Shown: positions 1 through 64,000 of the stretch, in pieces
How positions within the stretch are numbered: the first letter of the stretch is position 1
How the letters are laid out: each line of letters opens with the position of its first letter
DNA from: Phoenix dactylifera
Taxonomy: Eukaryota; Streptophyta; Magnoliopsida; Arecales; Arecaceae
NCBI RefSeq assembly: GCF_009389715.1
Contig: NC_052399.1
Span: 4,604,938-4,668,937 of the forward strand
Reading direction: 5' to 3'
Length of the DNA: 64,000 nucleotides
Translations under genes and position numbers: made by a program
Notes under the pieces: model-generated
Databases searched by the model: none
Told to the model about the DNA's origin: nothing
Seen by the model: only the letters and a program-made list of their open reading frames with translations

Positions 1-1130
1 CTCAAGACTTCATCTAGAAAGACTAGTTAAAAAAAGTATTTTTTTTGACCCCATATAAATATCTAAGATCTATCCAATGCATAACTGATATGGAATTAAA
101 TGCATGCTTGCACATGCCCTTATATACGCGCTATTTAAGCTATGATATGCTCGACATACTAAAGATCCAGATCTATTCAAATTCGATCACAAGTACTACA
201 AATATAATCACAAACACCACAATCATCCTATGGTCAACCTAAATATACCTATGCTGCGGTATCCCTTAGTTTATATGGACCATAAGCAGGATCTGCTCTA
301 ATATCATTTGTAACGATTCAGAACCTTATCAAAATAATACGTTCAGTTAGCCTTTTAGGATAAGGTCTTAGATCTTTACTTATGGGCTACTTGGTGGTTT
401 CAAAAAGGCAATGTAGGGGGAATGAGACTCCTCATACCTATCCCTGATTGAGATACGTTTCAAGCTAGAATTTCTTAGTGTTGGTTGATGAGATTTGTGC
501 TAACATTGTGCTGGATGCACTACCAATAGATGCGCATTCATGTATATTACTTTTTAGAGTCACAATAGGCATGTATTGAGCTTCGTATGCACGACAATTT
601 TAGGCTGTCGACATCGTTGAAGGAAGTTGACTTCGGTCCATTATTCATGTCCCTACACGCTGTGGACAGGCCCACCCATGTTCAGGGTGGAATAAGACAC
701 GCTAACCAGGATAACCCGCCAAGCTGCCTCGTTTCCCTTTCCACTAGTCTACTTCTCTGAACTGAACAGAGCTTAGCTGAACCAACCTATCCCAGCTCAC
801 ATGGCTCTTAACCCAGCTGCTTACACGGGAATTCGAAATCTGGTATATATTCACTTATAATGGGGCTTATCCGCGGGAGGTTATGCGTTATCCTGTCCTA
901 CAGTGCTTCCACCAACCGGAAAGCACATCAGAATTATATTATGGGCCCGGAAACGACCCTCACACAGCTCAATTCTCTCGTCTTCTAACGAGATTTGAGT
1001 TTCTTTCTTTCTTTTATAAAAAAAAATCTACAGGTGCTCACATGTGGATAAGACTCGATCAAATTGCCTTCGGTCATTCAAGGACTCATATTGCTTCTTT
1101 TGGCCTGGAATGATGATACCCAAATTAACC
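1..1130 (-). mobile_element. Fossil edge of an LTR retrotransposon (primer-binding-site region and LTR)
   Basis: Read on the minus strand, positions about 290-310 resemble the start of an internal region primed by initiator methionine tRNA, the TGGTATCAGAGC-type site seen in most plant LTR elements. Just above it on the plus strand (from about 310) the sequence begins TGTAACG, as expected for the inner end of a 5' LTR in minus orientation. The window edge cuts off the rest. I see no coding domain, the far LTR border is not fixed, and the copy looks old and broken. An ordinary intergenic origin is not excluded. Confidence 0.4.
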
Positions 1131-2292
1131 AGTCTAGCCCAGAATATATATACCCTAGAGATAACCTATCATAAACTTTTTCCGCTAGCTTTTTTAATTG
1201 GTAGAGCAAGTTTTTTTTAAAAAAATGAGAAAATATTTGGGAGATATTACTTCCTCCGGACTAACCACCAAATTAGTAGCTAGGCTTGGTCAGAAAAATT
1301 AGATCTCATAATTCTCTCTCTTTTCGCTTGTAGCTTAACCTAGATTACAAGACGTAGTTTAACATAGTAGGTGGGGAAGGAGGGGTTATTCTATGATAAA
1401 TTATATCCTTTATTGTGTGCACCAATGTGGCTGTGCACTATCCAATTATGTCGTCTCCTTGCTACAGATCAATCGCCGAGATGAGCGTATCATGTATGCA
1501 GCCCGTAAAAATAAGATGAGATGATTGACATGGTGCACATCCACATGATGCTAGTATAATTTCCCATTATTCCCCCGGCCATCATTGATCCATGATAATT
1601 AACTTGGCAGACAATAGGCTTTTCGAGAGTTCAAATAAAACCTTGTGCATAAGAGTCTGTAAATAACCTATTTTCAGAAATAAAAGCTGGGTGACCATTT
1701 GCCTCTTGCAATCAGGGAAAAAAAATTGCCTCCCTTACAATCAAAAAAAAAAAAAAAAAAGAGAGGTTCAAATAGAAATGTGGTTTGCGTTTTAATAAGT
1801 TTGTGGAACTTCTGCACCTTAATTTCATATTCTAGTTTCACTGCGGCAATATAGTCAAAATTTCTTTGATTTTATGTGGTTATCGCATATCAACCTACCT
1901 CCATATATATGCATCATAGAGGAGAAACAAAAGAAGGTGACATTTGGATGTGGGGTAGGAGGAGCACTAGAGTGAGACATCGTGCTGTGGCTCAGACCCT
2001 CTACAACCATAAACCCGCCCATCCACGCAAAGGTACGAGCCACGGCAAGGCATGTTGCAAGATTCCTTCTCTATTAATTTCTTGATCTTGCCAACCTTCC
2101 CATCACCTTTTTCTTGACTAATCTAATGTTGAGACCCTCAAAGAGAGAACAAAATCTTGGACTCCCCGGAGCCTTCCTTTTCAAATTAACTTGAAGTGCC
2201 AATTCCCTATTTTCTAAAAATAAATTGTGTACATTAATTTTCAAACGATAGTGGAGGTCTTTGTAGGGTGAGGGAAGGCTTCCAACTTCGTC
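1131..2292. other. Intergenic stretch upstream of the NPF6 gene
   Basis: No gene is recognised here. It is AT-rich with a poly-A run near 1743-1760. The last few hundred bases should hold the proximal promoter of the downstream NPF gene. Confidence 0.5.
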
Positions 2293-2300
2293 TATAAAAG
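2293..2300 (+). promoter_or_regulatory. TATA box of the NPF6 gene
   Basis: A perfect TATAAAAG lies about 275 bases before the chosen ATG at 2570. Transcription would start near 2325 and leave a 5' leader of about 245 bases, so no leader intron is needed. The leader contains a short upstream ORF that ends on the ATGA overlapping the main start codon. Confidence 0.6.
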
Positions 2301-2569
2301 GGGATCGACCCAGACCCCTAAGATTTGTGAATGGGAGCATAGAAGCGAGAGATCTCCAGTTTCACAGCATCTCTCTAGCTTTTGAAGCCCTTTTGCACTG
2401 TTGTGACCTCTGAAAAGATCAACATGGTGTGTGTCACTGGGTTTGTTATCCCCTCCAAACTTTTTAGGGTCCATGCACAGCCTTTTCGGATATTCTCTTC
2501 TCTTCCATGGTTCCCATTTTTATTTTTCTTTTCTTTTGTTCTTTTGAATATGCTTCTTAGGATGGAAAG

Positions 2570-5500
2570 ATGAGGTGGTCAGTGGAAGACGCAGTGGATT
2601 ACAAGGGATTGCCTGCCGACAGATCCAAGACCGGCGGTTGGGTACCTGCGGCTCTTATCTTAGGTCTGTCATCCAATTCTTCACCTCTGCTCCCTACCCT
2701 CAACTCTCCTTTTTCTTTTCTTTGTTATTTCAATATCCAATATCCACTTTTTCTTCTTTTCTTCTTTTTTTTTTGTTTGTTTGTTTGTTTTCTATATCTT
2801 TGGAACATCTACTACTTATCCTGCCGTGGGTAAATGATCAACGATCTTCTAGCATTAAGATAGTAGAAAGCTCTTTGCATTGGATTTTGTGTGTTTGTAG
2901 ATATAATGCTGCGCTTTTTTTTACCGGTCTAGCTTTTCTCCTTCCCGTAGGTCTAAACTCACCATGATCAAACATCAAGATTACTTTGGACTAGATCAGT
3001 AAATTATATGCCAAACAAAAACTTAAATTTAATAATAACTTTGTCATCGGGAATTTACTTAATTTTCACCATTATCAGTGTCCTATGTAGCATATAATTT
3101 GACACATGGAGAAGATAGAATTCCAGGTTGAGTTCAGTGTCAACATGTCATATTTTAGTCCAAGTAAATTTCCTGCCCATTTTTCCTTGGTTGTCAAAGA
3201 CAGCCTTGTACTTCCAACAAAAATGTTTAATTTGCTTAAAATCACTGCAAGAGAAGGATGACAAACTTACCAGCTTTGTTAGATGGCAAATAGCAGGTGA
3301 TCCATTTTGCCTAAAACAACATATATTAAGAATAGCAGGCGGTTCATGCCAAAAAAAAAAAAAAGAAGGACAAGGTAAATACATATAAACGGACAAGTGC
3401 CATGAAGTCAACTAGCTAGATTGCTAGAGTTTCAAGTGTGTTCTTTTCTGTTCCAATAACAGATATTTGCCAACTAAGGAGCAAGAATTTATTGGGACCA
3501 GGCGAATTTTGTGGCTGAGCATCTACGGTTAAGCTTATCCACATTTCACCATCGGTAGAGCTAGACCAGCACAGGTAGTAACCTGCCAGCTAGTTTTGTC
3601 CTGACCAGTGTACACACTATTCTACCACATCTTGGATACTGTATCCATGCAGGGCTGAGTATCCATGCACACGAATTTTGAACTAGTGCCTAATCGTCAC
3701 CTTTTACTCAAAGTGATTAGATGCATTATTTCAACTTCATCAAACCATTCAGCAAATATGTGCTGCTCCCTGATCAATATAACTTGGTATTTAACTACAA
3801 TCGTGATTCGGGTCAAATTATAGTGCTATCATGCTTCCTAAAAAATTATGTGCTGTCTCGAAAGTTGCTAATTAATGTTTGTTGATTCAAATTGGGACGC
3901 AGGAATTGAAATATGCGAGAGGCTATCGACGATGGGAATCGCGGTGAATCTGGTGACGTACTTGGGTGGCACGATGCATCTTCCAAGTGCAGAGTCAGCT
4001 AATGTTGTGTCAGATTTCATGGGCACGTCCTTCCTGCTGTGCTTGCTTGGAGGGTTCCTAGCTGATTCCTTCTTAGGCCGATACCTCACGATTGCCATCT
4101 TTGCCGTGGTCCAAGCATTAGTATGTCCCTTAAACCTATAAGATCGACTGCTGCAACTAAACAAGTCATGAATTAGTTCTACTTCAGTAAAAATTTCGTC
4201 TTTGGAGTTAATCACAAATTAGAAGGGGTAGGTGAGGAGCTAGCTCCGACTAGTAATTAATGGCCAACGCCAACATGAGAATTGCTGCAATCAATTGACC
4301 TTGAGATCAGCAAGAATGTCCTTAATTTCAGAGACTTCTGCTATGCTGCTACGTACGTCCTTTTAATACAAAGAGATTAAACTAATTGTTACCGTTTGAT
4401 GCCGGCGAATAATTATAGGGGACATGCATGCTCTCCGTGACAACGAGGCTGCCCCAGCTTCGCCCGCCGCCCTGCAACTCTCTTTCTTCTAGGAGCACCA
4501 AGTGCGAGCAGGCCAATGGCTTCCAGCTGGGCATCCTCTACTTGAGCTTGTACCTGATTGCGCTGGGCACAGGGGGGCTCAAATCGAGTGTGTCGGGCTT
4601 CGGGACCGACCAGTTTGACGAGAAGAACGAGGAGGAGAAGACCCAGATGGTCTACTTCTTCAGCAGGTTCTTCTTCTTCATCAGCACCGGCACCTTGCTT
4701 GCAGTCACCGTCCTGGTCTACATCCAAGACGAGGTGGGCCGAAGCTGGGCCTACGGTATCTGCTGCATCTCCATGCTTATTGCCATCTTGGTGTTCCTCT
4801 CCGGCACAAGGAGATACAGGTACAAGCAGAGCGCCGGGAGCCCCATCGTCCACATTCTTCAGGTTGTCGCGGCTGCAGCGAGGAAGAAGAAGCTGCAGTA
4901 CCCTTCGAACATTGCTTTCCTGTATGAGAATTCCCCGGAGGCCTCGAGAATCCAACACACCGACCAATTCCGGTGAGAATTTATGATTTCCCGGTTCCTT
5001 GCGATGATGGTAGTATAACTAGCTTTTGCATCCGTGAGCATGACGCTCGTTCTTGGAAATTACTGCATTCGATAGTTGTCTCGACAAGGCCGCAATCGTG
5101 GCGGAAGGAGACGACGAAGTGAATGGTGAGACCTCAAGTCCGAATCCTTGGAAACTATGCTCGGTGACCAGGATCGAGGAGGTCAAGATGATGATTAGAC
5201 TGCTCCCGGTGTGGGCTACGACGATCATGTTCTGGACCATCTATGCTCAAATGATCACGTTCTCTGTAGAGCAAGCAACGACCATGGAGAGGTCGATCGG
5301 TGGCTTCCAAATTCCAGCAGGATCGCTTACAGTCTTCTTTGCCGGGGCAATTCTGATCACCCTGGCGGTCTATGACCGCATGATCATGCCCCTGTTGAAG
5401 AAATGGAAAGGCAAACAAGGTAATAGATATACATATGTGATTGGGACTCGGACACATATACATGCATATAGTGCTGTTGCATTGAGTAATGATTTTCGTT

Positions 5501-6136
5501 CGATGCCAATTATATATATCTATATATAGCATGGAGGTAGTTCCTGACACAAATGCATGCATGTGTGGTTGGTTGCGACATCCCACAGGTTTCAGCAACC
5601 TACAGAGAATCGGCATCGGCCTCGCCCTCTCGGTGATAGGGATGGCAGCTGCGGCCGTGGCAGAGGTGAAACGGCTCTCGGTCGCCAGGGGAGCAGGTCC
5701 TGCTGCCGCCCATCACAGGGGCACGACGCTGCCCATCAGTGTTTTCATATTGATCCCACAATTTTTCCTCGTGGGCGCCGGAGAGGCATTCGTGTACACA
5801 GGTCAGCTCGATTTCTTCATCACCCGGTCGCCAAAGGGGATGAAGACTATGAGCACCGGCCTCTTCCTCACCACCCTTTCGCTTGGCTTCTTCCTCAGCA
5901 GTTTCTTGGTTTCGGTCGTGAAGAGCCTGACGGGAGGCAAACATGGGAATGGGTGGCTGGCGGACAACATCAACTATGGGAGGCTGGATTGCTTCTATGG
6001 CCTTCTCGCTGTGCTGAGCGCCATTAACTTGGGAGCCTTTCTGGTTTGTGCCGCATGGTCCAAGCCACAGGCCGCTAAGCCCGGGCTGCAGACGGAGAGT
6101 GCGATGAAGAGTTCATCTGCAGATGATGAGTGCTAG
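2570..6136 (+). CDS. NRT1/PTR family (NPF6-type) proton-coupled anion transporter
   Basis: The coding sequence joins exons 2570-2663, 3903-4120, 4419-4972, 5076-5419 and 5589-6136 with GT-AG introns and closing phases, giving 585 aa, the usual NPF length. It is a twelve-helix major-facilitator protein expected in the plasma membrane. It follows Arabidopsis NRT1.1/NPF6.3 from the N-terminal PADRSKTGGW motif onwards. The proton-coupling ExxER motif is at residues 34-38. Thr94 matches the NRT1.1 switch threonine (Thr101), and the lysine in the GLKSSVSGFG segment is kept. The nitrate-contacting histidine of NRT1.1 (His356) is replaced by Tyr345 within FWTIYAQM, so selectivity may differ (chloride or weak nitrate). 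The start was chosen because it gives the family N-terminus directly; a slightly longer N-terminus is possible. The subfamily call rests on remembered family sequences; assignment to NPF6 is firm, the exact member is not. Confidence 0.9.
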
Positions 6137-6366
6137 GAATGTGTAAAGGCTTGGAAAGCATATCTTGCTCTCTTTCTCTTTTTTTTGTGATAAGTATCAG
6201 ATGTTCGCTTTAATAACTTATCTGGGGTGTGTTCCTTTCCTTATTTGTTTAGTTTGTACTATCCGGTTCTTAAAAGAGTGCTTTGAGTTTTGTTTTAAAT
6301 CGATTATTTGGCCTTCTTTCCATCAATTTTTTCTTTCTGCACGCGCGCACGGATTCGCAAACAGCG

Positions 6367-6398
<32 letters not shown>

Positions 6399-6467
6399 AA
6401 ACTGAAAACAGAGTATTTGAATGGGTTGGCTTCAATGCCAAAACCAACGAATGAGTTTTGTATTTAT

Positions 6468-6473
6468 AATAAA
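6468..6473 (+). promoter_or_regulatory. Possible polyadenylation signal of the NPF6 gene
   Basis: An AATAAA hexamer lies about 330 bases after the stop codon, just before a short tandem repeat and a copia fossil. An uninterrupted run of about 28 A lies at 6367-6394. Plant signals are loose, so the site is tentative. Confidence 0.3.
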
Positions 6474-6479
6474 ATTGTA

Positions 6480-6569
6480 CAGCTGGAGATTACATTTGTG
6501 ATAAGATAAACATACAGCTGGAGATTACATTTGTGATAAGATAAACATACAGCTGGAGATTACATTCGT
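6480..6569. repeat. 35-bp tandem repeat, about 2.5 copies
   Basis: The unit starting AGCTGGAGATTACATT recurs at 6481, 6516 and 6551. The first two copies are nearly identical and the third breaks off. It sits between the NPF6 3' end and a copia fossil. Confidence 0.85.
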
Positions 6570-6589
6570 TGCAACAAATAGAGCTACGT

Positions 6590-7540
6590 ATTAGCAAGTA
6601 GTTTTGGACCTTTGACTGAGTCCAGATATTATTGTGAGTGTGATGAGTTGGAGTTGGTCATAAGGTTAACACCCCCTTGCAAACTCATGGGAAGTGGACG
6701 ACCTGTGAGTTTGTCACGCAAATACTTAAACCTTTTCACAGTATAACCTTTAGTAAATATATTTGCAACTTGGTCTAAAGTGCAAATATAATTGAGCTGG
6801 ATGTCCTTATTGACAACTTTTTCACGGATGAAGTGGTAGTCGACCTCAACATGTTTCGTCCGTGTATGAAATACAGGATTCGATGCAAGTGCAAGTGAGC
6901 CAATATTATCTCAATAAATCCGAGGACGAGACATCATAGGAACACACAAATTCCGAAGGAGCATTCGAAGCCAGTATAATTCAGCCGTTGTAATAACAAG
7001 GGACCGGTACTCAGCTTCCATACTTGAACGGGATACCACATGTTGCTTCTTAGCAGTCCATGAAATGAGACAAGATCCAAGAAAAACTCCATAGCCGATG
7101 GTAGACCTTCTGTCATCTGGATTGCCCGCCCAATCGGCATCGCAATACGCATTAAGCTGAAGAGTTGTAGGTGTATAGTAAAGACCATATTCAGCAGTGC
7201 CTTTAAGATAGCGCAACACTCGCTTTACGGCCATCCAATGGATTGTAGTCGGAGAATGCATAAATTGGCACAGTTGATTGACGGAGTATGCAATGCCGGG
7301 GCGTGTAATAGTGCAATATTGAAGGGCTCCAACGATGCGTCTGTACTCAGATGGGTCCGGAAGTGGATCACCAGTATGAATAGAAAAAATTTTAAGCAAG
7401 AGCACTAAAATAGGCATGGTCTGTATTTGTAATTTGCACTGGCTGCGAAGGCTTAGATGTGGGGTTACGGGCATCTTAATAATGATGCCAGATTCGATTG
7501 ACCTGAGATTTAGTCTGGTTGTTCCTTTGGTTCTCACTTC
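6590..7540 (-). mobile_element. Ty1/copia fossil, 3' part of pol (end of reverse transcriptase region and RNase H)
   Basis: On the minus strand the region encodes the copia RNase H block, with recognisable ITRPGIAYSVNQLCQFMHSP, DADWAGNPDDRRST and SRSSMEAEYRSL segments, followed by the usual element tail. The family and orientation are clear. It is truncated at its 5' side, has no paired LTR visible, and carries several breaks, so it is an old inactive remnant. It lies tail-to-tail with the NPF6 gene. Confidence 0.85.
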
Positions 7541-8369
7541 TCAATTCCCATCTGGTCAACATACTAATCTGCTACCAACCTTATTTATTTTTTATTTTTT
7601 TGCTAAAAACAGCAGTATCAAACGTAACGTGTATACCAACCTTATTTCTCAGCCACATATGGTCATGGCACTTACTTTCATCAAAAAAACAAAAATTTGT
7701 GGTCATTCATGGCCCTTCCAGTCAGCGTCCTTGAATATAGAATTACGAATTGCATTTTGCTTAAAAAAATGATAGTGACATGATTTTAACTTTAATGCAG
7801 CTAAATATGCCTTTTGGTGCTAAATTAGGATAGGGACACTTTTTTTTTTTTGGAGGGGTGGGGGGGTGCGAGATAAGGGAGGCCGAATGCGGCCCAGAGA
7901 TAGAGACGTTTTGGATGCCTTAGTCGTGCTACAGTTGCGCGCACTTCTTTCTCTCATTTTCATGAGTTTCACCAAGAGCCAAATGCCTTTGATCCCTACC
8001 ATTTCGCCACTGTTTTTTTTTTTTTTTCTTTGGTGAAAACGACATTTTTAATTTCGCCACTGTTTTAATGCCATCCTTCATCCCGATGCAGGAAACTTTC
8101 TCTCACCGGATATCTTTGCCGGTATCAATCAGTAGTTACGTGATTGACTGCATGGCATAAATCATCTAAATAGGTAATTTCTAATTGATCGGTGATGATG
8201 TGCAATTTCTTTCCTTACTAATAACCACCAGAAGTATGCAGATGATGATGTGACATAATAGATGAAAATTTTTATTTTGATATTACGGTATATAGGTGAT
8301 GGTATGGTATATAGATGATGACGTAACATATAGCACGTGCCCAAAAATGTCCGATCACTAAAAGCCACA
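7541..8369. other. Intergenic, no gene seen
   Basis: AT-rich sequence with poly-T runs near 7841 and 8011. Around 8190-8330 several GATGATGTGA/GATGATGACGTAAC-like words recur, which resemble repeat-element sequence. Nothing coding is supported. Confidence 0.5.
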
Positions 8370-8732
8370 TCATCATCTACATTCTGCAAATTATATTTTG
8401 GTCCTCTAAATTTCACAAATATTTTTAAATGAGCCTTATAGCTTAAAAATTTCTCATTAGGTCTCTTAATTTTTAAATATAATTTAATATAGTATTTTCG
8501 GTCCATTTCTGGGAATGCCTTCCGGAAACCTTTTATTCGGACCCATATGCCCCCCTTAATTTGGAGGGTTAAAAGTATAATTTACTCTCATCTCTTTCAA
8601 GAAAGAAATCGGGTAATAAAAAGCGGAAACTAGGGTTACAATCTCGGACCATCAAAGGGGAAGGAAAGCCACAGCCAAGCATGCACCCTGATGAAATCAC
8701 CATACAGCCCTACATCTTTAGAGAACAATTAA
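8370..8732 (+). repeat. Left inverted arm of the 2.3-kb element
   Basis: It is the reverse complement of 10290-10673 with scattered mismatches and small indels. The outer edge is approximate, because similarity fades around TCATCTACATTCTG. Confidence 0.75.
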
Positions 8733-10289
8733 TACCCAGCTTGCTAAAGACGCCTTGTATCTACTTCTCATTGCCTTCCTGAACTGCTCACTTGGAAGTT
8801 GGTACCATTCATTTAGCCACATCTTCTTGACTCTCCTAATAACTCACAGGCCAGACCGTTTTATACCATTAAAGATTTCCGCATTCCTGTAACTAATTAC
8901 GACGGTTGGAGCACTTGCATGAATTATAATCATGAATAATTCATATAGGACACACGGTTTATTGGACAGTTGATCGATGAACGATCCCATCACTGCTGGA
9001 ATAGTTTAAGAAGGGTCATTCATTCAATGGGACGAACGAATACTCGAACGCCAAAAAAGAAGAACGAAAGAGATCAAGAAATGTTTAGAAATGCAGTCAT
9101 TATTATGAATTTTGACTGTGCTTTCTCTGCTAACCAAGCATGCATGCATGGGCCCCTATCTGTGGGGTGGAGGACATAAGGGGAAGACATCTACGCGTGG
9201 GCACATTATTGAAGGGCCCCTACGTGTGCAGTTAGCTCTTCAGATGCATTGTTATGCGACAGGGAGCTAGGGAGGAACAAACACCAACGACTGCAAGGAT
9301 CCATTTGGCAAAGCACGATCTCATCGGAGTCACGGAATCCCCTGTTGAAGATTGTGATAATATTCTCATGTCACCCGCAATGCGGGAACACTGTAGGTCC
9401 TGCCGTCCTGGTCACATGAAAATATTCTGATACCCTCCTCTCGCAGCTATGTTTCTCGCATTCCCATCATAACTAAAGCAAACACTACGGTACTCACGGG
9501 AGTCTCATCTCAGCCAGGAGTTACAAGCTCATCATCTTGTTGCAATGGACAAATGGAAATTCCCTTCCCATTACAGTAACTACTTCCACTACCCATGGTG
9601 CATGCAGTGATATATGCATCTTAATTTTTGAGTTTTCAGTATTATGGAGAAGCTGTATCACCGCTATGATGCATGCAGGCCAAAGGAAGTCGATCTAAGT
9701 CTCGTTTATCTGCGCACAAGAGTGGTACTGGAGCTGTAATTACAATTTGATCTCGTGTCTTTCAAGTTGGTTTATTAAATGAATCAAAATTCTACACGAG
9801 GCGCTGTTTTGCGGGTTGGCATCCTATACCAGACTTTCCATTCAAAAAAAAGACATCATTTATCAGTCTTCTCAGATGGTTAACACGCACACACGCGGGG
9901 CAAAGACTAAGACATAATGAGCGCTGGTGTTCTTGCAATGATGATGGCTGCGGGAGTAGGCACTGGCCTTTGCCGAGATGAGTGCGCTTAGCTTGCCGGA
10001 AATGACATGAGTCGTTGGTTCCTTTTACTCGAGTCCGATGGGAATCGCAATTATACACCAATTCCATTCAGCAGCTGCCATGCTTTGTGGATGGCAGCGT
10101 TTGGGCGTCCGGGGTTGAGTTATCACTATCATAATTGTACGAGAATACTGCTGATAACTGTTCATTAAAAGCGAAAGTTCAGATTAAGATTCCCTACAAA
10201 TAAAAGACCAATCTTATCCTCAAAGTTCATGCATGGCTGGCTCTTCTACCTGGTCTTCCACTTGGTCATCTATATTGGTCATCCATACA

Positions 10290-10673
10290 TCGCTATTATT
10301 CTCTAAAGATATAGGGCTGTACAGTGATTTCATCGGGGTGCATGCTTGGTTGTGGCTTTCTTTTTCCTTTGATGCTCCGAGATTGTAACCCTAGCTTTTG
10401 CTTTTTGTTACTTTAATTAAAATGAATTAGGCACCCTATGCCCGACTTTTTTCTTGAAAAAGACAAGGGTAATTATACTTTTAACCCTCCAAATTAAGGA
10501 GGGTGTATGGGCCCGAATGAAAGGTTTCCAGGCATAAATTGGCTAAAAATACTATATTAAATTATATTTAAAAATTGAGGAACCTAATTAGAATTTTTTA
10601 AACTATAAGGATTATTTAAAAATATTTGTGAGATCTAGAGGACCACAATATAATCTACGGAATGTGGACGACC
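10290..10673 (-). repeat. Right inverted arm of the 2.3-kb element
   Basis: It pairs with 8370-8732 over its whole length. The inner boundary is at about 10290, where the TCTCTAAAGATATAGGGCTG block ends. Confidence 0.75.
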
Positions 10674-11234
10674 AAGTACAATTTTATGGGAACTCACGAG
10701 TTCGCGTCTTGTGGCTGCTCTCAAGTGCATCACACACGATATATTTATTACCTAAATAGCATTTTGACTTGCTGACTACAATTGGATCGATCGGACTTAA
10801 ATGAGAGAAATATAATTTGTCTTCATTTCGAAACCTAGTCAAAAATCTTTTCAAACAACAACAACTAAAAAGAAGAAATCCAAAGCCATCACAGACGCGC
10901 AAAAGGCCCCCGAAATAGAATTCAGTTGACCTGCCTCAATGGTATTTCCACTCAAGTGCTTTTATTTCCATTCGTGGAAAAGAATCCAATAATTTGGCTC
11001 CATGCCGGCTTCTCGTTTTCAGCTCCTCTTGTCACTGGATGGAGTGAGGCAATCAATAGATGCTTCGGCATCGTATAGCTGTCTGAATGCGACGTTAATA
11101 GGTTTTGTGGACTGTGAGAGGCTCCACCATGAACCCATCAAGATGGAAAGAAAAAGAAGAAAGGCATTCATGGAAGGATGACGCCCACACATCAAAGATC
11201 GAGCATCATTTCTCCATGGTGGGTTGGCGCCACT
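10674..11234. other. Intergenic, no gene seen; left flank of the copia insertion
   Basis: A minus-strand open frame of 82 codons (11019-11267) runs into the copia LTR but matches no family I know. The last five bases before the LTR, CCACT, are the target duplication. Confidence 0.5.
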
Positions 11235-11472
11235 TATTAGCTCATCCATCATGTATCTGAACAGCACGGTTACAACGTTTCAAACTGAAACGTTTCAACA
11301 GTTAAAACGGATTCTGGTGCTGTAACTGTTAGCTCAATAGAATCCGTTGGGAAACCATCTCACTGTCTTACGCTCTATATAAACCCATGTAACTCAATGA
11401 TTCGGGTATGGAAAAAGATATAGAAATCATTACTATCATTCTCTCTCAGTCTTCTCTATACAATCTTCTTCA
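11235..11472 (+). repeat. Left LTR of the copia element
   Basis: It starts TATTAGCTCATCC and ends TCTTCTTCA. A TATA-like CTATATAAACCC sits in its second half and probably drives transcription. It is nearly identical to the right LTR. Confidence 0.95.
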
Positions 11473-11484
11473 TGGTATCAGAGC
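11473..11484 (+). promoter_or_regulatory. Primer-binding site of the copia element
   Basis: TGGTATCAGAGC directly follows the left LTR and matches the 3' end of initiator methionine tRNA, the usual primer for plant copia elements. Confidence 0.9.
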
Positions 11485-11545
11485 CAAAGATCCTGTGAGC
11501 TCTCTCTATTGTTCCCATATCAGAATGGAAGATATCTAACAACTG

Positions 11546-14500
11546 ATGTCAGAGAAATCAATCAATCTTGAAGTTCATCTACCCATGATCTCTCCCGGGT
11601 CTGTGCATGCCACAGGAGCTGCTGAAGACTTCCAATCTCAGGATGGTCAAGTTATCCCTCCGAAGCTCAAATTCTTACTTAATCAGATACGATCCTTAGT
11701 ACCAAATCAGCTTACCTCTGACAACTATCTCACATGGAGATCTCAAGTCATCAGGATCTTCAGAGCCAGTGGTTACTATGGCTTCCTCGATGGCTCATCC
11801 ACACCCACCAGAACATCTGGTACCTTAGAGTCAACAGTATCCGAAACATGGTTCTTCACGGATCAATTTCTTGCCACAGCACTGAACTCCATCATTTCCT
11901 CCTCTGTTCTCCCATATGTAATTAATCTAGAGCATTGCTATCAAATCTGGGCAGCTTTGGATTGCAGATTAAACTCTGCTACTAGAACCCACATCATCCA
12001 GCTCAAAAATGAGCTGCATAATATCAAGAAAAGAGATCTATCAATGTCTCAATACCTTGACGAAATTAGATCCAAAGTTGATGCATTAACTGCTGCAGGG
12101 TCTCAGATTGATTCAGAGGATGCTGTCCTCTACGTTCTCAATGGGTTGCCACCTACGTATGACTCATTTGCAACTGCTATTCGGACTCGATCTTCCTCAA
12201 TCTCCCTGGATGAACTCTATGCACTTCTCTGTAGTGAAGAAATTATTCTATCCACTAGGGACAGAGAACAACCATCTCCAGATTCCACATTTGCTCTAAC
12301 TGCTGTTCAAGGACGAGGTCGCAGTGGCAGATTCTTCTCAACATTCAGAGGTGGCGGTCGAACTAGATCATTTCCCAGAACTGGTGGCTGGACCTCTCCA
12401 GGACGAGGCAACAGTGGCCGGTCCATCATCGAATGTCAGATTTGTGGAAAGCGTGGACACTCTGCTATACATTGTTGGTATCGCTTAGATACCAATTACA
12501 CCAGGAAAACTACATCATCTGGTCATCAGGCACTCTTCACTGCTCCGTTCCCAGCAGCCCCTTCCTCTGGCAATTGGATTCTCGATAGTGGAGCCACTAC
12601 TCACTTAACAGCAGATGCTTCACAAATCAACCATCTAGCACCCTTTCATGGCTCGAAGCAGGTCTCAATTGGGAATGGAGAATCACTTCCCATTCATCAC
12701 TCCGGCACTGGTATTCTTCCCACCCCATCTCACATCTTCCATCTTTCTCAAATTCTTCATGTTCCTGCCATCTCCCACAATTTACTGTCAGTTCATAAAC
12801 TTGCTGTGGATAACAATTGTCTTCTTATTTTTGATTCCACTGGTTGCATTATCAAGGACAAACACACCAACCAGACACTCTTCCAAGGACGATGCACTGA
12901 GGGACTGTATCCGATCCCATTCACCTTTGCTCAGCAGTCTTCTCAGCCTTCAGTTTCATCCAAAGCACTTCTGTCCACTCCTTCCATCAATCTCTGGCAT
13001 TCTCGTCTGGGGCACCCGGCTGACTCCGTCATCTCTCATATTGCCAAACACTCTTCCGTTCAAAGCTCCAGGAATCCAGCTGCTGTGTGTTCCACCTGCT
13101 GTATGGCCAAGAGTCACAAGCTCTCGTTTCACTCCGTGGGCATCCTCTCCAAAAATCCTTTGGAACTTATTCACTCCGATGTATGGGGACCTTGTTCCAT
13201 TCCTTCTGTCACTGGGTTCCGTTATTACGTTTTATTCTTAGATGATTTTTCCCGCTTCAGCTGGGTCTATCCTATGTTCTCTAAATCAGATGTATTCCAT
13301 CACTTTGTACATTTTAAAAATCTGGTTGAGAAACAATTTTCTACCTCTATTAAGATCTTCCGGTCTGATGGTGGTGGTGAGTTTAATAACCACAACTTTC
13401 ACACATTGTGCTCCTCTTCTGGCATTATTCATCAATTTTCCTCTCCTCACACCCCTGAGCAGAATGGCTCTGCTGAGAGGAAACATCGCCATATTTCTGA
13501 AGTGGTCCGCAGTCTTCTTATCCAATCTTCAGTCCCTGCCAAATTCTGGACAGATGCTCTGCTCACAGCGGTTTATCTCATCAACCGTCTTCCATCCCCA
13601 TTACTTCATCATAAGTCTCCTTTCGAAATCCTGTATCATAAGATTCCTGACTATAGCATTCTTAAAACCTTCGGCTGCCGTTGTTTTCCCTGGCTTCGGC
13701 CCTATGCACGCACCAAACTCTCTCCCAGATCCATTCCATGCATTTTTCTTGGCTATTCCACTCGCCATAAAGCATACAGATGTTATTCTCCTACAACGGG
13801 CAGAATGTTTATCTCTCGCCATGTTAGGTTTGATGAGACCCACTTCCCATTTTCCCAGCAAGCTACCACTTCTCCTTCTTCCACTGTCCCACTACCTTTC
13901 ACTCTTCTTGTTCCTGCATCTTTGTTATCTTCATCAAACATTCAGTCATCTCCTTCTACTACTTCACCCATTGTCTTACCACCACCCACCTCTTTCAGTT
14001 CTTCATCATCACTCTCCGCGTCCTCTTCTCTTACACCAACCTCTGTCACATCCTCTCCCTCTCTTCCTGGTTCTATTCCTCCCACAAAGCATGCTTCAAC
14101 ACACCACATGATTACAAGATCCCAAACAGGCTCTCTTAAACCCAAACAGATACTCTCCTTGCTCAGTCATTCCACTGATTCAGAACCTACGTGCTTCACT
14201 ATGGCTCATACCAACCCTCAGTGGCGCTCAGCTATGTCCGAAGAGTTCAATGCTCTTCTTGAGCAGGGGACTTGGGAATTGGTTCCTAGGCCTTCGAACC
14301 AACAAGTTCTGGGCTGCAAATGGACATTTAAAATCAAACGTCACTCCGATGGTTCCATTGCTCGCTATAAAGCCAGGCTTGTTGCTCAAGGTTTTCATCA
14401 GCAGTATGGCATTGACTATTTTGAAACATTTAGTCCAGTGGCCAAGTTCCAAACTATTAGGGTTCTCATTGCCATGGCCACTACACTCTCCTGGACCATT

Positions 14501-15712
14501 CGACAAATTGATGTGTCTAATGCCTTTTTACATGGGAAACTAGATGAGACTGTATTCATGGAACAACCAAAAGGATTTCTTGATCCTCTCTACAGTAATC
14601 ATGTTTGCAAATTGAAGAAAGCTCTCTACGGGCTCAAACAAGCTCCCAGGCAGTGGTTTGCTACCTTCACATCCTCCCTGGTTCAGCTTGGGTTCACAAT
14701 CAGCACAGCTGATCCTTCGCTTCTCTTATTTCATCAAAATTCCATCTCTGTCTATGTTCTCGTATATGTCGATGACATTCTTATAACAGAAAATAGCAGT
14801 ACTGCAATTACAAAGCTTATCCTTCAACTAAGCAATCAATTCAAGATTAAAGATCTTGGAGTTCTGTCCTACTTCCTGGGGATTCAAGCTCTCTACTCAA
14901 ATGCTGGAGTTGCTCTCAATCAGTCCAAATATGCTCAGTCTCTTCTGCAGAAGGCTGGGCTATCAGAGTGCAAACCTGTGTCTGCTCCTTTATCAACCAA
15001 GCAACACTCTTCGGTGAACTCTGCCCCATTCTCTAACCCAGAGCTCTTCCGCAGCTTGGCCGGTTCACTTCAATATCTCACTATCACTAGGCCAGATATT
15101 ACCTTTGCCGTCAACTACATCTGCCAGTTCATGCATTGCCCTCTTGAGGTTCATTATCAAATGCTCAAACGGATCCTCCGTTATATCAAGGGGTCAGTAG
15201 ATCACTCACTTCATTACACGCCCGGCTCATTCGATCTCTCTGCATTCAGCGACTCTGATTGGGCAGGGGACTCATCTGATCGGCGGTCCACCACTGGTTA
15301 TTGCATATTCCTTGGATCAAATCTCATCTCATGGATCGCTAAGAAACAACCCACTGTTGCACGGTCCTCTACTGAAGCTGAATACCGGGCTTTGGCAATC
15401 ACCACATCCGAAATCATCTGGCTCCGACGTCTTCTTCATGAGCTGCAACATCCGGCCACTACATCCACAGAACTGTTTTGTGACAACATCTCCGCTTTAT
15501 CTCAAGCTACGAATCCCGTCTTCCATGCTCGCACGAAGCATATTGAGGTTGACTACCACTTTGTGAGGGAAAAAGTTCAGTCCAAGGAAATTCGTCTTGC
15601 TCATATCTCCACTGAGGACCAACCGGCAGACATCCTTACCAAAGCTCTTCCTGTTCAGCGGCATCTTCGCCTCTGTACCAAGCTTCGAGTTCTACCCCCG
15701 AACTCAGCTTGA
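11546..15712 (+). CDS. Copia gag-pol polyprotein
   Basis: This open frame of 1388 codons carries the copia order of domains. They are gag (about 1-290), a CCHC zinc knuckle CQICGKRGHSAIHCW (about 297-311), an aspartic protease with DSGATTHLT (about 345), a pre-integrase block with LWHSRLGHP (about 482), the integrase core (from about 541), reverse transcriptase with YVDDILI (about 1073), and RNase H with DSDWAGD (about 1235). Integrase before reverse transcriptase defines copia, not gypsy. The length is typical for the family. It ends within the purine tract before the right LTR. Confidence 0.95.
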   Translation: MSEKSINLEVHLPMISPGSVHATGAAEDFQSQDGQVIPPKLKFLLNQIRSLVPNQLTSDNYLTWRSQVIRIFRASGYYGFLDGSSTPTRTSGTLESTVSETWFFTDQFLATALNSIISSSVLPYVINLEHCYQIWAALDCRLNSATRTHIIQLKNELHNIKKRDLSMSQYLDEIRSKVDALTAAGSQIDSEDAVLYVLNGLPPTYDSFATAIRTRSSSISLDELYALLCSEEIILSTRDREQPSPDSTFALTAVQGRGRSGRFFSTFRGGGRTRSFPRTGGWTSPGRGNSGRSIIECQICGKRGHSAIHCWYRLDTNYTRKTTSSGHQALFTAPFPAAPSSGNWILDSGATTHLTADASQINHLAPFHGSKQVSIGNGESLPIHHSGTGILPTPSHIFHLSQILHVPAISHNLLSVHKLAVDNNCLLIFDSTGCIIKDKHTNQTLFQGRCTEGLYPIPFTFAQQSSQPSVSSKALLSTPSINLWHSRLGHPADSVISHIAKHSSVQSSRNPAAVCSTCCMAKSHKLSFHSVGILSKNPLELIHSDVWGPCSIPSVTGFRYYVLFLDDFSRFSWVYPMFSKSDVFHHFVHFKNLVEKQFSTSIKIFRSDGGGEFNNHNFHTLCSSSGIIHQFSSPHTPEQNGSAERKHRHISEVVRSLLIQSSVPAKFWTDALLTAVYLINRLPSPLLHHKSPFEILYHKIPDYSILKTFGCRCFPWLRPYARTKLSPRSIPCIFLGYSTRHKAYRCYSPTTGRMFISRHVRFDETHFPFSQQATTSPSSTVPLPFTLLVPASLLSSSNIQSSPSTTSPIVLPPPTSFSSSSSLSASSSLTPTSVTSSPSLPGSIPPTKHASTHHMITRSQTGSLKPKQILSLLSHSTDSEPTCFTMAHTNPQWRSAMSEEFNALLEQGTWELVPRPSNQQVLGCKWTFKIKRHSDGSIARYKARLVAQGFHQQYGIDYFETFSPVAKFQTIRVLIAMATTLSWTIRQIDVSNAFLHGKLDETVFMEQPKGFLDPLYSNHVCKLKKALYGLKQAPRQWFATFTSSLVQLGFTISTADPSLLLFHQNSISVYVLVYVDDILITENSSTAITKLILQLSNQFKIKDLGVLSYFLGIQALYSNAGVALNQSKYAQSLLQKAGLSECKPVSAPLSTKQHSSVNSAPFSNPELFRSLAGSLQYLTITRPDITFAVNYICQFMHCPLEVHYQMLKRILRYIKGSVDHSLHYTPGSFDLSAFSDSDWAGDSSDRRSTTGYCIFLGSNLISWIAKKQPTVARSSTEAEYRALAITTSEIIWLRRLLHELQHPATTSTELFCDNISALSQATNPVFHARTKHIEVDYHFVREKVQSKEIRLAHISTEDQPADILTKALPVQRHLRLCTKLRVLPPNSA

Positions 15713-15719
15713 GGGGGGA

Positions 15720-15956
15720 TATTAGCTCATCCATCATGTATCTGAACAGCACGGTTACAACGTTTCAAACTGAAACGTTTCAACAGTTAAAACGGATTCT
15801 GGTGCTGTAACTGTTAGCTCAACAGAATCCGTTGGGAACCATCTCACTGTCTTACGCTCTATATAAACCCATGTAACTCAATGATTCGGGTATGGAAAAA
15901 GATATAGAAATCATTACTATCATTCTCTCTCAGTCTTCTCTATACAATCTTCTTCA
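15720..15956 (+). repeat. Right LTR of the copia element
   Basis: It follows the purine tract GAGGGGGGA and matches the left LTR almost exactly. The next five bases are CCACT, the target duplication. Confidence 0.95.
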
Positions 15957-15961
15957 CCACT

Positions 15962-17804
15962 GGCTTTCTCATCTGCGAAAACTAGTGACGAAACCCAATC
16001 AGTGGGAAGGCGACATCATCTTATCCAACTTGCAGAGCAGCCGGCATCAATTGCTACAAGGATACAGAAGATAACGGCAACAACATCTGATGTAAACCCA
16101 CTCGTCATGGTCATACGAGGAGATGTAACTGCTAACGCCGGATGGATGCATGATGCCGACCGGTACGTGCTCCAGCGGTTGGCACGCTATCCCCATCCAG
16201 TCGATCAGATGGAGAAGGAAGCATTTGCAGTCATATGAGAACCGCAGCGAGTCTTACACTCAAAAAGGGAACTGCGAGTTGCGAGCAGACCTTGATTGGT
16301 GGTGGACAACGCTCGAGAGGTCCACCAAAGATCGATTCGCAGCCTGGAAGCAGATGACGTGTTAAAAGTTTTGCCCTTCAATTGCTGTGCCCTGGCCTAT
16401 TCTGACCTAATGACAACTTCGGCCACTCCACAAAAGATAATCTCCTAGTCCAACTTTGCGTGGCTGACAAAAGAGACGCTCGCCAACTTGCAAAATGGAA
16501 GGAAGCCAGATTCCAGTCTAGTTTGGAGAGCTATTATTCCCTGCAATGATCGAGCACTACCGTCTGGAAAACTTATCCACTTTTTTCCAAAAAGGAATTT
16601 TTCTTTTCTTTCTTTTTTTATAAAAAACAAGGAAGCCAAAACGAGAGGGAATTTAACCAAGATAGCAGACATCTTGCTTCCCAGGTATCTTTGGTAAAGA
16701 TATAGTTCGTTCGACCCCTCATCCATCTTCATTCGCTCATCAAAATTTAGTCGCATGGGTCTCGTTTCCATGTTTATGCGGGATAATCATAGAACTAATT
16801 GCACCACAATTATAAGGGCGCGATGTGTAGATATAAAATGCCATGACATCCAGCAAATCTGAGATCCGTGTTAACCAGCCAGTTTACTCCAAAAGCTTAA
16901 GCTAACAAGGAATAGATCACCAATGTATATATAAGAGGATGACCACCATTAATTCACAAGAATAAATAATCATGCTGAGAAAGCAGACATTAATATGTAC
17001 CAAGTGCCAATAAATTCTGAAAAGAAAAATCAGTAAAAATACACTGGAAGGAAATCCTTTTCTTCTTCGTAAAATATCAGCCAGTTGGAGGCCCCACATA
17101 GAAGGAATAAGCAGGTGAAAAGAGATCTTAAGTATGCATACATGCATCATGGTCATGGTTGGCAGATAGATTCCCTGGTAAAGGAATTTTACAAAGAATC
17201 GGTCGGTTAATCGGGTGAGCTGGTCTCATCATGCACCATACCACCAGCCATTTGTGTTTGATGTCTGGATGCCGTTTCTGCGCAATTCGTGGACAAGGGA
17301 GCCATCTTTTTGCACAGGAATAAACAAATGATAGTTAAAGCAGAATCAATTCCTAGGTTGGAAATGCAAAAGCTACGTAGCCTCTGAGCTTAATCAATTA
17401 ACTGAAACGCATAACGTACAACAATCATGATAGAGTTACACGTCTAGAGAATTCAGCAGGTCAGCCTGAAAATAAATGAAGGCCAAGCAGTAGTAGCTTG
17501 GTTTCACCTACAACACCCAGCATCAAGGATATCCATAGTTCAAACAAGTATAACAACCCTGATGAATGAACTATACAAGCTTAAAAGGCTGGGAACAGTG
17601 ACGATGCAGATTATAATACAACCAGAAAGAAGTCACCTTATGTTAATATTCAAGAGTAGATTCCTCTTTGGTACATATCAGAGATGAAATATACAACCGG
17701 CCGGCCAGAAGGGCTAGCAGTTATGCCACCACAATACAAGATTTGTGTCTCATTTCACAGAGTGCTACGTACTCTTAGTTGCCAGAATCAGGTGAAGGTG
17801 CAGT
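15962..17804. other. Intergenic, no gene seen
   Basis: Both strands lack any recognisable domain. Several short open frames have no family signature. The end near 17740-17800 may hold the last codons of an interrupted minus-strand frame (see 17786-19548). Confidence 0.5.
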
Positions 17805-17874
17805 CACTACAGAAAAAGTCGGTTTGACCGACGCTTTTTTGCCGACGCTTGTAAGAATCAGGTGAAGGTACAGT
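17805..17874 (+). repeat. Duplicated CACTA 5' end with its flank
   Basis: About 70 bp, running from the flanking AGAATCAGGTGAAGGT through CACTACAGAAAAAGTCGGTT, occurs twice head-to-tail, so two CACTA termini are present (17805 and 17875). The second copy leads into the full element. Confidence 0.8.
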
Positions 17875-18380
17875 CACTACAGAAAAAGTCGGTTTTATCG
17901 ACCCTTTTTTGCCGACGCTTTTTACAAGCGTCGGCAATTTTCGGTCTATCATCTAAATGTGGCGACGCTTGTAAAAAGCGTCGGCAAAAAACGACGCTAA
18001 TTCATGCTGGTGTAATCGCAGGCCTAAAACGACGCTAAAAAGCGTCGTCAATCCCTTTTCAGAAGACCTCTTTCCCATGGGGCTCCTTTTCCTTGCCATG
18101 ACCTTCTCCCCCCTCTCCCCCCTCTCCACCCACCCCTTGAAAAACTACTCTCCATCGCCTCTTCTCCCCTCCACGGGCCGCTCAAAACCCCTCCCCCTCG
18201 CCGCCCTCCCGCTCCAGCCACGAGAAAGCCAGCTCCGCCCCGGCTCGGTCGCCGGATCCGGCAGCGGAAGCAGGGAGGGGAGGTGCGGAGGGTCTGGTGG
18301 CCGGATCCGGTGGTATTGGTTGCGGATCTGGCGGCGGACTCCTCTCGTTTGGTTGCGCATCTTTGTTCGGGTTCTTGTTG

Positions 18381-18794
18381 ATGGGGAACTGCTGGAGCGC
18401 GAGGATCAAGGCGGAGAGCCCCTGCCACAGGTCAGCTTCAGGTATGATGATGAACTGGTGAGGCTTTTTGGTTTTCGAGGCCTCTTGATGCTTGGCTATG
18501 GTTTTTTGGATGACTTTATCCATTTTTGGGGGGTCTTTAAGTTGAGATTGTTGCGCTTTGATCTGTTTAGAGAGTTATACTTCAATTTAAAAAGATTTGT
18601 TGCTTGCTATCAGCCAGCTAGTTTAATTAGAAAGTTTCATGATCATTTATTTTGCCTGCGTGCTTGAGTTGTTTGGGTCTTTCGATTTTCTTGGGCTATA
18701 GATTTGGGCAGTGATCTTGCGAAAGGTTGCTCTGACTTCTCGTAGCGAGGATGAGATCTTGCAATCTTCCAAGCTGAGGTGCTTCACCTTCAGT
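18381..18794 (+). pseudogene. Captured 5' end of an RLCK-VII (PBL/APK1-like) protein kinase gene
   Basis: 18381-18441 encodes MGNCWSARIKAESPCHRSAS, the acylated N-terminus typical of PBL/APK1/NAK kinases (Gly2 for myristoylation, Cys4 for palmitoylation). A GT donor follows at 18442. After an intron-like stretch, 18736-18794 encodes EDEILQSSKLRCFTFS, the segment just before the kinase domain in this family (compare EGEILQSSNLKSF). The kinase domain itself is absent. The upstream GC-rich part (18060-18380) is probably the captured 5' leader. It is a gene fragment with no kinase activity. Confidence 0.8.
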
Positions 18795-19130
18795 TCCACC
18801 ATCCGGCCATCCGGCCCCCAGGGCCTCATGTTCCCCATGATCGAGTCCCCCGGCGCCACCGAGCTCGCCGTTCTGCTGTTTCCCGCCGCGCGGCATCCGC
18901 GGGTCCGCCGACACAGTGGTGCGCGCCTCCGCCTACGGCATCGACGATGGCTACCTGGCGCGGGTTGACGAGGAGCTGCTGGTGATGTGCCAGGTGGAGA
19001 CGGCGGCGGGGCTGGCGGAGATCGAGGCAATCGCCGGCGTCGAGGGGGTCGACGTGGTGCAGATGGATCTGAGCGCGAGCATGGGGCATCTGTGGGATCT
19101 GAGGGATGCGATGAAGGAGGCGGAGAGGAA
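18795..19130 (+). pseudogene. Captured fragment of an HpcH/HpaI-family aldolase gene
   Basis: Directly after the kinase piece the sequence encodes GPQGLMFPMIESPGATELAV. In a shifted frame it continues with VRASAYGIDDGYLARVDEEL, LLVMCQVETAAGLAEIEAIA and VVQMDLSASMGHLWD. These are consecutive blocks of the plant HpcH/HpaI aldolase (2-keto-3-deoxy acid aldolase) family. At least one frameshift lies between the first and second block (around 18870-18885). A short in-frame loss has removed the GPL normally found before DLSASMG. Active-site parts outside this window of the protein are missing, so it cannot be a working enzyme. Confidence 0.8.
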
Positions 19131-21597
19131 ATTGGGAGGAATCGAGGCTCTGATTCAAAATATTTTTTAAAATATTTTTTTTAAAAAAATATTTATAACG
19201 ACGCTTTAAAGCGTCGGCGAAAACTCAAAACTGGTTTGGGCTTTCCTGACACTTTAAAGCGTCGGCAAATATCGTTTTTGCTGACGCTTTTATTAGCGTA
19301 GGGAAATCCCTGTTTTTACCGACGCTTTCCCTTAGCGTCGGCAAAAACCGGACCCACACCCATCTGCCCGACGTCTGACCCACGCTTTGGGATGCGTGGG
19401 CTGGAAATTCGCCGACGCTTAAAAGCGTCGGTAGAGACCAAAAAAACCGTCGGGAGATATCATTTCTTTTGTAGTGAGTAGAGGGAGTGGAAGTGGAAGA
19501 TAATGCACCTGCTCCATAATCTTCATCGAATCTTGAACTCAAACCCACGTTCTAAGCACTTCCTTACTAAAAATGTTATCCTAGGTAGAAAATTCTGGTT
19601 GCTAAGGTACTGTTTAACACAGAGAAATTACAATAAGAAAAAACACTACTTTCCGATCCTTAAGAAAAAAGAATGAAATGGTAGCCTAGTGCACGAGGCT
19701 CCCGCCACTACAGGATCTATGGAGGGTCAAATGTACACAACCTTAACCCTACATATGGAGAGGCTGTTTCCGTGGTTCAAATCAGCGACACCCACTTACA
19801 AAGAATGCAATTGATAATATGATACATTAGCTAAGAGCAGACAAGACCACAAAATCTTGCTTCCACATTTTCTTAGAGCATTAAACAAGATGATACATCA
19901 CTAACTACGAGGTGAAGGAGGAAAACTTGTATGAAGAAAACGTGCTGCCTTTTAGCATCTTCCAGGAGCATTTTTGTCTATTATTTACTGCTTGTAACAG
20001 AAGAAGGCTTCGATATGGATGAGAAAAGATTCACTACCAAAGCTGTGGAATTGGGATTATGCCTTTTCCATGATCACAAAATTACACCAAGAACAAGGTA
20101 GCTTGCTTCAGCAAAGCAATACAAATAGGGCAAAAAATTTCATCTACGTGATGTCCCTACATGGCCAAATAGAATTGTTGATCAAGTATGTTTAATTCCC
20201 TATTATCACTGATATACGAATCAGCCTCAGTCAATTATATAAGCATATCTTGATAATGTCTTGAAAGTTACCTGCAAAGGAAAAGAAATATGCAATACCT
20301 GAAGATAAGATTTCTTGTTATAGCCGACAAGATACGGATCAACAATTTCCACCAGCTGGGTCAATGAATCAAGGCTGTTTTCTAGATAGGATATCATCTG
20401 AAGAAAATAATTCTCTTTCAGCCATAATGTGACATGGCATAAATTCGATTGTACTTCATATCTACACTTCCATGCAGTAAAAGCTGGACTAATGGAGCTC
20501 AGATAATCAAGGAACAGTACACACAAGCAGATATTTCCATAAACTTAACCTGAATATTTTCTTGTAACTATATGAGAGGCAAGCTTTTTATGGTAGAAAG
20601 AAAATTATACAGTTGCGTAGCAAACGAGAAGGTAAGCTTACTGCCTGATTTAGAGAATCCAGAGAATGATTTCTCATATAATTCTGGGATAAGTATTTCA
20701 GTTCTTTACTTTTCATACCCTATTTAATGTTCATTTGCTTCATGTAGAACGTGCTGGTTAAGAGATATCTTCAAGAAAAGTTGAAGGACGAGTTCTTGCC
20801 AGCTACAATCTTCTTCGTAGGGTAATGCAACTGCTTCAGAATCTTCCGAGAATCTAGGACCCGCACCAACTTCCTAAGTGCTAACTTACCAAAAGTGATT
20901 CTAAAGTATCCACTTTCCTGCAATTGCACCCACTCCCGCTCCTGTAAATGCATCCGATTCTAGCAACGAAGACCATGTTATCTGGTCCTACATGCAAAAA
21001 AGAAAAAAAATTCATAATAATCACCAAATATTATACTTGTATTCAAAATCCTGTAAAAAGAAAACATGAATTTGAAAACCATTGCCAGAATCCAACTCAT
21101 CACCAGAACATCCAGAAGTACATACATAACCACAATATATAGACCAAATCAATGTTTCAAGTAATGGTGGCACAACAATATCCCAATGTATAAAATAGAT
21201 CCATGTTCAAAGGTATTGAGGATTTCCCACACTTCAACTCCTAGTAAGCTAGCTCCAACTTATGCAATTTATTGACAAATTCTGCAATAATCTTCAATTT
21301 TTCATTAGAAGATTCAATACCAAGTCTATATGGCAAAAGAACTAGAAACTCAAGCTTTCTGAGTTTCTAGTGATTTCAAATAATACTCTGCTTTCATCCA
21401 ATTACTTCACAAGTTATAAAATTCTCAGCTTGTATTCGTCGAGATGTTTTATCCACTTCAATATTTATCTTTAATTTCACCTTTTGGTCTGTATGACTAA
21501 TTTTCAAAGTTCTCCTGAACTCCCAAACTAGTTTCAATATGCTAGCAACAGTTCATTGGCTGGTAATGCAAGAAAACAATCAACACAAACACTTACA

Positions 21598-21645
21598 AGA
21601 TCCATAAGATAAATGTTTGAGAAGATCCATAAGATAAATGTTTGA
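21598..21645. repeat. 24-bp direct duplication
   Basis: AGATCCATAAGATAAATGTT plus TGAG occurs twice in direct succession within an intron-sized part of the LysM kinase relic. Confidence 0.8.
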
Positions 21646-22153
21646 GATATCGGGACTCTATCACACTCCAATTTCTACTAAGTGCTGGCTGATGAGTCAT
21701 AGGCTCATAAGGACAACTCTGAATGCATAAACATCACTGTTTTTGTGTCATGCACCCATCGCAAACATAGCTGTTACTCAAGTAAAACAATTTTATCAGG
21801 CCTCTCCAAAAGAAAAGCATTCTAGATTAAGAGGATCCCAGCTTCTAGGAAAAGGTTATTATTGATAGACATGTATATGAACATCAAAGATTTGCAGTGG
21901 AATGATAAGACCTTTGTTCATGATATTTCCAAGTAAAAAGCATGCATGTGGGGTTTATAATGCTTTTACCTTCCCATAATGGTGATTATGGAGTTGATTT
22001 AATCCTCTCAAAGATAGATTGAGGCCGTGAATGCAATGACCCTTTGAGAATTACTACCCATGGCCTCTTCAATCCACACGCTCTATCTATGAAAGTGTTG
22101 CTTAGCACTGGATCTCCAACAACTACAGCCCAAGGAAATGCTCTACTGGATGA

Positions 22154-22645
22154 TAGGGATGTCAACAGGGACGGATACCTGAATATTTTACCCATTCCCG
22201 AACTGAATGGCATAGTTTTACCCGAAATTAAATGGGGATGGTTTCCATAATGGGTTTAAAAATTAAAACCGTTCGGTTACAGTTTTGATGATTCTTCAGT
22301 CTGAAACCGAACCCAACACCGAACCCAAAACCTAACCTGAAACCAAACGTACCCGATATTTAATATCCTTTATATTTATTGTAAATCCAAATTACTAACT
22401 CCATGAGAATGGCCATAAGATAATCCTAGCCCCCTATCCCACTAAAGATATGAGAAAATTTTGAAATGAATAAAAAAATTGAACGGTTTTCCATTTTTCG
22501 GTTTTGGTTTCAGTTTTGCGGGTTTTCTTCGATGGCGGTTATGATTTTTTATTGATTTGGTTTCGGTTTTGAAGCAGTAGTACATTTCGATTTTAGTTTC
22601 GATTTTTTCACTAGCTACATCAAATCTTCCCTATTGACATGGCTA
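22154..22645. mobile_element. hAT-like non-autonomous element (492 bp)
   Basis: The left end TAGGGATGTCAACAGGGACG and the reverse complement of the right end, TAGCCATGTCAATAGGGAAG, form imperfect terminal repeats of the hAT type. The 8-bp flanks agree at only five positions, so the target duplication is old or absent. The interior is rich in GGTTTCGGTTTT-like words and has no ORF. It lies in the LysM kinase relic. Confidence 0.55.
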
Positions 22646-22875
22646 TAGGAAGAACTTGTTCTACTGCTTTACAACAAGCCTTTTCTCTTCCCCCCTCTCT
22701 CTCTCCTCTCTCTTTTTTTGGAGAAGCTCTCTCTAGCTAGCCTCTCTCGCCTTATTTTTTCTCATGCTATTGTTTCTCCCGCGTGCCTCTCCCATTTTGA
22801 AATAAATAAATCTAGATTAAATAAATAAATAAATAACTTTCTAAATTGAAAGATGAGATTATGTAAGATTGAAAT

Positions 22876-25032
22876 TGTAAAGATCCGCCTAGGATTGGGC
22901 CGGCCTCTGAATAAGGCGGCCCAATACAAAGAAAGAAAGGGGGGAGGGAGTATCCCGATCGGAATAGCCTCCCTCCCCTGTTTCAAATTTCTCCCCCTCC
23001 CGAATCCATCGGAGGGGAAGTTAGAGGGTGATTTAATCCTCCCATATCGGGCGAGGAACGCCTCCCCCCTCCTTCTAGGGCATCAACCGAGGGTCCTTCC
23101 ACAAAAAAAAAAAAAAAGAAGAAAGGGATTGGGTTTTACCTTGCCGCGGAAGGGATCGGCCCATCGCTGTCGATCCGGTCGGGAGGACCTCGCCGGAGGC
23201 AAGGTGAGCATCTTCTTCTTCTCCTCCTTCTTCGTTTTTGGCCCTTGCTTCTTTGGGAATGAGGCCGGGAAGCCTCCGGAATGATGGAGAAGCCGAGCCG
23301 GTTCGGCCTTCTCCTCTTCCGTTCCGGCCGGCCGGCAGTCGTAGGGCGTGGCACGGCCAGCCGTCGCCGGGCGTGGCACCACCGGCACGCCACAGACCGA
23401 CGACCATGGAGCGTCGCCGGCCGTGGGCCACCTGCAGCCGAACCCTCTCCTCCCCTTTCCGACGGGAAGAAGGAAGAAGAGAGGAAGAGAGAGGGTCTTT
23501 CCCCTCTCTTTCTCTTATTAAATAACCCTTTTATTATATTATTTGTCTATTTGTTGTTTGGTTTCCTTTTTACTATTGGATCCGGGAAGATCATGGCCTT
23601 GAGGACTCTAGATAGTCTTGGGATGCTAGATTTTAGAGGACCCTTTAGAGGATTAAACAGGGGTCCTAGATCATCTTATATCTTTGACAAAATTTAATAA
23701 TGACTTGGTTCTGTAGGGGAACAATCTATTGGACGAGAGGACGCTGAGCAGAGTCCTGAGCATTCCGGTTCATAGATCACCGTGAGGGCGGGTGATTACT
23801 TGTCGGAGTTTTCAATAAGAGTAAGAATCCTTGTACGCCAATCCTACATGATATACATATTTTTGCACTATATATGTTTGATATGCTATGATCCAGACAA
23901 AGCAAAATAGTTTTATATTTAATTATATTTTGATCGTGTTGGCTTGTGGTTGGTAGTGTGATGGATGCTTGTATGTGTATAACTTATACCTGCATAATTG
24001 AATTTATGGATGTGGTGGTATGGACTAACCATGTTATAGTGATTGCCCTGTCACGGGCCGGAAACGTGATCATGGTTAGTCTAGGCCGGAAATAAAGTAA
24101 ATAAAAGGGATTGATGTGTGGATGTGAAATTGATTAAATGAACATTGACTTTGGGCCGTCTCGTTATTATGGGTTTGCCCGTCACAGGCTCTAAGTGTGA
24201 CACTATTGGTTTGCCCGTCACAGGCTCTAAGTGTGACAATGTTGGTTTGCCCGTCACAGGCTCTAAGTGTGACACTATTGGTTGCCCGTCACAGGCTCTA
24301 AGTGTGACAATGTTGGTTTGCCCGTCACAGGCTCTAAGTGTGACAATGTTGGTTTGCCCGTCACAGGCTCTAAGTGTGACACTATTGGTTTGCCCTGTCA
24401 CGGGCTGGAAACGTGACCGGGATTTGGCCCAAAGTCGGAAAGATAATTGATCCGGATCAAGTTAATATAGAATGGAAAGAAAAAGCTTTGAAAATATTAA
24501 TGAAGATTAATGAGCTGTCGTATGCTATATCATTCTTGCGTGGTTGGACTTTCATTGATATTTGACGTGCATACTTATATTGATTATTTGAGCCTTTTGA
24601 TAGTCGGTTTATGATTTCATGAAATGTGCATCGATTTATCGTGGCTTTCAAATTCATATTATTATTGTGTTGGTATGGATGTGTAGGGATTCTTACTGGG
24701 CTGTAAAGCTCACCCCCCTCTTCTTCTTTTTCTTTACCAGAGTTGCAGGATGCATAGATTTGGATGGGATGGGCGCAGAGTGCGAGTACCAGAGTTATTA
24801 GTTAGTTAGTTTGTTTATCCTTCTTTGATGTCGATGAACATTTGAAGACTTTGTAATTGAACCAATTTGTTTATTTGGACATGTTGGATTTGTCTATTTG
24901 AATTATTAAATTAGTTGTGGATTTATTGGAATTTTTGTTAATCATAGGCCTTGCATGATCTTTAGGGCACTGCTCTAGGGCTCATGCGGCCGGTCGCGTA
25001 CCGGACCCGGGTGCTGGGTTCGGGGCGTGACA
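22876..25032. mobile_element. Solo LTR of a Ty3/gypsy-type retrotransposon (2157 bp)
   Basis: The unit begins TGTAAAGATCC and ends GGGGCGTGACA. It is flanked on both sides by GAAAT (22871-22875 and 25033-25037). No internal region or second LTR is present, so it is what remains after recombination between two LTRs. On the minus strand it would start TGTCACGCCCC, common for gypsy LTRs, but orientation is not proven. GC-rich at one end, it holds a 36-bp tandem array. It sits in the LysM kinase relic. Confidence 0.85.
24172..24421. repeat. 36-bp tandem array inside the solo LTR
   Basis: The unit GGTTTGCCCGTCACAGGCTC plus TAAGTGTGACACTATT recurs at 24172, 24208, 24244, 24280, 24315 and 24351, with a diverged seventh from 24387. 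One unit lacks a base. Each unit contains GTCACA...TGTGAC, a short palindrome. A related single unit lies at about 24040-24075. Confidence 0.95.
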
Positions 25033-25379
25033 GAAATGTTTGAGTAAAGAAATGAAGCTTATTTATCTGAAAAAACTTACAAGGGAATCACTTATTAATT
25101 AAATAAAATATAAAATGGTTTGGCACTGTACTTTCATCAATAAGCTATGCTTGGTTTGGATCAAGGTAACATCTACCCCCTAAAATAGTTTCAAATTCAT
25201 AGTCAAGGTAAGTTTAAGTAAGAAAGGATATCACATTGAGAACTAAAAAACTCTGTGATTAGTAAGTCTACCTTAGTGCTTAATGATTTTAAGCAAATGC
25301 AACTAGGCAGCAATCAAGGCTTGCCGTACAGACCTATATTGCCCCATATTAGGCATACCATACTATATCAATATAATAC

Positions 25380-25660
25380 TAAGGTTCTATTCAACATATG
25401 AACAAAACTGTTCCGAACTGGTGTGTGTGAACCAAGAGGAACTATCCCATACCACCCAGCTTCGTATCGTATTGGCCTGCACTCCACAATTTTTGATCGG
25501 CACCATGGTTGGGCGTGAGAAAATGCCATGTTGGTACAATGTACATATCATACCATGCTGGTAAGGTACCAGAGTGGTAGTAGGTACAAATATAGCAAAC
25601 CTTAGGAGTAATCCCTTACGACAAATGTGTGGTGTCATGTATAGTAAATATCTGATCATA
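25380..25660. repeat. Repeat-like block with CCGAACTGG and GGTACCA words
   Basis: The block contains CCGAACTGG, GGTACCA and related words on both strands, like the block at 55590-56175. It gives a spurious 90-codon minus-strand frame. No element ends were identified. Confidence 0.35.
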
Positions 25661-28600
25661 GAGGACTAATCGCACATTTCCATTTTTGCAAACTGAAATA
25701 GCCTTCAGGCTATTTTAATCTAAAAAAACATGTCTAGCAAGTAACGTTCTAAACTGTCCTATAATGTGGAAAAGTAGATGAAGAAGGAAGGCAACGTCCG
25801 ATGTAGGGAAATTATTCAACTAGATGGAGCAAATAATAGGTCAAGAGGATATATTGAAAAATTATCTCCACATACATGGCTATGCTCGGAAATATTCTTT
25901 AAGGTTAATGGATAGAAACAATCAAACAACTGCAGAATATCTAAAAAAGGTGGGGTTGAGAAGTAAAAACAAAATTGTAAGACATTGTAAGACATATCCT
26001 AATATGATTAATAAAAACATGTGCATGAGGAAATCTTTGATGCTCCAGTACCATATTATAATATTTGAACTGATAATATGATCAAAAAGAAAAAATGTAT
26101 CTTCAAGATCATTTTCTCCTAGAACAAGTCCACTTCATAATCCAGCAACAATTTTATGTTTTATTATTATTTACAATAAAAATACAAGAAGACAGCGAAT
26201 ATCCAACCAACATCAGCCAAGGTTACTGAACATATATTACATGATGCTTTCTAAGCCCAACAATTAACACAAATATATATAAAATGAATGCCAACTCACA
26301 TACAAGTGTAAGAGCAGTTTCTAGATCTCAAAGAATTTTGATTGACTGGGACACTTATGATGGATGGATTTTTTATAACAGCTATGCAATTCAGTGCTTG
26401 TGCAGATTATGATATAGCTTTCCCTTTTATGAAGTCACAGTTAGAAGACATGATTTGTTTCTCACTGGACATAAAAGTGGTTCAGAATTGGAACAACATC
26501 AGTTGTAAGAACAAAACTTGAACCAATGTAACCAAGTTATTGTGATAAACTTTGCACAGGATATTAAGGTCCACAAAAAACCTTTTTGACTTCGTCTTCA
26601 TCTGCTTTATAGCAACATCCTACGCATAAAGAGAAAAATGCCACTGATGACATCCAATACTACCAACAGTACTGCAGCAGTAAAGATAAACACATGCTAC
26701 TTACTTCTCCTCTTAAACACATAGTGGAAACACCCACAAGATCCCTGCCCAATCTTTTGTGATACACTAAAATTTGAATTTGCAACGCAAACTTCAGTAT
26801 ATGGGAAAATAGTTGCTGTAACAGACTCAAATGATGCCATACCCCTTTGCATCACAGAGCAATTCAAATATCGAGAACAAAATTAAAAGACAAATTTCCA
26901 GAGCCTGCATAAATGCAGTAACTGGATGGAAAAAGGAAAGATAACAATATCACAAATAGCATACATTCATAGCGCTACAATCCTTTCCATGAGGTATGAG
27001 ATGCAAAATTATTTGTACCAGCAGAGGAAGTAGAAGCTGGGGGGAAATGATATATTTTCTGTCCTCTTAAATATGCTTCCCAATGCACGTCTTTTCTTTT
27101 ACAGCAACAAATCCAAAAGAATACTGTGCATGAAACAGGAGATGCGGCTATGGATGTGAGGACAACTCCTGGAACAATATGTAAATGGTGTTGAGATCTT
27201 GATAAAATTTTGCTAGATCCACAGGGAAGAAGAAAAAAATTATGAGAAATTACACCAAATATCAGAATCAGGAGTTAGGAAAATAAAACGATGACAAGAA
27301 GTAGGTGAATCATGCAATGTAAAGTGATCCATAGCCCATTTCCTATAAAAGAAACATATCTTAACAATTTCAGCCTATTCCAGGTGTCCAAGATTACAAG
27401 AAACTTAGAATAATGCACACACCCTCATTTACATGATTACCATAGGTCAAAGTTTTTTACAGGAGTTGCAGTTTAATAAAGTTTTAACTTCAAACAATGT
27501 AAATTACTGAGACCTTGAAGGTGTGAATACATACATAAATTGTTAGAAGAATCTGCTCAATCATAATTATATTACATCAAAGGGGATTGCAAGGAAATGG
27601 CATTTTCAAGACAGGACTTTACCAATTAATCACCAGCAATATTTATTTTTAGAGCATCGCTTGGCATCTCAGTTTCATCGATGCTCTGTACCTGCTCCTA
27701 GAAGCCCAGAATAAGAGACTAGTGTAGTAGTAATTGTTTTACCCTATAATAAAAGCATCATTTACAGCTAATGTTAAATTACTAGATTTTTTTGTCATAA
27801 AGATGTAAAATGCCGTGATTTGCAACCAAAAATTGCAGCAACTTTCAATGATTTTACATTGACAAGCACAAGATGAAATCTCCAATCAGAAACATAGAAG
27901 ATATCTTTATCATTACTACTTAGGACATCAATGACTTTATTAGAAGTAGCATTAGGACTGTATCAGATCTTTGTCAGGGTGAAAGAGTTCTACGCAAGAG
28001 AAAAATATAGATATTTTATATAATGATAAAAGCATCACTAGGCTTTCTATGATGATCAATCCAACCAAATCCAACATCATCCCAGCCCCCATTCTATATT
28101 CATCACAAAATGATCATTCAGTTGTAAGTTAAAAATTTCAACAGCATACAAGAATTGCAATTAATAATGAATCACTGATATGCTTCAAGTAACATGGGTT
28201 GCAGTTGCTCAGTAAGGACTTCAACCAATCAAAACTTCTATTAAAATTAATCACAAAAAAAAGGTCCAAGTAAGTTGAAAAGCATGAACTGCCTATAAAG
28301 CAGAGATGATAAGAGAGATGGTAGTTTTCCCTTAGGAAAAAAAAAAGAAAACAGATATGATAGTAACTGACCATTGTCATCAACCATAACAACATGACCA
28401 TGGCCTTTTCCAATGCATTTTACATGCAAGACCAGGGAAAAAGAAAAAGTTAGTTAGCAGAATGCAAGCTTATTTTTACAGCACCAAAAGTACAATTACG
28501 TTAAGAATTTCATGAATTCTGACATCTAAATGAGAAGCCAATAGAGATGGGCTAAATTAAATGGGAATTACAGTATAAAGAAGAAAACTAGAAGAGAAAT

Positions 28601-29019
28601 TGCAGCATTTTAACACGGCTTAGCACACTGAAGCTGTGTAATTGAATATTTATGAGTTCTATGCACATGAATGATTTCAATTCGAAGACATTCTAGATTT
28701 GTCAAAAAATCAGCAGCTAGAAGGCATAAATTTGCACTTACCATAGCTATAAGTGGATAAAATACCAAATTCTCCTATATCTTAGCTGGTTCAGATGACA
28801 AACAATGTGATTACTCAGTGGACCTTGTCAAGAATCAACATGATCCATATGAAGATGCATTTTTTAAAAATTATGTGAAAATAACTTACGTATGGCTAAA
28901 ATCTTTATATGCGAGGGTAGGAGTTCAGACTGAAGAGGAAAATCTACATATAAAAGTGAGGCAACTGTGATGAAAATGAAAAGGTTTAAATCTCTGTTTG
29001 TTTATAAAAAGAAGGAAGA

Positions 29020-29037
29020 GGGGGGGGGGGGGGGGGG
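29020..29037 (+). repeat. Homopolymer G run (about 18)
   Basis: An unbroken G run lies in an intron-sized part of the LysM kinase relic. Its length in the assembly may be unreliable. Confidence 0.9.
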
Positions 29038-30188
29038 TGCGGTGAGGGTTTGTTTATAAGTTTCAAAATGGAAAGGTGGATATCTAGATTCGCATACGGT
29101 CGTTACTGAGTGCCCAAATTTAAATCTCCGTTTTTATCACTTCTCCAATTTTCAAGCACATCCTTGAGCTCTACGAAGATATGGTGAACTTCTTTTAGGA
29201 AGAGATATAGCGCAACATCTTTTGTGGGGGGAGTAAAATATCATACAGCACCTGTCAAGACCAGAAAGGTGGTGCAACTCCAAAGAAAAGAAAAGAAAGC
29301 AGCAGTCGAACAATGCTTCAAAAGCACCTCCCCTTTTGGGTATTTCTGCATCTCTCCTACAAGTGGATCTTAAAGTTTGTTCCCACCATGGCAGTTTCAT
29401 TCGACAACTTGTACAAAACTTTCTATTTATCTTGAATCGTTACCTTGTTTCGACAAAATTATAAGATTCTCAATTTAAGTTCACAAAAATCTATCAGCAT
29501 CTATATATTCCTCTCATCTTGGTTAATTTGTAATTATCTTCCTCACCTTCTTTTGAGCCCAACCTACATGAATTTGACTATAGAAAAGTATCGAATGCAG
29601 CTTTAAAAATGGTAGATAAAGCTCGGTTGGAAGGCATATCGGGTCACGACATGGAGGTCATAGGGTAAATCACAGGCTAGTCAGCATGGAGAGAAATTCA
29701 TAGACCTAACGAAATGAAAAGGAACCAAGAAGCACTCCCGCCAATACGGTTTAAATAAATTTGCAGGGAATAATGATATATGCCTGTTGTGGAAATGAAA
29801 ATCCTACCTCCAGCATGGATGAAGGAAGTGTCCCGAATCTTGTTTAGTTTCTTAGCCTCGCTAATGTCCGCCTTGAAAGGAGAGAAGAATGCGTCCCCAG
29901 GCTGAATGGTATATTCATTGTAGCAAGCAGATGTTTCTCTGGCTTTTCCAACACAAGCCACCCAGACTTCTCTGAGGATGCGCTTCGATGTGTCTCCTGG
30001 CTGGACGGCGTAGGCAGTGTCCGGAGCAATGCAGCCGTTTCGCTGAGGCTTCTGCCGGATTGTTTAGGCACAGAATACAGCGAGGCCGGGCATGAATCTG
30101 TTGGAGATATGTAGCATGGCATCAGTGACAAAACAGAGCAAGCAAAAACAGAACCACCACCGAAATCACTCGAATTTCTCGCATTCAT

Positions 30189-32689
30189 TTAAAAGAAGGT
30201 GCGCACCGCTAAGTCCAGTTAGACTTTTCTCTGCAGGAGCAGCACCTCGGGCAAGAAAGTAACAGCAATGGCACATATTCTTGGGGGAAAAAAGGGTGGC
30301 ACATATTCTTGGGGAAGAAAACAGATAATAGAAGAAGCCTAGGAGGATAATTGAGGCCTCAAAAGGAATTGCGCAACCTCCAGAAGAAACTTAAGCCCGA
30401 AGTTGGTTTGATCATCGTGAGATCATAATGTGAAGAAAACCTAATCTTGATAAAAGGAAAAGAAAGTTAAAAAAATGGAGACAAAAAAGAAATTCACCAC
30501 AAGATCGAGTGCTAGGAATGAAGAACTTTGCTGGGTTGTCAGGGCTCGATCATGAACGAAAAAGAAACGAAAGAGAATTAGATGCATACAATAGAAAACC
30601 GAATTCAAGAAATCAAACTAGAAGTTGGCAAAGGTGAGAGATTCGAAACTCCTTAAGTTCTTGCTACGATAAGATAGCGGTGATCCGAGAACCCTAAACT
30701 CGAGAATCTACGATCAGAAAACGGTAAAATTATCACATCAAAAAAAGGGTAAAATTAAGAAAAGCCTAAATTCAAGATTCTTCCTAGGGTTTCTTGATGG
30801 AGAGCTGGTGAGGGAATGATCATAGGATGGAAGAAGACGTTGAGGAAAGAGACGCAAAGAAAGAGGAAACGATCAAATCAGAGTAGTTTCAACTCCTTTT
30901 CTTTGACCACGACGCCGGCACAGAGAGGGAGGCTAACAAAAGAAACAAAGAGGGACCAAGAATCCAGAGGGAAAGAGGGAGGAAAGGGAGTCGGACGTCG
31001 GACGTAGCGTACGTACGTCGGACGAACGGCCACCCTTGTTTGGCTCGCCCCAGTGCAAGGGGCCGGAAATCAACCTATCAACGCCCCGGTGCAAGGGGGC
31101 CGGAAATCGAACCCATCAATCGACCGTTGGGAGCTTGGGCTATCGAGACTACGAGTCACGGACTCGGTCATTTATGATTTGAATATTATGTAATGCTGCC
31201 GCTCTCTATGCTTCGGCTGAGCATAGGCCGGATTTGGGTAAAAAAATATTAAATTTTACATGGACCTAGCCCAAAGTTATTAAAGTAACGTTTAGGCCCG
31301 AAAGCCGACCCACAATCCGCTCTAATGATTCAGGACGCTGATCGATGTCTTTTATCGATTGCTCCATTCATATTTGTGCGTTGCTAAACAAAGTCTTCGC
31401 TTTGGATTAGAGCTGATTATAGGCCGAGTTCAGGTAAAAAAGAGTCACATTTTAAATAGGCCCGACCCAAAATCTGATCAAATGAATAGAGTTTCCACCC
31501 GAGGCCTGACCCGTGATCAACAATACTTCGGATCACGAGATAGTGATCCTATCCAACAAGTGATTGGGCTTCTAACTCGCCTCTTATGTCAATTTTTTCT
31601 CTTATCTTCTTTGTATACAAAAGGCGAAGCCTAAAAAACAAAATTGAATTATTAATATACTATATTACTAAAGCATCTTCTTCAATCCATACCTAGTTAT
31701 AATCTTATAGAATAAAAATAGCAGTACATTAGCCTTCCCACATAGCCCTTGATTCAGCATTTTTACAATAACTAAAAGTTTAGCAATAACATATATAACT
31801 TTGCCCATATAATCTCTCATAATATATCTAATCTAATTGAGAAAAAGAAAAATTTTCTCAATCTGCTCAACTTAAATTGCTCAACAAAAATTTAGAAAAA
31901 GCTGAAAAAAATGGCCAAAATAGGATTTAGAACCTCTTTTCTTTCATTGATGATTTAAAAGTGAAAGATATAGCATTTATTTATTTATAATAATAAGGTC
32001 CATTCTTGCATAATTCGGATCGATTTTTTTTTATAGTTTGAATAGAATTAGCTTTCTAAAAATAGACACGACTAGAAAAAATCAACACAAACAAACTAAA
32101 ATCCTACAAGGGTAGATTTCGATTCTTATATCAACTTTATCTCTGATCACTCTATCTATTTGCTTTCTAGATTGGGAGATATGTCCAGTTAAAATTTTTC
32201 TCGAAAAAAATTTTAGTTTAACCAACTCAATTCGGACCCAAATGATGGAATTTGTACATAATTGCTAACTGCATTACCTCTTTTAGTGAGAGAGGATATG
32301 TCATGGATCTCAAAAAATTACCTAATTAAAAAAATCATCTAAATTAGATATCGTATGACCAAGTTACGACTTTCGGACGTTTGGCATGTGATTCAGCTTT
32401 TTGATATGCAAGTCTCACTTCTAAATCCTTTCCAGCCCTACCTGTAGTGACCAAAGTAGTCCTTCTCAAGTCCAGCAATCCTTTTGAATCAGGGTTCTTC
32501 TTGTTTATAAGATTTAGCTCCTACTAAATCAAAAATTATGGATGGGGAAATGCCTACTTCCTCACTTCGCAACTAAATCATTTAGCTTTGCTTGGAGATA
32601 GTTTCCAATCTCGGTCTTCTTTACTTCCAGATCTCGCGAGAGCTTGACCTCTTATAAGTAGTATCAGCTTCTCGTGTCATCATCATAAA
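30189..32689. other. Intergenic, no gene seen
   Basis: No coding exon is recognised. It contains a 36-bp direct duplication (31046-31118, unit starting CGCCCC[A/G]GTGCAAGGGG), two GGCCGGATTTGGGTAAAA / GGCCGAGTTCAGGTAAAA blocks near 31210 and 31420 of a common dispersed repeat type, and from about 31850 one copy of a diverged direct repeat shared with 37330-37905. Confidence 0.5.
31850..32460. repeat. Diverged direct repeat, copy 1
   Basis: It shares a run of aligned blocks with 37330-37905, for example TTGGGAGATATGTCCAGTTA here and TTGGAAAATATATCTAGCCA there, then TTTTAGTTTAACC / TTTTTAGTTTAATC, and the closing CCTACCTGTAGTGACCAAAG / CCTACTCATTACGGTCAAAA. The two copies flank the gypsy fossil and may be its LTRs or an unrelated repeat. 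Confidence 0.6.
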
Positions 32690-34305
32690 TTTATTACAGG
32701 CATTAGCAAGTCGCTTCGTCAAAGCTGTAGTTACAAGATATGTTCCTCTGTGTTTTAGAGGCATTAATTATAAACTACCTCATGTACTTTATAAGTCGAT
32801 ACTTTCCTCTGCCAACTATAAAAGACTGCATCTCAATCCCTAAGGCATGGGCTTCCAAGGATGATATGATAAACATCTAAAAAAACTACTTCGTAAGTCA
32901 CCTCATCAATGTACCTCTCAGTTATTAAAAATATAAAGTTATAGTACTTGGTGATCTTCTACTTGATATCTTTTTGAATCCATCGAGAGGGTAAGAACCC
33001 AAATAAAGCTTGGTCCACAACTTTAGTTTCCAAATGAGGCTTGCATATATATATGAGGTTCTTCTAGCTTCCAAGATCTATAATAGCTCTGATAATGCTT
33101 TGCTTCTTCTGGATTTTTAAGTGAAAGAGTTTTTCTCATGTTCTAGGTTTGTTTCAGTTGCTGTCATGGATTTTCTTGCCATCATTGTCAATTTTGAATC
33201 TGCTTACTCAAGCTCAAGTAGTTCTTCAACCTCTATCAAATTAAAAATTGCCTTTCTTTTCTTCTTAGAATCTTTATCCTTCAACTTTTTCCTCTTCGGC
33301 TACAACTTGGGGTAAAGCTTCCAACACTTTTTCTTAGTATATCCATTGATCTCATAGTGGTCGCAATAATTTTCTCTAAATTATGTTAGCCTACTTTTGC
33401 TTTGCTCCTCTTTCTGGAATAGCTTTTTGCTACTTTGCTTGAACTTATCGCCATTCTTATCGCCCTTAGGCCAATTCTTCTCCTTAATTCACAAGGCTTT
33501 TATACTAGCTTCATTAATATTTTCAACTTTGAAGAGTTTCAACTTCTTCTGGGAGACAACTGACGTACTTCATGAAGATCGCATGATCATCGATGGAGAT
33601 CCGAGTGAGATGACTTACTTGTAGAACTCGATGGTGAAATCCTGGATAGATTGGTCATGCTTCTATCACAAGTACTGCCATTTGATCTAACAATCCTCCT
33701 CATGATTGACTGGGTAAAATGGCTTCTTGATTAGGCTCTTAAATTTATACTACATCAGATTAGAGATGTCATTGTGCTGCATATATAAATTTCACTAGGT
33801 AAGAGCATGGTTGGAAAGCTTGAGGCATGTAAAAACTATCTTTCTGATGCTAGTGTAATTATAGTTAATTGGTCTAGCCAATTATCCAGCCTCTCTGCGT
33901 CGACAATCCCATCATATACAAGAATCTCGAAATGAGCTTCAACTTTGAAAGGCTGAATTGGAGGATTTTGAGTGTCTGCATGTTGCTCATCCTCCTCGTT
34001 AGAGGGTAGATCTTTGTCCCCAGACGTGGAAGTCGGCTTTGCTGTGGGAATTAATGATGATTGTATTTAAAAGCATCGGCAATCAAAATACGATCTTGGT
34101 GAGTTGAGCAATCTTCTTCTCAAATTTTATGAGACATCCTTTTATCTTGTCATCCGTCGAAATAGAACCGGCAACTATATTAATCTTTATCCTTCACTAT
34201 ACTCCGAGCACGAATAGTCCTTCTCCTATCTACTTGTACCGCTCGTGCATCTGGACTATAAATTAAGGTCCCATCATATGTAGAAGTCCAAACTCCAATA
34301 CCAAC
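32690..34305 (-). mobile_element. Ty3/gypsy fossil: gag and protease region
   Basis: On the minus strand the order is a primer-binding-like site (about 34285-34305), a gag segment with a DGIVDAERLDNWLDQLT motif, a zinc-knuckle segment near 33340, and a protease-region segment near 32780-33050. No full reverse transcriptase or integrase is seen. It is broken in many places and old. The family call rests on the gag motif and the order of the parts. Confidence 0.7.
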
Positions 34306-35319
34306 TTGATTTGATAGGATTAAAACATTGATTTACCCTCTTTATTCCCCTCCTTTTTGTGAAATTTGTAAAATATAAGCAACCACTTTGTTGTGGCAGT
34401 AGAAGGTATAGTTTAATATTTTATCTCTACCTGCTAAGTTTTTGTTTTTTAGGTATAAGTTATTATAGGGCCAGTTCATATATGTGATCTTTTCTGCTTT
34501 TTGAGAAGTTGTATATTGAAAGATCATGAAATATAGTCAAGGGAAGATTCAACCGTAGTTCTATTGGATCCGCACCAATAGGATTTGCAAACTTAGAAAG
34601 CTTGCACCCTCCGTTCCATGCACACATTAATGGAATTGCTTATTTTGCTCCTACTTGGACAAGATGCAAGTTAATTTTGATGCCGAGTGATAGAAAATGA
34701 TAAAGCTCCTTCCTATCTTATGATTGTTTATCTTTTCTTTTCTTCTTCTGTCTTTTTTTTTTTTAAAAAAAAAATCCTTTTCGTAAGCTCAATCTATAAT
34801 GTTTGATATATGATGCTTGGAGATGAGAAATTTGACTTGAAAATTGTATCAAGCTCAACACATGATTTGTAGGCAAGAGCAGTAATACGACTTCCACTCA
34901 AAAAAGCTTCTCAAGATCTTAGAAAACTCATTAGTTCTTTTTCTCTGCTAATTAAAGTTCTGGTTTGCATGCCCAAACATAGTTATGTCTACCATCATCT
35001 TTTTGAGACATGATGATAAGGCATGCTTCAAAGACGGATTAGCTTCGGCATTACACTTTAAAATGAACATATTTTTTAACAATATTGGTCAAACGTAGAT
35101 GGCACGGTGACCGCACGCAATGTTGACATGCTGCCCATCACGCACGACTTTGAGAAGCTTAAAAGTGGATGATTATTATATTTTTGCATCCCACCATCTT
35201 TGAAATCCATTGCTCTTGTGAAGCAAGGCACCGTCACTTCCATCATCATGCGAGGAGAAAGGCAGTCGTTATTATGGGAGTGCTCGTATCGGAAGACTTC
35301 GTTTCATCGAGATACGCCA

Positions 35320-35670
35320 GATTGTAGAATAATTTATAATCTTAAAAATTTATTTATTTAAAAAATAATTATAAAGAAAAATAAATTTTACTATATTTGA
35401 TTGGTAGAAAAATTATTCGAATGAAAAAAAATTACTATATTTAGCTGGGGATGATCGTATGTGATAAGAATGTTGGTTTGTGTAAGGATTCATTCGGTTG
35501 GGATATTTCGTATTATAGAATAATCCGACAATTTTTAAAAATTATTATCTACAAAAATATTTGGGAAGGAAAATAAGTTTTACTATATTTGATTGGTAGA
35601 AAAATTACTTGAAAAAATGATATTAAAAAAAAATTACTATATTTTGTTGGAGATAATCTTATATGAGAAT
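35320..35670 (+). repeat. Imperfect direct duplication, period about 180 bp
   Basis: TTTTACTATATTTGATTGGT plus AGAAAAATTA occurs near 35385 and again near 35576. It is surrounded by similar flanks, including GTAGAATAATTTATAA / ATAGAATAATCCGACA. Confidence 0.75.
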
Positions 35671-37329
35671 ATTACTAAATTTTTAACAATATTTTTAAAT
35701 AAACAATTTAGATAATAATTTTTTTTCTCCATGCATTTGTTGGCCATATGCAACTCGCTTATTAACACGGTAAATAATGACTATTTTGAATATTAAAATA
35801 TATTTATATGAGTTAATGTATATTTTTAGATTAATTATGCACATATTATGAAATATATTTCTTATTATAAATAAATATTAGTATATTTTGGCATATAATA
35901 AATACATTAATTATTAATAAATCTCATGTTAGATTTATTGATAACTAATAAATATTTATTAATTATTAGTATTTATTAATAAATATATTATTTTTATAAA
36001 TATTATTGATCAGTTTATTAACATATTTATGATATATTAACATAATATATAATAATATATTAATTTTATTAATATAGTTAATAAAAAATTTAATACGATA
36101 TAAGTGAGGTTATTTTCGTTAATAAATGATATTTTCAAACTATCGCACCTAGATAATTTAGTATAGAAAAATAAACTTATATTATCTTTTTTTCATGAAA
36201 ATAATTACATCATCCATTATTTATTAAACCATCTCTTTCATCCGCTTTTCGTACTAAATATGGTAATTTAAAATAAAATTTATATTTTTATGCCAGATTA
36301 TCCCTGACAACTAAATGGATCTTAAAGATTTTATTGTGGCTATTGCAGTGGTTTATTTTAATCTTCATAAAATAATAGTATTTTCCAAAATTCAGATTGG
36401 ACTAGGTCTAATTAGAAATATTTCTAATTTTTTTAAAAAAATAAAATCTTGATGCCGGAGCTGGGGCCGAGGCATCTTCGCATCAGAAACATTTACCAAC
36501 ATTTCCCTCACTTTATTTATTCCCCTTGGCGGACTGAGAACACTCGTGATCACCTGCTCTTTCTTTTCTCGCCGTCGATCCCGAGCCACCCGTGTCCTCT
36601 GTTATTTTTCCCGACACGGTGGCCCGTCGTCTCATGCTCCCCTATACCTTCTTTCTTAGTTTTTTTTTTTTTTTTGTTAAAATGTTTTTTTTATTTATTA
36701 CCGTCTCTGGCCGCCGGTTCCCCACTTCCGTGCCAGCTTATTGAAATTACTGGGCCCACGCGGTGTCATTCCGATTACCGAGTGCCGACCACGCGGTACG
36801 CTCCCTTCCAACGGTCATCGCCACGTCCTTTAGTTTCCTTCCGCGTGGTGGACTGACGGGCGATCATGATCTCGCGTAAGTTTACACCGCGTCGCGTTAT
36901 GTGCTTCCTTCCAAACAAAAAAATGCCTAGTTATGACGTTACGTTCTGACGACCACTGCGACTATTAGTTGTCTTAGAAATTTTTGATTAACTTCATGAG
37001 GTTGCTGTTGCCGCATCATCTGGATTTGACTGGGTGAGCGGATCCCCGTCCCTCATCCACCTATATTTTAAGGAAAACGCAAAAACGATGATTTTTTTTT
37101 AGATTTAAATTTTCTTCAACAATTGTCATAGAATCTCCACGCTATCTTTTTTGTATGTTAGCATTTTTTTTTTAATTTTTGATATGTTCAATTACAGCGT
37201 AAAGAATTTAAAACAATTTGAATTCATGCAACCATTTTCGACGTATATTGGATTTAAACTCTTCCATGCTTACTTTCATGTTGGATTAGCTAAATGCCAT
37301 ATTAGGGGATTACCTAAATGTCATATCAG

Positions 37330-37905
37330 ACAAAGAAAAAAAAATTCTAATTTTGCTCAACTCAAATCTCTCTCAAAAAAAAAAAATGAAAAAAATATAA
37401 AAGTATGGCTTAAATCCTCCTTCATTCATTGATAATCTAAAACTAAGATATACAGCCTCTAATCATAACCATAAAATCTATCATTGCACAATTGATTCTT
37501 TTTTCTAATTCTAATAGTACTTTTTTTTCTTAAAATAATAATAACTAAAAGAAATAAATTCAAAAAAATTAAAATTCTTCAAAAAATGGATATCAACTTT
37601 TTTATCAACTCTGCCTCTATCGCTTCATCCGTTTCTTCTCAAATTGGAAAATATATCTAGCCAAAATTTTATCCAAAAATAATTTTTAGTTTAATCGGTC
37701 TATTTCAAACATCAAATAATAGAATTTAGGCTCGACCGCTAGGGACAGCGCTTTTAAGAAATGCATCATAATGCAAATCTCAAAAAGTTGTTCGAAAAAA
37801 AAAAAAAATGTTAAAGTTATGACCTCTTGACTGATTTTTAAATGTCGTGGGTTTTACTTTTAAACCATATCCACCCCTACTCATTACGGTCAAAATGGCT
37901 GACAT
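37330..37905. repeat. Diverged direct repeat, copy 2
   Basis: It is the partner of 31850-32460 in the same orientation, with many substitutions and indels, so the duplication is old. Confidence 0.6.
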
Positions 37906-38074
37906 CGGGTTTGAAAGTCTTTTGCATAAATATAGGTGATTAATATCAAGAGTATATTATATCAGAGTCTTTCTTTGATAATTTTCCTGTTATTTTTTTT
38001 ATATCTAAGTTGATTATTTACATCTTTTTCCTTGCTACCATTAACACCTCACCTGCGGCGGCTGGTGCCAAGCC

Positions 38075-41000
38075 ATGGACACGAAGCTCTCGCCGCCGCC
38101 GCCGCCGCAGCAGCAGCGGAAGTGGGCGGTACCGCTCCTAGCCTCTCTTCTCCTCTTGGCCTCCCTCCTCTTCTTCTCCTCCGGCCAGACCCTCCTCTTC
38201 CTGTCCTTCTCCCAGATCCCCTCCTCCTCCTCCTCCGCCATCAACGAGCCCCTCTTCGTCGAGCCCAAGCTCCGCCTACCCCCGCTCCCCGCCACCCCCG
38301 CCCGCTCCGTACCCCGCCTCGCCTTCCTCATCTCCGGCTCCGCCGGCGACGGCAGCAGCCTCAGGCGGACCCTTCGGGCGCTCTACCACCCGAACAACCG
38401 CTACGTGCTGCACCTCGACCTGGAGGCCCCCCCGGCGGAGCGCCTCGAGCTCGCCGCCGCCGTCCGCGGCGACCCCGTCTACGCCCGCTTCGGCAACGTC
38501 CGGGTCGTCGCCCGGGCCAACCTCGTCACCTACCGGGGCCCCACCATGGTCGCCAACACGCTACACGCCGCGGCGATCCTCCTCAGGGATGCCGGCGATT
38601 GGGATTGGTTCATCAACCTCAGCGCCTCCGACTACCCCCTTGTCACCCAGGACGGTAAGATTCTCTTATTATTTCTCCCTTTCTTTTGATTCTAATTTGA
38701 GGTGCTCTCGAGCTGAATCCGTCCTTCACCACTGCTTTCATTCCCATGTCCAGCTGAGGCGAATTGGAACCCCTTCCTGTTCTGTTCGGGCTTTTGAGAT
38801 GATATGATCTCCCTCAAACATTCTATGCACGACTTGTTTATAATATGTATATATAAAACGGAATTTTAGAGCTTTCTTCTCTCAGGCGGCCTTGAAATTG
38901 ATGAAAATATCTGCTCGGTGCTTCCTCTTCATAGATTCTTCCACTTCCGTTCTGGAACGGCCTCAAGTTTCAGTTTTGCTTCCGCCATATCACACCCATT
39001 TATTCACGACTCAAGTACAAAATGGTCGTGTTTTTCTCCGCCGCATTCCAATATATATATATAAATATAAACTATATAGGGTTTCTATATTCTCTAATAC
39101 AAAGAAAATTATTAACTCTTTAAACGAAGATATCTTGGCTGCTCTCGGTTGCTCGGGCTGCTGTTGTGTTATGTGACCGATTAATGGACAAAGAATTCCT
39201 CGCTGGCTGATTCATTGTATATTGCTTGTTTTGATGGTTCTGTTTTTTTTTTTCCTCCCCTCCTGGCTGCACAGATCTGCTCCACGTGCTTTCAAGTTTG
39301 CCAAGATATCTGAATTTTATCGAGCATACAAGCGACATTGGATGGAAGGAGTATGTGAAACATCTGCCAAATAGCATCAATGGTTCAATCCATCGTTCCT
39401 TTCCATAGCGCGGCATCACATATCGTTGTTGCAAAACTGATTGTTTGGTCCAAACTCCATTGTGCAGGTACCAAAGGGCCAAGCCTGTTATCATAGACCC
39501 TGGGCTGTATAAGTTGCAGAAGTCGGACGTGTTTTGGGTTACAGAGAAGAGGAGTGTACCTACCGCATTCAAGCTCTTTACAGGTGAAGCATCTCTAACT
39601 AATTCTAGCCATTCAGCTGCCAACATCAGAGTGTTGGCCTGTGTCCTTGTATGTTTGGTTTCTAGGAGGATGCATTTGGTACCTCCTATTCAGGCAGTCA
39701 TGGTCTGCCAAAGTCCAAAGTTCCAATTACATAAATTTTTGGCACTTATTATCTTGAATAGCATTGTAATTAGTATGAGAAGTCCATGCATCTCCCTATG
39801 CTCCAGACCTCAAAAATTAGCAGTGTTTTACTCTTTCCACTTGCCTGCATGGTACATACCTTTTCACATAATCGAAAAATTCATGGCCCCGTCGAATTTG
39901 GTTGATTGTTTTTTACAGGTTAAAATACCAGTGCCTAGCTATATTACATGAGATACAAAAAGGGAATTTATATGGTAGCTCTTGGTGAAATATATCATGG
40001 ACTGTAGAGAAAAGTTGGATGACCGAACTGTATGTATGTTAAGAAAGGAGCAACTTGCAGCTGAAAACCATGTCGCTTACGAGCTTCTGTCTTATTAGTG
40101 TGGTACTACATCTACAATGCTTGTGTTCATAGGAACTTTAATTAACAAAAAAAACATTGCTTCTTTCAGTCCACTTGCATAAAACAGCGATTTTTCCATC
40201 ATTGGAATTCATGTTGCTCATTATCTTCTGTGTTACTATCAAGCCTGGATGCTTGTGTTCTACGGAATCTAAAATATTAAAAAAGCCCCGTTTCCTTCTA
40301 ACCACTTGAATATAATTAATTTTTTTCCTCTATAGTGGAAAGCTGAAACAAGACCTCTTGGCAAGCCATGATATATTAGAGGTTGTTATCTGTTCTTATA
40401 AAAAGAGTCAATACCGATCTCAAGATACAAGCATTGGAGGTTCTTTTGGTTGCCATGATTCTTCGACATGATGGATATCAAGGATGATTTGAATTGCCAA
40501 AAATAATCTCCCTTCCAACTTTTTAACCTATAAAACATTAGTCTAGAAAAAAGGTTTAAAGTCTTGTTGCTGGTATGTGTTGTACCATGCTAAGTCATGA
40601 TATGGTAGTTGCTGCTAGCATAGCAAAGGTGATACCAACTTTTTAACATTCACTTGCTACCTAATCAATTCTATGTCAGTCAATTATTTTTTTTCTCCTC
40701 TCTCTACTTTTCCATCACTTTAAGGAACATCACTTTGCAGTTTACTACAGTTATAACTAAATTATGTGTTGTACTAAAAGAATTGAACTCTTTGCTTGGA
40801 GCCATTTTGGATGCATACTGACATCACCGTGCTACTATTTGATACCTTAGAAAATCTTTGAAAGTTGATGATGGAAAAAAAAATGTAGTTGTAAATCCCA
40901 GCATTTAATGTGCTCATAGAACCCATTCAGAACAGATTCAGAAGAACTTTAAGAGATCACCATCAAGTGCAATAGTAGGAAAGTTGAATATTCCTGTCAT

Positions 41001-42604
41001 TTCCTTCTTGAATGATTTATGATTGGGGTTGTACAGAGCGGATACAGATCAGTTGTAGAAATATATCGCATATGCTAATCTGTCTGTATCCGCTTGTGTT
41101 GGCTGATTTTGATATAAGTAAAATCATGAGCTGGATATCGTAGTCGATACACACGTGATATAAACTATAAGGAATTAAAGGTAGCAGTATCCGTATTTGA
41201 TACAAATATATGCAAATATAAATTAGATGAGTGTTTGCAGGCGGAAAGGCAAAAATTGGGATCTTCAAATAACAAAGGCTGGGTGCAAGTTAAATATGAA
41301 TTATTAGGTGTTATTATTATTATTGTAACAGTTCAGACATATGGACAAATCAACACATATTCATAGATATGTGCTCGTATTTCAGATATGAAAGAAAATA
41401 TATTCATTTGTGTCCAATTCTGATATGTCAATTATATCTTTGTTCAGGAAACATGGATACGATTATAGAAACAAGATGTAATCTTTCAACTCTGCATTAC
41501 ATCAGAAATAGTCCATGTTCATGGATAGAATAAACCACCCTGTCTTGAGGTTCGACCTTTAATGTCAACTTCCCTTTAGTAAAGTAGTGAAGCCTCCATT
41601 CTTAGGCTATTTATTCAATTAACAATACGACTATTCAACGCACAATTTTTGTGCAGCATGTAGACTTTCTGCAGATTGGTTTTTGGATATTCATGGTTTT
41701 TAGTTAAACCTGTCCGACAAACAAGGAAATTATGCATTGTAGAAATTGGAAAATAAAATACAAAAATGTCAGATTTTTATGTGACAAAGGGTGTTGTTGT
41801 TATAACACCACATTTTGTCATGCTTATAACATGCAATTCTGTATGCATACAACGTCACGCCAGGTTTATTAGCAAACATTTCACGTTATTTTGATCGAAT
41901 AGGTAGATTTATGTAAATTGAATATGTGAATGCTACAACTGCAGTTGTAATGGAGATAGAAGTGCTTTCTTTTCTTTTTAGCATATGATGATACTGGATT
42001 TGTATTGCCTTGGATGTTCAGTTCCATAGTTATGATCTGTGGAAATAGTGTTTACGACGGTATTGAGCTATTGGTTATTGTCTTTTTAGGCTCTGCTTGG
42101 ATGATGCTTTCTCATCAGTTCATAGAATTCTGCTTATGGGGATGGGACAACCTTCCACGGACAGTCCTAATGTACTACGCAAATTTTCTTTCCTCGCCTG
42201 AGGGATACTTCCATACAGTGATCTGCAATGCACCAGAATTCCGCAACACCACTGTTAATCATGACCTCCATTTCATATCTTGGGACAACCCCCCAAAGCA
42301 GCATCCGCACTTCCTCACTCTGGATGACTTCTCGAGAATGGTAGACAGCAATGCTCCTTTTGCAAGGAAGTTTGGCAGAGATGATGCAGTGCTCGACAAG
42401 ATCGACAAAGAGCTCTTGGGTCGTGATGCTGATGGATTTGTGCCTGGTGGATGGTATGGTGCATTAAAGATGGATGGTAATGATACACACGACATTGTGA
42501 GGAATAGGAATGAGCTCAGGCCTGGGCCCGGTGCTGAGAGGCTTAAACGCCTCATCACAGGTTTGCTTTCGGCGGATGGCTTCGATGAGAAGCATTGCCT
42601 TTGA
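38075..42604 (+). CDS. GT14 beta-glucuronosyltransferase-like protein (GlcAT14 / Branch domain)
   Basis: Exons 38075-38654, 39275-39350, 39468-39583 and 42090-42604 join in phase to give 428 aa, the family length. The protein has a short cytosolic tail, one signal-anchor helix (about residues 17-36), a proline-rich stem and the Branch (GT14) catalytic domain from about residue 80. It includes RALYHPNNRYVLHLDLEAP, YRGPTMVANTLHAAAILL, DWDWFINLSASDYPL, and in the last exon SPEGYFHTVICNAPEF and FVPGGWYGAL. This is a type II Golgi enzyme; plant relatives (GlcAT14A-C) add glucuronic acid to arabinogalactan-protein glycans. Exon 1 is extremely GC-rich while the rest is not. Intron 3 is 2.5 kb, and I saw no inserted element with clear ends in it. 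All expected blocks are present. The precise paralogue is not assigned. Confidence 0.93.
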
Positions 42605-43705
42605 CATGTACAATATGCCAGCAGATGTGGTAGTGAATTGTGAATTCTGAAGCTTTGCGCTGTTGGCCTGCTCTTCGCTGCTGCAGCAGCAAGGTCTCCT
42701 CAGTGCGGACGTCGGTGAAGCAATCTTTGGATGGCTGAGAGCTGAAGGTTCCATAAATGTATCTTTGTAAGAGTGTATGAATTAGTTAGTCGGCTATGCA
42801 GCACCTCTCCGGCATCTCTTCTCGACGCCTTCGCCATGGATGGACCGTATGCTGCAGTTCGGCACGCTACTGCTGCATCGATGTCGTAATATCATTTATA
42901 TCAAGCATGTATTTACAAGTGGAGATGATTGTCTCCATGGTGCTTTCAGCTGCTTTGTGCTGTTATATTGATAGTCGAGGCTGCAACTGGCTGTATGAGT
43001 AAATGGTAGTATCGCGTGGCTTTTATAGCTTTTCCTGTACGCGTTTGGTTTTCTTGTGGTGCGAATGACAGCAATCCATGCTTATGATGAAGCATGCTCG
43101 TCCGCCCACTTCTCTCTGTCCGATCCCTGACATCACTTGTTTCTTGCTGAATCTTGCATCATTTGCAAGTGGAAATGCGATCGGGTGGTATCGTATCTCT
43201 ATGGATTACTTGTTGGGATCCTTCAATTGATCCCGGGACCCAGTTTGTCAGCTGATACTTTTTGCGTCCAACCATGGATGGATATAATTCCATGGAAAGA
43301 CAGCATTAGAATAGATGATTTGAACCGACTACCCATCCTTTATCTTTCTTCAGTTGAGCGTCATTTCAGTGCACCTCATTGCGTCCATCGCCTATTATCA
43401 TCAATAGTGTCCCCAACGTTCCCACCACCGCCAACCGTGGCACCCAAACGCATTATAAGCGTTTTTTTTTTCTGGTTGGGGACCGCTCAAAGAGGGGCGA
43501 TAACAGCGCAAAAATGAAAAGATGTACGGTGTTTTATCTGGGTGAATGCTATGAGATTGATGATATGCTTCGTTAAAAGGAAAAATCTTATGTGCGGTGG
43601 ACCTCCGGCCACGACTGGCTCCGCTCGGACTCAACGAGTCCGTAAGTAATCGACCAGAACGCCCTTGTGCTTCCGGATATGGTGCACGAATAGAATAGGC
43701 TGCGG
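42605..43705. other. 3' region of the GT14 gene and intergenic DNA
   Basis: The first few hundred bases are probably 3' untranslated sequence. No coding domain is seen. The promoter of the DCC gene must lie in the right half. Confidence 0.5.
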
Positions 43706-45736
43706 ATGGCCGTCCTCCCTCTCCCGGCCCGATCACCACCGGTGGTAGCAGCGGGGATGGGGCCGAAGCGCCTCGCCCTCCCCACAACCACCACCAGCCT
43801 GGCGGCCAAGGCCGTCGTCGACTGGGTGAAGGTCACCGACGCCGAGTACTTCAACAACGGCGACAGCAGGCCCATCATGCTCTTCGATGGTACTCCTCCC
43901 TCTTCCAGCCTTCACTGCAATTACTATCCCCCTCCCCAGTTAACAACGGATCCTATAATCTATAGATGCAAAGAAACACCGCAGGTTAATCATCCATAAG
44001 CTCCCCAACTATGTATCTTTTCATAATCTAAGAAGATTCGAGCCGGTGATATTTTGTGCCCACTTCAATTTTTTAATGCTTAAGAATCACCTTATGTCGC
44101 ACCGTATCGATAAGAATGCAATCCGACAGCTAACCAGATAAATAGATACAAGGATTTGGTCGGTTCATTACACCCAGCTCGAAAAGGCAGGCAATCGAAT
44201 AATTTGGCCCCTCATCGCCTTTCCTCACCAACCTATCAGCATCATCCATGCCATTAGCGGCCGCCGCACTCCTTCACCTTGGAAGGTGGGTCATATGATG
44301 AAGCAAGAGGCCTCAGAACCCATTGCAACAACCGATATAACATTATAACGACCTTCATTCTTTAACCTTGTTGGCTTCGTTTAATTTTTTTTACAAGATA
44401 TATATCCGGATGGTTTCTTTATTCTGATGATATTGTTGTGGCAGGTGTTTGCAATTTGTGTAATGGAGGTGTCCGGTTCGTAAGGGAGAATGACCGCCAC
44501 AGGTCAGCCATTTTCCTAAAATTGAGACCCTTCTTTCACTTCTCTTCATTGTTTTCCTCCTCCCTTTTGCATCTTATATTTACATATGTAATTTCCACCG
44601 CAGTTCTTTTCCTTTTCCTGGATCAAAACTGATTTCTTTTCTTCAACAAAAAAAAAAAGAAGAAAAAAAGCTGACTTCTTAAGTCGAAGGTTTCAAAAAC
44701 AACCCTTGGTATATGCGATCGTATTTGAAAGTAATTGATAATGGTGGAAGTACATTACGATTTGCTATGTTTTGTCCGGATGAATACCTTCCAATCCCCG
44801 AGCATTCTTGTTTTCTTTTTCTCTTCCTTCTCATTTTCCCCCTTCACTCTTTTTCACTATATGTTATTCTGTTGAAATTTTGTATCATGGGTATGCAGAA
44901 TATTGGTTCCAATTTCTAACTACTTGCGCTTTTTTTTTCGCCTTGTTTTTATTTCCCCTGCTTTTTTTTTATGTGCATAAATTGAACAGGAGAATAAGGT
45001 TTGAAGCACTGCAGAGCGAGCCTGGCAGGAAGCTTCTGCGGAGATCAGGGAGATCACCTGACGACATCTCTAGTGTCGTGCTTGTTGAACAGGATAGGTA
45101 TAATACAGTCACAAGAATCCTCTTTTCATAGTATCAAGTTGGAAATGTTGCCCTTGCGATCCAAATCATGCATTGAGATATAAATCGTCCAGTGTGATGA
45201 AGTTGGTGAGAGTATAGCATCCGTTATCATCATACATTTGCCTTGCGAATTGCCATGATGTTAGGGTTACTCTGCGTAGGTGCCGACCGAAAATTTGCCT
45301 CATAAGGAGCTTATCAGATTAATATGATTTATCTGTCGCAAAACAAGAAATAAAATGTACATACACATGCTGTCATATTTATCTGTTCGAAAAGCATTGA
45401 TGACAGGTTTCTTTTTTTTCTTTTTCTTTGTTGGCTTGTAGATCATATATAAAGTCTGAAGCAGTGTTGAAGATAATGGAGTACCTTGACCTGCCTTTCC
45501 CTCAACTAGCACTCTTGTTAAAGATGGTGCCTCTGTAAGCTCCTCGAATATAAAAGATCATAGCTTTCTTTATTAACGAATCGAGTCTTGTTCTTTTATT
45601 TATCTTGTACTGTAACCAGAATGAGTTCCTTATATGAAAATTTTGTAGGTTAATGAGGGATTTTGCATATGACAATGTTGCCAACAATCGCTATATGATA
45701 TTTGGCCGGTCAGAGTCAGAATCATGCGAGATATAA
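43706..45736 (+). CDS. Plastid-type DCC family thiol-disulfide oxidoreductase (DUF393)
   Basis: Exons 43706-43889, 44445-44502, 44990-45097, 45442-45534 and 45649-45736 close in phase and encode 176 aa. Residues 1 to about 45 are rich in small and basic residues like a chloroplast transit peptide. The mature part begins IMLFDGVCNLCNGGVRFVRE, with the DCC-family CxxC at residues 64-67. It continues RIRFEALQSEPGRKLLRRSG, SYIKSEAVLKIMEYLDLPFP and YDNVANNRYMIFGRSE, matching the Arabidopsis At1g52590-type protein throughout. The fold is thioredoxin-like, and a redox role in plastids is inferred from the family, not shown. The start is the first ATG in frame with exon 1; another ATG at codon 18 is possible. 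It lies 1.1 kb after the GT14 gene on the same strand. Confidence 0.93.
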
Positions 45737-46410
45737 GGAGCTGATAGTCCTAGTTTCAGGTTCTTCTCTACATACTGGATAGTCTGTATTAAATAACCAG
45801 GCACCTAGACCAATTGCGCAGATATATCATGTATACTCTCTAGTCAATTTGTACACATGCATCTTTATATCCATAATGGATGAGACATCTTACTGACATT
45901 ACCAAGATTTCTGTGCCTTCTTATAGTGAGTTTAAAGGTGGTCTCTCCATTGGCAGATTGTCATTTTCATTTGTTTTCCTGATAAAGAAGATCACATATA
46001 TACTTATACATTGTATTTTTTGAAAGAAATCACTTGAAGCATGATTAATCTTGGGAGAAACTGAAACACGGCAAAAACAAACATATTGCTTCTCTTTGAC
46101 ACCTAGATAATCCAATTTAGCAAGATCCATGCTCTTTCAGCAGATGTACCCAAAATCCCACCAAACGGAGCATCAGAAACAATAAAGTCAGGGCATCCGG
46201 GGCCGTCATGGAACCTCATCATTTCATCTCCTTTTTCAGTAGTGTATGAAGCTGTAAAAACTTCATGTAATTCAAATAGCAGTGTATCATTGAAACGGTA
46301 GGATCAAATCTCTGGTCCTCAAATTATTTGTTGATAAGAGGCATGCAGGTTCATCAAAAAGGAATAGTAATAGGGTGGGTGGAAAGATATTAACTAGAGA
46401 AAGCTGAGAC
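45737..46410. other. Intergenic; possible unidentified minus-strand exon
   Basis: On the minus strand at about 46260-46130 an open segment reads EKGDEMMRFHDGPGC then PDFIVSDAPFGGILGTSA, which looks like real protein but matches no family I can name. The rest shows nothing coding. Confidence 0.35.
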
Positions 46411-46560
46411 CTTTGTCTGACTTCAGCACATCCGACAGCATAGCAACCAGAGAGCTTTGCAAATTGGCCGACGAGATTTCCAACCGATCCCGATGCTGCC
46501 GACACAAACACCTACTTTCTCACCTTTTTTTGGCTTGGTCAGGCCGTAAACCCACTGGAC
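46411..46560 (-). pseudogene. Broken copy of exon 3 of the double-bond reductase
   Basis: The block matches exon 3 of the intact gene upstream (48871-49037). It retains an acceptor, the KPKKGEK region, and in another frame [20 protein letters not shown] then CYAVGC. A short segment after the Gly-Pro start is lost, and at least one frameshift separates the two halves. No neighbouring exons of this copy were found, so it is an isolated remnant of a tandem duplication. Confidence 0.8.
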
Positions 46561-47792
46561 CTGCAACACCAGGTAGCACCAGGTGTCAAGCACCAATTCA
46601 ACTAGTGCGTGTTATCTGAATCGTTTGGTTCAGAGCCCCCCTAAATATTCTCTCAGAGGAATGCAACCTTTGTCCAGCATCCATACCAAATACATATTGC
46701 TCAGAACACGAGTTTCCCTGTATCAGTTTTACCGGAAATGTAATTGGCCATGGAGGTTGAAACAAAGCTGATCGGGCCCATGTACGATTGAAAAGGAGAC
46801 TCATGAAAAGGACACAAGTCTCCATTTTTTTTTAAAAAAAAAAATGGCAGCTGAGGCCATTTTTTTGACTCGTTGGAGGTCATGAATTCTCGTAAGAAGA
46901 GCGGATAAGATGCCAAGTCTACGTAGAGGAGGATAAGGAGCGAAGGGCTGATGTTGGAGCGAGTGGATGGCAGCAAACTGTGCGCCAACTAACTAAACGA
47001 TGAATGAAGTGTAGTAGGCTAGCGGTCACCACGCAAAGCCGTCTTGTTTGGCTATTGACTATTTGGCAAAGTTCATCTATTGGAATGTTTTGCAAGACGA
47101 CAACCTAGGCTTTTTTTACAAACAAAAACATGGAATTCAATCCATAATCTTGTTTCTATATTTTTAAATAACCTTCGTTATTTCTGAAAAAAAGTATAAA
47201 TAAAAAATTTTCATTTTTTTTATGTCAATTTTTATCCTTCTCATTCTCTGCACTTGATCTCCTCATAATCTCCGCCCGGCCTTCTCATGATCTCTGTCTA
47301 ACCTCCCCATATTTGTTTAGCTCGGGCACATCGTCGAGCACATCGCTGCTGTCAACCAGCCATCCGGGTATATGTGCAACCACATGATGCCCAAAGATGA
47401 GATGTGCATCTCTCTGGCATGGACCCGACCCAAAGGCTAAGCTAGTTAATTACCAGCAAAGTGTCTGTTGAGTGTGAATCTCAAGAGTTTGGCATGCATC
47501 GCGTCCCACCCAAATGGACATACAAAATTTCAGTTTTCATTGCACAGCTAATCCCCTACATTTCTAAAGAAAGCTTACCTGAACCTTAAGCGACATACGC
47601 TTCTACCAGGCACGTCCACTTTCTAATTTGAACTCAATGACATGTGAAACTGATTATTTGATTAGAAAATTAACTACACTCAGATGCATGCGATTTCTGC
47701 TTCCTTAGCGAGCTCAATGGCTCGGACTCATCGGCAGATATATCCTTCGTCCCATATGAAACCACCTCCGATGCGAGATCGTGATCATCTCC
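46561..47792. other. Intergenic, no gene seen
   Basis: This is the 3' side of the double-bond reductase gene. Poly-T/poly-A runs lie near 46826-46845 and 47160-47220. No family signature is found on either strand. Confidence 0.5.
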
Positions 47793-49761
<1,969 letters not shown>

Positions 49762-51433
49762 GCGGCCCTGTGAAGCCCGGCGAGCAAGCAGCTTGGTTTA
49801 TATGGATAAGATCGAGGATGGGTAACGAGAACAGGGCGGAGAAAATTGTTTTTATTTAATCACATCATTAATTTTCTAATGAAGTAAACAAAAAAAATAT
49901 ATCAAATGATGAACGACGGAGACCTGCCACCTTGTTTTGACGTTTAGTCCTCGAGAGGATCCTCCAACCCTCGTCGAGAAGAACCTCAGGCTCCGGCGCC
50001 GAGGGTGGATTTCGCCAAACCATGGACGCCATCGCTAGCATTGTTTGGCCTCGGCGTACCAGCAATCATTTTTATTTCCCGATCGATGTTAAATCAAATA
50101 ATATCTTCCCCATCGATAATACCAGCGCTCGTCGTGGACAGGAGAAGGATCAGGTTATGGTAGCCGTCCGGGGCGATGGCATCTTCGATGACGTTAGGCT
50201 GACCTTGGCTTTAATATATATTTATTATTTTATGTATGAGAAATTAACGCCATTGGCGGAAGACGGAAAAAGGAATTTTTAGGTGGGTCGATCGGTCTCA
50301 GGTTCAATCCAAGGAGGTCGGGCTTCCCGATTCATCACCCATCTTGCTGCATGACATGGATGTGCAGATCGTGTGTTTCTTGAACTCTTCTTTAGTTGAA
50401 TTTCGTTTCTTTTTCTTTCTTTCTTTCTTTTTCCTCTTGATAGAATCTGCACTGTAGAACTAGATGTTTGGTAAAAGGGATTGGCAAGAAAGAGGTTTAG
50501 TAAATGACATCTTTTTTCTCAAAAGAACTGGCAAAGAAGAGGGCACTCCGTCTCCGTGGCACAAACAAAAACCTACTTCTTTTTTCCCGCTTCTGATAAA
50601 TCTACTTCTTTGAATCATACGTTTACCAATACAATAGTTTTGCAGGAGAGTAACATCAGCTGTCTCAATGTATTTAATTTCTTTCTTTTTAAAACCTCCA
50701 CAGGATTTCTGCATCTTCCTGTCATTGGCACGATAACACTTTTGGTTTGTTTTTTTGATTAATTTCTTTTCTTGTTTTATTGTGTGTTTTTCTATCTTGA
50801 TTCCTCAAATAAGTGATATTGTCCGCTTTTCTTGTTTCATCATGTGTTTTTCTATCTTGATTCCTCAGATAAGGAATATCTTGATTCATCAGATAAGTGA
50901 TATCTCGATTCCTCAGATAGGTGATATCTTCTGCTTTTCTTGTTTCATCGTGTGATTTTCTATCTTGATTCCTCAGATAAGTGATATCGACTGCTTTTCT
51001 TGTTTCATCGTGTGTTTTTCTTATTTTTCTCTGGTTTTGCTCCTAATCATATTTGAAGTCTGCTGACATCTCTGAGAATCCAGAGACAAGCAATAATGAT
51101 CACCTTGTTAGTTTTCAACAACATTGATTGCATTGGTGTTCCCCTTTCTATAAAATATATATTCTTAAATTTGAATTTGACATTGTCCCTCCGCCCAAAT
51201 TTATTATGCATAGACATACACTTGAATGCATGTATCTTTTTATGCATGTCTATATATTTCAAACTAGACTAGCGCAAAAAAAAGGAGGGGGGGGGGGTGT
51301 ATAAGAAGTTCCAATCATAGACACATTCGATTGAAAGAACGCTCTCGAATGTTTTGGCTTAAATCTTGCAGCTGCATACTATATTGTATTTTCGTGCCTC
51401 AATCCTTCTTATTGTGTTTATTTTGATATTCAG
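49762..51433. other. Upstream region of the reductase and intergenic DNA
   Basis: The reductase promoter must lie at the left end, read leftwards. A minus-strand TATAAA at about 49798-49803 is close to the ATG and would leave a very short leader, so it is uncertain. A 60-bp-class repeat array lies at 50766-51020. No gene is recognised. Confidence 0.45.
50766..51020 (+). repeat. Tandem array with a 60-bp-class unit
   Basis: CTTTTCTTGTTTCATCGTGTG followed by a TTTTTCTATCTTGATTCC and TCAGATAAGTGATATC block occurs about four times. Inside it, a 20-30 bp sub-unit (GATATCTTGATTCCTCAGAT) is further multiplied at 50875-50930. Confidence 0.85.
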
Positions 51434-51501
51434 CATTGAAATTGAGTGACGATGTCAATTTAAGTGAAATTGAGTTTGTCTGCCTACTTATTTCTGCCAA
51501 C

Positions 51502-51740
51502 AAATATGCATGCTTTTGTGGTCTAAAACATCTTTCTGTTATGAAGTTGTTAGTGGTAATCTGTAGGAGCAGTCTATATCCTATTGTTGCATGGAGCATC
51601 ATCTTCTTTATAATACTGTCATAAATATGTATGCTTTTGTGGTCTAAAACATCTTTCTGTTATGAATATGTTTGTGGTATTCTGTAGGAGCAGTCTATAT
51701 CGTACTGTTGTATGGAGTATCATCTTCTTTATACTTATCA
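51502..51740 (+). repeat. 121-bp tandem duplication in the NUP205 relic
   Basis: AAATATGCATGCTTTTGTGG and the following 95 bases recur from 51623 with few changes. The duplication covers the 3' side of the first recognisable NUP205 exon. Confidence 0.9.
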
Positions 51741-54700
51741 TGCATCTTTCCAGTGGGTTCTACATGGGTGGGAACCATCGGGGATATTTCACCTCGCATC
51801 CCTGTATGGAGAGAAGAGATCTCATATCCTCTTTGTACACCCTCTCATGTTTAAGTAAATCAAGTAACAGTTTGATGAGATCGTATCTGATAGGACTAAG
51901 TTCTTGTTTCGAGTCTGACAAATATTTGTTTTCCTCCTCTCCATTCTTTTTTCACAAGGCAGGGTAAGAACTTGTATAACCTTCTTCTGTGCAGGCTGTT
52001 GTACTTGACCAGGGGCTGGATGCTGATCTTGTGGCCGACATTCAGAAGCAATTGGAATATCTATTTGGATCTGGACTCTGGCAACAGCTGATCATGCTCA
52101 TAAAGGTCGGTGATTCCGAGCACATGCTTAGATTTCACCTATTATTAAATGAGGTTAATTATGGCTGCCATTAGTGCTGGCAACATGGCTATTTTCCATG
52201 CATCTTACACAATGTGGTAATAACAGATCTAATGTCCTCTTAGATTTCTTCTTTTGTTACATTAGGTTAAACTATGAATGTTATCACTACTGACAACATG
52301 CCTGATTTCATTTGTAGCTTATCAAATGACAACATTTGGTGCTATTGTCCAATAACAAGCTGTTATTTCTTGGGAAGGATTGAGTCTTAGTCACTGCCTT
52401 GTCCTATCTGTATTTGTTACATGGATGAGTACTTTGTTCAAGCACACCAGATAATATTATTTTGCTAGAATTCCTATTTTTGTAGTCAGATACTGCTGTT
52501 TGAACTTTGAAGCATGTGATTCTTTATCTATTATTTTAAAAATCAAGTAAAAAAATTACTGTGTAATCTATAAAAGTAGAAGAATCTTACTCTTCATGCT
52601 TAAACTAGTTCTTTGCCTGGATATTAGGTACATGAGGGTACATACTACTATTCAAACATAAATTACATTTTGCAATATAATTATGATGTCTGATGAGAAT
52701 GTCTGCTGAGGCATCAGATCTACTTATGCATCGCATTTTCTTTCTTTGACATTATAATCAAGGAAAACCTTTCATCATTAAAAACTCACCTTAACCATCA
52801 ATATTTATACCATTTATATGAATTGGCTTTTTGGATCAAGATATCATCCATTAATGTTTATGGACCTTTTGCAGTCATCTCTTGATCTCATGCCGACCTT
52901 TACATTGAAACTGTTGTCAACTACTTGGCCATGACAACTCTGGATGAGTGGACATAGTGACATACTAGGTAACTTGGATGAGCCATGTGGCATTGGATGA
53001 CGGACATATTGGTTTAAATCTAAGTTTATTTAATGGTCAAGCAGCTTTCCAAGGTTTCTATAGGGATGCATGGTTTAACATGGGAGATTATATTTTCTCT
53101 TAAGTCACATTACATGATAAACAGCTGACTAGAAACACAATGTATTGAAATTGTTAAATATTGCATGTATCATTGTAATTGGATGCCCTTTTTTTTTAGT
53201 CTACATGATAATTGCTAGCCTTTTTGCGGATGCTTGCTACTTGGTAGATTCGTCCTAGTTGTAAATCCTGCTTTTCATATGTTTTTCCATCTCAATTGCT
53301 TCCACTAATTACGTACAAATCTGTTTTTATTATAAGTTGGCAATGTTTTGTGGGAGGTGACTTCTCAAGCGAAGATGGATTTGTGTTCCCAACCTTGTGC
53401 CTGAGCTCTTTGGACTCTTACTTGTTTCTTTGCCCTTTCTGCTTGACCTTGCTGATGCTCAGGCTTGGTGCTTATAAAATGTTTTTTTTGGCATGCCCAA
53501 GGCTTTCAGTGAGTGGATTTTGTTATAGAGCTTGTGGAATTGAATCTTTAGATGCTGCAATTGGGTAGTGATTTGAGGGTGACATGGTCAACTGCTGAGT
53601 TGTGTAAAAGAAACAATGAGGCTGTTGAGGTGGGGCATGGTGAAGCTGACATGCATCACTTGAATGGAAGTAGAATTGATAAATGATAATGTAAGAAGCA
53701 CTGATATTAGACTTGCAGAGATGTTGCTCTTGGGAAGACTTGGCTTTATGTAGTTCCTTGCTTTGATTTGAACTGATAGAATAAAGTTTGTCATTTGTGC
53801 TCTCTAATTTCATTGATGCGGAAATCTTTATATTTAGGGTTCAGTATCACCATCTTCAAGCCTGCAATTTAAAGTAATCCGAGTAGTGTTTGGTGGTCGG
53901 AATACTAGACTAAAATGGAGTAATGTTGAAAACTTGCTATAGGTGTTCGGATGTTTCTGTTCCATTTATTATCCTCATGAGAGAGCAGGTAACATTTTAT
54001 TGTTATGTATTGAGAAATTGTAACTTCTTAATTTATTTTACCTAACTGGTTTCCCATATACCACCAAATAAGGATTTTTTTTCATTAAATAAAATTACGA
54101 AACTACTACCTCAGAGAAAAACTTGATTATAGTGCTGTTCATTTTCACTTCTTGCAGGTCCGAAAGATGAAAAGGATATATTTATGACCCTAAAAGATTG
54201 TGCAGGTGAACTTGATAGTGATGCCACTGTACAGCTTCAGGTCCAAATTTATTGTGTATCATGTCAATCATCAAGTCCCAGATTTATTCGTGTCTTACTT
54301 TGCTGGTTTAGATTTTGCATGTATTTCTATCCTTGGATATTTTGATATCATTCCATGCTATTCCATTGCTGACAAGTCCCAAATTTCTATCGCTTGATAT
54401 CTCCTTCAGATATGATTCTCATGAATTAGTAAGATAAGCTAGTAACATCTTTGCATTCTTTACTTGTGGTCTCGTGTTTGTTAGGAATAATTCTGCTGGT
54501 GATGATTGATGACATTTGCTTACCTTAGGTGATGACCACCAGGAATAATCAAAATGTTGAGGGGTTTGTTAATGATGTAAGACTTGGATGGCCTGTATAT
54601 TTGATGTTGACTCAAGATCAAAGTGATTCAAGAGATACTATCTCTGATGCTTCACTCAAGGATTTGGCAAATATTTACTCATGCCTGGAACTTGTTTACT

Positions 54701-55589
54701 CAAACAATGTTTTCTACGTTTTGCTGGCTAGAGTTCTCCAAGCTGCTGCCTATCATGAGTGGTAACTGCAAAAGTTATTTTAGGCACTAGATAGTATATT
54801 AATATGTTTATACTTAAAAGTGTGATGTTTGTGCATGATAGCACAGGACATTTCTTTTACTATTTCTTCATTGAGAGTGAACTTCAAATTGATGCACTTT
54901 TGTAGTTCTAGATATTGTTTGTCTTCTTCTTTAAGACAGTAGAGGCTGCTACTGTTGTTTCTCTGTGTATCATTTGTTATTGGCAGTGCTCTTACACATT
55001 TTAGTAATTCATGATTATTATAGTATGGCAATCCTTCCTTTTTTTGATTTTTTTAGTTATCATTATTTATGGAAATTAATTAGATACTATATGTAAATTT
55101 TCTTATTCTTTTATCAGATGTTTCATTCCTTGTCTCAAGAAGGAAATTCATGGAACCCCATATTTGGAAACATTGTGGTGGTAAAGTTTCTTAGGAAATC
55201 AAAGAACTTTGTTTCAGCACTTGTACACGCATTTTGTTATCTTGCATAGAAGATCCCATAGAAGATATGCAGTAAAAAGACTGATTTCATGTTATCTGAA
55301 GGGAAAGCAAAATCACATGTACCCTTGCTGTTTTAAATTATTTTGCTGTTTCCTACTTCTATCAATTTAAGGGGCCATTGCTCGGTGGAATGGTAAATGG
55401 TAAAAGATTTGGGCTGACAAGCATAATAGTATATGTTTGAGTTTTTCATTATTTTGCACTAACCTCATTTTTCTCCACTCGTGCTCGTTGATTATGCATG
55501 AGTTTCATTCATATCTACATTCTTTTTTTTGAAATTATTTCCTTGTTGTGGGCTTTTGTTATTACAGCATATATATCTTTTTTTATACA

Positions 55590-56175
55590 CATAGAGTGAT
55601 TGCCGACTAACCCGAACTGGACTGTTCGACCTGTACCAAACGAAATTGATGCCGACCGGGAATGGTTCAGCATGTAGGTCATTTTGGCTATAAATCAATC
55701 TCCCCTCACCCTGAGGGTTCTCGAAGGGCTCTCTTGTTCGCATTCAATTCTTCGTGGGTCTCCTTTGTTGCCGATTGTCATTCTGCTTCATTGGTAAGCT
55801 TTTCCTCCCTCTCTCTTCCCTTGCATCCATGGTGGTTCCCTCCTCCGCTGTTGCCGCTTCTTCTTCGCCGCCAGAAAGAGCTTAGGGGATTCTTATCCCC
55901 ATCTCTTTCACTCTGACTCTTGCCCTCTCTCCCCCTGCATCCACGGCAGCACCCTCCTCTGCAGTTGTTGCTTCTTCTTCACTGCTAGGAAGAGATAGGG
56001 TTCGAAATAGAAGAATTTTCTCCCCAACAACCACACCCTGCTGCATCCATGGCGGCCCTCGTCCCTTCTTTCTCTCCTCATTTTTAGTATGCCCTAGAAC
56101 GGCAAGCTATGGATCCATACTATACCGAACTGATGGCTGGTATGACCTCCAATACTGGTTCGGCGATCCTTGCTC
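55590..56175. repeat. GC-rich inserted repeat with internal duplications
   Basis: It starts near ACCCGAACTGGACTG and ends near AATACTGGTTCGGCGATCC. The inner part repeats a block with TGCATCCATGG, CTCCTCCGCTGTTGCC and CTTCTTCTTCGCCGCC about two to three times. It lies in the NUP205 relic. Its class is unknown. Confidence 0.5.
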
Positions 56176-58036
56176 ATATATCTATATTTGCATCTATATA
56201 TTCATTTCCATGTCATCTTTTCTTCTTGTTGATCTAGAACTTGCCGCTTGCAAGGAAATTTATTTTTTGCTTTTGAGTTCTTCAACTACATTATGTGCAT
56301 AAAGTTATTCCGTATATCAGTTACTTTTTCATTTTTGTTATTACCAATCTTTCAAATCTGTTTTGGTGTCAACCTCTTAGTCACTTGTTGGTGGTTCTCA
56401 TGAAGGTAAAGTGGATCTATAGTAGCTTACCTTTTGTTCTAGATGTATCAAGGGTTTAATAGTTATAGTCGTTAATATTTTATCAGTATCCTAGCCTCCG
56501 TTGATGGTTACTGTTTGGAGTGCTGACCCTTCTTTTAGTTCATTTGGTCCAGAATGATGATGAGGACATGGTCTATAAGTACAATGGATACATTCATAAA
56601 TTAATGATGTCCTTTCTTTCACAACGCTTTCTAGAGACAAGGTCTGTACATAATTATTCATTTGGTCTCCTATTTTTTTAATGACAATATAATAACCAGG
56701 GATAACATACACATGGCTGAAATTTCAGGATTAAATTCTTATGTCTCATAGATTTTTTAAAAACTTAACTTTTTTTTTCTTAAGTCATGGAACTAAGCAG
56801 AATCATTGTATTAATGTAGGCATGTACGTGTTTGATGTGGGGGAAAAAAAACGTTGTTCAGTCAGTCCATATCTGCCCATAACTTTGCATTCTACATGCA
56901 ATGGAATATATTGTACTTCTTAGTGTAATCATGTGATGCATCACAATCTTATTGAAATTAAAAATAGGAAGTCAAAAAATATCTTACATCAAATTTGTTT
57001 GGGAGTTTGGATATTTTTAAATCATTAATAATTTCCTTTTGTAGATCCATACTGAAGTGTCACAGCAATTCCCAGGTCCAAGTAACATAGCAACTAAAGC
57101 TGTCTAGGATTTCTTTTTTCTTGGGAAAAGAAAGTCAGGAGATTTTCTATTTTCGCTTTGTGAATTAAGCTTACAAAGGGCATAAATAGGCCTTATCAGC
57201 CTGTTGGCCCAAAGGCTTGCCTTTCAGAGTTCCTGCTTGAAAGTGTGGAGCCCAATTTTGATCCAACTTATATAAAGTCGGACCATGACATGTCACCAAG
57301 AAAAGTTTGTATTAGATAGGTCAGATTTTGAGCTCAAGTTGGTTCAGCAAGACACCTTTGCTTGGGTTGTGTATCAGACCCATAGTTACGGGCCTTCCGG
57401 TCTTTGATTTGGCTTGGCTTCTCCTTGGTACTACAATAATACTGGCTAGAGCTAGGCCTTAAACCTGATTAGCACCCAAATTCTCCATTCAAAGGCAGGC
57501 AACAAGTTTGCAACTACATGTTTCTATTTTCAATTGTATTAGTACGAAATATATGTTGTCCTATCAGTGGAAAGTGTAATCTCATGTACAAGGGGTGGTA
57601 AAATAGCAATCCTGACATCACCAAGACAGGCTGTGCAAGCTTGCAAGGTATACAAATTATGGTATCATTTATATGCCATGCATTAAGCTAGGACGCTGAC
57701 ATTCTTGTCTGCATGAAATAGGGCAGCACGTAGAAGTCTCCAGTTATTAAATGCTCAAAACTTGCATTTGCAGCCAAGGTCTCATGCAACTGTGCATCAT
57801 GCTTATGCCATTTGGGGACACGTGGTAGGCTTGTCGAACCATTTGGGGATGCATCAGCACAGCAAGGTGAGTAGCAGCATCAAGAGGTTCAAAACTACCA
57901 GTCCAAGATATTTAGGAACGCATCCTTTTGCACTTAGGCTGGTTTAATCAACCAAATGCACTGATAACATGCTTGAATGGCATTAATTTCAAACAGGAAA
58001 TAGAAAACAAGCTGAGCTCAATGTACATTGTCGCAT

Positions 58037-58578
58037 GTAGGGGTGGCAACGGGTTGGGTTGGGTTTGGGCAGCTTTAGGGGATGTGTCAAAAAACCCACG
58101 ACCCATACCCAACCTATTAACAATTGGGTTTAGAAAAGCAGACCAAACCAAACCCATTTATTTATAGATGGACACATCCTGCCTGCCAACCCAGTTATAG
58201 ATCTTATCTTAACTTGTGAGTCATATATCTTAAGAATGAATACAGATGAGGGCTAGGACGAAGGGACCTGGGTTGGGCATCCAAATAAAGTTAGAAAGTG
58301 GAGAGGAAATTAGAACATAGAAGAAAACACATTATCATTCAAACAAAGCCTTGACCAGTCTATTGCGTACCAAAAGTTTTCCACTACTGGGAGATAGGAC
58401 CAGGTTTTAATGGCTTATCCAACCTATGGTGACCCATTGGGTTGTGGAGACAGACACAAACCCATTCCAATTATGATCAGGTTTGGCTATCCTAAACCTA
58501 ATGCATCAATTAAAACCCTTTCCGATACTAGCTCATTTTGGGCTGGTTCAGGCTGGTTGGGTGGTTGAGGTGCCACCC
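58037..58578. mobile_element. Possible hAT-like non-autonomous element
   Basis: It begins GGGGTGGCAACGGGTTGGG and ends GGTTGAGGTGCCACCC, so the ends are roughly inverted. The interior is full of GGGTTGGG/ACCCATT-type words. No convincing target duplication was found. Confidence 0.4.
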
Positions 58579-58958
58579 AAGCTATATGGCTTGTTCTCCC
58601 ATCAAATATCGTCTTGGAATTGGTCGGCCAGCAATGGGTGGCGAATTTGCACTGAACTCACATTAGCAGCTTTTTGAGAAATTGATTTAGATTATTAGTC
58701 ATGCTAGCACAGTTTATTGCCTTAAGATTAAAGCCAGGGGCAATTCGGAATCAAAGATTTTGTCTCAGGATAATTCATGATGGTCAAACAATCCCATTGA
58801 AAGGCAAGGAAGACACTAAGTTTTCTAAGAATCTATGAACCCTGTACATGACATGCTAAGTTATCTCCAAGAACTTCTGTACTCCATTCCTATTCTTAAA
58901 GAAGGAAGAGTAGGTCAAAAGGGGGACACCCTGTTAAGTTTTAGAAGCAACTGGCACC

Positions 58959-58982
58959 ACCCCCCCCCCCACCCCCCCCCCC
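58959..58982 (+). repeat. C-rich homopolymer tract
   Basis: Two runs of C separated by a single A, followed by an ACCCGCCCACAC-type stretch. The run length may be misread. Confidence 0.85.
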
Positions 58983-60109
58983 AACCACCCGACACACCAA
59001 CACCCGCCCACACACAGAGAGATGCCTGCGTGAACATAATTTAGAATTTGGCAACTCTCAATCACTGTGTTAACATATGGTCCTAAAGGAATCACTTGAA
59101 TTAGAATTCTGGGCCTTTTGCTAGTGTTTGATAGATCAAGAAATCAATATTTCGTCATGATATGTTCTAGTTAATTTATTATATCAGGATGTTATGATGA
59201 TCTTCTCATTTTGGTGTGTGATGACTCAACAGAATGATTCAGAACATAAAATGAGTTTGTGGATGTTCAATTATGCGTTCAATTTCTTTGTACATAAGCT
59301 TTCTCTTGTTCAATCATCATTATGTAGTAGGTGAAGGAAATGAAGGAGAAAGCTATGAGTGTTCTTAGTCTACATATCACATATATATATAGTCCTACAT
59401 AATCTTTTGTAGCCCAATAAGGCAGTGAAAAGTTGTCTTTTGTTGACTCTGTTAGCTAGTAAGTAGATAGGAAAAGTGAATTGTGGTGCAATTGAAGATC
59501 CTCATTGTGATAGGGGACGTGACAGATGAAGTATTGTATATGTTATTGCTTCTACTTGCTTCTTATGCATCGACAATAGCACATGTTAACTTTGGCACGT
59601 TCATGACATGCGGTTTGATCTGAATGAAGCTGAAGCAAGGAGGGAAAGATATCCATCTACCGTATCTTTTCTTAACTTGCTAAATGTGCTGACTTGCTAC
59701 CAGGTAAGAGATCTTTCTACTGCCCTCAGCCTCCAATCTTGTTGTCGATTTGTAATTAAATAGCTTATAGTTTTTGGTTTATCAAGTTTGTGGGGATCTT
59801 TAGGTCTGTGTATGGCCTGGTATTTGGGCATTTTCCTCAGAGAGCCAATGCCGATCTTAGTGAAAAGTGCCTGTTAGTTGTTACTTGCCTCAGCACTTCT
59901 GAACATGAGTATTGTTTTTACGTATTCTGTCAGAGTCTGCCTTTTAGTTGAGATCTTGGAGCGTCAAAGTATTCTTAACAAGTGTTTGCCTTTGGATATA
60001 TTCTTAAACTCATTGTTGCTGACTTTTTGATTGACTTTTCTGCGAGATTCTCAGCTAAACAAGAAAAAAATGTCATATGCTTGATGAAATTCTCTTCCAG
60101 AAGTTATGA

Positions 60110-60410
60110 ATGTGACACCCTGTTTTTGGGCATGGGCTAGCTGGGTGGAAATCAACCTAGCTTGCAGCGATCCTCGCTGCAAGGGAGGGCAGAGCCGCGC
60201 GACATCGCTAGAGCCCCGTCCCTCTTCTTTCCTTTCCGGCAAATCTCCTCGCTGGCGAGCTCCGGTTTTGGAAGGATAGCGAGAGATCGCAGAATCTGCG
60301 GTCTCTTCCCTCTATTTCTTCCCCTCCCTGTCTGCTTGGGCTCACCGAGCCCTTCTTCCTCCTCCATCCCTCTCCCTTCTTTTCTCCCTATGATTTACGG
60401 TAGAGACTAG
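60110..60410. mobile_element. LTR-like GC-rich fragment
   Basis: A GC-rich island starts TGTGACACCCTGTTTTTGGG, a common first motif of gypsy LTRs, and fades near 60410. It has no paired end. It interrupts the NUP205 relic and looks like a truncated, old LTR piece. Confidence 0.35.
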
Positions 60411-60680
60411 CAACCTATGATAATGATAATGCAGTAGAAACATTTGATTGCTATTCGCTAACTATTTGGATAAGACCTGAAGTGTTGCAAAATGGTGAGA
60501 AACGGGTTGCTTTGCAAATGCTTATAGTTATCTTAGTATGTAGTCCACTGGGCAGAAAAAGATGACATATTTGTCAGTAAATGCAATTATTACCTTGTTA
60601 AATTTAATGTAAGAGCCATTGAAGTTTGCTATCTTTTGTTCTTGTTAGATATTTCTCCTCTTTTCTTCCTTTTTTTCCTC

Positions 60681-61038
60681 TTTAATGTTCAAGATTTGTT
60701 TTTCTGTATACCTCTGTGTCTGAAATGTTGAATTAACAAGTAAGAACAAAACCCTCCCACAAATTATAGATTTTGTCAAGGCAAACCAATCAATTTTTGA
60801 TCAAATTTTAAGACAGGATGTTGCAGTAGCTGTTGGGTTGACTTTAGAGCGGATTTTCCTGTTTAATGTTCAAGATTTGTTTTTTCTGTATACCTCTGAG
60901 TCTGTAAATGTTGAATTAACAAGTAAGAACGAAACTCTCCATTGAATTATAGATTTTGTCAAGGCACACCAATCAATTTTCGATCAACTTTTAAGACAGG
61001 ATGTTGCAGTAGCTGTCGGGTTTACTTTAGTGCGGATT
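60681..61038 (+). repeat. About 182-bp tandem duplication including a NUP205 exon
   Basis: The block from TTTAATGTTCAAGATTTG to GCGGATT occurs twice (about 60681-60855 and 60862-61038). Each copy has the ATTATAG acceptor followed by the DFVKA[N/H]QSIFDQ[I/L]LRQDV exon start (60770 and 60953). Only the second continues into INLAVSILSKV and a donor. Confidence 0.93.
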
Positions 61039-61917
61039 AATCTTGCTGTCTCTATACTCAGCAAGGTAGACCATATTACATGTTGAAGTTGATATCTGAG
61101 ACTTCTTTGGTCTTTTCCTCTGGCAATTTTAGTGATGTTAGAAGCATGGTGTATTTTATTGGTTTGGCTAAACGAAGAAAATGCTGAGTATGGCTTTGTT
61201 CAGGAACTTTTTTCCATGATACGTTTTCTTTTTCTTCTTGATGATGTGTCTTCCAGTTTTATTCATTCTTCAGAATCTATTTACTTCTTCGCTTCTAGAT
61301 AATTACCAAACAGGATAATGCTAGCATCACATAACAATGATTTTGTTCTTACTTTTGGAACAAATTTCTAATCTTTCAGCCATGCTTTAGCCTGAGATTA
61401 TCTTTATTTTCTGATCACAATGAAGCTCATGTGGTTGCAGGTAAAAAATATTTATTTTGTCCTATTCAATATATGATTTTTCATGTGATTTTCTAGATAC
61501 TTTATATATTTTCCCCTTTTCTTTTCCTTTGCTCTCTTTTCATGTGGTCCTGAATTTTATCTATTGCATGGGAATCGGTTTCTGCATCCGATATATCTTT
61601 TAAAATTTCTTATACTGTTGTCCTTATAACACTTCCACTACTATGTAAATATTAGGAAATAGGTATAACAAAAAATTTTGTTATAACTATGTAAATCCTG
61701 TTGGAAAAAAAACCAAAAACTTTGGGTGAAAAATTGCTTAACATTATGATCTTTTCTCACTAACATAAATTGTTTGCTGGTTGTAGTAATATGTCTAACT
61801 TGTTTTGGTTTTATAGATTCAAGACATTAATGAGCTATCAAGGCAGGAGGTTGATGAAATCATCAATGCAACTATGCGACATGATTGCATCTCTTCTTAT
61901 GATAAGATCTGGAAACG

Positions 61918-64000
61918 GTAAGAAGTATGCCTTTCTATTCTTTTGACTGTGAACCTTTCTACCAGATTTAAATGTTCTAGGCATCCATGGTTTCTATGAT
62001 CCTGTTAAACTGCTAAATTGTTAAGTGTTATTAGGCCTTTATACTGTCCTTCAAAATCTGCTCTGAAAGTTTATTATTGAGCTTCAAGAGTGAAGTTCAC
62101 ACCTATATTTGCTTTTGCCTGCTCTTTTTTCTCAATTGCCTGCACAGTCATGAAACTTGAATTTTCCTTTTGTCATCTTAACAATGTGCTTAGGTTTTCT
62201 TGTATCATTCATGCCTGAAATCTATGTGTTTTAAAAATGTGGGCTATCAATGTTTAGATACCTTATACCTTTGATTTTCTGTTAATATTAGTTGCCTAAG
62301 CATTTTGATATGGAATTCCAGCCCTCCTTTTAGATTTCTAGAGGTCCTTAAATCTCATTGTAGATTTGCTGGGGTTTACTGCATCCTACATGAGACTTTC
62401 GCCTCTCTTTATTGACCTTATCCAAATCACTTACCATGTCAATCCGATCATACATGATTGAAGTTGTTCTAAAGATTCTTTTTGAAGGGGTGTAGCCAAT
62501 GTCTTTCATATTGTCTAAAAAACCTTGAGAATGAAACTATAAGGGCACCAGCAAATAACCTATATCTAGAAGGTGACCCGTAGGGCTCCTTTTCTCTTTT
62601 GTAGTTGTCTGGAAGGTGGAGGTAAGTTTGTTGCCCATCTCCATATTGAGGGTTCATTTGTTGCTCCTAGTGGAGCTGATGCTAGCTCATGGTCCTCGGT
62701 TTGAGCTCCTCTCCATAGTTTTGTCCTTGGTGGCTGTGGTTGGAGGAGGTTTGTCTTGGATAGAACAAATGGCCACATCTTTTTGTATGTGAAAAAAATG
62801 CCTTAAATCCGTTCTTAGAGTTCGAGAAAAAAGCGCAGGCAAGTCAGCTAGCGAACCAAGGGGCCAAGAAAGGGTAAAAAGCCAGTTCCGTGCCTATAGT
62901 CATTCCTCTCTCTGGTAGCAATCCGGTCTCCAGTCGGTGATAGTAAAGGAAGGAAGGCTTGTGCTTCGTCACCTCTTTTTTATTTAAGATGTAGTAGAGT
63001 AGTAGCGCACGCGCTCGCACTTAGAGCAATTACGCGCTTCTCTCGTTATGCAAGCCAGCTTTCTCATAATTAAGTCTCGCTGGATCTTAACCAAAACAGA
63101 TTATTTTCTTGTGGATATTATGATGGAAGCTAGGAAGCCTTAGCAATACTTCTCAGTTATTTCTTGGTAGGAAATGGTCAACGACCTCCCAGGCAAGCTA
63201 GAAAAGGTATCAAAGGGTGCAAGAGAAGTTTCTCATTTTAATTGTTGGAGCTATATGCCTTTTTTTGGTTCTGACAATGAGAGGATAAGTTCAAGGTTTA
63301 GATTAGTGGCCGTTGGGTTGCCAAGTTCTCTGTCTCGACAATTTTCTGGATTTGTTGTCTTGCCTCCCAGTTTAGTGCAGGGAAAATCACTTTTTGTTGT
63401 TCTATCTGAAGCGAGCACGTCACTGGTCCTAGAACTTGACTGGTGACATGTAGGCAAGGACAATAAAAACAAAACAACTTGTTACATGTCCATCACTTTT
63501 CATCTATTTTCGATTGATGGCTTTCGGTGCATGGTGATCAATTTCAACCCTATGAATATAGACTAAAGAGATCCCAAACTCTACAAGTACTTTGCTCTAG
63601 TTTGCTATGGATTCAAAATGACTAGATATATTGCCCCACCTTTCTAACACTAGGTGAGATGATCGTAGATATATTGACATCTATAATCTATTTATGTTAT
63701 TAGTATATAATGTAATTTCTCGCAAAACGCGCTTCAGTCATTAAAGGGGCACGTTCTCATATGAGATTTCGCATTCGCGAAAAGAGAAAACAATGAGTGG
63801 ATGATCTAAGAGGTCATACCTCCGTGGATGGAGGCAAAAAAGTGGGCATAAAAGAAAATTACAATCACACTCTTCTCATGAGTGTAGCACGTGCTGTCGA
63901 TCTAGTCTAGTTTTTATAATGTTAAAAATTAATAGATGATCGTGTACTTTTTGGTAAAAGGAAAGAAATTATATTCTACACTACCTGCACCGATGTGGCC
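61918..64000. other. Right end of the window, no gene seen
   Basis: After the last recognised NUP205 exon no coding family is seen. A stretch around 62815-63080 reads like plant mitochondrial intergenic DNA. The remainder is anonymous AT-rich sequence. Confidence 0.45.
62815..63080. other. Possible nuclear insertion of mitochondrial DNA
   Basis: Words such as CAGGCAAGTCAGCTAGCGAA, CTCTCTGGTAGCAATCCGGT and GGAAGGAAGGCTTGTGCTTC, with even base composition unlike the AT-rich flanks, are of the kind found in plant mitochondrial intergenic DNA. This is an impression from style, not a match. Confidence 0.3.

Follow-up and report, generated by a model that had tools for sequence, protein, structure and literature searches.

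The segment at positions 17875-19476 of the window (the whole 64-kb stretch of DNA that was analysed) is very probably a non-autonomous CACTA element which carries pieces of two host genes, one for an HpcH/HpaI aldolase and one, less firmly assigned, for a receptor-like cytoplasmic kinase (RLCK-VII). Its structure suggests a Pack-CACTA of the En/Spm type whose cargo would have been captured from elsewhere. In fact, CACTA-type terminal inverted repeats, a 3-bp target-site duplication and both direct and inverted subterminal repeats were found, together with host-gene fragments, namely a piece recognised by Pfam PF03328 and a weaker RLCK-VII 5' end. The one CACTA feature not found, in three interior readings compared with Pfam, is a transposase gene, which belongs to autonomous members only and whose absence does not disqualify a non-autonomous element. 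The coordinates are collected in Table 1.

Table 1. Features of the element and of its duplicated left end, in window coordinates
Feature	Position	Strand	Details
Non-autonomous CACTA element, measured from its inner left end	17875-19476	+	1602 bp; begins CACTACA, finishes TGTAGTG; flanked by AGT; subterminal repeats
AGT target-site duplication, left	17872-17874		Another AGT precedes the duplicated outer end (17802-17804)
AGT target-site duplication, right	19477-19479
Tandem duplication, 70 bp	17779-17918		Copies 17779-17848 and 17849-17918; 64/70 bases identical
Left subterminal region	17875-18051	+	Seven CGACGC/GCGTCG motifs; long hairpin
Putative 5' leader, or region further upstream, of the captured kinase gene	18060-18380	+	Assigned from its place ahead of the ATG
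Probable captured RLCK-VII exon 1	18381-18441	+	MGNCWSARIKAESPCHRSAS plus one base; GT donor at 18442
Probable retained intron 1	18442-18701	+	GTATGA...CTATAG; splice sites by eye
Probable start of RLCK-VII exon 2	18702-18794	+	Runs to ...EILQSSKLRCFTFS; one frame break; stops short of the kinase domain
Junction stretch belonging to neither piece	18795-18812		18 bp; kinase match to the left, aldolase alignment to the right
Internal fragment captured from an HpcH/HpaI aldolase gene	18813-19137	+	Aligned over 18813-19092; frame break near 18879; 3-residue gap
Right subterminal region	19196-19476	+	Seven CGACGC/GCGTCG motifs; hairpins

The original prediction of a 1.6-kb element with CACTA termini and an AGT duplication was borne out, since CACTACA begins at 17875, TGTAGTG ends at 19476, all seven end bases pair and AGT lies on either side. 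When all CACTACA/TGTAGTG pairings in the window with a spacing above 200 and below 30000 bases were counted, the same three flanking bases were present in only two of nine, 17875-19476 and 17805-19476, a flank match that by itself has a chance of 1 in 64. The terminal inverted repeats are short and imperfect, with identities of 7/7, 9/10, 12/15 and 13/20 bases over increasing lengths, and the match between the five flanking bases (ACAGT on the left, AGTAG on the right) is limited to three. A duplication of 3 bp is given for CACTA elements in general in PMC8978399, while the elements annotated in one study have duplications of 5 nt (PMC8903248). The stretch 17700-19600 has 47 listed open frames; three interior readings of the element were taken to Pfam and no transposase family was found among them, which fits a non-autonomous element but gives no internal proof of its family. 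No Rfam family reached its gathering score and no tRNA was detected. In the rest of the 64-kb window no other copy of the element was found with the low-complexity filter on; with the filter off, 15 short matches appeared, every one of them to an AT-rich stretch at element positions 1277-1328.

The subterminal repeats that had been proposed stood up to a control in which each stretch was dinucleotide-shuffled 2000 times, the clustering at both ends being far above the shuffled values. The window has 25 copies of the motif CGACGC/GCGTCG, of which 17 fall within 17805-19476 and 15 within 17875-19476; the two ends of the element hold 14, or 16 when the duplicated end is included. The left 244 bp (17805-18048) contain nine, with a shuffle mean of 0.35 and a maximum of 4, and the right 281 bp contain seven (mean 0.27, maximum 3), while the single motif in the interior, which sits in the aldolase piece, is set against a mean of 0.37 and a maximum of 4. 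Moreover, all eight occurrences of GCCGACGC/GCGTCGGC in the window fall within 17805-19476, seven of them within 17875-19476. Both regions also fold well: in the left one, where 17905-17941 pairs with 17955-17991 at 92% complementarity, the fold z-score was -9.8, in the right one it was -8.4, and in either case none of 200 shuffles was equally stable. In literature text the En/Spm TNPA motif was matched in a single paper, on Klebsiella, and no likeness to the motif of this element is claimed.

Genes of the RLCK-VII type combine an MGxC leader, a phase-1 intron and the stretch EILxSSxLxxFTF ahead of the kinase domain. In the left part of the cargo, the ATG at 18381 opens MGNCWSARIKAESPCHRSAS and an AG acceptor leads into 18702. 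A 51-residue reading of this piece, with one frame break bridged, was compared with 177,635 PDB sequences, with an E limit of 10. The best match was BIK1, with an E of 0.051 for the whole sequence and 0.27 for the aligned stretch itself, which covers residues 1-58; the only other one was PBL2 (E 1.7, no stretch passing alone), and both are RLCK-VII proteins. The two short unbridged pieces gave no RLCK match in the PDB at E up to 10, the 106-residue frame of exon 1 matched no Pfam family, and the peptide strings of the kinase piece were not found in published literature text. The piece is therefore probably, rather than demonstrably, the 5' end of a BIK1/PBL-like RLCK-VII gene with its intron 1, because the match is weak, a frame break had to be bridged and the short pieces matched no RLCK. 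For the exon 1 and partial exon 2 foreseen by the original prediction, the leader motif, the splice sites and a match list restricted to BIK1 and PBL2 speak in favour, and an E of 0.051 keeps the identity short of proof; the boundary placed at 18794 is indeed where the similarity ends.

The assignment of the second piece to an HpcH/HpaI aldolase was confirmed. The frame 18841-19167 matches PF03328 with an E of 1.3e-9 and 38.1 bits, over profile positions 106-163 of 221 and above the gathering cut-off of 25 bits, and 20 distinct PDB sequences were found at E <= 0.1, the best being a 2,4-dihydroxyhept-2-ene-1,7-dioic acid aldolase (E 1.6e-12). In addition, a frame-aware alignment to the aldolase of a Deinococcus plasmid reached a score of 192 (window 18813-19092, residues 96-193 of 264), whereas the controls, two unrelated reading frames from that Deinococcus locus, scored 52 and 40. 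This alignment begins at 18813 instead of the 18795 first proposed, changes frame near 18879 and ends at 19092; judging from plant homologues, the piece presumably extends to about 19137. Just before DLSA, opposite the GPA stretch of the bacterial aldolase, the element is three residues short; the GPA stretch is part of the metal site in these enzymes. Altogether the piece retains 58 of the 221 Pfam positions, while the wider alignment gives 98 of 264 residues. By itself, the 24-residue 5' part of the aldolase piece did not find an aldolase, giving one chance match to an oxidoreductase (E 1.1). At the DNA level, three plasmid records were matched over 4-12% of the element each; in two the match falls in an annotated aldolase gene, and in the third nothing is annotated at that place. 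The aldolase relatives comprise one genome-contig locus, out of 320 pattern matches, and one plasmid record, the aligned protein coming from the plasmid only.

The two pieces have the same orientation, their junction lies within coding sequence on both sides, and neither subterminal motifs nor terminal repeats occur between them. A CACTA element would have taken up DNA of two unrelated host genes, moving by cut-and-paste with the transposase and the subterminal-repeat-binding protein presumably supplied by an autonomous relative elsewhere. The kept intron makes it likely that DNA, not RNA, was captured. As for the joining of the pieces, interrupted gap repair with template switching is favoured, at about an even chance, since only 18 bp are unassigned and the repeats of the ends do not recur between the two. 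A capture in one step would compete with this joining route only, and leaves the identity of the element as it is: the pieces would already have been adjacent in a rearranged host locus, to be enclosed by two nearby CACTA copies whose end deletions were complementary. Such a course agrees with the published model for Pack-CACTA elements of Arabidopsis, which in PMC13317346 and PMC8903248 invokes local hopping and aberrant excision, and also with the common orientation and the motif-free junction. Nevertheless, it presupposes that kinase and aldolase were already joined in the host, which no finding supports, and the junction is intra-coding on both sides; it is regarded as rather unlikely. The sequence alone does not decide between gap repair and aberrant excision.

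The left end was found to be duplicated in tandem, a feature absent from the original prediction. Each 70-bp copy consists of 26 bp of left flank ending in AGT, followed by the element's first 44 bp, and thus a second CACTA left end, likewise preceded by AGT, is present at 17805. The duplication is most simply explained as postdating the insertion, because the flank is repeated along with the element end; an event after insertion would have copied the left end together with its 26 bp of flank. From 6/70 or 4/67 differences and two alternative rates, an age of 2.4-7.0 million years was calculated, a rough hint given the few sites. That the duplicated end is instead a product of aberrant transposition, with the outer end at 17805 usable, is considered very improbable. 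If this were true, the end at 17805 and the right end would together mobilise the element plus 26 bp of flanking host DNA, and the locus would be a snapshot of a CACTA element that may gain flanking sequence one end at a time.

With regard to coding capacity, each captured piece contains one frame break; read from the kinase ATG, the spliced sequence meets a stop after 34 residues. The element as read would offer no route to a working kinase or aldolase, and the cargo is most likely now a pseudogene that yields no protein; should there be any activity, the most plausible would be as a source of small RNA, from the hairpins or from the cargo. There is only a slim chance that it is an expressed new gene, in which the kinase promoter, the N-myristoylation leader and the intron would drive a transcript into the aldolase and yield a fusion protein. 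One stop-to-stop frame (18702-18968) is indeed common to both pieces over the junction, the splice sites are plausible, and the cargo of Tgm-Express1 is spliced as exons according to PMC1947982. Against this, the 34-residue limit applies, the shared frame has no ATG before the aldolase part, the aldolase frame is lost near 18879 and much of the aldolase domain is missing. The 88-residue fused frame matched no Pfam family and gave seven PDB matches, the best with an E of 1.2. Whereas the structure of a two-gene chimera in a small CACTA element held, its description as a clear case of exon shuffling was overstated, because both pieces are frame-broken, the junction is intra-coding and the spliced reading is so short, with the kinase domain absent and the aldolase partial. 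Least credible of all is a reading in which only the CACTA ends are real and an unrelated pseudogene or GC-rich DNA was misread as two captured pieces, for, although the kinase match is weak and 18060-18380 is without an identified relative, the aldolase is backed by a strong match, and RLCK-VII proteins are all that the kinase reading finds.

CACTA elements with several gene pieces are already known (Tgm-Express1, maize Pack-CACTAs), and the element described here is one more instance. Tgm-Express1, as presented in PMC1947982, is a 5.7-kb soybean CACTA element located in a gene intron in the wp allele; it likewise contains exons together with introns from several unrelated host genes, but it has five gene fragments shown to be spliced into transcripts, whereas the present element is 1.6 kb long, has two and is known as a sequence. 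It also resembles the Pack-CACTA elements of Arabidopsis, maize and rice, non-autonomous elements with coding fragments which, in PMC8903248, were called from whole genomes and have clustered copies, while here a single element was found within a 64-kb window. With Tgmt*, a putatively autonomous soybean element, it shares the CACTA ends, the 3-bp duplication and inverted, stem-loop-forming subterminal motifs; according to PMC2613891, Tgmt* is however 20.5 kb long, encodes a transposase and has the subterminal motif TTGGCAG with AATCTTACAG, in place of CGACGC. In a full-text literature search, CACTA, aldolase and receptor-like cytoplasmic kinase occurred together in one paper, on a blackcurrant genome. 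The element adds to the cases in which a DNA transposon has copied pieces of host genes and joined them, and alone changes nothing known; its kept intron, motif-free junction and duplicated left end provide small, testable clues to the capture process.

The window resembles plant DNA, perhaps that of a monocot to judge by its gene sequences. It has a GC content of 30-51% in 2-kb steps, and its Pfam matches include a POT-family transporter, a Branch-family glycosyltransferase and a copia polyprotein; of ten more frames compared with Pfam, one gave a weak dehydrogenase match and nine were without a match. A full-length copia retrotransposon lies on the forward strand (11235-15956); its long terminal repeats (11235-11472 and 15720-15956) are 99.2% identical over 237 aligned bases, with CCACT flanks on both sides and a single open frame of 1390 residues that matches gag, integrase and reverse transcriptase; the element looks young. 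Long imperfect inverted repeats at 8373-8729 and 10295-10671, in three arm pairs that are 85, 88 and 92% complementary and with the innermost arms about 1.6 kb apart, resemble the ends of another DNA transposon; the 32-33 bases immediately outside them share no stretch of 5-12 bases. Finally, a minisatellite with a 36-bp unit was located at 24168-24406 (6.6 copies, 93% matches), as well as two tandem duplications, one at 60673-61038 with a 183-bp unit (2.0 copies, 91% matches) and the other at 51502-51733 with a 121-bp unit (1.9 copies, 91% matches).
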